Shown here: positions 1 to 64,000 of the stretch, piece after piece
How positions within the stretch are numbered: position 1 is the first letter of the stretch
Layout of the letters: each line of letters begins with the position of its first letter
Source: Chloroflexota bacterium
GTDB taxonomy: Bacteria; Chloroflexota; Anaerolineae; Aggregatilineales; Phototrophicaceae
DNA: 64,000 nt
Direction of reading: 5' to 3'
Assembly (NCBI GenBank): GCA_026707225.1
Contig: JAPOXG010000010.1
Coordinates: 62,001-126,000, forward strand
Notes under the pieces: generated by a model
Told to the model about the DNA's origin: nothing
Database searches by the model: none
What the model saw: only the letters and a program-made list of their open reading frames with translations
Translations under genes and position numbers: made by a program

Positions 1-11
1 GGCTCGCTCTG

Positions 12-1361
12 GTGTTCGTGGTCGGCAACATACTTCTAAAGCCGCCCACCCCCCTGATTCTTGAAGCCGGTTTCGACCGGCCGGCGATAAGCCCCAATGC
101 CGATGGCGAAGAGGATCTCGCTGTTTTCGGCTACCGCCTTTCGCGCCCGGCGACGATCAGCCTCTCCCTGGTTTCTGAGGCGGGCCGGCAATTCTATTTC
201 CGCGAGCGCCAGCCGCGCGACGGTGGCGAATACAGCGTGCTCTTCAGCGGGGTAGTGGACGGGTTTGTTCGCGAAGGCGAAACGGTCTACGGCCAGGTCG
301 AGCGGCGGCTCATTCCGAATGGTGTTTATCGCTGGGTTCTCGAAGCCCGAGAAGGCGAAGGCGATTCCATGAGCGCGGACGGTTCGCTGCTCGTCGAGGG
401 TGGCGACAGGCCTTTGCCGATCATGTCGGAGTTTTCTGTTTCTCCGAGTGTCTTCTCGCCCAATCAGGACGGCGTCGCTGATCGCGTCAGCATCAATGTG
501 TACTTGGAAAAGGATGTGGAGCGGCTCGATGTCTTTCTCTTGGGCGAGGACGATCTGCGGATTCCCATCTCCGCGCGCGTGGAAGAACGCCAATACGGCG
601 AAGCGGGTCGTCATCTCTTCGATTATGAAGGCGGCATTGATCTGGGCGTGGATCCGCCGCCCGATGGCACCTATCGTGTGGTCGCGCTGGCGCAAGACCA
701 TGTCGGCCAGCGCGTCAGGATGGTGGATGAACTGACGATAGTGACGGGCGGAAAACCCTTCGCGGAAATCAAGCCACAGGCGCCGGGCGTTGACGTCGCA
801 TTTGACGTGCAGCCTTTTGATGAAAGGTGGTTATCAAATAGCGAGCGCCTGGGCGCCACCCTGCCACAACCGGACGACGCTTCATCGCTGGCTTATTCCC
901 AGCGGATCACCGTGCCCCTGGGCGATATGCTCGTTTTCCGTCTCACAGTCGAGAATTATGGTCCGGTGCCAATTCGCACGAGCGGACCCGCGCCTGGAAC
1001 CGTGTATCAGCAAGATCAGCTGGCTGGCACTCTGGGCTTCTTTGATGAGTCGGGCGCTTGGCGCGTCGGCATTCAATGTGAGACTTCGATCTCCAGCTTT
1101 CCCTATCGCTGGGCGATCGCGCGCGATGACCAACTGCGGAAGGTCTACGACGAGGCGAGTGAAAACACCTTTCGCTATCTGGCGCCGGGCGAACGGGCGG
1201 TGGTCTGGGGCGCCATCCGCATGACCGAGGCGAAAGCGCGCAATCCACAGAATTGCTGGGCTGGTCTCATACATGAGGATGTCGCCATTAGTCTCCGCAA
1301 CAATCATGTCGGAATGCGCTCAATCATGATCGTCGATCCGCAAGGCGGGGCGGCAAATTGA
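12..1361 (+). CDS. Membrane/secreted protein with two FlgD-Ig-like / gliding-motility C-terminal-like repeats, probably truncated at the window edge
   Basis: ORF contains ISPNADGEEDLAVFGYRLSRPATISLSL and FSPNQDGVADRVSINVYLEKD, typical of FlgD-Ig-like domains. The frame stays open upstream of position 12 (LAL-VFVV...), so the true start is probably outside the window. Confidence 0.6.
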   Translation: MFVVGNILLKPPTPLILEAGFDRPAISPNADGEEDLAVFGYRLSRPATISLSLVSEAGRQFYFRERQPRDGGEYSVLFSGVVDGFVREGETVYGQVERRLIPNGVYRWVLEAREGEGDSMSADGSLLVEGGDRPLPIMSEFSVSPSVFSPNQDGVADRVSINVYLEKDVERLDVFLLGEDDLRIPISARVEERQYGEAGRHLFDYEGGIDLGVDPPPDGTYRVVALAQDHVGQRVRMVDELTIVTGGKPFAEIKPQAPGVDVAFDVQPFDERWLSNSERLGATLPQPDDASSLAYSQRITVPLGDMLVFRLTVENYGPVPIRTSGPAPGTVYQQDQLAGTLGFFDESGAWRVGIQCETSISSFPYRWAIARDDQLRKVYDEASENTFRYLAPGERAVVWGAIRMTEAKARNPQNCWAGLIHEDVAISLRNNHVGMRSIMIVDPQGGAAN

Positions 1362-2314
1362 CCGTACCACTGAGCAGCTCGCAGACCGATCTGGCAGTTG
1401 TCATCGTTACCTGGAATAACGCTGCCGTAATCGGTTCCGCGCTTTGCAGTCTCCTTGATGATCTGCAAGACAGCGACCTGCGCTACGAAGTCTGGGTGGT
1501 CGACTCCGCTTCAAAAGACCATACCGCCGAGATTGTAGGCCGCGAATTTCCCGCTGTTCGCCTGCTTGTGAATAGCGCCAATATGGGCTTCGCGGCGGCG
1601 AATAATCTGGCGCTTAGGGAGCTCGGCTTCGGCAGTGCCGAGCGCGCATCCGAGACGCCGGCGGCGGTATTTCTGCTGAATCCGGACACAGTCACTCATC
1701 CAGGCGCGACCCGGCGGCTTTTCGATACGCTAATGGCGCGTCCCAAGGTCGGCGTGGTCGGCGCGCGCCTGACCTTCGCCGACGGCAGCTTCCAGCACAG
1801 CGCCTTTCGCTTTCCCGGGCTTCGACAGATCTGGGCTGAGCTGTTGCCGACGGCCGGTCGCCTGATAGATGGATCTTTCAATGGTCGCTATTCACGAGCC
1901 TGCTACGCCGGCGCGCAAGCATTTGAGGTGGACTTCACCCTCGGCGCAACCATGATGCTCAAGCGCGCGGTGATCAAACAGTCAGGCATGTTTGACGACG
2001 CCTTCTTCCTGTATTGCGAGGAGGTCGACTGGGCTTGGCGCATCAGGAAGCTGGGCTGGGTCATTCTCTGCGTACCGACGGCGCGCGTGACGCATATCGG
2101 CGGGGGAAGCACATCTCAAGCCCGCCCCGACAGCCTCATCCATCTGTGGAAAAGTAGGCTATTATTGTATGAGAAACATTATCCGTATTGGAAACGCCAA
2201 CTGGCGCGCTGTTTGGTGGTGGCGGGCATGCGGCGGAAAAGGCGAAATCTGGACGCTGTCGATGCCGAAATGCGCGCGGCTTGCCAGAAAGTCATCGAGA
2301 TGGCGAAAGCATGA
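1358..2314 (+). CDS. Glycosyltransferase family 2 (rhamnosyltransferase-like)
   Basis: VVIVTWNNAAVIGSALCSLLDD...VWVVDSASKDHTAEIV...FLLNPDTVTHPGATRRLFD...FFLYCEEVDWAWRIRKLGW; GT2 signature. Start overlaps the upstream stop. Confidence 0.88.
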   Translation: MTVPLSSSQTDLAVVIVTWNNAAVIGSALCSLLDDLQDSDLRYEVWVVDSASKDHTAEIVGREFPAVRLLVNSANMGFAAANNLALRELGFGSAERASETPAAVFLLNPDTVTHPGATRRLFDTLMARPKVGVVGARLTFADGSFQHSAFRFPGLRQIWAELLPTAGRLIDGSFNGRYSRACYAGAQAFEVDFTLGATMMLKRAVIKQSGMFDDAFFLYCEEVDWAWRIRKLGWVILCVPTARVTHIGGGSTSQARPDSLIHLWKSRLLLYEKHYPYWKRQLARCLVVAGMRRKRRNLDAVDAEMRAACQKVIEMAKA

Positions 2315-3063
2315 CGCACCTGACAGCCATCGTGCTCACGCATAACGAATCCGAGCAGATCGCAGACTGCATCAAAACCTTACGATTCGCTGATCGCATC
2401 CTCGTCTTCGACTCGTACAGCACGGACGACACCGTGGCAATCGCGCAACGCTTAGGCGCCGATATATTTCAGCAAGAATTCGTCGATTACACGGAGCAGC
2501 GCAATGCCGCGCTGGACGCCGCCGACGAGATGACGGATTGGGTGCTGTTTGTTGACGCGGACGAACGCGTGACCGACGCGCTGGCTCAGGAGATCCGACA
2601 GAAGATCAGGCTGCCTGATTTCGCTGGTTGGCGGATTCCGCGACACAATTATATTTTCGGCATATTGACCAAGGGGGCAGGCTGGTATCCCGATTTTCAA
2701 ACCCGTTTGCTGCGCGTTGGGCAAGCCTATTATGACACGAACCGCAAAGTGCATGAGGTGGTAAAGCTATACGGCGAAGAAGGGACGTTACGCCATCCCT
2801 TGGTTCACTACAATTACAAGGATCTTGAACAATTTAAGGACAAGCAGGAACACTACGCGCGCTTTGACGCTCAAAGCCTGTACGCAAAAGGCGTAAGACC
2901 CAAGCAGCACAGCCTCATAATGGAGCCTCTTCGTCAATTCTATTGGCGATTTGTCACGCTGGGCGGCTACCGCGATCGAGGGCACGGCCTCCGGTTGTCG
3001 CTCCTGATGGCCTGGTACGAATATCGCAAATACCAGACACTTGCCGCCTTGTGGCAGAAATAG
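2311..3063 (+). CDS. Glycosyltransferase family 2 (WaaE/KdtX-like)
   Basis: MTHLTAIVLTHNESEQIADCIKTLRFADRILVFDSYSTDDTVAIAQRLGADIFQQEF...WVLFVDADERV. ATG at 2311 overlaps the upstream stop (ATGA); the ORF-track start at 2188 is too early. Confidence 0.88.
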   Translation: MTHLTAIVLTHNESEQIADCIKTLRFADRILVFDSYSTDDTVAIAQRLGADIFQQEFVDYTEQRNAALDAADEMTDWVLFVDADERVTDALAQEIRQKIRLPDFAGWRIPRHNYIFGILTKGAGWYPDFQTRLLRVGQAYYDTNRKVHEVVKLYGEEGTLRHPLVHYNYKDLEQFKDKQEHYARFDAQSLYAKGVRPKQHSLIMEPLRQFYWRFVTLGGYRDRGHGLRLSLLMAWYEYRKYQTLAALWQK

Positions 3064-3102
3064 CGGCGGACGGGCTTGCGTTGGTCGCGCTTCGTCGCGT
3101 TT

Positions 3103-3702
3103 CTACCATGGAATCAAGATGCCATAGCCGCCGCTGTCTCGCCGATAGAGCACGTTGATCCGCTCGCTCTCGGCATTCATGAACATGTAGAAATTGTGGT
3201 CAAGCAGTTCCAACTGTTCGATGGCTTCTTCTTCGTTCATCGGCATCATTTCCACCTGCTTGCGGCGATAAATCTCAGCGCTCGCGTCTGCCTCTTCCGC
3301 CTCATCGGCGACGGAGCTCGGCAAGTCCTCGGCGAGATTCAGCTCGGCGACCGTCGCCCGATATTTGTCGCGCACCTTCTGATTCTTAGACTTGCGCTTG
3401 CTTTTGAAGCGATCAATTTGGCGATGCAATTTGTCAACGGCTTTGTTGATGGCGAAGCGAATCGTATCGCGATTCTCGATGTTCATCTTTTCTTCGGCGC
3501 GCAGGATTGCGCCGCGCGCGTGCTGAACGGTGATCTGCGCGATAGCGAGGTCGGCGCCGCGATGCGTGCGAATGATCGAAAGTTCAACACCCACGTTGGA
3601 GATATTGGGCAGGTAACGGTCGAGCTTGTCGACCTTTGCACGGGTGTAATTGTCAAGCGCCTCCGAGATTTTGATCCCGTCTCCATGAATGCTGATATTC
3701 AT
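3103..3702 (-). CDS. hpf: Long-form ribosome hibernation promoting factor (HPF/RaiA family)
   Basis: MNISIHGDGIKISEALDNYTRAKVDKLDRYLPNISNVGVELSI... plus C-terminal HPF-long domain. Internal ATG at 3702 is preceded by AGGAGGAAGACG. Confidence 0.88.
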   Translation of the reverse strand: MNISIHGDGIKISEALDNYTRAKVDKLDRYLPNISNVGVELSIIRTHRGADLAIAQITVQHARGAILRAEEKMNIENRDTIRFAINKAVDKLHRQIDRFKSKRKSKNQKVRDKYRATVAELNLAEDLPSSVADEAEEADASAEIYRRKQVEMMPMNEEEAIEQLELLDHNFYMFMNAESERINVLYRRDSGGYGILIPW

Positions 3703-4420
3703 CGTCTTCCTCCTGGGGAATCCAGTCGCTGGATAAAGAGTGGCTGACGGCGATGCCGTATATGAGCCCAGCCCCTTGATTTCTAAGCGCTTTGGCGCAT
3801 TCGCGAAGCGTCGATCCAGAGGTCGCGACGTCGTCAACGAGCAAGACCGAAAGTCCCATTACATCCGCCGAGGCTGCAAAAGCGTCGCGCACATTCTTCC
3901 GTCGATCCACCTCTGACAGCAGTGCCTGCTGGCTCGTCTCGCGGATTCGCTTAAGCAAAGTCGGCCGCGCCTCAATACCGGTCTTCAAAGCCAAATTGCG
4001 GCAGAGCAATTCGGACTGATTATATCCTCGCTCAGTTAGACGGTCAGCGAATAATGGCACCGGTACGAGCGCGTCAATGGGCGGATTCAGTATTTGCAAA
4101 GCCTCGACCAATCGGTCTGCCAGTGGTATGGCCAGCTCCCGAGCGCCGTCATATTTGAAGGCTTGCACTGCATTCTGAACGACGCCGCAATGACCGCCCG
4201 TGGCGCACAACTCGCCAAATGCTTGGTCTCGCAGTCGAGACACAGCCATCGGAACCTGCTCCAATTCATACAGACAGGAGGGACAGAAGCGAAAATCAAC
4301 CCGACCGCAATGGCCGCATGTCGGCGGAAAAATCAGATCTTGCAGCCAATCCGCCGTCTGAACCGTTCGGAGTTCAAGGCGTCGAAAATGGCTGTCGTTG
4401 GTTGTGACGTCCGTCAACAT
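3653..4420 (-). CDS. comF: ComF family phosphoribosyltransferase
   Basis: N-terminal zinc finger (CGHCGRVDFRFCPSC) and PRTase motif VLLVDDVATSGSTLRECAKAL. Confidence 0.88.
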   Translation of the reverse strand: MLTDVTTNDSHFRRLELRTVQTADWLQDLIFPPTCGHCGRVDFRFCPSCLYELEQVPMAVSRLRDQAFGELCATGGHCGVVQNAVQAFKYDGARELAIPLADRLVEALQILNPPIDALVPVPLFADRLTERGYNQSELLCRNLALKTGIEARPTLLKRIRETSQQALLSEVDRRKNVRDAFAASADVMGLSVLLVDDVATSGSTLRECAKALRNQGAGLIYGIAVSHSLSSDWIPQEEDDEYQHSWRRDQNLGGA

Positions 4421-4749
4421 CTGCCTGTAGCTCCAAGCGATAGACTACGGCTCTATCTGTTTCGATTCTAGCACAGCCGCAGGGCGGCGGCGAAAGATTC
4501 AAGGGCGCTCACACAGAAGAATAGGTCTTCTCCTTGTATGAGCGATAGGGCTTATTGAAGAAGAAAGCGTCGGGTTCTGCCAAAGGAGCGCTGATCGCTT
4601 TGGTCGGCGCCGGTCGCGAGTGGCTTGCTAGCAATGAGGCGAGTCGTGATAGCCAGGACCATCGCGGCAAGGTTTTGTTCATCGATTCGTGCTATATTGG
4701 GAAAGGTGGCAGAAGAAATATCGGCACGGACGGGGAGGACTCTTTCGCC

Positions 4750-5526
4750 GTGGAACGCATCTGCAGCGCTGGGCTGACCTTCTACCGAAATGAGGCATGG
4801 AGCGAGCTTCGGCACGGCATCTTTACGCGCCACGGCGGCGTCAGCAAGAGTCCTTGGCATTCGCTGAATTTGGGCGCTTCCATTGGCGATGATTTGGAGG
4901 CAGTCAGGGAAAACCATGCGCGCGTCTACCGGGCGGCTGATGTCGATGGCGGGCGCGCCGTTAACTGTTGGCTGGTCCACAGCGTCGACACCTTGGTCGT
5001 AGACGAGAACAGCGGGCGCAACGGCAAGCTGCAAAGAGCCGACGCCATCATCTCTGACCAGCCCGATACAGCCCTGGTGATGCGCTTTGCCGATTGTGTG
5101 CCGCTCTTGTATTACGATCGAAGCAAGCGGGTTGTTGGTTTGGGACACGCGGGCTGGCGCGGCACGGTAAAGGGCATGGCGGCGAAGGTGGCGCGGATGA
5201 TGCAAAAGTCCTTCAATTGTGAAGCGGCGGACATCGAAGTCCTTATGGGTCCCGCCATTTCACGGCGCAACTACCGCGTCGGCGAGGAAGTGGCTTCTCA
5301 GGCTGCCGCTTATTTCGGTGAGGGCGCCGATGTGATTTGGCGTGATCCCGCCGACGGATCGCCTTATCTTGATCTCTGGCGCGCCAATCGACGGGACTTG
5401 GAACGCTGCGGCATCACGAAGATCAAAGTCCTGGACATCTGCACCTACGACAACACCGATGATTTCTATTCACATCGCGCGGAAAACGGAGCGACCGGTC
5501 GCTTTGGCGTCGTGATTTCACTATGA
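4750..5526 (+). CDS. pgeF: Polyphenol oxidase / peptidoglycan editing factor family (YfiH/PgeF)
   Basis: GIFTRHGGVSKSPWHSLNLGASIGDD, RFADCVPLLYYDRSKRVVGLGHAGWRGTVKGMA, MGPAISRRNYRVGEEV. Start is ambiguous: the ORF opens at 4555, but homology begins after the in-frame GTG at 4750 and a TATATT box lies at 4693-4698. Confidence 0.85.
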   Translation: MERICSAGLTFYRNEAWSELRHGIFTRHGGVSKSPWHSLNLGASIGDDLEAVRENHARVYRAADVDGGRAVNCWLVHSVDTLVVDENSGRNGKLQRADAIISDQPDTALVMRFADCVPLLYYDRSKRVVGLGHAGWRGTVKGMAAKVARMMQKSFNCEAADIEVLMGPAISRRNYRVGEEVASQAAAYFGEGADVIWRDPADGSPYLDLWRANRRDLERCGITKIKVLDICTYDNTDDFYSHRAENGATGRFGVVISL

Positions 5527-6245
5527 GTATCCGCGACAATGTCAAGCGAGTGCAGGATTGCATTGCCGCCAGCTGCGCCCGGGTGGATCGCGACCCGGCC
5601 TCGATTACGCTGGTCGCCGTCAGCAAACAGAAGACGGTCGGGCAGATCATTGAAGCGGTCGACGCCGGCTTGCGACACTTTGGTGAAAACCGCGTAGAAG
5701 AAGGTGTAGAAAAGATTCCGCAGGTCAATGCATCGGCCAGAGGCAAAATCACTTGGCACATGGTCGGCCATGTTCAAAGCAGGAAAGCCAAGCAGGTCGC
5801 TCAACGATTCGATATTGTCCAGTCCGTGGACAGTTTGAAATTGGCAAGGCGGCTGTCGCGATTCGCGCTTGAGAGCGACCGTGTGCTGGGCGCCCACTTG
5901 GAGATCAATATTTCTGGCGAAGCATCGAAATATGGACTTGCGGGTTACAATTGGTATCGAGACAATTCGGTCAAGGCCAACTTGTGGCGAGCGGTGAGCG
6001 AGATTGTCGCGCTGCCCAATATTGAAGTGCGGGGCTTGATGACGATGGCTCCCTACGGCGCCGAGGAGAAGGCGATCCGGCGCGTCTTCGCGGATCTGCG
6101 GGACTTGCGGGACGAGTTGACTGGCGAAAAAGAACTGCCGCTGCCCGAGCTGAGTATGGGAATGACCGATGATTACCAAATTGCGATTGAAGAAGGCGCC
6201 ACAATGATTCGCATTGGACGCGCGCTATTCGGGGAACGAGTCTGA
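5523..6245 (+). CDS. YggS family PLP-binding protein (PLPBP/PROSC)
   Basis: ITLVAVSKQKTVGQIIEAVDAGLRHFGENRVEEGVEKIPQV, WHMVGHVQSRKAKQVAQRFDIVQSVDS, LSMGMTDDYQIAIEEGATMIRIGRALFGER. ATGA overlap with pgeF. Confidence 0.92.
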   Translation: MSIRDNVKRVQDCIAASCARVDRDPASITLVAVSKQKTVGQIIEAVDAGLRHFGENRVEEGVEKIPQVNASARGKITWHMVGHVQSRKAKQVAQRFDIVQSVDSLKLARRLSRFALESDRVLGAHLEINISGEASKYGLAGYNWYRDNSVKANLWRAVSEIVALPNIEVRGLMTMAPYGAEEKAIRRVFADLRDLRDELTGEKELPLPELSMGMTDDYQIAIEEGATMIRIGRALFGERV

Positions 6246-6276
6246 CTACGCAGTTGGAAGAAAGGCAAACCCTTCG

Positions 6277-6522
6277 ATGAATCCGCTTTTTGAGGTGCTG
6301 TTTTGGGCGCTGCAGGTTTACCAGTTGATCCTGCTCGCGCGCGTACTGATGAGTTGGATACCCAATCTCGATCCAAACAACCCAATCGCCCGCATGTTGT
6401 ACCAGGCGACCGAGCCGGTGCTGGCGCCGATTCGCAGCGCGCTGCCGCCCCTAGGTGGCATTGATCTGAGCCCGCTGGTTGTCTTCCTCGGGATCAGCGT
6501 CTTAATGCAATTGGTTGTGTAG
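6277..6522 (+). CDS. YggT family membrane protein
   Basis: MNPLFEVLFWALQVYQLILLARVLMSWIPNLDPNNPIARMLYQATEPVLAPIRSALPPLGGIDLSPLVVFLGI. Confidence 0.88.
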   Translation: MNPLFEVLFWALQVYQLILLARVLMSWIPNLDPNNPIARMLYQATEPVLAPIRSALPPLGGIDLSPLVVFLGISVLMQLVV

Positions 6523-6571
6523 CGCCACAACAGATTGACTCGTCGGTTCTGGGTCGAATCATGGCTGCCAG

Positions 6572-7273
6572 CTAGATCCTGATCAAGATTCGGCCACAAT
6601 TCTGGCAATTGACCAGATCGTCACCGCGGTTGATGGCGGTGATGACGATGTAATTTTGTTCGATACCGCAGATGGTGCAAGCTTTGTCTTTTAGAACGGC
6701 AACGGGCCGATTCGATTTCGCCGTCCTCATGCTGTTATAAGTTCGAAAGGCTTGCTGCGGAATCGCCGCGACCGAGGTCTTGCGCCGCGCCAGCATCTGA
6801 TTCACGGCAGCCGTCAACGTCTCCTTTTCGTCCGTCAGCGCTTCGCTTTCCCGTTCATGTGCTTCGCGCGCCTCTTGGCAGCGTGCCGCTGCGTCTTCCG
6901 CCTGAGCGCGACAATCGTCCCGCTCTGAATTGAGCTTGAGCAACTCCTCATCCAGTACCGACTTGCGCCGGGTCAAGGCTTCGACCTCCATCTGCATATC
7001 CTGGAGTTCTTTGGGGTTCGTGACTTCCCCGCTGTACAGCCGGGTCTCGGCGTTTTGGCGTTTGTCTACCGCAGCGGCAATTTCCAAATCCATATCACGC
7101 GCTCGGGCCTCCGCCATCTCCAGCTCCGATTGCCTTTCCTCGTTTTCGGCTTCTGCCTCGCGTAAAGCCGCATCGTCTTCCATTTGCGCGTTGATCGCCT
7201 TGATCCGCTTCGCTCGCTCAAGAATATCCAACTCAAGCTCTTGAAGACGATATAGGGCGGCTACATCTGACAT
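6572..7273 (-). CDS. C4-type zinc ribbon coiled-coil protein (CT398-like family)
   Basis: MSDVAALYRLQELELDILERAKRIKAI..., long coiled coil, C-terminal CTICGIEQNYIVITAINRGDDLVNCQNCGRILI. Start at the internal ATG 7273. Confidence 0.8.
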   Translation of the reverse strand: MSDVAALYRLQELELDILERAKRIKAINAQMEDDAALREAEAENEERQSELEMAEARARDMDLEIAAAVDKRQNAETRLYSGEVTNPKELQDMQMEVEALTRRKSVLDEELLKLNSERDDCRAQAEDAAARCQEAREAHERESEALTDEKETLTAAVNQMLARRKTSVAAIPQQAFRTYNSMRTAKSNRPVAVLKDKACTICGIEQNYIVITAINRGDDLVNCQNCGRILIRI

Positions 7274-7453
7274 GTCTCGGCACCTCGCAGGAAAGTTGGA
7301 TGGAAGCTCAACGTATATAATAACGCATGTTTGCCTTGACCGTTGAATGAGTTTCCAATTGCCAGCCGTTCTCCGGGTTGGCTTGCCAAGGGCAAACCAG
7401 GACCCAGGCAAATGCGGACGGCAATACGAGTCCCAAGCGAATACAGGTCATTG

Positions 7454-8908
7454 ATGTCATTCTTGCTTGGATTGACCACAGAGCGCGCAGCAGCGATTAT
7501 CGTCTTTCTGTTGCTCTTCGCCATGGCCGCTCGCGTCTCTGTCGATCCAGATATGTGGTGGCACCTGCGCCTGGGCGAGCATATCGTCGAAAGCGGCCAA
7601 CCCGTCTACACCGACGTCTTTTCCCACTCGCAGGCGGGCAAGTCGCACCGGAATCACAGCTGGCTGTCGCAAGTTTTCATGCATGGCTTGTGGCGTCTGG
7701 CTGGCCACTTGGGCTTGACGGTCTTCGTAGCAGCGCTGGGCAGCGCCGGTATGGTCTTCTTGTATCGCGCGGGCCGCGGCAGCATTTACATGCAGGGCTT
7801 TGTCCTCATATTTGGCGCCGCCTGCGCCGCCGCTTTCTGGTCGCCACGCCCGCAAATGCTCACATTCTTCTTTGGCGCTGTCCTGATTTTCCTGCTGTTC
7901 GATCTCAAGCGGAACGGACGCGATCGACTCCGGGCGCTGCCCTTGCTGCTGTGGTTCTGGGGCAATTGCCATGGCGGCTACATCATGGGCTTTGTCCTTA
8001 TTGGCGCTTTCGCATTGGGAGAAGTGACGAATAGCGCATTTGCTCTTGGCGATTCGCCCCTCCCCAGTCGCATAATTCGCAAGCTCATTGTGATGACGCT
8101 GCTGTCGCTGGCGCTGATGCCGCTCAATCCACTGGGCTTGGACATCTTTGTCATTCCCTTCGACACCATCGGCATCAGTGGATTGCGCCAATATATTCAA
8201 GAATGGCAGTCGCCTGACCTCAGCCAGCCCTTCACCTGGGGCTTCGTCATTTTGCTGCTCCTGCTCGCTGGCGCTCTGATGGCAAGCCGCCGCCGTCTCG
8301 ATGCGACTGAGTGCGTCTTGCTCGGCGGCAGCTTTTGCCTGGCGCTGCTTTCCGGGCGCAATCTTCCTTTCTTTGCCATTGCCGCTGTCCCGATAACGAC
8401 ACAGCTCTTCGACGAAGCGCTGACTCGCCGCGGTTGGTCATTCCCGCGCCGAAAGCGCGAACAGCCTCATCGAGTGGCAATCAATCTCATCCTGATTGTG
8501 CTAGTGGCCATCGGCGTTTTGCTCCATTTGACATACGTCTCGGACGACGACACGGTGGCGGCCGCTGTTTCACAGAACTGGCCCGTGGAGGCCGTCCGCC
8601 AGCTGAACGCCTCCGCGCTCCAGGGCAATTTGTTCAATAACTACAACTGGGGCGGATATTTGATTTTCACAGCGCGGCAGCATCCGGTTTTCATTGATGG
8701 CAGGACCGACTTGCATCGAGAGACCCTCGCCGATTATGTCTCCGCGCTCGGCACGAAAGGCTGGAGCGATATCTTCGAGAAATGGGATATCAGCATCGCG
8801 CTAATCGATTCGTCAAGTTACCTCGCGGCGCAGCTTGAGGCTTCGTCCGCCTGGCGGCGCGAGTATACGGATGAAATGGCCAGCATATTTGTGAGATCCG
8901 GGCTGTGA
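7454..8908 (+). CDS. Polytopic membrane protein, GT-C-like
   Basis: Multiple hydrophobic helices; VDPDMWWHLRLGEHIVESGQPVYTDVFSHSQAGKSHRNHSWLSQVFMHGLW; C-terminal NNYNWGGYLIFTARQHPVFIDGRTDLH, seen in this membrane-protein class. Confidence 0.6.
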   Translation: MSFLLGLTTERAAAIIVFLLLFAMAARVSVDPDMWWHLRLGEHIVESGQPVYTDVFSHSQAGKSHRNHSWLSQVFMHGLWRLAGHLGLTVFVAALGSAGMVFLYRAGRGSIYMQGFVLIFGAACAAAFWSPRPQMLTFFFGAVLIFLLFDLKRNGRDRLRALPLLLWFWGNCHGGYIMGFVLIGAFALGEVTNSAFALGDSPLPSRIIRKLIVMTLLSLALMPLNPLGLDIFVIPFDTIGISGLRQYIQEWQSPDLSQPFTWGFVILLLLLAGALMASRRRLDATECVLLGGSFCLALLSGRNLPFFAIAAVPITTQLFDEALTRRGWSFPRRKREQPHRVAINLILIVLVAIGVLLHLTYVSDDDTVAAAVSQNWPVEAVRQLNASALQGNLFNNYNWGGYLIFTARQHPVFIDGRTDLHRETLADYVSALGTKGWSDIFEKWDISIALIDSSSYLAAQLEASSAWRREYTDEMASIFVRSGL

Positions 8909-9456
8909 AACGCGCCAAGCGAGACCGGGTACTGAACCAGCTTTGCGCTGATTTGGATAGCGGCGACTTTGATGTTCGCGAATACGCCATGTTCCAGCTC
9001 GCGTTGCTGCTTCGGCGCGCTAACGTCGACGCGCCAACTTTGGACATCAGCTACGAGGACGACCACTTGTCGCGCGATCAACTGCGCCTTCGCTTGACTC
9101 ATGGCGATCAAGCGCAGATCGCCGCTCATCTCTTGCGGGTGGTTTCGCGGTATGCCGAGAGCAGGGCAAGCGCGTTTTGGGCGCTGGCTGAAGTCTCGTC
9201 CGATGTCGCTATTGCCCCGGTCCTTTCCGTCATTGGGGAGGAGGGCGACCAGTTCAACGACGAAGCCGCCTATCATGCCTGCCGGGCGCTGTGGCGCTGG
9301 CTGGAATTGGACACCCTCGGCAAGGGCCTGTTCAAGGCGTTGCCGGAGGATGATCGACTCTTGTCATTCCTCAAGCGCTGGTCGCGTTCCAGTGACGTTC
9401 GCCTTGCTGAGAGTGCAAATGCGGTCATGAGCCTCGCGCGGGGGCGGTCGAATTAA
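8905..9456 (+). CDS. HEAT-repeat-like protein of unknown function
   Basis: Soluble helical repeats (DFDVREYAMFQLALLLRR... RASAFWALAEVSSDVAIAPVLSVIGEEGDQFNDEAAYHACRALWRWL). GTG start overlaps the upstream stop. Confidence 0.45.
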   Translation: MKRAKRDRVLNQLCADLDSGDFDVREYAMFQLALLLRRANVDAPTLDISYEDDHLSRDQLRLRLTHGDQAQIAAHLLRVVSRYAESRASAFWALAEVSSDVAIAPVLSVIGEEGDQFNDEAAYHACRALWRWLELDTLGKGLFKALPEDDRLLSFLKRWSRSSDVRLAESANAVMSLARGRSN

Positions 9457-9457
9457 A

Positions 9458-10195
9458 GTGAAAAGGCGGCTGACGGGACCATTGCTTTTTCCCCTTGCCG
9501 CCCTGATTGTCGTGGCCAGCCTGGCGCGCGGCGCCGTAACCGCGCCATCGTATACCGATGCCTACTACCACTTCAACGCGGCCAGTCGTCTGGCGCGGGG
9601 CGATGGGTTCGTCGAAGACTATCTCTGGAATTACCTGGACGCGCCGATGGAATTGCCAGTGCCTTCGCATCGATATTGGATGCCGCTGACAGCCATGCTG
9701 GCCGCCATGGGCATGGCCGCATTTGGGGCGCCCGCTGATTACGACGCCGCTCAAGCGCCGTTCATTTTGCTGGCTGCTGGCGCCGGCATGGTCGCCTATG
9801 CAACGACTCGGTCGCTTGCTGGCAATCGGCGAAACGCCTGGATCGCCGGCTTATTGACTGCTTTCGGCGGCTTCTTCGCGCCGCGCTGGGGCGCTATCGA
9901 TTCCTTCGCCCCGTATGTCTTGATCGGCGCCTTGGCGCTTCTTTGCTGCGGCAAGGCATTGATGCGCCCAGAACGGCAGTCGCTGTATTGGTTACTGACG
10001 GGCTGCCTCGTGGCGCTTGGCCACCTGACGCGTCCGGACGGCCTGCTGCTCTTGGTCAGCGCCTGCTACGCTGCGATTCCCGCGCGGGGATTCCTTGCCC
10101 TGCTTCGACAGCGTCAGTGGTCCGTTTGTCTAAAGCCACTCCTGTTGGTGAGCACGTCGTATCTGCTCCTGCTGCTGCCGGGCGCGGTCTTATGA
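9458..10195 (+). CDS. N-terminal part of a GT-C (family 39/83-like) membrane glycosyltransferase, apparently C-terminally truncated
   Basis: TAPSYTDAYYHFNAASRLARGDGFVEDYLWNYLDAP and LGHLTRPDGLLLLVSA resemble GT39-type enzymes, but the ORF stops at 245 aa after LLLLLPGAVL. Confidence 0.55.
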   Translation: MKRRLTGPLLFPLAALIVVASLARGAVTAPSYTDAYYHFNAASRLARGDGFVEDYLWNYLDAPMELPVPSHRYWMPLTAMLAAMGMAAFGAPADYDAAQAPFILLAAGAGMVAYATTRSLAGNRRNAWIAGLLTAFGGFFAPRWGAIDSFAPYVLIGALALLCCGKALMRPERQSLYWLLTGCLVALGHLTRPDGLLLLVSACYAAIPARGFLALLRQRQWSVCLKPLLLVSTSYLLLLLPGAVL

Positions 10196-10256
10196 CATGG
10201 CGATATTCTGATTATAATGGAGCCGGGCAGGGACCGACGAGCCGAAAGCCAGCAAC

Positions 10257-11009
10257 ATGTCTGACATATTCGACAAAATATCCACGCTAATCAATGCGCA
10301 GCTCAACGACTTCCTGGGCAAGAACCCGCGGTCGCCCTTGGCGCGCATTCAACTGAACGCGGGTGAAGCGGAGAAGAATCCCCAGCGGTCGGCGCAGAGC
10401 CTGCGCCAAAGGCTGGAAGAAGCGATAGAATATGAGGACGAGTTGCAGGCGCGGATAGACGAACGCATGCGCGCCGTTGTCGAGTTGGACAAGCTGGTGG
10501 ATGACATGCTGCGCAGCGGCGACGAAGTTTCAGCGCAGCGGCTGCAGAACCAGCTCAATATGAAGCAACAGCATCTGACGATTGCCGAATCGGAACTTCA
10601 TGACCACCGCTTGATGACGCGCCATCTCATGCAGGAATTGGCGACGCTGGAAACGGCGTTGGGGAGACAGGAAGAAGAGCGGCGCGGTCAACGGGCGCAG
10701 TCCTCGTCTTCAGCCGGCAAAATGCGCATCCCCATTGACGGCGGCGCAAGACCCGGCAAACGCGGTGCAAAGGTCAAGAAAACGATCTTGGACACGATGT
10801 CCAACAAATTTGATGAAACGCGAGCGAATCTGGAGAATATGCTGGACGGTTCGCCAGCGCCGGCGAGACCGGTGCTCCCCAGTGCTGTTCAGCGTTTCGA
10901 AATTGTGGACGAAGAACCGGATCCGCGAACGCCGAAGCCGCGCAAAAAGGACGAGCCCGATATGAAGTCGCGTTTGTCGCGCTTAAGCAGACCCTCCGAA
11001 GACGATTAA
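10257..11009 (+). CDS. PspA/IM30-like coiled-coil protein
   Basis: MSDIFDKISTLINAQLNDFLGKNP...LRQRLEEAIEYEDELQARIDERMRAVVELDKLVDDMLRSGDEVSAQRLQNQLNMKQQHLTIAESELHDHR; PspA-like heptads. Confidence 0.5.
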   Translation: MSDIFDKISTLINAQLNDFLGKNPRSPLARIQLNAGEAEKNPQRSAQSLRQRLEEAIEYEDELQARIDERMRAVVELDKLVDDMLRSGDEVSAQRLQNQLNMKQQHLTIAESELHDHRLMTRHLMQELATLETALGRQEEERRGQRAQSSSSAGKMRIPIDGGARPGKRGAKVKKTILDTMSNKFDETRANLENMLDGSPAPARPVLPSAVQRFEIVDEEPDPRTPKPRKKDEPDMKSRLSRLSRPSEDD

Positions 11010-11028
11010 TCCGCGCGTTCTCAAGTGG

Positions 11029-11817
11029 TTAGACGGCGCCGGAATGATCCGCGTCAAGCGTCTCGATTAGATCTTGCATGGATCGTTCGAAATAAGGGAA
11101 GCCCAGCCAGGCGCTCATCAACCCGAACAGCCCACCGGTGACAATGCGGAATATCGGCTCGGTCTCGCGCACGGGCCAGAATTCGAACGGCGGATAGCTC
11201 AATAGCTGGCTGAATCCGTCAAGCCCGACGGGACCCAAACCGGCGATTAGGTATAGCCAAAAGGGCAGGGGCCGGATCCGCCAACGAAAACGCCGATAAA
11301 TTAAGCCCCCGACAAAAATCATCGTGTAGATTGCGAGGTCGCGCGCGCAAAGGCTTGTCTTATAGCCGAGTGTCTCGTCGCCGATGAAGTGCCGCGCGGC
11401 GAATTGCTGGACGACGCTGAATTCCGCTAGCCCGTCGATGGTGGCGGGAGGGGCGGGCGACCGGCCGCCGTATATGCCCGACCAGAACCGATATTGTTCC
11501 AGGAAGGCTTCCGATTCGCTGGCCGCCGCTTCAAATGGCAGGTAAGCGCTACCGGCGGCGCCACGCGGGTAAAAGGCCTGTTCGCCAAATATGAAGGGCG
11601 AGCGAAAGGCGAATTGGTGACAGAAGGGACTATAAATCGTGTAGATGAAATCTGCGGAATGATTCAGGCCGAGCTTGGCCAGCGTCGGCGCCGCCCAGGG
11701 CAAGCTGATATAAATTGCCAGCGCGCTTAACGTGATTCGCAGCCAATTGCGCGCTAATCGAAGCAGCGCTGTACTCGCCTCCCGTGTCACGATTTCGAAT
11801 GCCGCTCGCGCTCTCAA
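11029..11817 (-). CDS. DUF2085 family membrane protein
   Basis: FCHQFAFRSPFIFGEQAFYPRG, LCARDLAIYTMIFVGGLIY, GLGPVGLDGFSQLLSYPPFEFWPVRETEPIFRIVTGGLFGLMSAWL. Confidence 0.7.
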   Translation of the reverse strand: MRARAAFEIVTREASTALLRLARNWLRITLSALAIYISLPWAAPTLAKLGLNHSADFIYTIYSPFCHQFAFRSPFIFGEQAFYPRGAAGSAYLPFEAAASESEAFLEQYRFWSGIYGGRSPAPPATIDGLAEFSVVQQFAARHFIGDETLGYKTSLCARDLAIYTMIFVGGLIYRRFRWRIRPLPFWLYLIAGLGPVGLDGFSQLLSYPPFEFWPVRETEPIFRIVTGGLFGLMSAWLGFPYFERSMQDLIETLDADHSGAV

Positions 11818-11823
11818 AATCGT

Positions 11824-12387
11824 TCAAGCCTTTGTGCTCAGATCGTTCAAATCCCATCGCAGCTGTTCCAAGTGAACCGCTCCATAATACACGCGGCGAA
11901 TAATGTGATCGGAATCGAGCACGAAGGTAGTCGGCAGCCCGCGAACCTGGTAGCGCGCGGTCAGTGCGCCATGCCGGTCGAGCAGAATGTCATAGGCCAA
12001 TCCGAGCTGAATCATCCAGTCGCGCGCGGCCTGCAGGCTCTCGCCCAGGTTCACTGCCAGAATGCGCAGTCGTCCCGGATAGCTGTCGTAGAGCATTTGC
12101 AGATCGCGCATTTCGCGCCGACAGGGCTGACACCAGGTCGCCCAGAAATTGATAATGGTGACGGATCCGCGCGCCTGCTCAAGCTTAAGCGCCCTGGCGG
12201 ACGCGGTTGGCAGCGTGAATGCCGGCGCCCTCGAATCGACTTCTGGCGCCCGGACGAGACCATTCTTGTCGAGAAGCCCGCTGTAATCGCGCCGGTTGGG
12301 CAAACCGGCGCCGTTCAAGATAGCAATTGCCGCGCCCAGTGACAGGATCGCGGCAAGCCAGTGCAAGAGTCGATTCAACTTCGACAT
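11824..12387 (-). CDS. TlpA/ResA-like thiol:disulfide oxidoreductase
   Basis: VTIINFWATWCQPCRREMRDLQMLYDSYPGRLRILAVNLGES with CxxC; N-terminal hydrophobic anchor. Confidence 0.88.
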   Translation of the reverse strand: MSKLNRLLHWLAAILSLGAAIAILNGAGLPNRRDYSGLLDKNGLVRAPEVDSRAPAFTLPTASARALKLEQARGSVTIINFWATWCQPCRREMRDLQMLYDSYPGRLRILAVNLGESLQAARDWMIQLGLAYDILLDRHGALTARYQVRGLPTTFVLDSDHIIRRVYYGAVHLEQLRWDLNDLSTKA

Positions 12388-12406
12388 GTCATTCTGGCGT
12401 CAATGC

Positions 12407-14368
12407 TCATGTTTGGGCAAAAGCCTCATGCAGCATTTCGCTCAGTTGCGCTTCGGTCATGATGCCAAAGTGCCGCGCTAAAATCACTCCATCGCGGTCG
12501 AGCAAGTAAGAGCTGGGACGTGTTTGAATGCCGTAGGACTCATTGATTTCGCCGCTGTCATCGAGCGCCAACGGGAAACTCAAGGCGAATTCATCGCGGA
12601 AGGAAAACATCGCCTCTTCCGTATCGTTGTAGGCGATGGCGAGAATTTCGAGGCCTCGCTCATGCCATTCTTCGTAGGCTTTCTGGAATTCCGGCATTTC
12701 GCGCCGGCATGGACCACACCAGGTGCCCCAGAAATTCAGCAGCACGACTTGGTCGCGCAGGGAGGACAACGCAAGGTCTTCACCGTCGAGCGTCTCGATG
12801 GTAAAGGCGGGCGCGCGATTGCCCGCCGCCAATCCGACCGCCGGCTCCAAATCAGCGGCAATGTCGGCGAAACTGTTCATCGCATCGTCGGATAGCGCCG
12901 GCTCGCTCGATTGTGCATCGGCTGCCTCGGGCGGCGTTGAGTCGGGCCTAGCGATCGCTTCGGCATCACGCGCCTTGACGCGGAATCGCGACGTATCGGC
13001 TGCCGATGTATTGCGGAGCGCGACGCGATATTTGCCGTCGCTTGGGAGCTCGAAGCCAGCCAAGGGATAATAGCGTCCGTCGGATTCCAAGCTGTCAGCT
13101 TTGCCGGCGCGCGCCAGTTCTTCTTCGCTAGGTCCAAACAGGATCAATTCGAAATCGGGTACGTCTTCATTGACGCTGCGCACTTCGAAATCGATCTTTC
13201 GCCCGGTTTCGCCATGGAAAAGATATTCTTGTTGCGGCTTATCCGGCGCCAAGATACCGCTGGCGCTTTGGTTGATGGCGACCGGCGCCAGCGAACCACC
13301 AAGGCAAGCACCGAGGTGGCTTAAGTCCAATTCACCGTTAAAGAAGCCGACGCCGCATTCTTCGACGCGGAAGGTGAAATCAGCGAATTCGCCCCGAGAA
13401 AATGTCTGGCTCAGGCTCTGCAGTTGACCGCTGGCGACCAGCAGTCCAATGGCGATCAGCAGCGTCCCGCTGAGCAACTCAATCTTGTGCATGTGACGCT
13501 GCAGGCGGCGCAGAAGGCCCTGCGCGCTATTCATGAGCAGCGCAGTGATAACAAATGGAATGCCCAGCCCGATCGAGTAGGCGGTGAGCAACAACATGCC
13601 TTGTGCGATGTCGCCGCTGCTGGCGCCGCTCGCCGCCGCCACCGTCAGGATTGTCCCGAGCAGCGGACCAATGCAGGGCGTCCAGCCGGCGGAGAACACC
13701 ATGCCCATAAAGGTAGAGCCGAGCAGACCGTCGCGACCGCTGCCGCCAATATCGGCGCGCGTATCGGAATAGAGCAGGGACTCTAGGCGATCCATGGCGC
13801 CATGCCAGAAGTTTGCCGGCTCAGCAAAGGCGCCCTTGGCGAATAGCGTGACAGCTAAGACGGCGATTAGAGGCAGGGCGACTGCGGCTTGTTCAAGGAA
13901 AGCCCAATAGATCAGCGCGCTGGCTAGCATGGTAAATGCGATGCTGAAGAGGATATTGTCCAGTATGCCGGCTTGCCCTTTTTTGCGCAGCCAGGCGAAG
14001 AAGCGCGGCAGCACCCCCATGAACTGAAAGCCGAAAAAAATGATCACCATGCCGCCGACGCGGCCGAGAATCTCGGTGAAGGCGCTTACGTGCTGGCCCG
14101 CCAAACTGGATAAGGCAGTCGTGAACAAGCCAATCAGAACAAATACGATCGTAAAGCCGAGGACAAATGCGATGCCGTGCAGCAGCATCTGCAGACGCAA
14201 GGCGAGGCTCACCGTGGCGACTGTGCCCGTGGCCGCCTGACGACTGACGTTGTGCGTCAAGCGCCCGCCCATATAGCCGATATAGGCCGGCACCAGCGGC
14301 AAGACGCAGGGTGAAATGAAGGACAGAATGCCGGCAACGAGCGCCAGGCCGATTGTGACATTTTCCAT
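12407..14368 (-). CDS. Fusion: CcdA/DsbD-like membrane domain, beta-sandwich (PPC-like) domain, TlpA thioredoxin domain
   Basis: MENVTIGLALVAGILSFISPCVLPLVPAYIGYMGG...GMVFSAGWTPCIGPLLGTIL (CcdA); C-terminal VVLLNFWGTWCGPCRREMPEFQKAYEEWHERGLEILAIAYND. ATG 14368 preceded by GGAGGTAGCAAAC. Confidence 0.85.
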   Translation of the reverse strand: MENVTIGLALVAGILSFISPCVLPLVPAYIGYMGGRLTHNVSRQAATGTVATVSLALRLQMLLHGIAFVLGFTIVFVLIGLFTTALSSLAGQHVSAFTEILGRVGGMVIIFFGFQFMGVLPRFFAWLRKKGQAGILDNILFSIAFTMLASALIYWAFLEQAAVALPLIAVLAVTLFAKGAFAEPANFWHGAMDRLESLLYSDTRADIGGSGRDGLLGSTFMGMVFSAGWTPCIGPLLGTILTVAAASGASSGDIAQGMLLLTAYSIGLGIPFVITALLMNSAQGLLRRLQRHMHKIELLSGTLLIAIGLLVASGQLQSLSQTFSRGEFADFTFRVEECGVGFFNGELDLSHLGACLGGSLAPVAINQSASGILAPDKPQQEYLFHGETGRKIDFEVRSVNEDVPDFELILFGPSEEELARAGKADSLESDGRYYPLAGFELPSDGKYRVALRNTSAADTSRFRVKARDAEAIARPDSTPPEAADAQSSEPALSDDAMNSFADIAADLEPAVGLAAGNRAPAFTIETLDGEDLALSSLRDQVVLLNFWGTWCGPCRREMPEFQKAYEEWHERGLEILAIAYNDTEEAMFSFRDEFALSFPLALDDSGEINESYGIQTRPSSYLLDRDGVILARHFGIMTEAQLSEMLHEAFAQT

Positions 14369-14461
14369 GTTTGCTACCTCCGGTGGTTCCAGGCGCCGTT
14401 GAGGCGTCAACTCTCCACTGCTATATCACTGAGCTTGACGCCAATTGATTACAAGAGCCTT

Positions 14462-14525
14462 GCTAGCAGCTAATCCATTCCTTAGCGGAAAGCTGCTGGC
14501 GCGCCGGCGAAGGAATCGCTATTCC
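14462..14525. other. Two adjacent hairpin-forming inverted repeats in an intergenic region
   Basis: GCTAGCAGCT (14462-14471)/AGCTGCTGGC (14491-14500), 10 bp with one G-T pair, containing TTCC/GGAA; then GGAAT-CGCT-ATTCC (14512-14525). Confidence 0.5.
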
Positions 14526-14579
14526 GCGCTTGCCAGTATCGTTCATATCTCATTTTATCAGACTGTATGCAGCGCTGTT

Positions 14580-15920
14580 TCAGTCTCCCTCGTCCAGCAG
14601 CTGCCGCAACAGAGCCGCCTCTTCTTGCGCCGAACTGACCTCGCCATCGATCCAGGCGAAGCGCAGACGATCAAGGAGCTGTCGATAGCGCGGTCCCGGG
14701 GCGAGCCCCGTCGCCTTCAGGTCATCCCCTGAAATTGTCGGGCGGCGCTGGCGCCAATCCGATGCGTATTTGGCAATCATAGTCTGTGCCGCCGGTTTCT
14801 CCGCCGCGAGCAGCCAGCCAGCCTGCAACGCGGACTCGGGAAACGCATCCAGGATTTTAGCGACGCGGCTCGGGCGAATGGCGGGTTCGTCAAGCAGAAG
14901 AAATTGTTCACACAGTCTCGCGCTGGCCGTGATCGCCTCTTTCAGCCGGTTCGTCAGCGCCAGCCGTTCGCAGAGAGCTAGCGCCTCCGCGCTGTCGATG
15001 CCGCTCATGAGCATCATCCAGCGGAGCGCCTGCCCTCCGACGGTCGACGACGGCCAGGGCGGCTCGAGATTATTGCAGCGCGCGATCAGATCAGGCAGCC
15101 GCGGGCTGATGCGAAAGGCCGGGTGTATATTCGCCAGTGCGCCCAACTCTTGCAAGCGCAGGAGGATCGCGCCGGCTCGCGGCTCGCGCAAGATCAGGTC
15201 GATTTCGTTTTTCAGCCGCTGGCCCGTCATGCGCCCGAGATGGGGAAGCGCCGCCTGCATCCATTTGGCGGTATTCGATTCCAGATTGAAACCAAGCCGC
15301 TCGGCATAGCGCAGCGCCCGCAGGATTCGCGTCGGATCATCTACGAAGCTTTGCTCATGAATTGCTCGAATCAATCTCCGCTCAAGATCCTCCTTCCCGC
15401 CACAGACATCAAACAGGCGACCCGACCGCGCGAATGGGCTGATCTGTATCGCGAGCGCGTTGACGCTGAAGTCGCGCCGCCTCAGGTCACTTTCAATGTC
15501 GCTGGGCGTCACGGCCGGCAGAGCCGCCGGATGCGCATAAGTTTCCCTGCGCGCCGTCACGAAGTCGACGCTGGCGGGGAGCGCCTCAAGCACAAGAGAA
15601 AGACTGTGGGCGACGCTTTCATCCAGGATCCATTTTGCCGTTCCAAAGGGCTCATGTATTTCGACTGCGCCGCCGAATGATTTTGCCAGAGATCTGGCGA
15701 AGCTGATGGCATTGCCCTCGACAACAAAATCGAAATCGAGCGTTCTCCGACGCAGCAGCAAATCGCGCGCAACCCCGCCCGCAAGATAAAGCGCCAGATT
15801 CTTCTTCCGCGCCACACACGATACAAGCTCAATAAACTTGGCGCCTTGCTCGCCAAGAATGTTCTGGATGTTTCTAAGTTCAAAATATGAAGAACCGCCG
15901 ACTCCACCCGCGCTTGCCAT
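14580..15920 (-). CDS. CCA tRNA nucleotidyltransferase / poly(A) polymerase family
   Basis: LYLAGGVARDLLLRRRTLDFDFVVEGNAISFARSLA, RRDFSVNALAIQISPF, IRAIHEQSFVDDPTRILRALRYAERLGF. Confidence 0.9.
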   Translation of the reverse strand: MASAGGVGGSSYFELRNIQNILGEQGAKFIELVSCVARKKNLALYLAGGVARDLLLRRRTLDFDFVVEGNAISFARSLAKSFGGAVEIHEPFGTAKWILDESVAHSLSLVLEALPASVDFVTARRETYAHPAALPAVTPSDIESDLRRRDFSVNALAIQISPFARSGRLFDVCGGKEDLERRLIRAIHEQSFVDDPTRILRALRYAERLGFNLESNTAKWMQAALPHLGRMTGQRLKNEIDLILREPRAGAILLRLQELGALANIHPAFRISPRLPDLIARCNNLEPPWPSSTVGGQALRWMMLMSGIDSAEALALCERLALTNRLKEAITASARLCEQFLLLDEPAIRPSRVAKILDAFPESALQAGWLLAAEKPAAQTMIAKYASDWRQRRPTISGDDLKATGLAPGPRYRQLLDRLRFAWIDGEVSSAQEEAALLRQLLDEGD

Positions 15921-15940
15921 AGCTAAAACCTGTAACGCGC

Positions 15941-16333
15941 TTATGTCGGCGTGACCCAGGGCCCGATCAGCTCTCTCTCCATCATGCTGAGCGAGGTTGT
16001 AAAGTTGAAGAATGCCAGCAGCGCGTAGGCGAGGGCGGCGCGTTTGTCGTCCCGGCCGCTCATCAGGCTAAACAGCCCCGGCATGATAATGGCCAGCCAG
16101 AGCATATAGAGCAGATAGACGACGACGCGCTCGGAACGAGGCTGCATTCCCGATAACAGCAGCGCGACGCCGACCGCCAGCGTCGCAGCCGCCAGCAGCG
16201 CGTAGGTCAGGACCGCTCCCCAGTAATGACCCGAGATCGCTTCTCGCCTGCTTGCCGTATACGCAGCCCAAAGGCCCAGAGCCAGCGAGTACATGATATG
16301 CATATTGAACAAGATTTGGTGCAGGTCTGCCAT
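15941..16333 (-). CDS. Small hydrophobic membrane protein of unknown function
   Basis: 130 aa with about 4 predicted TM segments; same strand and close spacing with neighbours. Confidence 0.5.
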   Translation of the reverse strand: MADLHQILFNMHIMYSLALGLWAAYTASRREAISGHYWGAVLTYALLAAATLAVGVALLLSGMQPRSERVVVYLLYMLWLAIIMPGLFSLMSGRDDKRAALAYALLAFFNFTTSLSMMERELIGPWVTPT

Positions 16334-16394
16334 TTGACGTTACAGCGAATCGTCGATCATGCAGTCATTCTATCATATCGCAGCGCGTAATTGC

Positions 16395-17354
16395 TTATAG
16401 GATCGTTATCCATCCCATATTGGACGCCAGCCAGATCAGTGCCAAAAGATTGGCGATGATCAGACCGGGACGCTGCATATTCCCGCCCTCGCTCGCCAGG
16501 TTGCCGCGCATATCGAATTCCCAGGGGAAGATGACTGTCGTGATGACGCCGATGATCAAGATCGTACCGAGCCAAATGGGAAAAAGCGCCTCCATGATGG
16601 CGAGCGTGATACAGATCAGCGCGCCGACAATCGAGAGGTGTCCGAGGATTGAAGTTGGAACCTTGCCCAAGAGTACGGCGGTATTCTTTAATCCCGCTGC
16701 TTTGTCCAGCTCATAGTCGACGACTTGATTATAGAATTGACCATAGGCGGAAAAGAGGCTTGCCGCTGCAATGACCAGCCATACTTCGCGCGGCGCCGTG
16801 CCGTAAGTGAAGTAGCCTGAAGCCAGCAGCAGTCCGCTGAGCATGAGCGCGTGGGTCACGACGTCAGTGATTGGGCGCGCCTTTAAGCGAAAGGGATGCG
16901 CCGAATACAGATAACAGAGCGCAAGCGTTACCCCGCCGATCACGAGCGCCAGCGCGCCGCTTAGGGCAAATAACCCCAGGGAGGCGATGAACGTTGCCGC
17001 GCTCAATACCGCGCCGTCGCGCCGGCTCAGAACACCGCTGCTGATGACGTTTTGCCGTTTCTTTTGCGCATCAAGCGCGTCATCAGGCGCGTCTTCAATG
17101 TTATTCACCATGAAAGCGAAGGACATTGCCAGAATGTTGGCGGCCAAAACGGCAAAGAGTCGCCAGTCCGCAGCCGCATCCGGCTCAAGCGCCAATAGCC
17201 CGCCGATGATGGTGAGCGGAATAGTGAAGGGGACATGCTCGCGCCAGCGCGACAGACGGATGACGGCGGCGAACTTGCTGCGATGCTGCGCTGCGGCTGT
17301 CTTCGTCAATTTACCTTTGACCGATTCAACTAGGCGGCGATGCGTAATCCGCAC
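16395..17354 (-). CDS. UbiA family prenyltransferase
   Basis: FMVNNIEDAPDDALDAQKKRQNVISSGVLSRRDG (NxxxDxxxD-like), LYSAHPFRLKARPITDVVTHALM, YGQFYNQVVDYELDKAAGLKNTAVLLG. The ORF-track N-terminus (17717) overlaps a divergent gene; the in-frame GTG at 17354 is more likely. Confidence 0.8.
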   Translation of the reverse strand: MRITHRRLVESVKGKLTKTAAAQHRSKFAAVIRLSRWREHVPFTIPLTIIGGLLALEPDAAADWRLFAVLAANILAMSFAFMVNNIEDAPDDALDAQKKRQNVISSGVLSRRDGAVLSAATFIASLGLFALSGALALVIGGVTLALCYLYSAHPFRLKARPITDVVTHALMLSGLLLASGYFTYGTAPREVWLVIAAASLFSAYGQFYNQVVDYELDKAAGLKNTAVLLGKVPTSILGHLSIVGALICITLAIMEALFPIWLGTILIIGVITTVIFPWEFDMRGNLASEGGNMQRPGLIIANLLALIWLASNMGWITIL

Positions 17355-17430
17355 AGCATAGCACAGCAGGCTAGATATGCGATATGCCTCGCTTGCGCAA
17401 GTCGCCTTGTTTACGGCAATAGGGCTTAGT

Positions 17431-19038
17431 ATGATGCGCTCTATGTTTCGAAGTCTAGCCGCCTGTGTCGCTGGCGTCATTACCCTGGCGGGATGCAATC
17501 TCGCCAATAGCCCCATGCCGGATGTCACGGCAGAAACAGGCGTAGCGCGTGTTCGCTTGCAAGCTAGCCCGATACCGGCGACTGCTACCTTGAACGCGCT
17601 CATTGAGAGCGCTAGTGAGAGCAAGGCAAGCCCAACGCCAACCAAAGCCGTTCCCGCGCGTTGCGATGCCACTGAAGAAAAGCGCCCGGCGAGACAGGTT
17701 AGCGCGGAGATCAACATTGATTATGCAGCGAAGTCGGCTGATGTCGTCCAGACGATCAATTTTCTAAATCGAGAAGCGCTCGCGCTCGACTCGATGGTGC
17801 TTGATGTGCAAGCGAACCAGTGGGAGGACGCCTTTCAACTAAGGGATCTGACCGTCAACGGCGCGTCGGCGGACTATGACTTGAACCTGAATCGCCTGCG
17901 CGCCGGTTTGGACGAGCCATTGGAATCCGGCTGCTGGCTGGAGATCGGGCTGCAGTTTCGTTTGCAGCCGGCGGCAATCCGCGATGGCTTGCGCTCTTAC
18001 CGCGGCTTCTTCGGCTATAGCGCGCGACAGCTCAATCTGGGCCACTTCCTGCCGACGGCGGCGGCGCGGCTGGACGATGATTGGCGAATACACGATCCCA
18101 TCGGCATCGGCGAGCAAGTCGTCTACGATGTGGCGAACTGGCAAGTGACGGTGTCGGTTGAGAATGCGCCGGACGGGCTCGCGCTGGCCGCGCCGGGAAC
18201 GGTCACCGCCCTTGGACCGACAAAGTGGGACATCGAGTTGTTGAATTCGCGGGACTTCGCCATCAGCCTCGGCGACGGGTTGATCGCGACCGAGCTGCAG
18301 CTAGCCAATGGCGTGACCGTCGCGGTTTATACCTTTGCCGACGCCCAGATCTACGCAAACGGCATCCAGTTGGACGGCGCTGATCATGTGTTGCAAGAAG
18401 CGGAAAAGGCGCTGGCGCTATTTGAAAAGACTTTCGCGCCCTATGACCGGGAGCGATTTGTCATCGTCCAGGGCGACTTTCCCGATGGCATGGAATTCAG
18501 TGGGCTGGTTTTTGTCGGCGGCGCCTGGTTCACCAGCTTTGACGGCGGACCGCGCAACTATCTAACGCTTATTTCCGTTCACGAGATTGCGCATCAATGG
18601 TGGTATGCAAGGGTGGGCAATGATTCGGCGCTCAATCCCTGGCTTGATGAGGCGCTGGCAACCTACAGCGAGTATCTCTTCATTGAATCGCATTACCCGG
18701 CATACAAGAATTGGTGGTGGACCTTTCGCGTGGCCGGCTTCTTCCCGCGAGGCAAGGTGGACAGCGACGTGTATGAATTCGCCACCGCCCGCGAGTATAT
18801 CAATGCGGTTTATCTCAGGGGCGTTCAGATGCTGCACAATCTGCGCGTCGATATCGGCGATGAGGCCTTTTACCAGTTGCTGCGCGCTTACCTTACCGCC
18901 GCCGACGGACAAATTGCCGAGCCGACGCTATTCTGGCGCCAGCTACCGCCGGAGCAGCGCGACTTGACTTTGGCGACGCGAGTGGAGTACTTGCGCCAGC
19001 ATGACGACAATTCCCTTTTCGGCGCTGTGGATGATTAG
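17431..19038 (+). CDS. Lipoprotein M1-family (gluzincin) metallopeptidase
   Basis: Lipobox CVAGVITLAGC; zinc motif HEIAHQWWYARVGNDSALNPWLDEALATYSEYLF (HExxH-x18-E). Confidence 0.85.
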   Translation: MMRSMFRSLAACVAGVITLAGCNLANSPMPDVTAETGVARVRLQASPIPATATLNALIESASESKASPTPTKAVPARCDATEEKRPARQVSAEINIDYAAKSADVVQTINFLNREALALDSMVLDVQANQWEDAFQLRDLTVNGASADYDLNLNRLRAGLDEPLESGCWLEIGLQFRLQPAAIRDGLRSYRGFFGYSARQLNLGHFLPTAAARLDDDWRIHDPIGIGEQVVYDVANWQVTVSVENAPDGLALAAPGTVTALGPTKWDIELLNSRDFAISLGDGLIATELQLANGVTVAVYTFADAQIYANGIQLDGADHVLQEAEKALALFEKTFAPYDRERFVIVQGDFPDGMEFSGLVFVGGAWFTSFDGGPRNYLTLISVHEIAHQWWYARVGNDSALNPWLDEALATYSEYLFIESHYPAYKNWWWTFRVAGFFPRGKVDSDVYEFATAREYINAVYLRGVQMLHNLRVDIGDEAFYQLLRAYLTAADGQIAEPTLFWRQLPPEQRDLTLATRVEYLRQHDDNSLFGAVDD

Positions 19039-19076
19039 ATCGCGGCGGCGATATGCGCTGCGCTAAAGGAATCACT

Positions 19077-19472
19077 ATGTGCGAACTGCCGATCGATGCT
19101 CAGATCACCTTCGTCTATACTCACGATTTGGAAGGCGCCTCGCATTTCTATGAAGCTGTGCTCGGATTGCCGCTGGCGGTTGAGCAGGGGTCTTGTCGCA
19201 TTTACCGTGTCTTGGATGAAAACGCCTATCTGGGCATTTGTCAAGGCGATGCGGCGCCTGAGGACATTTCTGGCCTCATCATTACTTTGGTTGCAAGCGA
19301 TGTGGATGGCTGGTATGAGCGAATTGTAGCGCGCGGCTGGGAGTGCGAGCATCCGCCCCGCCACAATGAAGCATACCAGATCTATCACTTCTTTCTACGA
19401 GATCCGTCCGGTTACCGCATCGAAATACAGCGCTTTGACCGGGAAGATTGGGATCGCTCGCGCCGGTTCTAG
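19077..19472 (+). CDS. VOC (glyoxalase/bleomycin resistance) family protein
   Basis: DAQITFVYTHDLEGASHFYEAVLGLPLAVEQG...YQIYHFFLRDPSGYRIEIQRF. Confidence 0.88.
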   Translation: MCELPIDAQITFVYTHDLEGASHFYEAVLGLPLAVEQGSCRIYRVLDENAYLGICQGDAAPEDISGLIITLVASDVDGWYERIVARGWECEHPPRHNEAYQIYHFFLRDPSGYRIEIQRFDREDWDRSRRF

Positions 19473-22150
19473 CCGGTCGTCTTCATGCCAGCGGCGATGC
19501 CATTGATGGTGGCAAGAGTGGCGTCCAGCGTGGCGCGCCAGATTTCGCCGCCCTCGTCCAGTTGACGCAGCTCGCGCAGCAGTGCGACTTGCATGAAATT
19601 GAGCGGATCGACATAAGGGTTGCGCCGTTCAATCGATGTCTTGATGGCGGACATATTCGTCAATAAATCGTCTTGCCCGGTAACGCACATGATCATCTCG
19701 CTGCTGAGATGGTGTTCTTCTTTTATCCAGTCGAAAAAACGGGCGCGCAGTTCAATTGGCTCGACCAGTGAGGCGTAGAGTTCAGCGATTCCCATATCGG
19801 CTTTTGCCACATCAAGCTGGGCATTGTCAATCCGCGCGTTGAAGAATGACCATTTGCGATACATCTCGCGCAGGACCCGCAGCCCGTTCTTTTCTTCCTC
19901 AATATAGGTCTTAAAGGCCGTGCCAAGCCCGAACCAGCTCGGCACAATGGCGCGGCTCTGCATCCAGCTGAACATCCACGGGATTGCCCGCATGGCGGAG
20001 AAACCGCCCTGCTTCTGCCGCTTGGCCGGGCGCGAGCTGATTTGCATCCGCGCCAACTCGTTAATTGGCGTCGCTTGCTGCCAATAGTCCAGGAAGCCAT
20101 CGCTCTCGTAGACAAACGTTCGATAGTATGTCCGGCTGAGATCGGACAGACGCGCCATCACTTCGTAGTAGTTAGCGGGAACATGATGCCGCTCTTGCAA
20201 GCCCATGCCGATGAGCACGGCGTTCATCACCTGATTCAGGTGGCGATGACCGATGCCGCGGTTGCTGTAGCGATAGGCGATGACTTCTCCCTGCTCGGTA
20301 ATTTTGACGCCGCCATGCAAAGATTCGGACGGCTGCGACAATATCGCGCGGTTGGTGGGTCCGCCGCCGCGGCCGATGCTGCCCCCGCGCCCATGGAATA
20401 ACTCAAGCGATACCCCGTGTTCGACGCATTTCTGCGTCAAGATGCGCTGCGCATTGTACAGGTTCCAGTTCGAGGCCAGATATCCGCCGTCCTTGCTGCT
20501 GTCGGAATAACCGATCATCACTTGCTGACGCAGCCCGCGCTTGCCGGCGCGCGCGACCAGATGCTGGCGATATTCGGTATTTTCAAATAGGGCTTCCATG
20601 ATGTTTGGCGAACGGTAAAGGTCGTCGATGGTCTCGAAAAGCGGCACGATGTAGACATCGTTGTCGATGCCAACTTCACGCGCGAATAGCAGCATCGCCA
20701 GCACATCGCTCGGCTCGGTGGACATGCTGGCGATGACGGTGTCAATGACGATGGCATCATAGCGGGCCTGCGCTTTCGCGATCATGCGCCAGGTGCGAAT
20801 GATGCTCTGGGTCGTCTCGGTGAAAACGTCGATGTTAATAGGGAAAAGCGGACGCTTGTTGCGGATCTCCGCCGTCAGCAGCTTCTGCTTGTCGCCCTCG
20901 GGCAGGCTGCTGTAATCCTGGACAAGGCCATAGTGTCCGAACAGCTCGTCTAAAGCTGCTCTATGCAAGTTTGCGTCTTCACGTACTTCGAGCGGGACGA
21001 GATGCAAACCAAAAAGCCGGATCTTGCGCACCAGGCGCTGCACCGCGCCCATTGCCGCGCGCCGGCCGCGATGCGCCTTGAGGCTGTCCTGAATGAGCAA
21101 TAGATCGCCGAGCAATTCGCGACTTGACCGATACAGATCGTCCTGCAGCTTCTTGCGGATTATGGCCAGCATCTGGCGGTAGACTTCGCCGGGATAACGA
21201 TTGCTGGCGGGGAAGGCGCTGTCGACCGCCTTTTGCAATGCTTCGGAAACGCCAAGTAGATTGGTGTCTTGCGTCAGGTTGTCAGTCAGCGCCTCAATCT
21301 CTTCCAGATACATTTGCCGGGCTGTCTCGCGCAATGTCGCCAAGGTTTGCAGGGTGACATCGGTTGTGACGTTGGGGTTGCCATCGCGATCGCCGCCGAT
21401 CCATGACGCATAGCGCAGCACGGGCGGCAGTTCCGACCAGTCTTCGTCGGGATAGAAGCGTTCCAAAGCTATCTGCAGATCTTCATATATGTCGATGACG
21501 ACATCAACGATGACAGAGCGAATGAAGTAAATCCCAAACTCGACCTCGTCTGACACTTGTTTCTTCGAGGCGCGCACTTGTCGCGTCTGCCAAAGTTCTT
21601 CCACTTCTTCCGCCAGCTTGCTCTCCAGCTTGCGCAGCTCGCGCGGGAGCAGGTTGTGACGATCGCGCATCTCCATCATCTGGGCGATATGGCGCAGAAT
21701 GACCAGAATCTCTTGCCGTTTCGCTTCCGAGGGATGCGCGGTCAGCACGAGCCGCAGACGCGTTTGTTCCAGAAGCGAGCGAATCTCAACCGCAGTCTTG
21801 CCACCGGCATGCAAGGCGCGTATCGCATGGACGATGGATTCGCGCAATGCGCCCTTGGCTTCGCGCTGGCGGATCACCCGGATGCGCTGCAAATCTTCGG
21901 CAATATTGATCAACTGAAAATAATTGGAGAAGGCTTTGATGAGAATGTTTTTCGAGCTCAACGGTAGATTTTCCAGGCGATCGGCCAATTGGAAGGCGGC
22001 TGCCGAATCGCCGCTGCGCCGCGCTTTGGACATCGCGCGAATCTCCTCGACCAACTCATAAGCCTCCATGCCATTCTGTTCCTGAATGATGACGCCAAGG
22101 CAATTGCCCAGCGTATGGATGTCTTGGCTGAGGGATGAGTTGTTCGCCAT
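19469..22150 (-). CDS. ppc: Phosphoenolpyruvate carboxylase
   Basis: LTAHPSEAKRQEI, WIGGDRDGNPNVT, MIGYSDSSKDGGYLASNWNLY, FHGRGGSIGRGGGPTNRAILSQP, C-terminal GIAAGMKTTG. Confidence 0.96.
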   Translation of the reverse strand: MANNSSLSQDIHTLGNCLGVIIQEQNGMEAYELVEEIRAMSKARRSGDSAAAFQLADRLENLPLSSKNILIKAFSNYFQLINIAEDLQRIRVIRQREAKGALRESIVHAIRALHAGGKTAVEIRSLLEQTRLRLVLTAHPSEAKRQEILVILRHIAQMMEMRDRHNLLPRELRKLESKLAEEVEELWQTRQVRASKKQVSDEVEFGIYFIRSVIVDVVIDIYEDLQIALERFYPDEDWSELPPVLRYASWIGGDRDGNPNVTTDVTLQTLATLRETARQMYLEEIEALTDNLTQDTNLLGVSEALQKAVDSAFPASNRYPGEVYRQMLAIIRKKLQDDLYRSSRELLGDLLLIQDSLKAHRGRRAAMGAVQRLVRKIRLFGLHLVPLEVREDANLHRAALDELFGHYGLVQDYSSLPEGDKQKLLTAEIRNKRPLFPINIDVFTETTQSIIRTWRMIAKAQARYDAIVIDTVIASMSTEPSDVLAMLLFAREVGIDNDVYIVPLFETIDDLYRSPNIMEALFENTEYRQHLVARAGKRGLRQQVMIGYSDSSKDGGYLASNWNLYNAQRILTQKCVEHGVSLELFHGRGGSIGRGGGPTNRAILSQPSESLHGGVKITEQGEVIAYRYSNRGIGHRHLNQVMNAVLIGMGLQERHHVPANYYEVMARLSDLSRTYYRTFVYESDGFLDYWQQATPINELARMQISSRPAKRQKQGGFSAMRAIPWMFSWMQSRAIVPSWFGLGTAFKTYIEEEKNGLRVLREMYRKWSFFNARIDNAQLDVAKADMGIAELYASLVEPIELRARFFDWIKEEHHLSSEMIMCVTGQDDLLTNMSAIKTSIERRNPYVDPLNFMQVALLRELRQLDEGGEIWRATLDATLATINGIAAGMKTTG

Positions 22151-22316
22151 TCGCTTTTGCGCTCCCGCCGGCGATTAGGACGACCGCTCGCTTGAAGACG
22201 CGGCTCGCCAGGCACTATAGTTCAACTTAGAATCCTAATCCAGTAGGAGATGAGCGCGGAAGGCTTGCAACGGCTCTGGCTTGAGGGCGCGAGCTGGATC
22301 GTCGAGGTGTTCGTTG

Positions 22317-23210
22317 ATGAAAATAGTGGAATGCGTCGCCAATTTTTCGGAGGGAAGGCGCGCCGAAATTGTTGCCGAAATTGTCGGTGCAATCGCGGGC
22401 GTCTCTGGTGTTGAGGTACTTGGTGCTGAAAGCGACGTGGATCACAATCGCTCAGTTGTTACTTTCGCAGGCGCGCCGCGAGCGGTTGTGGAAGCCGCCT
22501 TTGCCGGCATCGAGATCGCGACAGCGAAGATAGACATGAATGAGCATCGGGGTCAACACCCTCGCATTGGCGCGGCTGATTTGATCCCTTTTGCACCCTT
22601 GCGAAATGTGACCATGGCCGAGTGTGTCGACTTGGCGCGATCGCTGGGCGCGCGCGTGGGAGAGGCGCTGCGGCTGCCGGTATTTCTCTATGGGGAAGCG
22701 GCTTTGCAAGCGGAGAATAGAGAACTTTCCGCAATTCGGCGCGGCGGCTACGAAAGCTTGCGTCAATCAATTAAGACCGGGGTGGCGCCGCAGCCGGACT
22801 TTGGGCCCCGTTTCTTGAGCAGCGCCGGCGGCACAGCTATAGGCGCTCGGGAGATTCTCATCGCCTTCAATGTCTACTTGGCTACATCGAATGTATCCAT
22901 CGCAAAAGCCATCGCGCGCGCGATCCGGCAGTCCTCTGGCGGGATGCCAGGCGTCCAAGCGCTGGGCTTCTTTGTCCAGGGCAAAGCGCAAGTGTCGATG
23001 AATTTGACCGATTATCGAGTGACATCCATGGGCGCCGCATTCGAGCGGATTCGCCAGTTAGCGGCTGAATACGGCGTTGGCATCGACCATTCGGAGATCA
23101 TCGGCTTGATCCCAAGAGCGGCATTGGCCGGCTCGTCGGCAGCCGATCTGCAAATACATAATTTCGGTCCGGAACGAGTGCTGGAGAGCTTTCTGGACAA
23201 AGCTCGTTGA
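22317..23210 (+). CDS. Glutamate formimidoyltransferase
   Basis: MKIVECVANFSEGRRAEIVAEIVGAI...VDHNRSVVTFAG...NEHRGQHPRIGAADLIPFAPL; FTCD N-domain family. Confidence 0.88.
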   Translation: MKIVECVANFSEGRRAEIVAEIVGAIAGVSGVEVLGAESDVDHNRSVVTFAGAPRAVVEAAFAGIEIATAKIDMNEHRGQHPRIGAADLIPFAPLRNVTMAECVDLARSLGARVGEALRLPVFLYGEAALQAENRELSAIRRGGYESLRQSIKTGVAPQPDFGPRFLSSAGGTAIGAREILIAFNVYLATSNVSIAKAIARAIRQSSGGMPGVQALGFFVQGKAQVSMNLTDYRVTSMGAAFERIRQLAAEYGVGIDHSEIIGLIPRAALAGSSAADLQIHNFGPERVLESFLDKAR

Positions 23211-23228
23211 ATGTCGCCAAGCGGCCGC

Positions 23229-24764
23229 TCACTCAACCGGCGGTCTATATTGCAACGCCTCGGCAATATGCGGGACTTGGATTTCGGCGGACGCGTCCAG
23301 GTCGGCGATCGTTCGGCTGAGCTTGAGCACACGATGATAGCTGCGCGCGCTTAACCGGAGCTTTTTCACCGAGAGCGTTAGAATGCCGCGCGCCTCGTCA
23401 TTCAGCGAACAGAACTGATCGATTTCGCTGACCGACATATCGGCATTGGCGAAGAGCCCAGGATGATCTTGGAACCGTTCAGTCTGGCGGCTGCGCGCCA
23501 CCTCAACGCGTTGACGGATATCGCGCGAGCGCTCGGCGCGCGCCTCTCCCATCAGTTTGTCGAAATCAACCCGCGGCACATCGACGTGGATATCGATGCG
23601 GTCGAGAATGGGTCCGGAGATCCGCGATTGATAGCGCTGAATCTGATTCGGCGTGCAAGAACAGGCTTGCAGTGGATCGCCATAAAAGCCGCAGGGGCAG
23701 GGATTGCGCGCGCCCACCAGCAAGAAATTGGCGGGGAAGGTGATGCTGCCCTTTGCCCGGCTGATGGTCACAATCTTGTCTTCAATCGGCTGGCGCAGCA
23801 CTTCCAGCACTTTGCTAGAGTGCTCGTTGATTTCATCGAGGAATAAGACGCCACGATGAGCCAGGCTGATTTCGCCCGGTTTCGGGATGGAACCGCCGCC
23901 GACAAGCCCAACCTGGGAAATGGTGTGGTGGGGCGCGCGGAAGGGCCGTTGGCGGACGAGCGGCTCGTCCTGCGATAGCATGTCCACGATGGAGTAGATC
24001 CGGGTGACCTCAAGCGATTCTAGCATCGTCAATGTAGGCAGGATACCAGCCAGCGCCCGCGCTTGCAGGCTCTTGCCCGCGCCCGGCGGGCCCGACATCA
24101 GGATATTGTGGTTGCCGGCGGCCGCCACTTCCAGCGCGCGCTTCACATGTTCCTGGCCGCGAATATCGGCGAAATCCTCTATGCCATCGGCAAGCGGGGA
24201 ATCCGCGTCTTGACCATTCGCAAGGGGCAGGAAGGGCTCAATCGGATTCAGCTGATAGAGATGCTCAACCAACTGGCCGATGGATTGCACCGGAATGATC
24301 GACACGTCTTCAATCAAGGCGGCTTCCGCGGCGTCGGATTCGGGCACATAAACGGTGTCCAAGCCCTGCTGCATGGCGGTGTACACCATCGGCAGGACGC
24401 CTTGTACGTGGCGGATGCTGCCGTCCAGGGAAAGCTCGCCGATGAACATGGCATTGTCCAGCGCGTGTAGCGGGATCTGATCCGTGGCGGCCAGCAAGCC
24501 GATCGCGATCGCCAGGTCATACGATGGTCCGTGCTTGTGAATATCGGCCGGCGATAGATTGACCACATACGCTTTGTTGGGAAAGCGCAATCCGCTGTTG
24601 CGAATGGCCGAGCGGGCGCGGTCCTTGCTCTCGCGCACGGCCAAGCCCGGCAAGCCCACCAAATTAAAGCTGGGCAGCGCCGCGCGCGGGTTGAAGTCGG
24701 TTTGCACCTCGACGATCTGGCCGTCCAAGCCGATGACGGCGCATGTATTGACGATGGCTAGCAT
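23229..24764 (-). CDS. YifB/ComM family Mg-chelatase-like AAA ATPase
   Basis: VEVQTDFNPRAALPSFNLVGLPGLAVRESKDRARSAIRNSGLRFP, GPPGAGKSLQARALAGILP, GVLFLDEINEHSSKVLEVLRQPIED. Confidence 0.93.
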   Translation of the reverse strand: MLAIVNTCAVIGLDGQIVEVQTDFNPRAALPSFNLVGLPGLAVRESKDRARSAIRNSGLRFPNKAYVVNLSPADIHKHGPSYDLAIAIGLLAATDQIPLHALDNAMFIGELSLDGSIRHVQGVLPMVYTAMQQGLDTVYVPESDAAEAALIEDVSIIPVQSIGQLVEHLYQLNPIEPFLPLANGQDADSPLADGIEDFADIRGQEHVKRALEVAAAGNHNILMSGPPGAGKSLQARALAGILPTLTMLESLEVTRIYSIVDMLSQDEPLVRQRPFRAPHHTISQVGLVGGGSIPKPGEISLAHRGVLFLDEINEHSSKVLEVLRQPIEDKIVTISRAKGSITFPANFLLVGARNPCPCGFYGDPLQACSCTPNQIQRYQSRISGPILDRIDIHVDVPRVDFDKLMGEARAERSRDIRQRVEVARSRQTERFQDHPGLFANADMSVSEIDQFCSLNDEARGILTLSVKKLRLSARSYHRVLKLSRTIADLDASAEIQVPHIAEALQYRPPVE

Positions 24765-24853
24765 AGGCGCTCCCATTGGCGCGCAAACGATATCGCGTAA
24801 TACTACAAGTGAAATCCTGGAAAATCACCCGCATTCCGCGTGTTTGGCGGCGG

Positions 24854-25345
24854 TCAGTATTTTTGCTGGAGGTAAGCGATGATGCCGCCGGCGCTGACAA
24901 TCTCACGCACCTGGTCCGGCAAGGGCGGGAACGAATAGGCTGCTCCCGCATAATGGATTCGCGCCTCGTCCATATCGATCTCGATCGTTGCGCCACCAAC
25001 GACCACCTCAGCGAGCTCGGGGCAGGTGATCACCAGCAAACCGCCGTTTATCGCGTTGCGATAGTAGATTCGCGCGAAGCTGCTGGCGATGACAGCGTGG
25101 ACGCCGACCGCGATCAGACATTTGACCGCTTGCTCGCGGCTGCTGCCATTGCCCCAGTTGCGCCCGGCCACGATGACATCTCCCGATTGGACCGCGCCCG
25201 CGAAGCTGGGGTCGAGGTCTTCTAGGGCGTGGCGCGCCAATTCCACAGGATCGCGGTCTATGGTGTAGGTGTACTTGCCCGGAAAAATAACATCCGTATT
25301 GACATTGTCGCCATACTTCCAAACCCGATGCTGCGTTTTCGTCAT
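24854..25345 (-). CDS. Homoaconitase / 3-isopropylmalate dehydratase small subunit (LysU-like)
   Basis: HRVWKYGDNVNTDVIFPGKYTYTIDRDPVELARHALEDLDPSFAGAV...GRNWGNGSSREQAV. LysU preferred over LeuD only by proximity to the lysine cluster. Confidence 0.8.
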   Translation of the reverse strand: MTKTQHRVWKYGDNVNTDVIFPGKYTYTIDRDPVELARHALEDLDPSFAGAVQSGDVIVAGRNWGNGSSREQAVKCLIAVGVHAVIASSFARIYYRNAINGGLLVITCPELAEVVVGGATIEIDMDEARIHYAGAAYSFPPLPDQVREIVSAGGIIAYLQQKY

Positions 25346-25391
25346 GCGCCAGCTTCCCCTCCCGAGGCAACCGTCAATTGCCGGCTGGGAA

Positions 25392-26672
25392 TCAGCCGGT
25401 CAGTTCGGCTGGGTGGATGAGCCGCCCGGCGATGCAACTCGCCGCGACCACCGCCGGATTCGCAAGATAGATTTCGGCGCTGGGCTCGCCCATCCTTCCG
25501 CGGAAATTTCGATTGGCGCTGCTGATACATACCTCGCCCGGCGCCAATACGCCCGCATGAACGCCCATGCAGGGTCCGCAGCCGGGCGTGCCAATGGTCG
25601 CGCCGGCGTCGACGAGATCGGCGATGTAACCGGCTTCAGCCGCGTCGCGCAGCACCATTGATGAAGCCGGTATCACAATCAGCCGTTTGTTCAGCCGCCG
25701 GCCGCGCGCGATATCGGCCGCCGCCGCGATGTCTTCCAGCCTTCCGTTGGTGCAGCTGCCGATGAAACCGACATCGACCGCTGTAGATGGAAGCTCGGAG
25801 AGGGCTTGCGCATTGTCAACGCTATGCGGGCGGGAAATCATCGGCTCAATCTCGCCTAATGCAATCTGATGGCGAGCGGCGTAATTCGCGCCGGGATCAG
25901 CAAAGAGCGCGCGTTGACGGAAGTAAGCCAGCCGGGCGTCGTGATCATCATGGCGCGTTCGCCTGAGGGTCATTTCCAGCCAGCGCCAGGTGACCGCGTC
26001 CGGCGCCATGCAAGCATTTTTGGCGCCCATCTCCGCCATCATGTTCGTCAGCACGGCGCGCGAATCCGGCGTCAAGGGGGCGATGCCGTCGCCATCGAAC
26101 TCCGCCGCCATGTAGGTCGCGCCGTCGGAAGATAGTTTTCCAATCAGGCGAATCGTCAGATCCTTGGTCGCAACCCCTGCATTCAGCTTTCCCGAAAGCG
26201 TGATGCGCATCGTCTCGGGGACGCGCAGCCACAATTGCCCGGTCGCCCAAAGCGCCGCGACTTCGCTGCGCCCGATGCCGGCGCTGAAGGCGCCCAGCCA
26301 GCCATAATGCGTGCTGTGGCTGTCGGCGCCCAGCAGCGTCATGCCCGGGCCGACAATGCCTTCTTCGCAGAGGACCTGGTGGCAAATGCCGCGTCCGACG
26401 TCAAAGAAATTCGCGATGCCTTGCGCGCGAACGAATTCACGCACACGCGCGTGATTCTGGGCATGCATGGCGGTCGGCGGCGGCGCCGCGTGATCGAGCG
26501 TGATCGCCAGCCGGTCGGGATGCATCACCCGCGCTTGTGGCAACAGCTCGAAGGTCTTGGCGATAGCGGCGGTGTTGTCGTGGCTCAGAATGACATCCGG
26601 CTCGATGAAGACAATTTCACCGGGTTTCACTGTGTCATTGCCGCTGGCCCGCGCCAGCAGCTTTTCCGTCAT
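25392..26672 (-). CDS. Homoaconitase / 3-isopropylmalate dehydratase large subunit (LysT-like)
   Basis: [124 protein letters not shown]. Confidence 0.85.
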
Positions 26673-26772
26673 GGTTTGCGCCGACAAATGCTGATCACTT
26701 TCTCAATACTGCAATGTCGATAGTCTGCTACAATTGCCGTTTGGCATTCAAACGACCAGGCTAGCGGGCTCT

Positions 26773-28059
26773 ATGCTGCCGCAGGATCTGCGCGACAAGC
26801 TCCATCACAACGCCGCCGTCAACATATTCGATGGCAGTCTCTTCGGCTTCGGCTTCATGGGCTTGGCATCTTATGTTACCATAATCCCGCTTTTTCTGTC
26901 CTTCCTCACCGAGTCGACCGCATTGATCGGCTTTGTCGCCACGCTCTTCCACATCGGCTGGCAACTGCCGCAATTGCTGACCTCCAGCTACGTCGCCAGC
27001 CTTCAGCGTTACAAGCCGATGGTCTTGGTGATGACCATGCTCGAGCGCGTACCCTACTTCGGGCTGGCGCTGCTGGCATTTATGATCCCGCGGATTGGTC
27101 TGGATGCCGCGCTCATTTTGACGCTGCTTCTACTGGGAGTGCAGTCTCTGGGCGGCGGATTCACGGCGACTGCCTGGCAAAGCATGATCAGCAAAATTAT
27201 GCCGCCGCACCGCCTCGGCGCATTCTTCGGCATCCAAGCGGCCTGCGTCAATCTCTTTGGCGCCGGTGGCGCATTGCTCGCCAGCGTCATCCTGCAACGG
27301 CTGGATTTTCCCGAGAGTTTTTCGCTGCTGTTCACGCTGGCCGGCATCAGCCTGCTGGTGTCTTTTGTGGGTTTGGCTTTGACCTATGAGCCGAAAAGTC
27401 ATCCGCGGAATGTGGCCGAGCCGATCAGGTGGCGTCAATTCGGTGGACGGCTGCGGCAGATTCTGCGCGAAGACGACAACTTTCGCTGGTTTCTCATCGC
27501 GCGGGGTTTAACGGCGGTGAGCCTGACCGCGATTTCCTTCTATACCATTTATGGCCTCAGGCGATTCGATATGTCGCCAGAATTCGTTGGTGTCTTGACC
27601 AGCGTTCTGCTGGTGTCGAATACCTTGAGCAGTTCGTTCATCGGTTGGATTGGCGATCGCTGGGGGCACCGGCGTGTATTGATAGCGGCCAATCTGCTGA
27701 CCGTGTTGGGGATCGGCATCGCCCTGCAGGCCAGCGATGTGAGCTGGTTCTATGCCGTCTTCGCTTTGACCGGCATCGTCAATTCGGCGCAATGGTCCAC
27801 GATCATGACCATAACCGTGCAGTTCGGCTCGGTGGCGGAACGCCCGTATTACATCGGGATGGCAAACTCTCTCATCGCGCCGGTGACGATTTTCGCGCCG
27901 ATCTTTGGCGGTTGGCTGGTCGACGCCGTTAACTTCGAACTCACATTCGGCATCTTCGCGCTGGCCGGCGTTCTTTCGGTATTGGTCTATGTCTTCCCGA
28001 TGGGCGATCCGCAAGAGTCATCGGTCGCGCGAAAGCGGCATGCCGCCGCCGCCGATTAG
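26773..28059 (+). CDS. MFS transporter
   Basis: 12-TM pattern; LTSVLLVSNTLSSSFIGWIGDRWGHRRVLIAANLLTVLGIG. Internal ATG 26773. Confidence 0.82.
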   Translation: MLPQDLRDKLHHNAAVNIFDGSLFGFGFMGLASYVTIIPLFLSFLTESTALIGFVATLFHIGWQLPQLLTSSYVASLQRYKPMVLVMTMLERVPYFGLALLAFMIPRIGLDAALILTLLLLGVQSLGGGFTATAWQSMISKIMPPHRLGAFFGIQAACVNLFGAGGALLASVILQRLDFPESFSLLFTLAGISLLVSFVGLALTYEPKSHPRNVAEPIRWRQFGGRLRQILREDDNFRWFLIARGLTAVSLTAISFYTIYGLRRFDMSPEFVGVLTSVLLVSNTLSSSFIGWIGDRWGHRRVLIAANLLTVLGIGIALQASDVSWFYAVFALTGIVNSAQWSTIMTITVQFGSVAERPYYIGMANSLIAPVTIFAPIFGGWLVDAVNFELTFGIFALAGVLSVLVYVFPMGDPQESSVARKRHAAAAD

Positions 28060-29207
28060 TCGTCGACCGGGAGCATCAATTTGCTGAGGATTCTGTCGAC
28101 GTCTTCCAAGGTAATCGGCCGTTCGTCCGCCATCAGTTTCACTTGAGCCGTAACCAGGTTGAGCACTTGGGTGGGCAGCCTGATGCCGCGGCCGGCGGCG
28201 TAATCTCGAATGGCGTTGCGTCCCACCAGGCGATGGGCGACATCAATGATGCGCGGCAGGCCAAAATCTTCTGGGTCAATCGCTTCATAGGTGGTCGGGT
28301 TTTTCAGTACGGCATTGGTATGAACGCCCGCCTTGTGATGAAATGCGACCTCGCCCGTGATAGGCGTGTTGTAAGGAATTTCGATGCCCAGCTTTTCCGC
28401 CACTACCCGTTCAATCTCGGGCAGCAGACATAGCTGGTACTTCTCCACCAACGATTTATCACAGGTGTAGAGCCGACCGACAAGGGCGCCCATTGGCGTA
28501 ATGCCGTTGCGCTCGCCGATGCCCAAGACGGTTGTGTCAATATGGGTCGCTCCCGCTTGCAAGGCGCAGAAAGCGTTGGCGACGGCGCAGCTGCTGTCAT
28601 TGTGGCCATGAAATTCGATATCGCAGCTAACCACGTCGCGCAGGTTGGATATGAGATTGTAGGTTTGCAGCGGATCGGCGATGCCCACCGTATCGGCGAC
28701 CCCGACGCGATCCACGCCCGCCAGATCCATCGCGCGATATACCGTCATGACATCGGCAAAATTGCTGCGGAAGGTATCCTCCGTGCTGAAGCGCGTTTCA
28801 ATGTTTTGCTGGTTCAGAAAGGCGATGACCTCTTGCCCGATATCAATGACCTGCTCGAGGCTCTTGCCGTGGCTGTATTCGCGCATATATTCAGAAGTTC
28901 CGATGTAGACGTCGGCGCCGTCAACGCCACAGTCGACCGCCAGTCTGGCATCATCCATATTGGCGCGAATATGCGTCAAGAGCTTAAAGCCGCGCGGCAT
29001 ATCAGCCAAGGCGCGGATGGCACCGGCGCTCTGCGGGCTGGCCACCGGCGTCGACAGTTCCATGTATTCCACGCCGAACTGATCCAAGAGCTGCGCGATT
29101 TCGCGCTTGTCGTCCAAGGTGAAATGCGTCCCGCGGAATTGCTCGCCTTCGCGCAGAGTGGAATCAATGAAATTAAACTCGGGTACCGGTATCTTGCGAT
29201 TGTGCAT
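28056..29207 (-). CDS. Homocitrate synthase (Thermus/Deinococcus-like)
   Basis: FNFIDSTLREGEQFRGTHFTLDDKREIAQLLDQFGVEYMELSTPVASPQS; CDIEFHGHNDSSCAVANAFCALQAGATHIDTTVLGIGERNGITPMGALVGRLY; KAGVHTNAVLKNPTTYEAIDPEDFG. Confidence 0.9.
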   Translation of the reverse strand: MHNRKIPVPEFNFIDSTLREGEQFRGTHFTLDDKREIAQLLDQFGVEYMELSTPVASPQSAGAIRALADMPRGFKLLTHIRANMDDARLAVDCGVDGADVYIGTSEYMREYSHGKSLEQVIDIGQEVIAFLNQQNIETRFSTEDTFRSNFADVMTVYRAMDLAGVDRVGVADTVGIADPLQTYNLISNLRDVVSCDIEFHGHNDSSCAVANAFCALQAGATHIDTTVLGIGERNGITPMGALVGRLYTCDKSLVEKYQLCLLPEIERVVAEKLGIEIPYNTPITGEVAFHHKAGVHTNAVLKNPTTYEAIDPEDFGLPRIIDVAHRLVGRNAIRDYAAGRGIRLPTQVLNLVTAQVKLMADERPITLEDVDRILSKLMLPVDD

Positions 29208-29224
29208 CGTTTGGCTGGCCTCAC

Positions 29225-30277
29225 TCAGACGGTCTCAAGGACTTGCGTTAAGACGTCGATCGCGCGCAGGTATTCGTCAAGGTCTATGTGCTCATCCGGC
29301 GTATGGTCCAGCGCGGAATCGCCCGGTCCATAAGCCACAATGGGGCAGCCCCAGCGCGGTCCGACGATGTTCATATCGGAAGTGCCAGTTTTGTACACGA
29401 AGCGCGGGACGCCGCCCTTGGCGCGAATCGCTCGCCGAAAATGACGGCTGAGCGCGCTATTCTTGTCGCCGCTGAAGGCGCATTCGGCGCCGCGCCCGGA
29501 AACAGTCGCGCCATCGCTCGCGGGAAATCGATGGCGGATTTCCTCAGGCTTGACATTGGGCGGCAGGCGTAAGCCCACGGTCATCTCAGCGACGCCGTTG
29601 ACGCCTTCCTGCCAGGTATTGATATCGCGAACCGAGGGGTCCAGCCTTGCATATAGCGACCCGATGCCGGCATTGAAATTATCGCAGTATGTTTTGATGC
29701 CCTGCCAATAATCCAAAGCGCGTTCCGCCGGGCTGGGCGCTTCCCCGGCGCTATGCGCGAGGCCGCCTTTCCAGCGCCAGTCGAGCAGGAGCCGCCCCTT
29801 GTAACCCAAAGTGATGCGATCCCACTGCGAGGGCTCGCCAATGACGCAGCATGTCGGCTGATATTGCGTCAAGGCATAGCGAGCGCCGCGACTGGTGGCC
29901 GCTTCTTCTTCAACTGCGCCGACGACGATGACTTGAACGTCTGCCGCTAGATTGGCTTTGGCGGCCGCCGCGGCGAATGCGCACAGCGGTCCCTTGGCGT
30001 CGACGGCGCCGCGTCCATAAAGTTGTCGCCCGTTCAGACGCACTGAGGGAAAGCCGGCAAAGGTATCGATATGCCCAAGCAAAACGATTTGGCGCTCACC
30101 AGCTCCGATGACGCCGACGGCGTTGCCAGCCTCATCAATGAAGGCGTCGTCATAACCATGACGCCGCATCCACGCGGTCAGGCAAGCCGCCGCCTCAGCT
30201 TCATGACAGGAGGGGCTGGGAATGGCGACCAAATCATGCAGCAGTTGCTCCGCGCCGCTATCGGAAACGTGGCTCAT
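29225..30277 (-). CDS. lysK: [LysW]-lysine hydrolase (M20 family)
   Basis: IVLLGHIDTFAGFPSVRLNGRQLYGRGAVDAKGPLCAFAAAAA, VGAVEEEAATSRGARYAL, C-terminal KTGTSDMNIVGPRWGCPIVAYGPGDSALDHTPDEHIDLDEYLRAIDVL. Confidence 0.88.
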   Translation of the reverse strand: MSHVSDSGAEQLLHDLVAIPSPSCHEAEAAACLTAWMRRHGYDDAFIDEAGNAVGVIGAGERQIVLLGHIDTFAGFPSVRLNGRQLYGRGAVDAKGPLCAFAAAAAKANLAADVQVIVVGAVEEEAATSRGARYALTQYQPTCCVIGEPSQWDRITLGYKGRLLLDWRWKGGLAHSAGEAPSPAERALDYWQGIKTYCDNFNAGIGSLYARLDPSVRDINTWQEGVNGVAEMTVGLRLPPNVKPEEIRHRFPASDGATVSGRGAECAFSGDKNSALSRHFRRAIRAKGGVPRFVYKTGTSDMNIVGPRWGCPIVAYGPGDSALDHTPDEHIDLDEYLRAIDVLTQVLETV

Positions 30278-30280
30278 CAG

Positions 30281-31447
30281 CTATCCCAGAACCGCATCTA
30301 TTGCGCCAGCAACAACAGAAAGCTGCTCGCGACTGATGATCAATGGCGGCAGCAAGCGCAGCGTATTCAGTCCGGCGGGCAGGGCGAGCACGCCTTGTTC
30401 CTGCAGCGCCTTCAGTATTGGTGTCACGCGTCCTCTCAACTCAAGGCCGATCATCAGTCCCCGGCCGCGCGCCTGGCGCACGCCGCGCAGGTTCAGCGAG
30501 GATAATTCTTCAATGAACCACTCGCCGTTGACCCGCGCCTGCTGGACCAAGCCCTCATCGCGTATCGCACCAACCGCGGCGAGAGCGGCGGCGCAAGCGA
30601 GCGGGTTGCCGCCGAATGTGCTGCCATGGGTGGCGCGGTCAATCGGTCCGTGAGCGTCGCGCCAGCAGACGGCGCCCATTGGCAGGCCGCCGGCGATCGC
30701 TTTGCCGATCGATATGATGTCAGGGACGATGCCGGCATGCTCGAAGCCAAACCATCTACCCGTTCGGCCGAAGCCAGTCTGTATCTCATCAATAATCAGC
30801 ATGGCGCCGGTTTGATCGCAGCGCTCGCGCAGCGCACCCAGGTATTCGTCATCGGCCGGGTGCACGCCGCCTTCGCCTTGGATCGCCTCGACGACGACAG
30901 CCGCCGTCGCTTCCGTGATCGCATTCCGCGCCGCTTCAATGTCGTTGAAGGCGACATAATCAACTGTTGGCAGCCACTCCTGAAAGGGCTTGCGGTATTT
31001 CTGCGTCCAGGTCAATGAGAGGGCGCCGGTGGTACGACCGTGGAAGGAACGCTTCGCCGCGACGATGCCATCGCGCCCTGTGAGCAGCTTGGCCACTTTC
31101 AGCGCGCCCTCGTTGGCTTCGGCGCCGCTGTTGCACAAGAAAAATCGCTTGAGATCCGCCGGCGTGATGCTTGCCAGCAGCTGATACAGCGCGGCGCGGC
31201 GATCGTTGTAGAAGGACTCGTGGCACGTGATCAGAGTCGCCGCCTGCTCGCCAATTGCATTGATAACGGCCGGATGGCAATGGCCCAGCGCCGCTACGCC
31301 TTGGCCGCTGGTCGCGTCCAGATAGCGATTGCCCAGCTGATCGTAGGCGTAGACACCCTCGCCGCGCACCAATGCCGTGGGTCGCTTGCCATAAGCGCCG
31401 GACCCGTGCCGATTCTCCAAATCGAAAAGAGTTGCAGTGTCCATCAT
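30281..31447 (-). CDS. lysJ: [LysW]-aminoadipate semialdehyde transaminase (ArgD-like class III)
   Basis: [125 protein letters not shown]. Position between lysZ and lysK. Confidence 0.9.
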
Positions 31448-32253
31448 AGGCTAAACCTCGTGCCAGCTCCGTCAAGCGCGCGCGACACCGGATTGGAAAC
31501 GCGCCCATCAGCAATGATGACGCGCTCGACATCCTGGGAGAGCGCCTCCCGCGCGGCAAGGACCTTTCGTTTCATGCGACCTTGCGCCCAATCCAGAGCC
31601 TCATCAATCTGCGCTAGCGTTACCTGATCGACTATGGAAGTTTCGTCGGGAAAACGGCGATACAGCCCGGCGACATTGCTCAAAATTACGAGCGTTTCCG
31701 CGTCCAGCGCGCCGGCCACAGCGGCGGCGGCGCGATCGCCATCGACATTGAGGGGACCATCGCCGCTAATCGCCATCGGCGGCAGAACCGGTGTCTTGGC
31801 CCTGTCCAGCGATTGCAGGATTTTCGCGCTATCAACGCCGACAATCGAACCGCTGTGATCATCACGGATCACGCGTACGCGTCCGTTCACAACCGCGCGT
31901 ATCGCTGTTTTGCGCCGGCCCTTCAGCGCCAGGTTGTCGCCCACGAATCCGACCGCGCTCAAGCCCCGCTCGCGCAATGCCGATACCAGCAGGTCATTGG
32001 CTGCTTCCGCGGCGCGGACGTAAATGTCGCGCACGGCCGGCGGCGTATAACGGGAGCTGTGGCCGGACGGTGATTGCAGCGATTGCACCTCGACGCCACT
32101 TTCCAGGCAGAGCTGATTCATGATGGCGCTGACGCCATGCACGACAGCGAGAGCGCGCCTCCCAGCAATCCTTGACAAATCGTCACAGGCGGCGGCAAGG
32201 TCCAAGCCTTCTCCGCCACCCAACTTAACCACCAAGAGTCTCGATGCGGTCAT
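31444..32253 (-). CDS. lysZ: [LysW]-aminoadipate kinase (ArgB-like)
   Basis: LLVVKLGGGEGLDLAAACDDLSRIAGRRALAVVHGVSAIMNQL...AAAAVAGALDAETLVILSNVAGLYRRFPDE...GRMKRKVLAAREAL; amino acid kinase fold within the lysW cluster. Confidence 0.88.
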   Translation of the reverse strand: MTASRLLVVKLGGGEGLDLAAACDDLSRIAGRRALAVVHGVSAIMNQLCLESGVEVQSLQSPSGHSSRYTPPAVRDIYVRAAEAANDLLVSALRERGLSAVGFVGDNLALKGRRKTAIRAVVNGRVRVIRDDHSGSIVGVDSAKILQSLDRAKTPVLPPMAISGDGPLNVDGDRAAAAVAGALDAETLVILSNVAGLYRRFPDETSIVDQVTLAQIDEALDWAQGRMKRKVLAAREALSQDVERVIIADGRVSNPVSRALDGAGTRFSL

Positions 32254-32267
32254 CGCCCCACTTCTCT

Positions 32268-33293
32268 CTACGGGTAGAAACCGGGAAACTCCAGCCCAGT
32301 CGTTTCATCCAGCTCATGCATCAGATTCATTGCTTGCACGGCGCTGCCGGCCGCGCCTTTGCCTAGATTGTCCAACGCTGCGATGACGACGAGGTGCGTC
32401 CCATCGTCGTCCAGCTCGAAGCCGATATCGCAGTAATTCGTTCCGGCGACCACGCGTGGTTCGGGCAGGCGATGCAAGCCCGCCTTGCCGCTCACCAGCC
32501 GCAAGAATGGCTCGTCTCGATAGCGCCCGCGATAAAGCCGCCAGATGTTGCGCTCGATTTTGGGCTCGCTCAGGTAGCAATGCGCCAGCAGATGAATGCC
32601 GCGCACCATCTCAATCGCAGTCACCGAGAAATGAAGCGGGATATCTTCGCCCAGCACGAGCTGCGCTTCCGCCAGGTGTCGATGTCCGGTGGCTTTGTAG
32701 CTGCGAACGGCGCCGCTGCGAATGGGATGATGCGAGCCGAGATTGCTCTTATTGCCGCCTTCCGATGAACCGACCTTGATCTCGCAGGCAGCGCGCTCGA
32801 GGATGCCCGCCTGGACCAGCGGCAGCAGCGCCAGATTCAACGCGGTCGCATTGCAGCCAACCCCGCTGACATAGCTTGCGCCAACAAGGGATTCTCGATT
32901 GACCTCGGGCAAGCCATAGACGAAGCGGACCAGCCAGCGCGGCGCCGGATGCGGCTCGCCATAATATTTCTCGTAAGTGGCGGCGCAATCGAGGCGGAAA
33001 TCGGCCGATAGGTCGAGCAGCTTGGGCGCTAGCCCGGCATAGCGCTCGATATTGCGGGCGGCGGTCCCGTGCGGCAGCGCCAGAAAAAGCAGGTCGCACT
33101 CATCCAACGCATCGGGATGAATGAACCTCAAGCTGGAGACGCCACGCAGGTTCGGATGCGCGGCATGCGCATAGCGTCCTGCCTGTTCGCGGCTGGTGAT
33201 CTGCGTCACTTCAACCTGTGGGTGAAAGTGCAGCAGTCGCAGCAGCTCGCCGCCGGTATAGCCGCTGCCGCCGACGATGCCCGCGCGAATCAC
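32268..33293 (-). CDS. lysY: [LysW]-aminoadipate 6-phosphate reductase (ArgC-like)
   Basis: MIRAGIVGGSGYTGGELLRLLHFHPQVEVTQITSREQAGRYAHAAHPNLRG, ASYVSGVGCNATALNLALLPL, SEGGNKSNLGSHHPIRSGAVRSYKATGHRHLAEAQ. Confidence 0.92.
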   Translation of the reverse strand: MIRAGIVGGSGYTGGELLRLLHFHPQVEVTQITSREQAGRYAHAAHPNLRGVSSLRFIHPDALDECDLLFLALPHGTAARNIERYAGLAPKLLDLSADFRLDCAATYEKYYGEPHPAPRWLVRFVYGLPEVNRESLVGASYVSGVGCNATALNLALLPLVQAGILERAACEIKVGSSEGGNKSNLGSHHPIRSGAVRSYKATGHRHLAEAQLVLGEDIPLHFSVTAIEMVRGIHLLAHCYLSEPKIERNIWRLYRGRYRDEPFLRLVSGKAGLHRLPEPRVVAGTNYCDIGFELDDDGTHLVVIAALDNLGKGAAGSAVQAMNLMHELDETTGLEFPGFYP

Positions 33294-34168
33294 GCGACCA
33301 CTCCAATCTGGCCGATGACGAAGTCAATGACCTCCTGCGCGATATCGACGCCGGTTGGTTTGCTGCTGTTGCGGAATTCCATCGTGTGGTTGATCTCGTT
33401 GACTACGAAGTCGCCTCCCGCGTCTTCCAGCAGATCGACCGCCAATATGCCGCCGCCGACGGCCTGCGCCGCGCGCACGCAAATATCGTCAAGGGCGTCG
33501 GTCACCAGGCAATTCGTGGCCAATCCGCCGCGGGCTGTATTGGTGATCCAGTGATTGGATTCGCGGTAGATCGCCGCGATGGTGCGATCGCCGACGACAA
33601 AGGCGCGGATGTCGCGTCCCGGCTTGTCGACATATTCCTGCACGTAATAAGTGTGGTGGTTGTAATCGCCCAGCGTCTGCCGGTGTTCGAGGATGGCTTC
33701 GGCGCTATCTCGATTGTGGACGCGCGCCAGCAGCCGCCCCCAGGAACCGGTCACCGGTTTCAGCACCGCTGGATACTTGACGTCTTCAATCGCCTGCATC
33801 GCGCTCTCTGGCGTGAAGGCGACGCGCGTATGCGGCTGCGGAATGTTATGTTTCATCAAGGCGACGCTCGTTCGCAGCTTGTCGCTGCAGGCGGCTGCTG
33901 TTTCATAGGTGTTAAAGGTCTGGACGCCCCAGCTGTTGAGAATTGCCAGCGCGTACATTCCGCGCGATGTGCTGACGCAGCGTTCAAATATCAAATCGTA
34001 TTCGCGCCAGGCGATGCCCGAAGGCGCCAACTGCCCGGCGCCTTGCGTGATTTCAATGTTTAGTTCGCGATCGAGAATAATGTCCGGACTGATTTCGCGT
34101 TTGTTGAAGGCGGCCAGTATCAGCTTTTCTTCGGCTCGAATATGCGTGACCAGCAGGGCGACGCGCAT
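33290..34168 (-). CDS. lysX: Alpha-aminoadipate--LysW ligase (ATP-grasp)
   Basis: MRVALLVTHIRAEEKLILAAFNKREI...ESNHWITNTARGGLATNCLVTDALDDICVRAAQAVGGGILAVDLLEDAGGDFVVNEINHTMEFRNSSKPTGVDIAQEVIDF, closely resembling Thermus LysX as I recall it. Confidence 0.93.
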   Translation of the reverse strand: MRVALLVTHIRAEEKLILAAFNKREISPDIILDRELNIEITQGAGQLAPSGIAWREYDLIFERCVSTSRGMYALAILNSWGVQTFNTYETAAACSDKLRTSVALMKHNIPQPHTRVAFTPESAMQAIEDVKYPAVLKPVTGSWGRLLARVHNRDSAEAILEHRQTLGDYNHHTYYVQEYVDKPGRDIRAFVVGDRTIAAIYRESNHWITNTARGGLATNCLVTDALDDICVRAAQAVGGGILAVDLLEDAGGDFVVNEINHTMEFRNSSKPTGVDIAQEVIDFVIGQIGVVA

Positions 34169-34173
34169 GTGAT

Positions 34174-34350
34174 CTACTCTCCCCAGTCTTCTTCCACTTC
34201 GGGCGCCAATTCCAGCTCCATCGGGTCGAGGTTCATGATCTCAAGTTCCGTGCCGCACTCCGGGCAGGACACCAGCTCGTTCTCCATCGCGTCGGATGGA
34301 ATATCGACCTCGCCTTCGCATTCGGGGCAGAGCGGACTTCCACTGCTCAT
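34174..34350 (-). CDS. lysW: Amino-group carrier protein LysW
   Basis: MSSGSPLCPECEGEVDIPSDAMENELVSCPECGTELEIMNLDPMELELAPEVEEDWGE: two CPEC zinc pairs and the canonical C-terminal EDWGE. ATG 34350 preceded by GAGGAG. Confidence 0.96.
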   Translation of the reverse strand: MSSGSPLCPECEGEVDIPSDAMENELVSCPECGTELEIMNLDPMELELAPEVEEDWGE

Positions 34351-34381
34351 GGTCAATTCTCCTCACACCAATCCTGACAAG

Positions 34382-34405
34382 AAAAAACCCGCCTTATGGG
34401 CGGGT
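34382..34405 (-). terminator. Intrinsic terminator (attenuator) in the lysW operon leader
   Basis: On the minus strand: ACCCGCC-CATAA-GGCGGGT followed by TTTTT; perfect 7-bp GC-rich stem, 5-nt loop, 6-T tract; ends about 31 nt before lysW ATG and upstream of its SD (34359-34364). Confidence 0.88.
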
Positions 34406-34445
34406 GTGTGTATTAGGTCTTTTAACAGCACAAACGAGCCCATTT

Positions 34446-34505
34446 TCAGTGGGTGTCGGTCTTCTTCACCTTCTTGCTTTCGATTGCACTGCCTGTCGCG
34501 CTCAT
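34446..34505 (-). CDS. Lysine-rich leader peptide ORF (MSATGSAIESKKVKKTDTH)
   Basis: Minus strand ATGAGCGCGACAGGCAGTGCAATCGAAAGCAAGAAGGTGAAGAAGACCGACACCCACTGA: 19 codons plus stop. Lys codons AAG AAG GTG AAG AAG at 34461-34475. An upstream in-frame ATG at 34544 would give 32 aa. Below the ORF-track length cut-off. Confidence 0.75.
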   Translation of the reverse strand: MSATGSAIESKKVKKTDTH

Positions 34506-34569
34506 CTCGTCTTGCCATGCTATTTTGGCTCGATTCAAGCGCATACTATATCGCTGGCATCGACAATTA

Positions 34570-34597
34570 ACTATAATCAAATTGTACGAAATTGCAA
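34570..34597 (-). promoter_or_regulatory. Candidate sigma70-type promoter of the lysine operon
   Basis: Minus strand TTGCAA (34597-34592), 16-bp spacer, TATAGT (34575-34570). Confidence 0.55.
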
Positions 34598-34618
34598 ACG
34601 ATACATACGGAATACAAA

Positions 34619-35485
34619 CTATGTGCCGACTTGTTCCAGCGTTTCATGTAAGGGCTGCAGGAATCTTGCGCCGAAGATGACAAGATGTATCAGCAGCGGA
34701 TAAAGATTGTAAATGTGACGTCTCGTGCGGAAGAAGTCGTCCTCAATCACAATCTGATCGGTATAGGCATTGAAGAATTCGGGACCCGTGCCATTGAAAA
34801 GCGTCATATACGCCAGTTCCATCTCATTGTGCCCATAATAGAGCGCTGGATCGATGATTCCCGCCACCCGACCGTCCCGTACGATCACATTTGTTTTCCA
34901 CATGTCGCCGTGAATCAATGCGGGCTTGGCCGGTTCAAAGAGATACCGTTCCAGCTGATCGGCGAGGCGCAGGAGCCGCCGCTCAAGCTCGGCGGGAAGC
35001 TCGCCCGATTCGCGCGCGACGCCGATCATGTAGAGCAGCCGCTGCTCGCGAAAGAAGGCGATCCATGAGGGCATTTGCGGATTCGGCTGATGCAATGGTC
35101 CAATCAGCGTGTCGCGTTCGAGGCCGTAGGCCGGGCTCGTCACTTGATGGCATCTGGCCAATAGCTCACCGAGATGGCGCAGGGCGTCGCCTTCCCACTC
35201 AATACGACCTTCTACGAATTCCATCAACAGCAAGTTTGCATTCGCATATAGCACCGCCGGCGCCGGCAAACCCGAATGCTGGCGCAGGTAACGCAGCATA
35301 TAGGCTTCAATCGTCAGATCGTGGCCGCCATCGCCGACTTTGGCGACGATCGATTCGCCGTCCGCCAGCTCGACCCGCAGCACCTGGCTGATCATGCCGC
35401 CCGAAAGCGGCTGCCAGGAGTGAAACCGCCGTTGAAGCGCCCGTTCAATACAGGATTGAACCTCGCTGTCGTTGACGCGGTCCAT
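34619..35485 (-). CDS. Fructosamine/ketosamine-3-kinase family protein
   Basis: PLSGGMISQVLRVELADGESIVAKVGDG, LIHGDMWKTNVIVRDGRVAGIIDPALYYGHNEMELAYMTLFNGTGPEFFNAY. Confidence 0.85.
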   Translation of the reverse strand: MDRVNDSEVQSCIERALQRRFHSWQPLSGGMISQVLRVELADGESIVAKVGDGGHDLTIEAYMLRYLRQHSGLPAPAVLYANANLLLMEFVEGRIEWEGDALRHLGELLARCHQVTSPAYGLERDTLIGPLHQPNPQMPSWIAFFREQRLLYMIGVARESGELPAELERRLLRLADQLERYLFEPAKPALIHGDMWKTNVIVRDGRVAGIIDPALYYGHNEMELAYMTLFNGTGPEFFNAYTDQIVIEDDFFRTRRHIYNLYPLLIHLVIFGARFLQPLHETLEQVGT

Positions 35486-35523
35486 CGCGATCCCGTTGCG
35501 TTTCTGTCCGCGGCATACTTGGC

Positions 35524-35553
35524 TTGACAGCCGCGCCCGCCGACCAGTATAAT
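35524..35553 (+). promoter_or_regulatory. Consensus sigma70 promoter upstream of rpmF
   Basis: TTGACA (35524-35529), 18-bp spacer, TATAAT (35548-35553). Confidence 0.85.
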
Positions 35554-35590
35554 GCGCCGATTATGCTCGAATTTGTTCAGGAGTAAAGAT

Positions 35591-35776
35591 ATGGGTCCCC
35601 TGCCAAAGCGAAAAGTCTCGAAATCCCGGCGGGACCGCCGCCGTTCTCATCACGCATTGACACTCAAGCATCTGTTGGAATGCGAGAATTGCGGCGAATA
35701 TCATATCGCGCATCGTGTCTGCCCGAAATGTGGCTCTTATCGCGGCGAACAGGTCGTCGAGGTCGAGAGCGACTAG
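35591..35776 (+). CDS. rpmF: 50S ribosomal protein bL32
   Basis: MGPLPKRKVSKSRRDRRRSHHALTLKHLLECENCGEYHIAHRVCPKCGSYRGEQVV. Confidence 0.93.
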   Translation: MGPLPKRKVSKSRRDRRRSHHALTLKHLLECENCGEYHIAHRVCPKCGSYRGEQVVEVESD

Positions 35777-35810
35777 CAGGCAACTCGGATTGGCTGGATT
35801 GTGCTGACGG

Positions 35811-35836
35811 ACCGCGCTGGCAGGGCGCGGTTTTTT
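35811..35836 (+). terminator. Intrinsic terminator after rpmF
   Basis: ACCGCGC-TGGCAGG-GCGCGGT then TTTTT: 7-bp perfect stem with T-tract. Confidence 0.85.
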
Positions 35837-35921
35837 GCGCCACGACCCTGTTCATTCCTCGCTCCGGGAATTGCTATTAGGCATAATAGGTGCTGGCGGG
35901 CAACGGGCAAAGTAAAGACCG

Positions 35922-36872
35922 ATGGACTGGAATTCAAGCGCTGCGTTATTTCCCGGGCAAGGCTCGCAAGCTCTTGGCATGGGCGCGGATTTTGCCCAGT
36001 CCTATGCAATCGCCCGTGAAACATTCGAGCAGGCGGATGAGATCCTCGGCTTCGGCCTTTCTCGTGTCTGCTTCGAGGGGCCGGGCCAGGAATTGGATCA
36101 GACGGTCATCACGCAGCCAGCGCTCTATGTTTGCAGCATCGCCATTTGGCGCACTCTGCGGGAGTTGCTTCCAGCGGCGCAGCCTGCCTGGATGGCCGGG
36201 CACAGCCTGGGCGAGTTTTCAGCGCTGACCGCCTCGGACGCGCTGACTTTTGAAGAGGGTCTGCGGTTGGTGCAGGCGCGCGGACGGTTCATGCAGCAGG
36301 CGGGTGAGGCCAATCCGGGAGCGATGGCGGCGATTCTGGCGCTGGATATCAGACAGGTTGAATCGCTTTGTGCCGAGGCATCGGCGGAAACGGGACAGAT
36401 CGTTGTGCTGGCGAATGACAACTGTCCGGGGCAAGCGGTGGTTTCCGGCAACATCGCCGCGGTTGACCGGTTAATCGAACGCGCGTCCGCTGCTGGCGCT
36501 AGAAGAGCAGTAAAATTATCGGTAAGTGTGGCGGCGCATTCACCCTTGATGGCGGCGGCTTCGGAAGGCTTCCTTGAAGTTGTTCACAGCACAGCATTTT
36601 CGCCGCCTGCGCCTCCGGTTTATGGCAACGTAACGGCGCAGCCTCTTGAAACGGCGGCGGACATCGAGACAGAGCTGGATCAGCAGTTGACGCGGTCTGT
36701 GCGCTGGACCGAGTCCATGCGGTCGATCATCGGCGCCGGGGCGGATACGTTCATCGAGATCGGCTCCGGCAGCGTGCTCACCGGTTTGGTGCGCCGGATT
36801 GATCGTTCGAAAAAGCGCGTCAGTCTCAATTCGGTGGCGGCGCTGAACGCGTTCCTGGAGACCCTGGCGTGA
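35922..36872 (+). CDS. fabD: Malonyl-CoA:ACP transacylase
   Basis: ALFPGQGSQALGMGADFAQ, WMAGHSLGEFSALTASDALTFEEGLRLVQARGRFMQQA, SVAAHSPLMAAASEGF. Confidence 0.93.
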   Translation: MDWNSSAALFPGQGSQALGMGADFAQSYAIARETFEQADEILGFGLSRVCFEGPGQELDQTVITQPALYVCSIAIWRTLRELLPAAQPAWMAGHSLGEFSALTASDALTFEEGLRLVQARGRFMQQAGEANPGAMAAILALDIRQVESLCAEASAETGQIVVLANDNCPGQAVVSGNIAAVDRLIERASAAGARRAVKLSVSVAAHSPLMAAASEGFLEVVHSTAFSPPAPPVYGNVTAQPLETAADIETELDQQLTRSVRWTESMRSIIGAGADTFIEIGSGSVLTGLVRRIDRSKKRVSLNSVAALNAFLETLA

Positions 36873-36899
36873 GAGGCCTGGACGGTGGAGGCGCGGATC

Positions 36900-37688
36900 A
36901 TGTCTGACCTGGTGCTTGCCAAGCGGGAGGGAAAGACCTTTGAGGTAATTCTCAACCGTCCGGGAGAACGCAACGCCATCAATGACGAAATGATGAGCGC
37001 GATCTCGGGCGCCTTCGATCGGGCGGAGCGCGAGTTCCATGACGGCGCGCGCGTGGTTTTGGTCCGCGGCGCCGGGCGCGTTTTCTCCGCCGGGATCGAC
37101 ACGAAACAATTCCTGACGGCGGAAGATGGACTTCGCGAAAACCTCTTTCCCTTTACCGAGCGCTACCAAGCCGTATTTAACAAGATCGAACGCTGTTCCC
37201 TGCCGGTCATCTGTGTCATGCAAGGCTACTGTCTGGGTATGGCGCTGGAACTGGCGCTGGCCTGTGATTTCCGCATTGCCGCGGAGCGTACGAAGTTGGG
37301 GATGCCGGAAGCGCGCCTGGGCATCATTCCCGATGTGGGCGGCACGACACGCTTGATCAAGCTCATTGGTCCCGCGCGCGCCAAGGAGCTGATTCTTACC
37401 GGACGCAATATCGACTTGGCGCAGGCATCGGCATGGGGGCTGGTCAATGCCGTCTTCCCCAAAGCCGAGCTGGAGCGCGGCGTTCAAGACTTTGTCGAGG
37501 CGCTTGCCGCTTCGGCGCCGCTGGCTGTCAGCTATGGCAAGCGGGTCGTCAATGACATCGTTGACAGCGCGCCCGGGCTAAGAGTTGAGGCTTGGGCGCA
37601 GGCGCAGCTATTTCGTACAGAAGACTTCCGCCGGGCGATTCAGGCGATGATCGACAAGACCTATCCGATTGACTGGGAAGGCAAGTAG
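36900..37688 (+). CDS. Enoyl-CoA hydratase/isomerase family protein
   Basis: VILNRPGERNAINDEMMSAISGAFDRAE, RGAGRVFSAGIDTKQFL, GYCLGMALELALACDFRIAAERTKLGMPEARLGIIPDVGGTTRL. Confidence 0.9.
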   Translation: MSDLVLAKREGKTFEVILNRPGERNAINDEMMSAISGAFDRAEREFHDGARVVLVRGAGRVFSAGIDTKQFLTAEDGLRENLFPFTERYQAVFNKIERCSLPVICVMQGYCLGMALELALACDFRIAAERTKLGMPEARLGIIPDVGGTTRLIKLIGPARAKELILTGRNIDLAQASAWGLVNAVFPKAELERGVQDFVEALAASAPLAVSYGKRVVNDIVDSAPGLRVEAWAQAQLFRTEDFRRAIQAMIDKTYPIDWEGK

Positions 37689-37702
37689 CGGCGGTCTTGG
37701 GC

Positions 37703-38590
37703 TTATTCCCCGCCGATGACTTCGCGCAGTGTGCCCTTTGCCTGCGCTAAAAGTTCGCGCGCCTTTTCGTACTCGACGCCCAGGCGCGCCATGACAACCG
37801 CCGCCTTCACATCCTGGTTCGCCCCCGCCAAGAGCGCCCGCGCCTGCTCGCTTTTGACGCCGGTCAATCGCATGACCAGCCGGCAGGCTCGCTCAGCCAG
37901 CTTCTGATTGGACACCTTCACATCGACCATCAAATTGCCGTAGACCTTGCCCAGGCGGATCATGGCGCCCGTGCTCAGCATATTCAAAATCATCTTTTGC
38001 GCGGCGCCCGCTTTCATTCGGGTTGACCCGGCGAGTATTTCGGGTCCCACAACTACGCAGATCGAAATGTCGGCGATTTCGCCAATGGAGGAGCGCGCGT
38101 TGCAAGCGATTGCTATCGTCTTGGCGCCCAGCGTTTTCGCATAGGTCAGGCCGCCGATGACGTAGGGCGTTCGCCCGCTGGCGGCAATACCACAGACGAC
38201 ATCCGCCCTCGTCAGTCCGCGCGCCTTCAAGTCATCCCGCGCGTCATCCGGACGGTCCTCAGCGCCCTCAATGGATTGCGTTAAGGCATCTGATCCGCCG
38301 GCGATGAGGCCTTGCACCAGGTCAGGCGAGACGCTAAAAGTCGGCACGCATTCGACCGCGTCGAGAAGGCCAAGCCGGCCGCTGGCGCCGGCGCCCACGT
38401 AGAAGAGTCGTCCGCCATTGGCGACGGCCTCTGCAATGATGTCGACCGCTTCCGCGACCTGCGGCAGCGCCTCTCTCACCGCGGCGGCAACCTTGGCGTC
38501 TTCGCGATTGATCAGGCGGAGCGCGTCCAGCGTCGCCATTTGATCGATATTCTTGCTTTCGGGATTGTCCTGCTCTGTCGTCAAGTTCAT
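37703..38590 (-). CDS. murQ: N-acetylmuramic acid 6-phosphate etherase
   Basis: NIDQMATLDALRLINREDAKVAAAVREALPQVAEAVDIIAEAVANGGRLFYVGAGASGRLGLLDAVECVPTFS; LAGSTRMKAGAAQKMILNMLSTGAMIRLGKVYGNLMVDVKVSNQKL. Confidence 0.95.
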   Translation of the reverse strand: MNLTTEQDNPESKNIDQMATLDALRLINREDAKVAAAVREALPQVAEAVDIIAEAVANGGRLFYVGAGASGRLGLLDAVECVPTFSVSPDLVQGLIAGGSDALTQSIEGAEDRPDDARDDLKARGLTRADVVCGIAASGRTPYVIGGLTYAKTLGAKTIAIACNARSSIGEIADISICVVVGPEILAGSTRMKAGAAQKMILNMLSTGAMIRLGKVYGNLMVDVKVSNQKLAERACRLVMRLTGVKSEQARALLAGANQDVKAAVVMARLGVEYEKARELLAQAKGTLREVIGGE

Positions 38591-39519
38591 GGCTTTTGCA
38601 TTGCGCTCCATTCCATCTTCGCCAGCAGGGCGGCGCCAAGGACTGGCGGGTATTTGGCGGCTGGGCGCGCCGGCAGGGCGAGGCGCTTGGCAAGCGCTTC
38701 TGATAGCCAGTTGTCGCTATCGAGAAGCCCGCCGGCGAATGCGATCGGCGCCTGGGCGTTATTCAACCGACGCCGCATTGTATCGAGTTGCTCGGCCAGA
38801 TGCCGGGCGGCGCAGCGCAATATCTCGCGCGCCAGCTCGTCGCCCGCGTCCGCGTGTCGCAGGACAAAGGGAGCCAGGCTCGCGATTCTTACTGTCGGCG
38901 CCGTCTCGGACCGATACACCCAGGCGACTAGGTCGCGCGGGTCAGCCAGCGCTAGCTCGTCAAGACAGGCGCGACCCAAAGCCGACATGCCGTGCTCGCC
39001 CGCGTTATCATGGGTCTCGGTTATATGCTTCAAAAGCTGGGTTCCAATCCAGTAGCTGCTGCCCTGGTCGCCAAGCAGGTATCCCCAGCCGCCGACTTGA
39101 AGATGCCTGCCATCGGCTGTCACGCCGAAAACCGCGCTGCCCGTCCCCGCCAAAACCAGCAGGCCGTGACGCTGCCCCAGCGCGCCTACCAAAGCAATTT
39201 CCAAATCCGAGCTGGGCGCAATGTGGGCGCTTGGTAAGGCTGGCTTCACCGTTTCGCGGAGCCAGGCTTCGCTATGGAGATTGGAGGCGCCGGCGATTCC
39301 GATGCCGACGGCGGCGACGTCTCCCGGTTGGATGTTCGATAAACACACTGCCTGGAGTATGCCTTGCTGAATTCGCTCGCGAGCCGCGCCGCGCCCAACA
39401 ATGCTCGGATTGACGGCGCCCGCCGTCAGCGATGACAGGTTGTCTAGATTCGCATCCACGATGGCAACGCGCAGCTTGCTCCCGCCGCCGTCGATGCCCA
39501 TGAACAGCCTCTCAGTCAT
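38587..39519 (-). CDS. BadF/BadG-type sugar kinase (N-acetylglucosamine/MurNAc kinase-like)
   Basis: LFMGIDGGGSKLRVAIVDANLDNL, LLVLAGTGSAVFGVTADGRHLQVGGWGYLLGDQGSSYWIG. Confidence 0.85.
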   Translation of the reverse strand: MTERLFMGIDGGGSKLRVAIVDANLDNLSSLTAGAVNPSIVGRGAARERIQQGILQAVCLSNIQPGDVAAVGIGIAGASNLHSEAWLRETVKPALPSAHIAPSSDLEIALVGALGQRHGLLVLAGTGSAVFGVTADGRHLQVGGWGYLLGDQGSSYWIGTQLLKHITETHDNAGEHGMSALGRACLDELALADPRDLVAWVYRSETAPTVRIASLAPFVLRHADAGDELAREILRCAARHLAEQLDTMRRRLNNAQAPIAFAGGLLDSDNWLSEALAKRLALPARPAAKYPPVLGAALLAKMEWSAMQKP

Positions 39520-40715
39520 CGCGCGTCAATGCTCTCAACGATGAGATCGTGAAGCGCGCGGCGAAAAGCATGAATGCCCTCATCGGCTCGCCCATGATAC
39601 ACGCGGTTGGTCAGTACGGCGCTCACCAGTTCACGATCGGGATCAATCCAGAGCGAGGCGCCGGTGAATCCGGTATGACCATAAGAATTGGCGCTATAGA
39701 GGTCGCCGGCTGACGAGTCGCGCTCCGCTTTAAGCATCCAGCCCAACCCGAGCCGGAACTGGCCGCTGGCTTGCTGGCTGGTTGCCTGTCGGCGAAGCTC
39801 GGCGCTGATGGCAAGGCGCTGGTCTCCCGCGAGCCAGGCTTGACCGAATCGAGCGACATCCCGCGCGGTGGAGAAGAGCCCGGCGTGCCCGGCGATGCCG
39901 CCAAGGCCACAGGCATTTTCATCGTGGACCTCGCCCCAGGCGCGCCGTTGCCGCCAGTGATTGTCCAGCTCGGTCGGCGCGATTCGCTCGCGTGGCACGC
40001 CGTTCAGCATCGGATTGTAAGTGAATGAGCCCAGCCCCAATGGCTTCAGCACCAGGTCATTGACCGCCAAATCCAGGCGGCTGCCATGCAGGCGCGCGAC
40101 CGCCTCACCGAGGAGCATGATGCCGATGTCGGTGTAGCGGACCGCGTCGCCGATGTTCCCTGCGAAGGGGAAATCCACCATGGCTTGCAAGCCGCGGCGC
40201 CAGCGCCCCTCGTCGTATTGCCCAAGGTGAGTCGGCGGAGGCGGTGGCCTGTCGCCGGCCAGCAGGTAAACTGATCGCCAGGGAGGCAGCCCGGAGGAAT
40301 GCGTCAGCAGATGCTTGAATGTAACGCCAGTTGGATCAACCAGCGAATCGCGATACTGTGGCTCCACCGGCAGCAAAGCGCGCGTATGCGGATCTTGCCC
40401 GCTCCCAATCATCCGCGGCGTCACGCGGCCGAATTCGGGGATGACGTCAACCAGGCGGCTCTCAAGCGCGATTGCGCCGGCATCGACCAAGACGAGAAAA
40501 CTCGTCTCTACGATGAGCTTGGTCACCGAAGCCAAATCGAAGAGCGACCCTACTGTGATTGGCATGGTTTCGTCGCCAGGATCGATCCAGCCGCGGGCAT
40601 CCTGCCAGACTGTCTTGCCCTGGTGAATGACGCAGGCGCTCAGCGAGGGAAAGGTGGCCGGCAAGTGATGCGCCAAAAGTCTTTCGTAGGCGGCGTTATC
40701 CATTAAGCCGGTCAT
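39516..40715 (-). CDS. Serine hydrolase, beta-lactamase fold (AmiE-like candidate)
   Basis: SLFDLASVTKLIVETSFLVLVDAG (SxxK), YTDIGIMLLGEAV, YGHTGFTGASLWIDPDRELVSAVLTNRVYHG. Confidence 0.85.
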   Translation of the reverse strand: MTGLMDNAAYERLLAHHLPATFPSLSACVIHQGKTVWQDARGWIDPGDETMPITVGSLFDLASVTKLIVETSFLVLVDAGAIALESRLVDVIPEFGRVTPRMIGSGQDPHTRALLPVEPQYRDSLVDPTGVTFKHLLTHSSGLPPWRSVYLLAGDRPPPPPTHLGQYDEGRWRRGLQAMVDFPFAGNIGDAVRYTDIGIMLLGEAVARLHGSRLDLAVNDLVLKPLGLGSFTYNPMLNGVPRERIAPTELDNHWRQRRAWGEVHDENACGLGGIAGHAGLFSTARDVARFGQAWLAGDQRLAISAELRRQATSQQASGQFRLGLGWMLKAERDSSAGDLYSANSYGHTGFTGASLWIDPDRELVSAVLTNRVYHGRADEGIHAFRRALHDLIVESIDAR

Positions 40716-42256
40716 CAGATTTCCACCGTGAGTTTGCCGCTGGGGCTGTAGTCGCCGCAGATGGCGTCAACGGCGGCTTCAAGCGAAGGACCGCTGTCGC
40801 CGTTCGTGCAGATGACGCTGTCCGCTCCATGAATCATCCCCGCGTCATAAGGATTGCCGGCGCAAACCAAGATTGCCTGGCGCGCGCTGTCGCAGACAAA
40901 CTGGGCGTGCCGCCGCTGCGCCGGTTGCCGGTGCCCGTTCCGCGTGACCAGGATGACGGTTCCCGCTTTGCGCAACGCGCCGCTTATGTCCTTGGTAATG
41001 TCGGCGAAATCAGACGTCGGATCGACCAGGTGGCAGGAGACCCGCGGAATACGCCGGGACAAAAGCGATGCGAAGCGGCTCTGCGCGCCCGTCTTACCGG
41101 CATCGGGGGACGATTGCGAGGAAAACTCGATCAAGACGATTTGCCTTGACGACGCGTTGAGGGGGACGGCGCGGCCTCGTTTAACCATGACAACTCCACG
41201 GCGAGCCGCTTCATGCGCCAGCGCTCGATGCGCCTCGCATCCAATGATCTCGAGCGGCGGAGCATTATGTAGAGAAAAGCGACGCTTGAGCGCCTGGACG
41301 CGTGACCAAGAGCGATCGATTCGCTCCTCGGATATCCGACCCGACAGCGCCGCATTCAGCATCGCGTCATAAGCCTCTTCCTGGGATTCGCGGCTGTGCG
41401 AAAACAGGATCAGGTCGACGCCCGCCAGCAGCGCCCTAACGGCTGATTCGCCCGGTCCAAAGGCATCAGTCATCGCTTTCATTTCCATGCAGTCGGTGCA
41501 GACAGCGCCATCGAAACCGAGCTCCCGTCGCAGCAGCCCATCTACGATTCGCGGCGAGAGCGTGGCGGGCAATTCGCTGTCCAGCGCCTCGTAGATGACG
41601 TGGGTCAACATAACGCAGCCGACGCCGGCAGCAATCGCGGCGCGGAATGGCAGCAGGTCTTCCACATACAAATACGATAGAGAGCCAGTGACTCTCGCCG
41701 GAGCGCCGTGCGTGTCGATGACGGAATTGCCCAGCCCCGGAAAATGCTTCACGGTCGCCGCCAGTCCCGCGCGCTGAAAGCCGCGAATCTGCGCCGTGTC
41801 GATTTCGCTGACCAGGCGCGGATCTCGGCCGACAGCTCGCGTACCGATGGATGGATTGTCGCGTTGATGCGCGATATCTGCGACCGGCGCGAAATTCCAG
41901 TTGATGCCCAGAGCCGCCATCTCCCGTCCCATCATGAAAGCGACGTCTTCCGCAAGCTGGCAGTCGCCGCTCGCACCCAAAGCCATTGCCCCGGGGCTTT
42001 CGCTGAAGCCATTGCGCAGCCTCGCGACGATGCCGCCTTCCTGATCAATGCCGACTAGGATGGGATGCTTCGCCGCTGCCCGGCAATCGGCGATCAGTCG
42101 CTTGACTTGCGCTGGCGACTTGATATTGCGCGCGAACAGATAGATGCCGCCAATGCGCCCGCTTGCCAGCCAGGCCAGAATGTGCGGCGGCGGCTTCAGT
42201 CCCTCAAAGCCCGCCATCATCAACTGCCCGACGCGTTCCGCGAGTGTCATCATCAT
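40715..42256 (-). CDS. nagZ: Glycoside hydrolase family 3, NagZ-like beta-N-acetylglucosaminidase
   Basis: VGIDQEGGIVARLRNGFSESPGAMALGA, NWNFAPVADIAHQRDNPSIGTRAVGRDP, ATVKHFPGLGNSVIDTHGAPARV (DxH retained), GFDGAVCTDCMEMKAM. Confidence 0.87.
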   Translation of the reverse strand: MMMTLAERVGQLMMAGFEGLKPPPHILAWLASGRIGGIYLFARNIKSPAQVKRLIADCRAAAKHPILVGIDQEGGIVARLRNGFSESPGAMALGASGDCQLAEDVAFMMGREMAALGINWNFAPVADIAHQRDNPSIGTRAVGRDPRLVSEIDTAQIRGFQRAGLAATVKHFPGLGNSVIDTHGAPARVTGSLSYLYVEDLLPFRAAIAAGVGCVMLTHVIYEALDSELPATLSPRIVDGLLRRELGFDGAVCTDCMEMKAMTDAFGPGESAVRALLAGVDLILFSHSRESQEEAYDAMLNAALSGRISEERIDRSWSRVQALKRRFSLHNAPPLEIIGCEAHRALAHEAARRGVVMVKRGRAVPLNASSRQIVLIEFSSQSSPDAGKTGAQSRFASLLSRRIPRVSCHLVDPTSDFADITKDISGALRKAGTVILVTRNGHRQPAQRRHAQFVCDSARQAILVCAGNPYDAGMIHGADSVICTNGDSGPSLEAAVDAICGDYSPSGKLTVEI

Positions 42257-42262
42257 CGGCTC

Positions 42263-43453
42263 TTAGAATGACTTGCTTTCCACCTGTCTGACTTCCCAGC
42301 GAATCATGAATTCGTATAGCCCAGATGTCAGCAGCGCGCCGACAAGTATGAACAGGCTGATTGATTCGGGCCCAACATATTCGGCGAAGATGCCGCCCAT
42401 GCCGGAGAGCGCCGCGCCGCCCAACCCGGCGCAGCCGACCTGGAAGCCGATCGCGTTGGAAGCATGCGCCCGCCCGACCCGCCGATTCGTCTGCAAGATT
42501 AGAATCGGGAAGATCGCCGCCAAGCCAAATCCCATCCCAATAAAGCCCAAAAGGCTGAACGCATCGTTCAAATTTAGGAAGAGCAAAATCGCGCCCGCGA
42601 CTGTGAAGCCGAAGCAGATCTTCAACAGCGTCTTGTCTCCCAGGCGCATTGCGAGCAGCCCCATCGTGATTCGCCCGATGGTGAAGCTGGCCCAATAGGC
42701 GCTGACCCAGCTGCTCGCAATCGCTTGCGGCAGTCCGCGCGCTTCGATCAGCAGCGTATTCGCTAGCTGTCCGGTACCCAGCTCGACCCCGCCATAGAGA
42801 AAGAAAAACAGCAAGCCGATGATCACGATTGGGCGGCGCAGGCTCTCGCGAAGCGGCGGACCCGCGCTGTCGTTTTTTGATTTGCCCTTTGGGGACTTTA
42901 ACTGCCACATCGGCAAACTGAGCAGGATGACCAGCCCAATCAGTAAAATGAGCAAGCCAATGAGCACGTAGCTCGATTGCCAGCCGCCGCCCTGATACAG
43001 AATGAAATGCGTGACCACGGCCGGCGCAATAGTCAAGCCGATGCCCCAGCAGGCATGCAGCCAGTTCATCTCGCTGGCGCCATAGTTGGCGGAGGCGAAA
43101 TTGTTCAAGACCGCGTCGGTCAAGCCTTTGCCGATGCTGGCGATGAAAGCCACGCCGAGCAAGATAATCCAGACGGGCGCAATGGCGTAACCGAGCATGC
43201 CAACGCCGGCGAATGCCATACCGCCGACCAGCGCCGGACCAATGGAAAATCGGCCGATGATTGAACCGCTGAGAAAGGCGGCGATCAACCCGCCCAGCAT
43301 CGCCGCCGGCGCCAGAACCGCCAACGAATCATGCGACACATTGAAGGTGTCTTGCATATAGGTCCAGGAAATGTTCAGCAGTCCCGACGCGATGCCAATC
43401 ACGATGAAGACCAGGTAGGCGATCAGGATGGGGAAGGTCTTCTTGAAGTTCAA
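42263..43453 (-). CDS. MFS transporter (candidate muropeptide/amino-sugar permease)
   Basis: 12-TM pattern; last gene of the same-strand set with nagZ. Substrate is inferred from context only. Confidence 0.78.
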   Translation of the reverse strand: MNFKKTFPILIAYLVFIVIGIASGLLNISWTYMQDTFNVSHDSLAVLAPAAMLGGLIAAFLSGSIIGRFSIGPALVGGMAFAGVGMLGYAIAPVWIILLGVAFIASIGKGLTDAVLNNFASANYGASEMNWLHACWGIGLTIAPAVVTHFILYQGGGWQSSYVLIGLLILLIGLVILLSLPMWQLKSPKGKSKNDSAGPPLRESLRRPIVIIGLLFFFLYGGVELGTGQLANTLLIEARGLPQAIASSWVSAYWASFTIGRITMGLLAMRLGDKTLLKICFGFTVAGAILLFLNLNDAFSLLGFIGMGFGLAAIFPILILQTNRRVGRAHASNAIGFQVGCAGLGGAALSGMGGIFAEYVGPESISLFILVGALLTSGLYEFMIRWEVRQVESKSF

Positions 43454-43645
43454 TTTGGCTCGATTCTCTGCAGATGCTGTCGCCTATCATACTCGCTCAA
43501 ATACGACTCGCAATGGTATCGTCTCCCGAATGCGCTCCAGCCAGAGTTGCCTGAATGCGACGAAATGGAAGCCGATCACCGCGGCTGTGGTAGACTGACG
43601 ATATGTCCAATCGGCTCGAAAAGCCCAGGATGTGAAAGACGCGCC

Positions 43646-44719
43646 ATGCCAAGGCCTGATGAGCAGGACTTGATTGAAGTCCGCCCCGACGAGCGCTTCG
43701 ATGCGATTCGCCTGGGGCGATATCTGCGGGACCGCTTGTCGGGCGCCGATGGCGAGATGTCCGTCAGGCAGTTCAGCGGCGGCAAGGCGAACCTGACCTA
43801 TCTGCTGACGTTTGGTGAATCGCTGGAATATGTATTGCGCCGGCCGCCATTGGGCGACTATGCGCCGTCGGCACATGACATGGGGCGCGAAAACCGGGTG
43901 CTTTCCGTCTTGCGCCAGGCCTTTCCTTTCGCGCCAAGAATCTACCACTATTGCGAAGACGAGGCGGTAATCGGCGCGCCATTCCTCATCATGGAGCGCT
44001 GCCGCGGCGTCGTCGTCCGCGATGCCATGCCCGAGCGATTCACAGTCGATCGCGACGCGCCCCAGCAAATGAGCCGCGCCCTTGTCGATACATTGGCTGC
44101 CTTTCATGCGGTCGATTACGAGGCATTGGGTCTGTCCGAGTTGGGCCGGCCCGCCGGTTTTGTCCAGCGGCAAGTGGAAGGCTGGTGGCGGCGCTGGGGG
44201 GCGGCGGCGCTTGACGATGACCCGCAGGTTAAGCAGATCTATCACTGGTTGGCCGATCATCTGCCCGAATCAAGCTATCACTCGCTTGTCCACAATGACT
44301 ATAAGCTGGACAACACCATGTTTGACGCTGACGATCCAGCTCGCGTTGTCGCCATTCTCGATTGGGACATGTGTACGCTTGGCGATCCGCTATCCGATGT
44401 TGGCACGCTCTTGACCTACTGGACGGGACCCGGCGATTCAGCCGCTGTCAGGGCGATCGGCACGATGCCCGCCGGCGACTTCAATTTCTACAGCCGCGGG
44501 CAGATCCTCCACCGCTACGCCCGGCAGAGCGGACGCGACCTCTCAAATATGCCCTTCTATCACGTGCTCGGGATATTCCGTCTGCTCGTAATCCTGCAGC
44601 AAATCTACATTCGCTATGTGCGCGGCTATACGCAAGACAAGCGCTTCGCTCAGTTGAATGTCTCCGTGGACGCGCTGACCAACTGGGCGCTTGAAATCAT
44701 GAGCGAGAACGAAGGTTAG
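43646..44719 (+). CDS. APH-fold phosphotransferase family protein (ACAD10 N-domain-like)
   Basis: VRQFSGGKANLTYLLTFGESLEYVLRRPPLGDYAPSAHDMGRENRVLSVL, SLVHNDYKLDNTMFDADDPARVVAILDWDMCTLGDPLSDVGTLLTYW. Confidence 0.88.
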   Translation: MPRPDEQDLIEVRPDERFDAIRLGRYLRDRLSGADGEMSVRQFSGGKANLTYLLTFGESLEYVLRRPPLGDYAPSAHDMGRENRVLSVLRQAFPFAPRIYHYCEDEAVIGAPFLIMERCRGVVVRDAMPERFTVDRDAPQQMSRALVDTLAAFHAVDYEALGLSELGRPAGFVQRQVEGWWRRWGAAALDDDPQVKQIYHWLADHLPESSYHSLVHNDYKLDNTMFDADDPARVVAILDWDMCTLGDPLSDVGTLLTYWTGPGDSAAVRAIGTMPAGDFNFYSRGQILHRYARQSGRDLSNMPFYHVLGIFRLLVILQQIYIRYVRGYTQDKRFAQLNVSVDALTNWALEIMSENEG

Positions 44720-45462
44720 CCCAAGGCGCCGGCTTGCAAGAATTCCAGACGATCAACGCGGGCGTTTTCAACATCGCGATAGAAGCCCCGCAAATGCGCG
44801 TAATCATCGGGAATGGTCAAAGCCAGTTGGTGCATGGACTGCGTCGTCATTTCCGACAGTTCCGTCCGCGGGATGCGCCGCCGCCCCTCGGCTCGGAGGC
44901 GAAATGGCGCGCCAAAGACCACTTTCGCGTAGGCTCGACGGAAGCGCTTCAGACGCCCCCGCCAGTCTTCGGCGCCGCATATCGCCGCCGGCACGATCAC
45001 GGCATCGGCTTTCGTCGCGACGTAAGCCATGCCTTCCTTGGCCCGCTGCATCCCCCCGGGATGGCGCGTGCCTTCCGGCGCCATGAGTACGAGTTGTCCG
45101 CTCTTTAACAGCTCAATCGTCTGCATCAGCGCTTTGCGATCATATTCGCCGCGATGGATGGGGTAGTGTCCCCATTGGCGCAGAAACCAGCCAGCGACAG
45201 GAATGCTGAAGTTCTCTACTTTGGATAGCGAGATGGTGTGGCGATAGGGGATGCTGACGGTCACGACGATAGGATCGAGGTATGACACATGATTGATCAT
45301 GAGGCAGGTTCGGCCATGCCGCGGGACGTTCTCAAGCCCGGAAACCTCAACTTTGCAGAAGGACGGCACGATGGCGCGCAGGAGCGGATGTATGATGCGC
45401 CGCGCCCGGTCGTATTGGGGCTGACGGGCGATGTATTCTTCGATGCTCAATTCATGGGACAT
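44716..45462 (-). CDS. 1-acyl-sn-glycerol-3-phosphate acyltransferase family (PlsC-like)
   Basis: RTCLMINHVSYLDPIVVTV (NHxSxxD) and LMAPEGTRHPGGMQRAKEGMAYVA. Confidence 0.87.
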   Translation of the reverse strand: MSHELSIEEYIARQPQYDRARRIIHPLLRAIVPSFCKVEVSGLENVPRHGRTCLMINHVSYLDPIVVTVSIPYRHTISLSKVENFSIPVAGWFLRQWGHYPIHRGEYDRKALMQTIELLKSGQLVLMAPEGTRHPGGMQRAKEGMAYVATKADAVIVPAAICGAEDWRGRLKRFRRAYAKVVFGAPFRLRAEGRRRIPRTELSEMTTQSMHQLALTIPDDYAHLRGFYRDVENARVDRLEFLQAGALG

Positions 45463-45480
45463 GATGCTGCCTGCGCCGGC

Positions 45481-46281
45481 TCAACGGCGGGGCTTGCGCT
45501 TGCGCTCGCGCCGCACCCGTCTGATCGCGCTCAATTCATGAGCCGGCGTCAACATGGCGCTGATTTCTTCCTCATCGAGTTGATACCAGGCGCCCTTGCG
45601 CAGCGTTCCCAGGCCGAGCTGCCCGATATGCGTCCGGACGAGCCGCAGCACGGGATGGCCCAGAGTCGCGGCGATGCGTTTGATTTGTCGCTTGCGCCCT
45701 TCGAGCATGACCAGACGCAAGACCGTTGAGCGCTTGGTCGACTGCAGTATGTTCACCGAGCAGGCGGCGCTGCGGCTGTCATCGAGCCAAATGCCGCTCT
45801 CCCAGGCTTCAGCAGTTTCTCTCGATACTTTGCCCTTCACGGTAACTTTGTAAGTTTTCGTGTGTTCATATCGCGGATGGGAGATTCGGTTGGCGATATC
45901 CCCGTCATTTGTCAAGACCATCAAGCCTTCGCTGTCGGCGTCCAGCCGGCCAATCGTAAACAGGTGCCCGGGCGCATCCACCAACTCGCGGATCGTCGGA
46001 CGGCCATCGTTCTTCTCGGCTTTGTTCGTGCTCAGCACCCCTTTGGGTTTGTTGACAACGAAGTAGAGCGGCTCGAAGGAATCGCCGATGCGCTCGCCGT
46101 CGACTTGAATGACATCTTTGCTTGGGTCGGCCTGCGCGCCCAGCTTGATCACTGTCCCGTTCACCCGAACGCGACCCTGACGAATGATCTCTTCGCATTT
46201 TCGCCGCGAACCGATGTCCGCTTGCGCCATGATCTTGTGTACGCGCTGGCTTGGCACGTCCCGTCCCTTCCACGGCGTCAT
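45481..46281 (-). CDS. Pseudouridine synthase, RsuA/RluB family
   Basis: S4 domain SQRVHKIMAQADIGSRRKCEEIIRQGRVRVNG; LFTIGRLDADSEGLMVLTNDGDIANRISHPRYEHTKTYKV; EGRKRQIKRIAATLGHPVLRLVR. Confidence 0.93.
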   Translation of the reverse strand: MTPWKGRDVPSQRVHKIMAQADIGSRRKCEEIIRQGRVRVNGTVIKLGAQADPSKDVIQVDGERIGDSFEPLYFVVNKPKGVLSTNKAEKNDGRPTIRELVDAPGHLFTIGRLDADSEGLMVLTNDGDIANRISHPRYEHTKTYKVTVKGKVSRETAEAWESGIWLDDSRSAACSVNILQSTKRSTVLRLVMLEGRKRQIKRIAATLGHPVLRLVRTHIGQLGLGTLRKGAWYQLDEEEISAMLTPAHELSAIRRVRRERKRKPRR

Positions 46282-46400
46282 TTCGACGCGCTCGCCGCCT
46301 AATGATAGGGAAGGCGACCGCCTGGCGCTAGGGAGACTCTAGTCCGTTAGGCTTCCGACCGTTGGCCGGCGCCGCTCATCAGTTGCGCCATTGCTCGGCT

Positions 46401-48086
46401 TCATTTGTCGATGGACTTCTCGGTAACGATGAACTGCAGAGGGATGCCGAGCAGGAGCCGCGTCTGCGCGACCAGCGTGGGCAGGGCGACCACCAGGAGG
46501 GTCAACACCAACATGAAAGGAATGCTCAAGATTTCGAGAATGGACTCGCCAAATGTGTAGGGCGAAAGGCGCGGCGGGCGAATCCGATAGTCCTGAATCT
46601 GAAATACCACGACCAGAATGATCATAACAATGCCGGAGATCGCGAGCAGAATCCAGGCGGGGTGGCTCGTGGAGAAGCCTTCCAGTACATAGCTGAGCTT
46701 GTCGCTGGCGGACATCATGCCTTCCACCTTGATCGGGGCGATTTTGGGGTGAAAGAAAACCGGTAGCTGCGAACCGACCGTCAGAATTATCCAGCCGGCG
46801 CCAGCCAGCAGAATGTCATGAGCGATGCGCAGCAGCAGTTTGAAAGAGTTAAATGATAGGACCTGGGGATTCTCGATCAGCTTGGCGAGCATATATCCGA
46901 CTTCTTTGCTGCCCCAGGCGTGTCGAAGCGTCTGGCTGTAACGATTCTTTATCGATTCGAATATATTCGATCCGGTCGTTGAATCCGCCAGGAAGGGCAG
47001 GTAGATGTGCTGCAATTTCACTTGCCCGCCGGTGGCGAAATAGGCTTTGATCCACATATGCCATTCGTCGGCGATCACATCAGTATCCCAGTTGCCGCTT
47101 TGCTCGAGCAGCTGCAGGCTCAACGAATATGATGACATCGGCATCGCCATCCACCAGGGCGCCGCCAAGTAAGCCAATTCGAAGGCGGTTGCGTAGGTAT
47201 TGATGATGCGCATCAATGGATTGACCTGCCAGATATTGCCGTGATAACGAATCGGCGCCTGCCAGAATGTTCGATGGCGGTCCGGATTGAGAGCGAAGTG
47301 ATAGGTCAGCGCGGCGAAGTGCTTTTCATGCCAGCGCGTGTCGGCGTCCATAGTCGTCAGCACATAATTGTCGATAGCCAGATTTTCTTCGTCCACGACA
47401 TTCTCAAAGAAGCGATTGATTGCCCAGGCGAGGTTTGCCGATTTGCACTGCATCTCGCCAATTAAGCCGCGCGGGTGCACGGTAAAGTAAATGTCGGCGA
47501 AATGGGCGGCGTACTGGCGGTGAAGGCTCTGCGCCATTTGATAGCTGTCCGGTTCCGCCGCTTCCATCGCGAGCAAGACCGAGATTTGCGAAGCCGCGTT
47601 TTCCTGCAAGCTCAATTGATCCAAGGTGCGAATCAATATCTTCATAGACTCGTTGTAAATGGGGATGATGATCAGGTGGTGAACGCTGTCCCAGTCGAGG
47701 GAATCGGCCCCCCGGTCTTGCAGATACTTACGATACCAGTCGATCGATTCCCATTCCTGAATCCGGCGCATGCCCATGTCGTTGGCGATGCCGGCGAGAA
47801 GAAATCGGATCGCTGAATATGTGGCCACCAGCGCGGCGGTCAGCATAAGGGTAAGCGGAAAAGCGACCGCGCTGGCGATGGAAACCAGCAGGGCGAGCCA
47901 GGCGAGGAAGCCGGGTATGCCGTCAAGCACGCGCTCGGGAATGGGTGGCAGCGGCGCGCCACCCCATAATGAGCGGCCGACATCGGATGGGCGAGGCGGA
48001 CGGGGATTACCTGATGTATAAGGCACAACAACCTTAAGCGAAAAACAGCATTTGGAGGGCAATGCCTTTGGACGGACGCAACGCAA
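46401..48086 (-). CDS. GT2-like membrane glycosyltransferase
   Basis: HHLIIIPIYNESMKILIRTLDQL...NYVLTTMDADTRWHEKHFAALTYHF, C-terminal TM segments. Start uncertain. Confidence 0.65.
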   Translation of the reverse strand: MRCVRPKALPSKCCFSLKVVVPYTSGNPRPPRPSDVGRSLWGGAPLPPIPERVLDGIPGFLAWLALLVSIASAVAFPLTLMLTAALVATYSAIRFLLAGIANDMGMRRIQEWESIDWYRKYLQDRGADSLDWDSVHHLIIIPIYNESMKILIRTLDQLSLQENAASQISVLLAMEAAEPDSYQMAQSLHRQYAAHFADIYFTVHPRGLIGEMQCKSANLAWAINRFFENVVDEENLAIDNYVLTTMDADTRWHEKHFAALTYHFALNPDRHRTFWQAPIRYHGNIWQVNPLMRIINTYATAFELAYLAAPWWMAMPMSSYSLSLQLLEQSGNWDTDVIADEWHMWIKAYFATGGQVKLQHIYLPFLADSTTGSNIFESIKNRYSQTLRHAWGSKEVGYMLAKLIENPQVLSFNSFKLLLRIAHDILLAGAGWIILTVGSQLPVFFHPKIAPIKVEGMMSASDKLSYVLEGFSTSHPAWILLAISGIVMIILVVVFQIQDYRIRPPRLSPYTFGESILEILSIPFMLVLTLLVVALPTLVAQTRLLLGIPLQFIVTEKSIDK

Positions 48087-48242
48087 GCTATTCGCAAATG
48101 CAAAACCGCGGACTGACGCGCGAAAAGCTCAAGCGCCTTCGGCAAAAGGCAACCCATTTCCTCGCTATCATAACATAGCGGCGCTTGCTAACAAGTCAAG
48201 CGACAGCGCTGGCCTATGCGGCATCGGCTGGTTCGACGCCCG

Positions 48243-49436
48243 CTATTTCGCGCCTTTGCCGCCTTTGAAGCCTTGCTGGCTGGCGATGTCTACCAGGTTG
48301 GTCTTGTAGTCGTAAGTATTCCGGCGCTTTTCCGCGTGGGCATCGCGGGCGAGTTGGACTAGCTTTTGCACCAGGTCTGTCGCCGCGTAGCCGTCTTCGC
48401 GCCACAGGTAAAATGCCAATGAGCCCGGCATGGTATTGATCTCGTTGAGAAACAGTTCGTTCTGGTCTGGTCGCACAAGATAGTCGATGCGCGCGATGCC
48501 GCGGCCATCCACGGCTTTGAAGGCGGCGATACTCGTATTCTGGATTTGTTGCGTGAGCTCGGCGCTGATTGGCGCGGGCACCAGGCGTTCGGCGCTCTTC
48601 ATGCCTTCGCGTCCCCGCAAGTATTTGTCTTCGTAAGACAGAAACTCATCCCAGGAGACCGGCTGTTCCAAGGTGGAAGCCTCATATTGGTCGCCGGATC
48701 CAATGACCGAGCAATTAATTTCGATGCCGTCTGTCACCGCGGGCTCAATTAGAATGCGCCGGTCGAAATTGGTTGCGATATCGATGCTGGCGCGCAGCAG
48801 CGCCTCCGTATCCGCGCGCCCAATGCCTATGCTGGAGCCGAGAGTCGCCGGCTTCACAAATAGCGGAAGCTCGAATTTGGCAAGCAACTCATCAATGACG
48901 ACATCAGGACGATCGAGCCAGGTATCACGGCTACACCAGAAATCATCAAGCACCGGTATTCCCGCCTGCCGCAGGACCGCTTTGGTCATGATCTTGTCAT
49001 TTGCCAGCGCCGACCCGAGCGTGGCATAACCGACGTAGGGAATATCCGCCAGCTCGAACAAGCCCTGAATGCTGCCATCCTCGCCATGTGAGCCATGGAG
49101 CGCGGGAAAGGCGACATCAACGCGCCGTATCTCGCTCTTGCTGAAGCGCCCGGCCAGCGGATCGACAATGAGTCCGTGATGCCGCGTATCGGGGGACAAG
49201 AGGCAAGCGCGCAGGCCGTCGTGGCGCTGAATATCGTCTTCCTGGAAGCTGTCGAGATCGCTGAGCGCGTCGCCGGTGAACCAGCGGCCATCGCGCGCTA
49301 TATATACCGGGACGACGTCGTAGTCTTCGGCGGGAAAGGCGCTCATGATCTGGTGCCCGGTGACGATGGAGACATCATGCTCTACGCTGCGTCCGCCAAA
49401 GATAACGGCTAGGGTGGTGCGGCGGCGACTGCTCAT
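48243..49436 (-). CDS. ddl: D-alanine--D-alanine ligase
   Basis: LAVIFGGRSVEHDVSIVTGHQIMSAF, ALHGSHGEDGSIQGLFELADIPYVG, FVKPATLGSSIGIGRA, FLNEINTMPGSLAFYLW. Confidence 0.95.
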   Translation of the reverse strand: MSSRRRTTLAVIFGGRSVEHDVSIVTGHQIMSAFPAEDYDVVPVYIARDGRWFTGDALSDLDSFQEDDIQRHDGLRACLLSPDTRHHGLIVDPLAGRFSKSEIRRVDVAFPALHGSHGEDGSIQGLFELADIPYVGYATLGSALANDKIMTKAVLRQAGIPVLDDFWCSRDTWLDRPDVVIDELLAKFELPLFVKPATLGSSIGIGRADTEALLRASIDIATNFDRRILIEPAVTDGIEINCSVIGSGDQYEASTLEQPVSWDEFLSYEDKYLRGREGMKSAERLVPAPISAELTQQIQNTSIAAFKAVDGRGIARIDYLVRPDQNELFLNEINTMPGSLAFYLWREDGYAATDLVQKLVQLARDAHAEKRRNTYDYKTNLVDIASQQGFKGGKGAK

Positions 49437-49463
49437 TGCGCGATCCTCTTTGTCAAGTCATCT

Positions 49464-51110
49464 TCAATATGTATCGGGCAGGTCGTTTAGAAAAAGCACG
49501 GTGTCTCCCGCTTTCAGGTTGCGCTGATACCAGTCTACCGATTCCTGCAGCGTCTCGACCACGCGAAGGCGCGACCGATCAAAGGAGGTAGAATGAATCG
49601 CATCGACAATGGGCTGCGTCCGCATCTTGCCGACCAGTATGATATCGGTGGCGTACCGCGCCGCCAGCAAGCCCAGCTTGCGGTTCTCGGCCTCGTGCAA
49701 ATCGCCCAATTCAATCATGCCAGGCGTGATCAGCAAGCGCGCGCCGGTCTCATGCAAGCCGAGGACTTGCAAGGCGCTGACGACTCCTTTGGGATTGGCG
49801 CTGTAGGCGTCATTGATGATGGTAATCCCGGCCGCGGTCTGCTTCACGACGAGTCGACTTTCGGCTGGCTGCAGGCTGCGGATGCGCCTGGCGATATCTC
49901 GCAGGGGAATCCCCTCGTGATAGGCGGCAGCAATGCACAGGAGCAAGTTGGTCACGTTGTGTTCGCCGACTACCTCCGTCGTGATGAGCGCGCGCTCGCC
50001 AGATGACGAGTGCGTGGCGGTAAAGGACAGACCTCCAAGCGTCGCCTTGACCTCGCTGGCGATCCAGGTGATGCCTTGCTCTTGCGCCGCTTCTGCCGTC
50101 AGCTCGCGGCTGACCGTTATGATGGTCTTCGGATAGCCTGCTTCGGCCATGGCGCGAACGTATGGATTGTCCCAATTCAAGACCGCCACGCCGTCGGCAG
50201 GCAGGTTTTTGACGATCTCGTATTTCGCCCGGCGGATGTTGTCCAGCGAGCCGAAGCGCTCCAGGTGCTGCGGTCCCACTTCGGTGACGATAGCGATATC
50301 AGGCGGCGTCAGTTGGCAGATACGATCGATCTCGCCTTCGACATAAGCGCCCATCTCGCTGATGAAATACTCGCAGCGGTAGTCGTCAGCCAGGTCCCGG
50401 TTTATCGCCAGCGAAATTCCCATCAAGGTGTTGAAGCTCTTGGGCGTGGCATACGCGCGATAGCGGACGCCGAGGATATCGCGCAGGAAGTTTTTGGTTG
50501 TCGTCTTGCCATAGCTGCCAGTGATCCCGATAATTTTAGGCTTGATCTGGTCCAGGGTGTCTGCCGCTTGCCGCAGATATCGGCGGCGCAGCGCGCTTTC
50601 CACTGGCTGCAGTAGCAAGTTTCCCGCAATCAGCCATAGGGGCGCGGCGAGGAAATGGATTAGACCGATTGCGCTGACGGCAAATGCAAGAACGAAATTC
50701 AATTCGCCAAGTTGAATCGTGTTGAGGGCGGCAAGCGCTGCGGCGAATCCCAGGACGCTCGCCAGCCAGGCGCCGGCCAGCAGCCGCTTCATTCTTGCTG
50801 TTGCGGCGAACGCTTGCTTGAATTCGTGTTGACGCGGCGGAACGACGGCGACAAGCGCGGCGATGATTATGACCATCTGTGGCACGACGCCGTTGGGCGC
50901 TTCGGCCAGCAGGCTACCGATCGCCAGTCCGAGGATCCAGGCGGCGATGGGCCGCGACGGGAGCGATCGCGAGCGGTCGCCTAGCATCCAGCGCAGATAG
51001 CGCTCGTTCATGTACTCTTCGATTTGATAGAAGCGCGCCTGCCGGTAGACCCGCAGCCAGGCGCCGATCAACCAGACCGCGGCCAATACGGCGAGCAGAA
51101 TCTCAGACAT
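49464..51110 (-). CDS. MurF-like Mur ligase with an N-terminal multi-TM region
   Basis: GITGSYGKTTTKNFLRDILGVRYRAYATPKSFNTLMGISLAI, TEVGPQHLERFGSLDNIRRAKYEI, NDAYSANPKGVVSALQVL, ITPGMIELGDLHEAENRKLG; first ~190 aa hydrophobic. Confidence 0.85.
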   Translation of the reverse strand: MSEILLAVLAAVWLIGAWLRVYRQARFYQIEEYMNERYLRWMLGDRSRSLPSRPIAAWILGLAIGSLLAEAPNGVVPQMVIIIAALVAVVPPRQHEFKQAFAATARMKRLLAGAWLASVLGFAAALAALNTIQLGELNFVLAFAVSAIGLIHFLAAPLWLIAGNLLLQPVESALRRRYLRQAADTLDQIKPKIIGITGSYGKTTTKNFLRDILGVRYRAYATPKSFNTLMGISLAINRDLADDYRCEYFISEMGAYVEGEIDRICQLTPPDIAIVTEVGPQHLERFGSLDNIRRAKYEIVKNLPADGVAVLNWDNPYVRAMAEAGYPKTIITVSRELTAEAAQEQGITWIASEVKATLGGLSFTATHSSSGERALITTEVVGEHNVTNLLLCIAAAYHEGIPLRDIARRIRSLQPAESRLVVKQTAAGITIINDAYSANPKGVVSALQVLGLHETGARLLITPGMIELGDLHEAENRKLGLLAARYATDIILVGKMRTQPIVDAIHSTSFDRSRLRVVETLQESVDWYQRNLKAGDTVLFLNDLPDTY

Positions 51111-51200
51111 TCTCCACCATGCTTAGTCATCGCACAGTCATTATAGACGTGAACCGACTGGACGGAAAAGTGAGCGGCCGCGCGCTTTGATTTTGGAAAG

Positions 51201-51980
51201 CTACGCGCTTCGATAAAGCGCATCCATGATGCTGGCGGTTCTATCGGGGAAATCGAGATAGGCGTAGTGCCCGGCGCCCTCATGGATGATCAGCGCGGCA
51301 TCAGGAATGGCGGCTTCCAGCTTTCGCCCCATCCAAAGCGGCGTCTCCTCGTCTTCGTCTCCCCAGATCAAAATGGTCGGGAGGGAGACGCGTTTCGCGT
51401 GGTCCAGCAGGTCCTGGTTGACGACATTTATCAGCGTCTGCCGCAGGATCGGCGAGGCTGTTCGGTAATCATCGGAGCCGAATCGTCGGTTGTAGCTTTC
51501 GCGGAGACTGTCCGCCGCTGACTTGGCGCCGATGTTCTCAAGGCTCCGGCGAAGGGACTTGTACGCGCTCAAGCGCAATCGAGTCCGAAGCGCCGCTTCA
51601 ATCTTGATGCCGGCGCTATTCGACAAGACCAGGCTTTCAATGCGGTCGCCATGTGCTGATCCCAAAATCAGACCGATGCGCCCGCCTAACGAGTGTCCAA
51701 AGTAGTGAACTTTGTTGATGCCGAGGTGATCCAGGCAGGCGAGACAAAATGCCGCATAGTCAAATATGGTGAATGGCTCGTTTGGTTCGTCGCTGCCGCC
51801 GAAACCGGGCAGATCAATTTGGAGGCAGCAATATCCCAGCTGGCTCAGGCGGAGAGAGAGGGGCGCCAGAAGTTCAATGCTGGCGCCCCATCCGTGGACC
51901 ATCAGTATCGGCGGTCCTTCGCCGACGACTTCTTGCCTGATTCGAATGCCGTTGATGACGACATTGCCGCTATGGCCCAC
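51201..51980 (-). CDS. Alpha/beta hydrolase
   Basis: PPILMVHGWGASIELLAPLSLRLSQLGYCCLQIDLPGFGGSDEP, VHYFGHSLGGRIGLILG, LIWGDEDEETPLWMG. Confidence 0.9.
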   Translation of the reverse strand: MGHSGNVVINGIRIRQEVVGEGPPILMVHGWGASIELLAPLSLRLSQLGYCCLQIDLPGFGGSDEPNEPFTIFDYAAFCLACLDHLGINKVHYFGHSLGGRIGLILGSAHGDRIESLVLSNSAGIKIEAALRTRLRLSAYKSLRRSLENIGAKSAADSLRESYNRRFGSDDYRTASPILRQTLINVVNQDLLDHAKRVSLPTILIWGDEDEETPLWMGRKLEAAIPDAALIIHEGAGHYAYLDFPDRTASIMDALYRSA

Positions 51981-51986
51981 AGTGCA

Positions 51987-53927
51987 TTAGCCGATTGCGC
52001 TCAGCGGAATGGCGACTTGACGCGCGCGTCGTCGTTCGTTGATCGGCGTCACCGGCGGGCATTCCCAAGCCATTTCTTCGGTGGTGGAGCGTTCCTTGGC
52101 GAACTTGGGCAATATCCCGCAAGCGAAGCACTTGTCGCGGCAATCGACCCGCGTCTCGCCCTTGACGCTCATCAAGTAGTCCTCGCGCAGGAACTTCTTG
52201 TGAATGCCGACATCGATATGATCCCAGGGGAAGACCTCTTCGAGATCGCGCTCGCGAAAGTTGTAGAAATCCGGCTCAATGCCCAGCTCAGCGAAAGCCC
52301 GCAGCCATTTGCCGTGTTGGTGTTGATCCTGCCAGGCATCGAACTTGCAGCCTAGCTCCCAAGCGCGTCGAATGACGGCTCCCAGCCGGCGATCGCCGCG
52401 GCTGAGCCAGCCTTCAAACTCGCTGTCTTCGTAGTTGTTCCAGCGCAAATGCATGCCGCCGCGCCGCATCTGCCGTTTCAACAAGCGCTGCTTGCGATCG
52501 ACGCTTTCGCGGCTGTCTTGCGGCGCCCACTGAAATGGCGTGTGCGGCTTGGGGATGAAGGTGCTGACGCCGACGTTAAGCGTCGCTTTCTTGCCCAGAA
52601 TCCGGGCGCCTTCATTCAGCGTCTTAACGCACAAGTCGATAATCGCCTGCACATCCTCAAGCGTCTCCTCGGGGTGGCCAATCATGAAATAGAACTTGAT
52701 GGTGCGCCAGCCGCGCGAGTAGACGTCGCGCGCTGTTTGCAGCACCTGTTCATCGGGCACATATTTGTTGATCAAATCGCGCATTTTCTCGGTCGCCGCT
52801 TCCGGCGCGAACGTGAAGCCGCTGCGGCGGGTTCCGCCAATCTTTTCCAGCAGATCCGCGCTGGCGCTCTCGATGCGCAAACTGGGTAAACTGAGGCTGA
52901 GGCCGGCGTCCTTGTATACGCGATTGACTTCTTCCGCCAGTTCCTCCACCCAGACATAATCTGACGACGACAGACTGAGCAGGCTAATCTCTTCAAAGCC
53001 GGTATGCTTGACGATTTCGGCGATGGCCGACATGATCTCGGCCACGGGCCGCTCGCGAACCGGGCGCGTCACCATGCCCGCGTGGCAGAAGCGGCAGCCG
53101 CGCGTGCAGCCGCGCATGATTTCGATTGGCGCGCGATTATGCACGGTGTCGATATTGGGCACGATGAACTTGGTGAAGGGCTTGGGCAATGTGATGACGA
53201 TGCGTTTCAAGACGCGGGCCGGGATGCCCGGCTCTTTGGGCGCAATCGAGCATATAGTGCCGTCATCGTTGTATTCCACCTCATAGAAGCGCGGCACATA
53301 CATGCCCTGTATCTTGGCGATTTCGCGCAATTGTTCCTGACGGCGCAGCCCCCGCAGCCTGCCGACGGCTCTGGCGATTTCGACGATGATCTCTTCGCCC
53401 TCGCCAATGACAAAGGCATCAATGAAGTCGGCCATCGGCTCGGGATTGAAACAGGCGTGCCCGCCAGCGATGACCAAGGGATAGCGCTCGTCGCGATCTC
53501 GGCTTAGCAGTGGCAGGCCAGCCAGGTCGAGCAGGTTGACCGCGTTGGTATAGAGCTGCTCATAGGGCAGGCTAATGCCCAGCAAATCGAAATCGCGCAG
53601 GAGATGTTTAGTCTCCAGCGAGAATAGCGGAATCTCACCCTGGCGCATCAGCGCTTCCATATCCAACCAGGGCGAGAAGACGCGTTCCGCCAGCATATTC
53701 GGCTGCTGGTTCAGCTGATGGTAGAGGTTCATAATGCCCAGGTTGGACATGCCCAAATCGTAAATGTCGGGGAAAGCCAGGGCGACTTTGACATCGGCGC
53801 GCGCCCAGTCCTTGATGACGCTGTTGTATTCGCCGCCGACATAGCGACCGGGTTTTTCCACCGCCAGCAGGTGGCGTTCCAGCTGGCTTTCAATGCGCCG
53901 CGGATCCATGATTGAAGCGCTAACCAT
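51987..53927 (-). CDS. TIGR03960-type radical SAM protein with B12-binding-like N-terminus
   Basis: EKPGRYVGGEYNSVIKDWARADVKVALAFPDIYDLGMSNLGIMNLYHQLN; MRGCTRGCRFCHAGMVTRPVRERPV (CxxxCxxC); HPEETLEDVQAIIDLC. Confidence 0.88.
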   Translation of the reverse strand: MVSASIMDPRRIESQLERHLLAVEKPGRYVGGEYNSVIKDWARADVKVALAFPDIYDLGMSNLGIMNLYHQLNQQPNMLAERVFSPWLDMEALMRQGEIPLFSLETKHLLRDFDLLGISLPYEQLYTNAVNLLDLAGLPLLSRDRDERYPLVIAGGHACFNPEPMADFIDAFVIGEGEEIIVEIARAVGRLRGLRRQEQLREIAKIQGMYVPRFYEVEYNDDGTICSIAPKEPGIPARVLKRIVITLPKPFTKFIVPNIDTVHNRAPIEIMRGCTRGCRFCHAGMVTRPVRERPVAEIMSAIAEIVKHTGFEEISLLSLSSSDYVWVEELAEEVNRVYKDAGLSLSLPSLRIESASADLLEKIGGTRRSGFTFAPEAATEKMRDLINKYVPDEQVLQTARDVYSRGWRTIKFYFMIGHPEETLEDVQAIIDLCVKTLNEGARILGKKATLNVGVSTFIPKPHTPFQWAPQDSRESVDRKQRLLKRQMRRGGMHLRWNNYEDSEFEGWLSRGDRRLGAVIRRAWELGCKFDAWQDQHQHGKWLRAFAELGIEPDFYNFRERDLEEVFPWDHIDVGIHKKFLREDYLMSVKGETRVDCRDKCFACGILPKFAKERSTTEEMAWECPPVTPINERRRARQVAIPLSAIG

Positions 53928-54015
53928 TTCTGCCTCTCGTTTACTGCCCGGCTTCGAGTATAACCTAAGGCAGTTCCAATGTATAGCGATTCCAATGGCA
54001 GGGAGCGTCATTCAC

Positions 54016-54513
54016 ATGAACCCTCAACAGGTTACGACTCTCTTCGACTACCACTACGCTTCGTATGACAGAATCCGGCATTGCGCCGTCGCGCTGTCTC
54101 AAGACCAGTTCGTCGCCGATTCGAGCTATTCTGTCGGCTCGGTCCGCAACCAACTGGCGCACTGTCTGATGGTCGACATTCGCTGGCTGGCGCGGCTGAA
54201 TCGGCAGCCGCCGCCGGAAATGGAATACGAGGATTTCCCCGATCAAGCGACGCTTTGGCGCGAATGGGAAGAAGTCCAAGACCAGGTGATGACGTATGTC
54301 AGCCGGTTAAACGCGGAGGAACTGGACGAGGTCGTCGATTTGCAATTCCCCGATCGTGGCGGATTGCGGCGCAGTCGTCGCTGGCAGATCCTGGTTCACA
54401 TGGTAAATCATGGCACCGATCACCGGGCACAGATTCTGGCGCTGCTTGCTGGTTTCGGCGCGGCGACCTTTGAACAGGATCTGATGCTGCATCTTTGGTC
54501 GGCGGAGGCATAA
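54016..54513 (+). CDS. DinB family protein
   Basis: MNPQQVTTLFDYHYASYDRIRHCAVALSQDQFVADSSYSVGSVRNQLAHCLMVDIRWLARL...LVHMVNHGTDHRAQILALL. Confidence 0.85.
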   Translation: MNPQQVTTLFDYHYASYDRIRHCAVALSQDQFVADSSYSVGSVRNQLAHCLMVDIRWLARLNRQPPPEMEYEDFPDQATLWREWEEVQDQVMTYVSRLNAEELDEVVDLQFPDRGGLRRSRRWQILVHMVNHGTDHRAQILALLAGFGAATFEQDLMLHLWSAEA

Positions 54514-54516
54514 GCC

Positions 54517-55428
54517 TTAGAGCCGGCCCAATTCGCGGGCGATCTCGCCAGCGATGCGCGCATTGTTGATGAGCAAGGCGATATTCGCCGCCATCGAGGC
54601 GCCCTTCGTCAATTCGCTCACGCGACTGAGCACATAGGGCGTGATGTCCTTGCCGCCGATAGCCGATGCCGCCGCGTCACGCGTCGCCTGCGCGATGGCG
54701 GCCTCGGCGATTTCCAGATCCAGCTCATGTTCGGCGGGCGCCGGCACGGCAACCAATATACCGTTCTGAGCGCCCAAAGCCTGCGCCGCTCGTATAATCG
54801 CGGCCGCCTCCGCCGCCGATTCAATGCGCTGATCAATCGGCAGGTTCGTCCGTCCTGAGTAAAACGCCGGCAGTACATCTGTCCGGTAGCCAAGTATTGG
54901 CACGCCGTTCGTTTCAAGCGCCTCGAGCGTCAGGGGCAGATCAAGTATCGACTTCGCGCCTGACGAGACCACTGTGACTGGCGTTCGTCCGAATTCGGTC
55001 AAATCGGCCGAGACATCATGGGGCTGACCGCGGTGCACGCCGCCGATGCCGCCAGTCGCGAACAACTTAATTCCCGCCATCTTGGCGACGATCATCGTGC
55101 CCGCAACCGTCGTGGCGCCGTACTGACCTAAGGCGGTCGCGATTGCCAGGTCTCGGCGGCTGCACTTTCGCACCTGAGCGGCCGGCATGCGCGCCAGCGA
55201 TTCAATGTCTTCAGCGCCGATGCCAACGGTGATAGCTCCTTTGAGAATGGCGATGGTCGCCGGTATTGCGCTGGCATCGCGAACGGCCGCTTCCATCGCC
55301 AGCGCCGTCTCCACGTTTGTCGGGTGGGGAAGGCCGTGCGTGATTAAGGTCGATTCGAGGGCGACGACGGGCGCCCCGTCTTCCAGGGCGGCTTTCACTT
55401 CGGGACGGATGGTCAGGGGCAAGGTCAT
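54517..55428 (-). CDS. psuG: Pseudouridine-5'-phosphate glycosidase
   Basis: VVALESTLITHGLPHPTNVETALAMEAAVRDA, GATTVAGTMIVAKMAGIKLFATGGIGGVHRG, DLTEFGRTPVTVVSSGAKSILDLPLTLEALETNGVPILGY. Confidence 0.95.
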   Translation of the reverse strand: MTLPLTIRPEVKAALEDGAPVVALESTLITHGLPHPTNVETALAMEAAVRDASAIPATIAILKGAITVGIGAEDIESLARMPAAQVRKCSRRDLAIATALGQYGATTVAGTMIVAKMAGIKLFATGGIGGVHRGQPHDVSADLTEFGRTPVTVVSSGAKSILDLPLTLEALETNGVPILGYRTDVLPAFYSGRTNLPIDQRIESAAEAAAIIRAAQALGAQNGILVAVPAPAEHELDLEIAEAAIAQATRDAAASAIGGKDITPYVLSRVSELTKGASMAANIALLINNARIAGEIARELGRL

Positions 55429-55457
55429 GCAGGCGTCTTTCTTTCTTGTTCGGGCGG

Positions 55458-55522
55458 GCGGGCGAGACAAGTCTCGCCCCTACATTGTCCGTTATGGCGG
55501 GAGAGACAAGTCTCGCCCCTAC
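55458..55522. repeat. Two tandem copies of a palindromic element (core GGCGAGACAAGTCTCGCCCCTAC)
   Basis: Copy 1: GGCGAGAC-AA-GTCTCGCC at 55461-55478 then CCTAC. Copy 2: GGGAGAGACAAGTCTCGCCCCTAC at about 55499-55522. 36-bp period; intergenic. Confidence 0.75.
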
Positions 55523-55547
55523 GGATTGGGATTTGGCGGGTGACGAA

Positions 55548-56210
55548 CTATTCTGGCAGGAAACGCAGCTCCATGCGATGGACTTTGTGATGCAGGTCGG
55601 ACAAGCCAAGGTGCTCCATCAGCTGATCGGGACGCAAATTGCCCCGGTCGCCGACGGAGAGATGAGCGATCAGATTGTCATGGTTATCGAGACGCAGTCC
55701 CAAAATCAGCGGCCGAATATCCATGACGCTACGCTTCCGCCGGCGCACGCGGTCAACGATGATGGTCTTGCGGCTGAGCAATTCGTCGATCCTCCGCTGC
55801 AAATGCTGACGGTCGATGTCATCCAGAAACTGAATGCGATATTCCGCGTTGTCGACGAGCGAGTGCAAGGTCGATGCGCGGGTATCGACCTCGACAATCG
55901 CGCCGATGGTTAAACCGTGGGGCGATACCGACAGCAAGCGTTCCCGCAGTTCGTCTTCGCGCAGGTCAATTCGCTCGCGCAAGGAAATATCGAGAATCTC
56001 ACATTCGCTGGAGATGCCCAGCGGCAGCGGCATCGCAAGCGAAATGCGCGGACGCGTATTGAAGCCCTTCGTGTAAAGTATCGGCAAATCAGCGCGCCGC
56101 AGCACGCGCTCCCATATTTTGGCGGTATCGAGATTGCTGGTGTAAATCAACGGTCCCGATTTGCCGAAGGTCACCCGAAGACGTTGAGCGACCGGCGATA
56201 GATGGCTCAT
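55548..56210 (-). CDS. TIGR03936/DUF2344 radical-SAM-associated protein
   Basis: QRLRVTFGKSGPLIYTSNLDTAKIWERVLRRADLPILYTKGFNTRPRISLAMPLPLGISSECEILDISL. ATG 56210. Confidence 0.85.
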   Translation of the reverse strand: MSHLSPVAQRLRVTFGKSGPLIYTSNLDTAKIWERVLRRADLPILYTKGFNTRPRISLAMPLPLGISSECEILDISLRERIDLREDELRERLLSVSPHGLTIGAIVEVDTRASTLHSLVDNAEYRIQFLDDIDRQHLQRRIDELLSRKTIIVDRVRRRKRSVMDIRPLILGLRLDNHDNLIAHLSVGDRGNLRPDQLMEHLGLSDLHHKVHRMELRFLPE

Positions 56211-56290
56211 TTGTTCGAATCGCTTTCTGGAAATTCGCAGCGCGCTACTGTACAATATTGTATGTGCTGGTCGCAGATGATGGAAGGCGC

Positions 56291-56767
56291 ATGGGTCAGC
56301 AAGCGGAAACGAGCGACGATGCGCGGGAACTGCGTCCGCTAGCGCCGGGGCGCGCTGAACGGCGTGGCGTCTGGTTGAGCGTGCTGCTGCCATTCATGCT
56401 TGTATTGATCACCGTGATCGCAATTGTCGGCACGATTCTTTCGCTGCGGTCTCCGGTTCAGGTGGCGGTGCTGGCGGATTCGATGCTGACGGCGCTGGTG
56501 CTTTGTCCGCTGGTCTTGTGCATGTTTCCGTTGGTCATCTTGAGCTTGGTCTTGGTGGCATTGCTCAACCGCTGGCATCCCAGGTCTCGCTCGCCCTTAC
56601 GGCGTTTGGAAGCCTGGACTGCGATGATGGAGCAAAACGTTGAGGGCTGGCTGGGAAATGTGGACGAACGCGTTTTGAATTGGGCGGTACGGATGGCGCC
56701 ACTTCGCGAACTGCTGACCACCTTTGAGCCGCCCGCCGTTGAGTCAAGCGAAAAGGGAAGCGAATGA
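56291..56767 (+). CDS. Two-TM membrane protein of unknown function
   Basis: Hydrophobic segments GVWLSVLLPFMLVLITVIAIVGTILSL and LTALVLCPLVLCMFPLVILSLVLVALL; ATGA overlap with the next gene. Confidence 0.5.
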   Translation: MGQQAETSDDARELRPLAPGRAERRGVWLSVLLPFMLVLITVIAIVGTILSLRSPVQVAVLADSMLTALVLCPLVLCMFPLVILSLVLVALLNRWHPRSRSPLRRLEAWTAMMEQNVEGWLGNVDERVLNWAVRMAPLRELLTTFEPPAVESSEKGSE

Positions 56768-57039
56768 GCGGAACAGATAGCGGGCAACCGCAGGACAGCT
56801 TGCAAGAGCGCAAAGCGCGCATTATCGTCGCCGGCGCGGCTCTGGGCGCGGCGCTCGGTTTGCTTTCGAGCTATCTCTACACACGCGCGGCCGAAGAGAG
56901 CGACAGCCCAGAGGCGGGCGCGCCCAACTCAGTATCGACCGGGCAAGCGCTGGCTGTGCTCTTGGCTATCCTGGGCCTCGTGCGCCAAATAGCCGAGCTG
57001 GGCAAACCGAAATCAAACGAGAAGTCGGGCAAGAAATAA
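56764..57039 (+). CDS. Small membrane protein of unknown function
   Basis: RIIVAGAALGAALGLLSSYLYTRAAEES...QALAVLLAILGLVRQIAELGK; coupled to the upstream ORF. Confidence 0.5.
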   Translation: MSGTDSGQPQDSLQERKARIIVAGAALGAALGLLSSYLYTRAAEESDSPEAGAPNSVSTGQALAVLLAILGLVRQIAELGKPKSNEKSGKK

Positions 57040-57129
57040 GACGCGAGCGGGCTTTTACGCGCTCTTGGTCCGTCGCCCTTGCATATGTTTGGCTTCGGCG
57101 AGCGAACAAAGAGTGAACGCCATAAATCG

Positions 57130-58182
57130 TCATTGCATTTCAGCGATCAGCAGCGCGATGAGGAATGCGACAGAGCCCACCGCCAGTATCAGCAATATCC
57201 CGATGAGCGCTTTCGTAGCCCGTGACCAGTTCGCCGCAGGCGAAGGATCCTGAGAAACTGAGTCGACCATTTGCGCTGGCGCGTTGCGGCTGGCATACTC
57301 GCGTTGAGACGACCTTGCGGCGGTTCTGTATTCTGTTCGGCGGGGCGCCGTCATCGCTTTTGCTGGTGCCTCGCGCAGACGGAGTTTCGCCAGATAATGG
57401 GCGACCGCGGTTGGGGTGGATGCGGCGTAGTCGGCCACGTCATCGGCTAGCGTATTGTCTTTGTGGTGACCAATGCCGGTGACGATAAATGTCCGGCTGC
57501 GAATGACTGCTTCCGCAACTTCAAAGGAATCGAAGACGGCGAGATTCTTCGATCTCCCGCCGCCGCGAATGATCGCGATCAGATCGATTTCCCGACTTTT
57601 GGCCAGGGCAAGAATGGCGTCGACTATGGATTCGATTGCGCGTTCGCCTTCCAGTATGACGTACTTCCACTCAACTGGCGCCAGAACGTTACGTTCACCG
57701 CTGCTCTGATAGGCGCTCTCAAAATCGCCAATGGCGCGGCTGCTTCGGCTGGTGATGATGCCGATCCGTCGAATGCGTGAGGGTGGCATTCTCTTGTCGG
57801 GAGGATAAAGCCCCTGCGCGCGTAAGCGGTCGACGGCGGGAGCCGTATCGACGGCATCGCCCGAAAGGCGAAGATCCGTTACATTGATCTGCGCTTCGGC
57901 GCGATCTTCGTAGAAGCGCACGTCACCGTAGACATCGACATCCAAGTGGTTGCGCAGCTCAAATGGAAAGCCGCCGGCCAACGCTTCGCGAATCATACAG
58001 CGGATGCGCGTCTTGTCATCGACCAGATCGAAATAAACATGGCCCAAATCTGACTTGAAGTAACGGTCGATTCGGCCGCCGACCCAGAAGAATTGCTCCA
58101 ACGTCTCCGCCTCAACGATGCTGCGAATCATTCGATTAACTTGTGTGATGCTGCGACGGCGTTCTGAATTAGGAGTGGACAT
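57130..58182 (-). CDS. Exonuclease VII large subunit (XseA)-like protein with C-terminal transmembrane helix
   Basis: N-terminal OB-like VNRMIRSIVEAETLEQFFWVGGRIDRYFKSDLGHVYFDLVDDKTRIRCMI; catalytic core LIAIIRGGGRSKNLAVFDSFEVAEAVIRSRTFIVTGIGHHKDNTLADDVADYAASTPTAVAHYL; C-terminus ALIGILLILAVGSVAFLIALLIAEMQ. Confidence 0.85.
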   Translation of the reverse strand: MSTPNSERRRSITQVNRMIRSIVEAETLEQFFWVGGRIDRYFKSDLGHVYFDLVDDKTRIRCMIREALAGGFPFELRNHLDVDVYGDVRFYEDRAEAQINVTDLRLSGDAVDTAPAVDRLRAQGLYPPDKRMPPSRIRRIGIITSRSSRAIGDFESAYQSSGERNVLAPVEWKYVILEGERAIESIVDAILALAKSREIDLIAIIRGGGRSKNLAVFDSFEVAEAVIRSRTFIVTGIGHHKDNTLADDVADYAASTPTAVAHYLAKLRLREAPAKAMTAPRRTEYRTAARSSQREYASRNAPAQMVDSVSQDPSPAANWSRATKALIGILLILAVGSVAFLIALLIAEMQ

Positions 58183-58300
58183 TTCTCTAAGTGATTCCGA
58201 ATTCGCTCGGCGAAAATGACGCATGCCGGCGGGCGAGTCAAGGGTAGCGTACAAAGTAACCTACGGTCGTCCCCGCATTCATATTCGTAAGGCGGGAAAG

Positions 58301-60838
58301 CTACGAATGCAATTTCATGTATTGATCGAAGACAAACTTGGCCGGGTCCACACCGGGCGGAATGATGACCTTGCGGCTGCGACCAGCGCCGGGTTCTTCG
58401 CCCACCACGCCCAATTCTTCAAGCAAATCCATGATGCGCCCGGCCCGTGGGTAGCCCAAACCGAGGCGCCGCTGAATCAGGGACGCGGATGCTTCGCCGC
58501 TCTCGACCACAAGCTTGAGCACGTCTTGCAGCATAGGATCCGTATCGGACATGAATTGGCGGCGCTTCAGATCTTGTTCCCAGGGCCCCCTGTCTCTGGC
58601 CGGCGCCAAGCCGGCTTCCAAAAGCTGCGCCAATTTGCCCTTCCAATGCTCGACGACAACGCGGACATCCTCCTCAGAGACGAAGCAGCCCTGGACGCGC
58701 AGCGGGTCGGCCGCGTCCGCGGACAAGAAGAGCATATCGCCGCTGCCGAGCAACTGTTCGGCGCCGATACGGTCAATGATCACCCGTGAATCGGCGCCAG
58801 AGGCGACGGAGAATGCGATCCGGGAGGGGAAATTCGCTTTAATCAATCCGGTGATCACATCGACGCTGGGCCGCTGTGTGGCGACCACCATGTGCATGCC
58901 GACGGCGCGCGCCATTTGCGCTAGACGCGTGAGAGCGCGCTCTGTTTCCTCGGGGTTGCTGAGCATGAGATCGCCGATTTCATCAATCAGTATCACCATG
59001 TAGGGCAAGGCCGGCGCAAATTCGCTCTTGGCAAGCTGCGCCTCGTTATACATATTGATGTTTCTGGCGCCGCTTTCTTCCAACAGTTTGTAACGGCGGT
59101 CCATTTCTCGTGTGCACCAGCGCAGGACGCCGATGATGCGATCGTGGTGCAACTCTACTGGGCCAAGCAAATGCGGAATGCCGTCGAATCGCGAGAGTTC
59201 CACCATCTTGGGATCCAGCATCACCAATTGCAAATGGTCCGGCGGATATTGCATGAGCAGCGATGTGGCGATCGCGCCCATGCAGACGGATTTACCCGAA
59301 CCGGTTGTGCCGGCAATGAGCAAGTGTGGCATCTGCGCCAGGTCAACGGACACCGGCTCGCCGGTGACGTTTCTGCCAAGCGGAATGAGCAATGGCTTGC
59401 CGTCGCTCGCCTTCTCCCGCCGGTATGCTTCGCTTTGCATCACGTTACGGAGCGCCACGATTCCGGCTGTTTGGTTGGGCACCTCTATACCCATATAGTT
59501 GGTACCAGGGACCGGCGTCTCCATCCGCAGTCGCTTGGCGGCGAGCGCTAGGGAAAGGTCGCGGGCGTACGAGGCGATTCGGCTCATTCGTACTCGGTCA
59601 CTGCCGTCTTCCTTGTGCGGCTGTAAGGCGTAGCGTGTCACTGCCGGTCCGACCTGCACATCGACCACAGTCGTCTCGAGATCAAACTCCAGCAGCGTAT
59701 TTTGAATTAACTTCGCGATGTGATTGATCTCTTCTTCATCAGGCAAAATCAGATCGGCGGCGGTCAAGCAATCGATGCTCGGAAGAGTGTCGCGCCAGGC
59801 ATCTCGCTCGAAAGCAGTCGCGGCGTCTGGCAATTCCTCCTGCATAAGCCCCTCGCCAGCTGTAAGCGCCGTTTGGTCGGCTGCATCTCCTCGCTCGCGA
59901 TAGCCATTGGCAGAGGCTACAGCCGATCCTTGGCGGTCCTCGATTGATTCAGGCGCTGCTTTCGGATTGCGCGAAGCGGGTCGCCCGGCGCGCACTCTCT
60001 CGACGCCATTTCCTTTCTCAGGCAGGGGCTGGCGGTCTGGGCGCGCCGGCTCTGGATCGCTCGTGGGGTTCGGCCGGATTCTCATGACATTAGCGCGATA
60101 AGCGGAAGATCCCGCGAGGCGATGGTAAATTGCGCGCGATTCGTCGCCTTCGGCAAGGGACTGAGTCGCTTTCGCCGAGACTTCGCTATAAAGTTGCAGC
60201 TTCCCGCCTATCTTCGTCAAGACCGATGCAATATGTCGCCGCCGCAAACCAACGGTTACGACTGCGCAAATGCCTATGAGCCCCGCAAGAAATACCAGCG
60301 CGGCTTGCCGACCGAGTATCCAGAATATCGGATAGCTCAAGCCCCAGCCGATTAGACCACCGCCTTGCCCCGCGCGCGCCAGGGCACGCAACTCGCTGTC
60401 ACTGTTGCCCAAATGCAGGATGGCGAGGATCGACAGAAATATGATCTCCAAAGCCAGCATTCTCGCGGAGCTAAAACGGAAGCGCAGGCCGATTTTAGGG
60501 AGCCAAAGCGCGATGCCAAAAGCAAACAGGGCTGAAGCAACGAAGATCGCGCCATCGCCGAACAATGCAGTCAACATGTCCGCCCAAGTCACCGCTACCA
60601 GCGCGTCAGAAGCAACGTAAAGCGAAATGAAAGACAGAATTCCGAATACGATGAGGGCAAAGCCGACAACTTCGTTCAGCCAAGGCGGCACGCTCTCTTT
60701 GAGGTCTTCCCAAAAATCGAAGTCCGCTCTCACGTCATCCAGGGGCTTGATGACATCATCCGCCGCGGCCGGCAAGCGCGGCTCAGCCAGCAAGTCGGCA
60801 GAATGCTGCGCCTCTGGCTCGAGTATCTCTCGTTCCAC
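58301..60838 (-). CDS. ftsK: DNA translocase FtsK/SpoIIIE family
   Basis: N-terminal TM segments; PHLLIAGTTGSGKSVCMGAIATSLLMQYPPDHLQLVMLDPKMVELSRFDGIPHLLGPV; IVLIDEIGDLM-type motif; C-terminal winged-helix VVESGEASASLIQRRLGLGYPRAGRIMDLLEELGVVGEEPGAGRSRKVI. Confidence 0.94.
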   Translation of the reverse strand: MEREILEPEAQHSADLLAEPRLPAAADDVIKPLDDVRADFDFWEDLKESVPPWLNEVVGFALIVFGILSFISLYVASDALVAVTWADMLTALFGDGAIFVASALFAFGIALWLPKIGLRFRFSSARMLALEIIFLSILAILHLGNSDSELRALARAGQGGGLIGWGLSYPIFWILGRQAALVFLAGLIGICAVVTVGLRRRHIASVLTKIGGKLQLYSEVSAKATQSLAEGDESRAIYHRLAGSSAYRANVMRIRPNPTSDPEPARPDRQPLPEKGNGVERVRAGRPASRNPKAAPESIEDRQGSAVASANGYRERGDAADQTALTAGEGLMQEELPDAATAFERDAWRDTLPSIDCLTAADLILPDEEEINHIAKLIQNTLLEFDLETTVVDVQVGPAVTRYALQPHKEDGSDRVRMSRIASYARDLSLALAAKRLRMETPVPGTNYMGIEVPNQTAGIVALRNVMQSEAYRREKASDGKPLLIPLGRNVTGEPVSVDLAQMPHLLIAGTTGSGKSVCMGAIATSLLMQYPPDHLQLVMLDPKMVELSRFDGIPHLLGPVELHHDRIIGVLRWCTREMDRRYKLLEESGARNINMYNEAQLAKSEFAPALPYMVILIDEIGDLMLSNPEETERALTRLAQMARAVGMHMVVATQRPSVDVITGLIKANFPSRIAFSVASGADSRVIIDRIGAEQLLGSGDMLFLSADAADPLRVQGCFVSEEDVRVVVEHWKGKLAQLLEAGLAPARDRGPWEQDLKRRQFMSDTDPMLQDVLKLVVESGEASASLIQRRLGLGYPRAGRIMDLLEELGVVGEEPGAGRSRKVIIPPGVDPAKFVFDQYMKLHS

Positions 60839-61014
60839 AATTCATTCCGCTTATGCGCAATACCAATCCAGACACCAGTATAGACAGATTCAGGGAATGC
60901 AATGCTGGTTTTTTGGAGCAAAAGGGCGAGGCATTTGCTTTGCTGCCTCTGCAAATTTCGCGCTTAGGCGGGAGACCGGACAGGACGGCTCTGCAGCTCG
61001 CGCCAATAGAGAAG

Positions 61015-62934
61015 TTATTCCAGCAGCGCCTGCTCCTGCTTCAATATCAAGTCGGTCACAGCCAGGATCGCGACGCGCTGTTTTCGATAGAGGTCGGCTT
61101 CGCTCATGCTCAAGCGCCGCGCGACTTCGCGGACCTTTCTGTTTTCGAGAAATCGGAGCTGCAAGATGTTGTACAAAGTCCATTCCGGGCTCATCAATTT
61201 GCGCTCGCCCTCGGGCCTCAGGGACGCAATTGCCTCTTCAAGCAGCTTGCGCAGCGCGTTCACCGGCGTCTCTTCCCCATTCCGCATGCGGCTCTGCACG
61301 GCGCTCAGCATCATCATATTGCTCTGTGTGATGCCCGATCCGCCCCAATAGTGCCGCAGCGCGGCGCGCACTTGCTCAAACAGCTCGTCGCGATCCGGCA
61401 TAGCGTGGATGCGAGGAGGATGGACATCGGATTGTCTGTATTCGAGCTGCACCGCCCGCGACCGCGTCATCTGCAACTGAGGCAGCAAGCCTTCAAGCAG
61501 GTTGTACATTTCCGCTTGCAGATGCATATCATCAAGGCTCGTTTCGACCCGGTTAACAAATGCCTCCAGGTATCCGCCCGGCGCCGCCAGTTCATCGCGC
61601 AAGGCCGCATCGCTGTTCAGCAAGCCAAGCAGCCCGATGGTCAGCGGCGCCTTGCCGTTGCCGCTCGCGCGACTGCTGCGCAATGGCAGGAGCGCGAAGT
61701 CGCCCCAGGCGAAATATCCGGTATCAGAAAGCTCCGTCGTCCGCGCCGAGGCTTGCCGTAGCAGCTCGCTATCATATAAGAGACTAGCTTCGTCAAAATC
61801 AGATGATCCAACCCGGCTGACCATCTCGGGCGTGGCGCCGGCGAGGCTAATCACGAAGGCCTGGTCGATGCGAAGGTAATCGCAAATGGATTCTGTCGTT
61901 GCCAGGATAAGTTGAGAAAGATCAGTATGGGTCAAGACGCGGTCGCTGAGCGTCTGCAGCTTGGTGATCTGTTCGTCGTCCTCGTCGCGGTAGATGAAGA
62001 ATTTTTCGAAGTATGGCAAAGCCAGAGAGACGAACCATTGCCATAGCAACACTGCCGCGACGACGGCGGGCGGTGTAAACGCTTCGCCGGGCAAGCTCAG
62101 AATGCGCGTTGCCTGCGCCGTAAAGTTGACCACTGCCAGCGCGATAAGCCCGGTCGCGGGACCCCGCAACAGAAAATCGAGCAATTGCTTTTTGACCAGG
62201 CGATCAGGTTTGTCAGAGCCGAAGAAGTAAAGCGGGTACGACAAGAAGAATAGCATGAGGATGATGATGACGTTGGCTGTATTGATCACCAGCAAGCCGA
62301 ACAAAGAAAACTCATCACCCGGCTTGAGCAGTACCGAATAGGGAAATATTCCCAGCGCAGGCGTCAGGAAAGCGATCTGCAAATAAGCCATGCGCCGGGC
62401 GCTCGCTTGTGTCAGGCATCGTTTGCGCGCCCGCTGCACATTAAAGAAGGCGAACCCGTTTGCAAGCAGGAAATAAAGCGAATAAATTAAGAATATAGGA
62501 CCAGCCTGAATGCTCACCGCTTCTTGCGCGGCGACAACCTGGACGAGCGAATCGGAAAAAGCGACGAAGAGCAGGAAGGCGGCGCCAACCAGATAGAGCA
62601 GGCGGACCACCCGTTTTCGCCGGCCGCGAGAAGGCAAGCCTGTCGTCGCGAGCAGCGCGTCTGACAGGTGATACATGGCGGCTGGAATGAAGGCGATGCC
62701 CATCCACTGCAGCCTGGAGGCGATCTCGTGCGCGGCGTTGTCCGGCTTGAGCGAGATGAAGGCGTCGGCGACATAGGCGACAGCCACACAAGCCAGCACG
62801 ACCGCCGAAGTCTTGGCGACGCGGTTATTCAAGTTACGCGTCAAATTAAACAGCAGAAGGGAAACCGCGATGATGGCGTTGCTGGCGGTCAAGGTCTCAT
62901 TGACGGTCAGAAGCAAGGTCGTGAGTATGCTCAA
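61015..62934 (-). CDS. Membrane-bound sensor/regulator: N-terminal multi-TM (histidine-kinase-type), GAF-like, C-terminal HTH; no kinase domain seen
   Basis: About 7-9 TM helices, then LQTLSDRVLTHTDLSQLILATTESICDYLRIDQAFVISL (GAF-like), then LQLRFLENRKVREVARRLSMSEADLYRKQRVAILAVTDLI (HTH-like). Confidence 0.6.
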   Translation of the reverse strand: MSILTTLLLTVNETLTASNAIIAVSLLLFNLTRNLNNRVAKTSAVVLACVAVAYVADAFISLKPDNAAHEIASRLQWMGIAFIPAAMYHLSDALLATTGLPSRGRRKRVVRLLYLVGAAFLLFVAFSDSLVQVVAAQEAVSIQAGPIFLIYSLYFLLANGFAFFNVQRARKRCLTQASARRMAYLQIAFLTPALGIFPYSVLLKPGDEFSLFGLLVINTANVIIILMLFFLSYPLYFFGSDKPDRLVKKQLLDFLLRGPATGLIALAVVNFTAQATRILSLPGEAFTPPAVVAAVLLWQWFVSLALPYFEKFFIYRDEDDEQITKLQTLSDRVLTHTDLSQLILATTESICDYLRIDQAFVISLAGATPEMVSRVGSSDFDEASLLYDSELLRQASARTTELSDTGYFAWGDFALLPLRSSRASGNGKAPLTIGLLGLLNSDAALRDELAAPGGYLEAFVNRVETSLDDMHLQAEMYNLLEGLLPQLQMTRSRAVQLEYRQSDVHPPRIHAMPDRDELFEQVRAALRHYWGGSGITQSNMMMLSAVQSRMRNGEETPVNALRKLLEEAIASLRPEGERKLMSPEWTLYNILQLRFLENRKVREVARRLSMSEADLYRKQRVAILAVTDLILKQEQALLE

Positions 62935-62998
62935 CTCAGGTCCTGTTTTGCTGTAACTCTGTTAACAAGTGTAGCAAAAATCAGATTCGGCGATGAGC

Positions 62999-63562
62999 CT
63001 AAACGGACAAGCTGAAGAAGAGCGCAATCTCGCGGTTGGCGAAATGATGGTCGTTAAAGCCACAGAAGCTAAAGCCCAGCGCCTTGGCGAATAGAATGCA
63101 GGGAAAGTTGGTCGTGGGAATCTCAAACAGGATCTGTCTGAGTCGGTATTCGCTCGCCCACAGCCGCGCGACCTGTACCAGGCGCGATCCCAGACTGCGG
63201 CGGCGATAGGGTCGGTCAATCACGATATTTTGCAGATAAGCGACTTGGCTCGTCTGATCAACCCGCATCGAGGCATAGCCGAGAATATGATTGCTGCTTT
63301 TGTCTTGTACAACGACGAAACAATGATTCTGCCGCAGCGTCCATTCAAGCTGCTGCGGATCGGTAACATGCCGTGAATGCAGTTGACGCGGCAGTCGTTG
63401 CTTGCGACAGCTGATCTGGACATCGTCGCCGGCTTCCTGCACGGTCATTTGCCACACGTGCTCGCTTTGAAAGTCGCTGTCCAGCGCGAGACAGTAGGGG
63501 ATATCAGTATCGACGCCATCGCGAAAAATCAATTGAGCGGGCTCGAATCCGGGATTTTGCAT
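62999..63562 (-). CDS. GNAT family N-acetyltransferase
   Basis: AYLQNIVIDRPYRRRSLGSRLVQVARLWASEYRLRQILFEIPTTNFPCILFAKALGFSFCGFNDHHF. Confidence 0.8.
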   Translation of the reverse strand: MQNPGFEPAQLIFRDGVDTDIPYCLALDSDFQSEHVWQMTVQEAGDDVQISCRKQRLPRQLHSRHVTDPQQLEWTLRQNHCFVVVQDKSSNHILGYASMRVDQTSQVAYLQNIVIDRPYRRRSLGSRLVQVARLWASEYRLRQILFEIPTTNFPCILFAKALGFSFCGFNDHHFANREIALFFSLSV

Positions 63563-63627
63563 GGCTTTTGCGCTCCAACGGGCTCGGTCGCTGCGGGACC
63601 CCTCTTGGCCGCAATCAAAGAAAATTA

Positions 63628-63658
63628 TGACCCCAAGCACGGGATCCGTGTGGGGTCA
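63628..63658 (-). terminator. Hairpin terminator downstream of the sigma factor gene
   Basis: Minus strand TGACCCCA-CACGG-ATC-CCGTG-CT-TGGGGTCA followed by TAATTTTCTTT. Confidence 0.65.
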
Positions 63659-63704
63659 TTCGAGGCATTTCGCATTTCAGTTCCAGCTTGCGACGAGTTG
63701 GACG

Positions 63705-64000
63705 CTATACCTCGTACAGATAGTCCTTGAGAATCACATGGGCTGACGATTGACGCAGGCGATTCAATGCTTGCGCTTCCAATTGGCGCACGCGCTCCCT
63801 GGTCACGCCGATCGTTTGCCCGACTTCCTCCAAGGTGTATACGCGCCCGTCGGCGAGCCCGTAACGCAATCGCAAGATCTGCGCTTCACGATCCGGCAGC
63901 TTGTCCAGCGCCTGCTGCAACTGCACGTGCAGCAGATGGGTGGCGACTTCTTCCGATGGCGCCGGGCTGTTGCTGTCCTCGACAAAGTCGCCGAAGGTGG
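63705..64000 (-). CDS. Sigma-70 family RNA polymerase sigma factor (RpoD/SigA-like), C-terminal part, truncated by the window end
   Basis: FGDFVEDSNSPAPSEEVATHLLHVQLQQALDKLPDREAQILRLRYGLADGRVYTLEEVGQTIGVTRERVRQLEAQALNRLRQ; sigma region 4. Confidence 0.92.
   Translation of the reverse strand, partial: TFGDFVEDSNSPAPSEEVATHLLHVQLQQALDKLPDREAQILRLRYGLADGRVYTLEEVGQTIGVTRERVRQLEAQALNRLRQSSAHVILKDYLYEV

Follow-up and report, generated by a model that had tools for sequence, protein, structure and literature searches.

The window analysed here is a 64,000-nucleotide stretch from a member of the Chloroflexota whose relatives are Aggregatilineales-type metagenome assemblies of the class Anaerolineae. 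Its minus strand carries an operon for lysine synthesis of the aminoadipate type, preceded by a short reading frame rich in Lys codons and by an intrinsic terminator. In the order of transcription, the features are:

34570..34597, minus strand: promoter proposed in an earlier note on this DNA, TTGCAA-N16-TATAGT (TTGCAA 34597-34592, TATAGT 34575-34570)
34545..34550, minus strand: second -10-like box, TATAGT, the better-conserved candidate
34446..34505, minus strand: leader peptide ORF, MSATGSAIESKKVKKTDTH and a TGA stop (ATG 34505, TGA 34448-34446, 19 codons)
34461..34475, minus strand: control codons AAG AAG GTG AAG AAG (Lys-Lys-Val-Lys-Lys)
34450..34453, minus strand: segment 1, CCCA, within the last leader codons and able to pair with UGGG
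34438..34443, minus strand: segment 2, AUGGGC, the 5' arm of the putative antiterminator, extended by UGUG at 34432-34429
34396..34408, minus strand: segment 3, the 3' arm of the putative antiterminator, CACA (34408-34405) and GCCCAU (34401-34396)
34382..34405, minus strand: intrinsic terminator ACCCGCC-CATAA-GGCGGGT followed by a U-run (stem-loop 34405-34387)
34177..34350, minus strand: lysW (58 aa), first gene of the operon (ATG 34350, Shine-Dalgarno sequence GAGGAGA 34364-34358)
28056..34168, minus strand: the rest of the operon, lysX, lysY (argC-type), lysZ, lysJ, lysK and homocitrate synthase

The promoter pair, the ORF, CCCA, TGGGC, GCCCA, TGTG/CACA and the terminator are all present where the earlier note had placed them on the minus strand; the start of lysW, which it put some 20-30 nt further on, begins with a Shine-Dalgarno sequence 18 nt past the end of the U-run and an ATG 32 nt past it. 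The leader ATG itself has no strong Shine-Dalgarno sequence. Segment 3 overlaps both the 5' arm and the loop of the terminator, whose stem is a perfect 7 bp, 6 of them GC, with the U-run extending to 34382. The lysW product matches NF041070 (LysW/ArgW carrier) at E 1.1e-19 and TIGR01206 at E 4.8e-14, both slightly below the curated cut-offs. The leader upstream of lysW is the sole Lys-cluster leader with a terminator in the whole window. An ORF rich in Arg (MMLPAPAQRRGLRLRSRRTRLIALNS) and a terminator-like hairpin overlap at 45461 on the plus strand; nothing nearby is evidently an amino acid gene, and the pair was set aside as probably due to chance.

The promoter is the least secure element of the earlier proposal. 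The sequence TTGCAA-N16-TATAGT is present, but its TATAGT is exact in only 10 of the 34 sampled genomes of the genus, whereas the box at 34550-34545, 25 nt downstream, reads TANANT in all 34; transcription may therefore start near 34538, and the predicted leader RNA would be about 155 or about 185 nt long, according to the start site used. The leader ATG lies downstream of both candidate starts, which makes the attenuator model independent of this choice. The second box is possibly the true promoter or an operator, and it is conceivable that the operon is controlled mainly there, by a regulator binding the box and the inverted repeat around it, with the attenuator in a secondary role. Such control is suggested by the conservation of the box and by a significant repeat in 6 of the 34 genomes, yet the repeat is absent from most of the genus, in which the attenuator is universal, and this explanation seems very unlikely. 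As a conserved operator, the repeat was rejected on the same count of merely 6 in 34. Its sequences include CTCGATACAAGCG/CGCTTGTATCGAG in L028 and CAACATCG/CGATGTTG in L021.

The short ORF and its Lys codons, on whose conservation beside lysW the earlier note had made its reading depend, are kept together with lysW in all 34 sampled genomes of the genus. In every one of them the frame is the same and 10 codons lead from the first Lys to the stop; this stop, always at the same position, is TGA in 14, TAA in 13 and TAG in 7. Lys is retained at 135 of 136 control positions, with exchanges between AAG and AAA; the middle codon of KKxKK encodes Ala or Val, its third base being free to vary, and pairwise differences within the KKxKK codons number 0, 297 and 684 at the first, second and third codon positions. 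Two bases that form part of segment 1, base 3 of the Thr codon and base 1 of the codon after it, are nearly fixed across the genus, while third bases elsewhere are not. An arginine reading in the +1 frame (ARRxRRP) was discarded: this frame contains a stop in the window and in the other GTG-type members.

The pairings are conserved as well. The terminator, which the earlier note had proposed to follow through related genomes, is intact throughout the genus, with 100% of cells paired. For the antiterminator the figure is 90.7%, with a covariation score above that of all 500 shuffles, and for the putative protector helix between segments 1 and 2, weak and hardly varying at 4 bp and -3.9 kcal/mol, it is 99.3%. 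A covariance model of the element (R1) has exactly one match in each of the 34 genomes, and one further match in a sister genus; a wider regulon was accordingly rejected for these 34 genomes.

The terminator might be thought merely to end the APH-like kinase gene upstream (34619-35485), with the short ORF incidental. In 33 of the 34 genus members that gene does lie upstream and point the same way, so the terminator could also serve it; taken as the whole explanation, this would leave unaccounted for the in-frame Lys codons with their synonymous changes, the three interchangeable stops and the covarying antiterminators, besides locus L029, which keeps the leader without an APH-like gene, and is extremely improbable.

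Folding with and without a masking ribosome, as the earlier note had suggested, gave the switch that it predicted. With the ribosome on the third Lys codon, constrained folding assigns the antiterminator a probability of 0.96; with the ribosome near the stop codon or ORF end, the terminator has 0.97 (the positions used for the His and stop codons were one base off the true codons, leaving the masking of segment 2 unaffected). Before the 3' arm of the terminator has been transcribed, the antiterminator stands at 0.99 in the stalled states and at 0 with the ribosome at the stop. The antiterminator, at -15.7 kcal/mol, is stronger than the terminator, at -12.7 kcal/mol. At equilibrium, a ribosome placed on the last Lys codon nevertheless favours the terminator (0.67 vs 0.31), so the model needs an antiterminator formed during transcription: order matters.

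The leader in the window is very probably a ribosome-mediated transcription attenuator sensing charged lysyl-tRNA and controlling the LysW (aminoadipate) lysine operon, to judge from its sequence. When lysine is scarce, a ribosome would stall on the Lys-Lys-Val-Lys-Lys codons and cover segment 1; segment 2 (AUGGGC...UGUG) would then be free to join segment 3 (CACA...GCCCAU) while the terminator still lacked its 3' arm, and with this antiterminator formed, polymerase would read through into the lysW operon. When lysine is plentiful, the ribosome would get as far as the stop codon, a few bases ahead of segment 2, and cover that segment, allowing the terminator to form. Translation of the leader ORF, ribosome stalling, premature termination and the response to lysine are what we infer from this arrangement. 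The four-segment reading of the trp/his type put forward in the earlier note gains support from conservation in 34 of 34 genomes, covariation, the intact terminator and constrained folding.

Beyond the genus, a strict detector was applied, which requires an ORF starting with ATG, a run of 6 residues in it with 4 or more Lys, and a terminator within 70 nt. Among 166 distinct upstream regions of lysW, mostly from Anaerolineae, it finds a Lys-cluster leader with a terminator in 69; the same detector set for each other amino acid gives 0-3 matches in these regions, and the Lys detector gives none in 944,576 strand-bases of flanking background DNA. In the window, pairing between the segment that follows the stop and the terminator region exceeds that in 99.5% of dinucleotide shuffles (p 0.005), and p <= 0.05 is reached in 61 of 111 distinct units. 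The antiterminator covaries within the class, as the earlier note's reading would have it: across 26 distal units from many genera (those farther from lysW where there are two, see below), its helix is 87.0% paired, vs 20-51% for slid versions, 17 cells are changed on both sides vs 5.1 in shuffles, and one pair occurs as CG, GC, UA and AU, all four Watson-Crick types. Sampled loci of other Chloroflexota classes, including Oscillochloris and Herpetosiphon, have no Lys leader with a terminator before lysW. The unit is also missing in many Anaerolineae families, so this attenuator is widespread, not universal.

The variety within the class bears on how the leader might act. One alternative is that the leader peptide acts through its amino acids: lysine or a pathway intermediate, and not a shortage of charged tRNA-Lys, would cause the polybasic nascent chain to stall in the exit tunnel. 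Within the genus KK-[AV]-KK is indeed conserved as a peptide, its middle residue held to Ala or Val. Elsewhere in the class, however, spacing and neighbours vary freely (KKKQSKK, KSKK, KRAKSKK, KKRKTKK) without loss of the richness in lysine. Such a pattern is what codon sensing predicts, and it makes stalling by the nascent chain quite improbable. A second alternative, that the leader RNA is a riboswitch binding lysine directly, would suit an operon that makes lysine: the lysine riboswitch (L-box, RF00168) controls lysine genes in other bacteria by premature termination. Conservation is instead concentrated in the codons, the antiterminator and the terminator; the L-box covariance model matches none of 41 relatives' genomes, although it does detect the positive controls, and no Rfam family, L-box included, reaches its gathering score in the window. 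On these last two results a lysine riboswitch was ruled out, and direct binding of lysine by the leader has a vanishingly small likelihood. The best weak Rfam match of the leader is Trp_leader, far below cut-off.

The sampled lysW loci show some further peculiarities. At L164, L172 and L195, from other Anaerolineae families, Arg- or Arg/Lys-rich short ORFs (e.g. MTSFGKRSSRLIRSKRSRC..., MSLELRVRKDRRPF...) precede a terminator upstream of lysW; perhaps these leaders sense arginine where LysW also serves arginine synthesis. A tRNA-Lys-like gene (CTT anticodon) lies directly upstream of lysW at L118 and L121. Two or three tandem lysW genes occur in one family of another Chloroflexota class (G394:C141:6462-7000, also G424, G452 and G466). 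The LysX of L075, a record titled Pleurocapsa minor (Cyanobacteria), is identical to that of L152, from Chloroflexota of the same family, so the L075 contig looks mislabelled.

Many relatives have two Lys-rich leader and intrinsic terminator units in series before lysW. At least 26 distinct loci have this arrangement, with further ones found by eye:

Tandem loci upstream of lysW, part 1: L014, L031, L043-L046, L058, L059, L061, L063, L064, L067, L073-L075
Tandem loci upstream of lysW, part 2: L086, L095, L097, L099, L122, L123, L129, L141, L158, L159, L183

Such series would likewise be unexplained if the terminator merely ended the APH-like gene. The distal unit resembles that of the window, with KKAKK and about 40-55 nt from stop to terminator; in the proximal one this distance is about 25 nt, and the leader peptide typically has SKKxxSKKPDxRSG* at its end. 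When the antiterminator is compared with shuffled sequence, most distal units give a strong result and most proximal ones a weak one (p > 0.05), which makes the proximal switch less certain than the proximal leader and terminator.

The window itself has one attenuator unit, while L014, of the same genus, has two. In the LysX tree, L014 is sister to the other 33 genus members, and L067, the lineage that branches next, carries two units as well; the single unit of the window is thus most simply explained by loss of the proximal one. It is likely, then, that the window leader is a reduced form of an ancestral Anaerolineae device, two serial lysine-codon attenuators before lysW, in which one tRNA would be tested twice, the chances of passing each test multiplying to give that of readthrough. 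If so, serial attenuators would sharpen the response to lysine and lower leakage.

Classical ribosome-mediated transcription attenuators are known from the trp, his, leu and thr operons of E. coli, and at the level of sequence the window leader has most of their defining features. It comprises a conserved Lys-codon ORF, an intrinsic terminator between this ORF and the first gene, and an antiterminator that excludes the terminator and whose 5' arm a ribosome at the stop codon could reach; the genes that follow, lysWXYZJK and homocitrate synthase, make the amino acid that would be sensed. What can be read directly from the genomes is the ORF with its codons, the mutually exclusive hairpins, the way these elements are conserved and covary, and the linkage to lysine genes. 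Taken as such, the leader appears a real attenuator of ordinary mechanism, and it is the serial variant in relatives that is unusual. Leader-peptide attenuation would thereby reach the LysW lysine pathway in a class whose members are mostly uncultured, and dozens of genomes gain a regulatory rule along with a leader gene missing from the annotation. Natural serial attenuators for one amino acid would also offer a direct way to test why one signal should be checked a second time, and how one check is lost.

As in these attenuators of E. coli and the trp attenuators of actinobacteria, a leader peptide rich in the regulated amino acid, and an antiterminator competing with an intrinsic terminator, stand directly before the biosynthetic operon; unlike in these, lysine is the amino acid sensed, the host belongs to the Chloroflexota, and relatives have two units in series. 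With the lysine riboswitch the system shares its target, lysine genes, and premature termination, although the L-box is absent from the 41 relatives. In Thermus thermophilus, of a different phylum, the lysine gene cluster, also of the aminoadipate type, is reportedly controlled by leader-peptide attenuation, as proposed here. In a survey of actinobacteria, no conserved RNA regulatory structure was found before lysine operons (PMC1262725). The Salmonella mgtCBR leader, which its authors regard as a singular case of tandem attenuators answering to different signals, has two attenuators that respond to ATP and proline, without intrinsic terminators (PMC3641672); a leader-peptide tandem reading one same signal was not found in the literature searched. 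The Anaerolineae tandems resemble mgtCBR in that a single leader RNA holds a pair of leader ORFs and would undergo a pair of attenuation steps, and differ from it in that each of the two units has lysine codons and an intrinsic terminator at its end.
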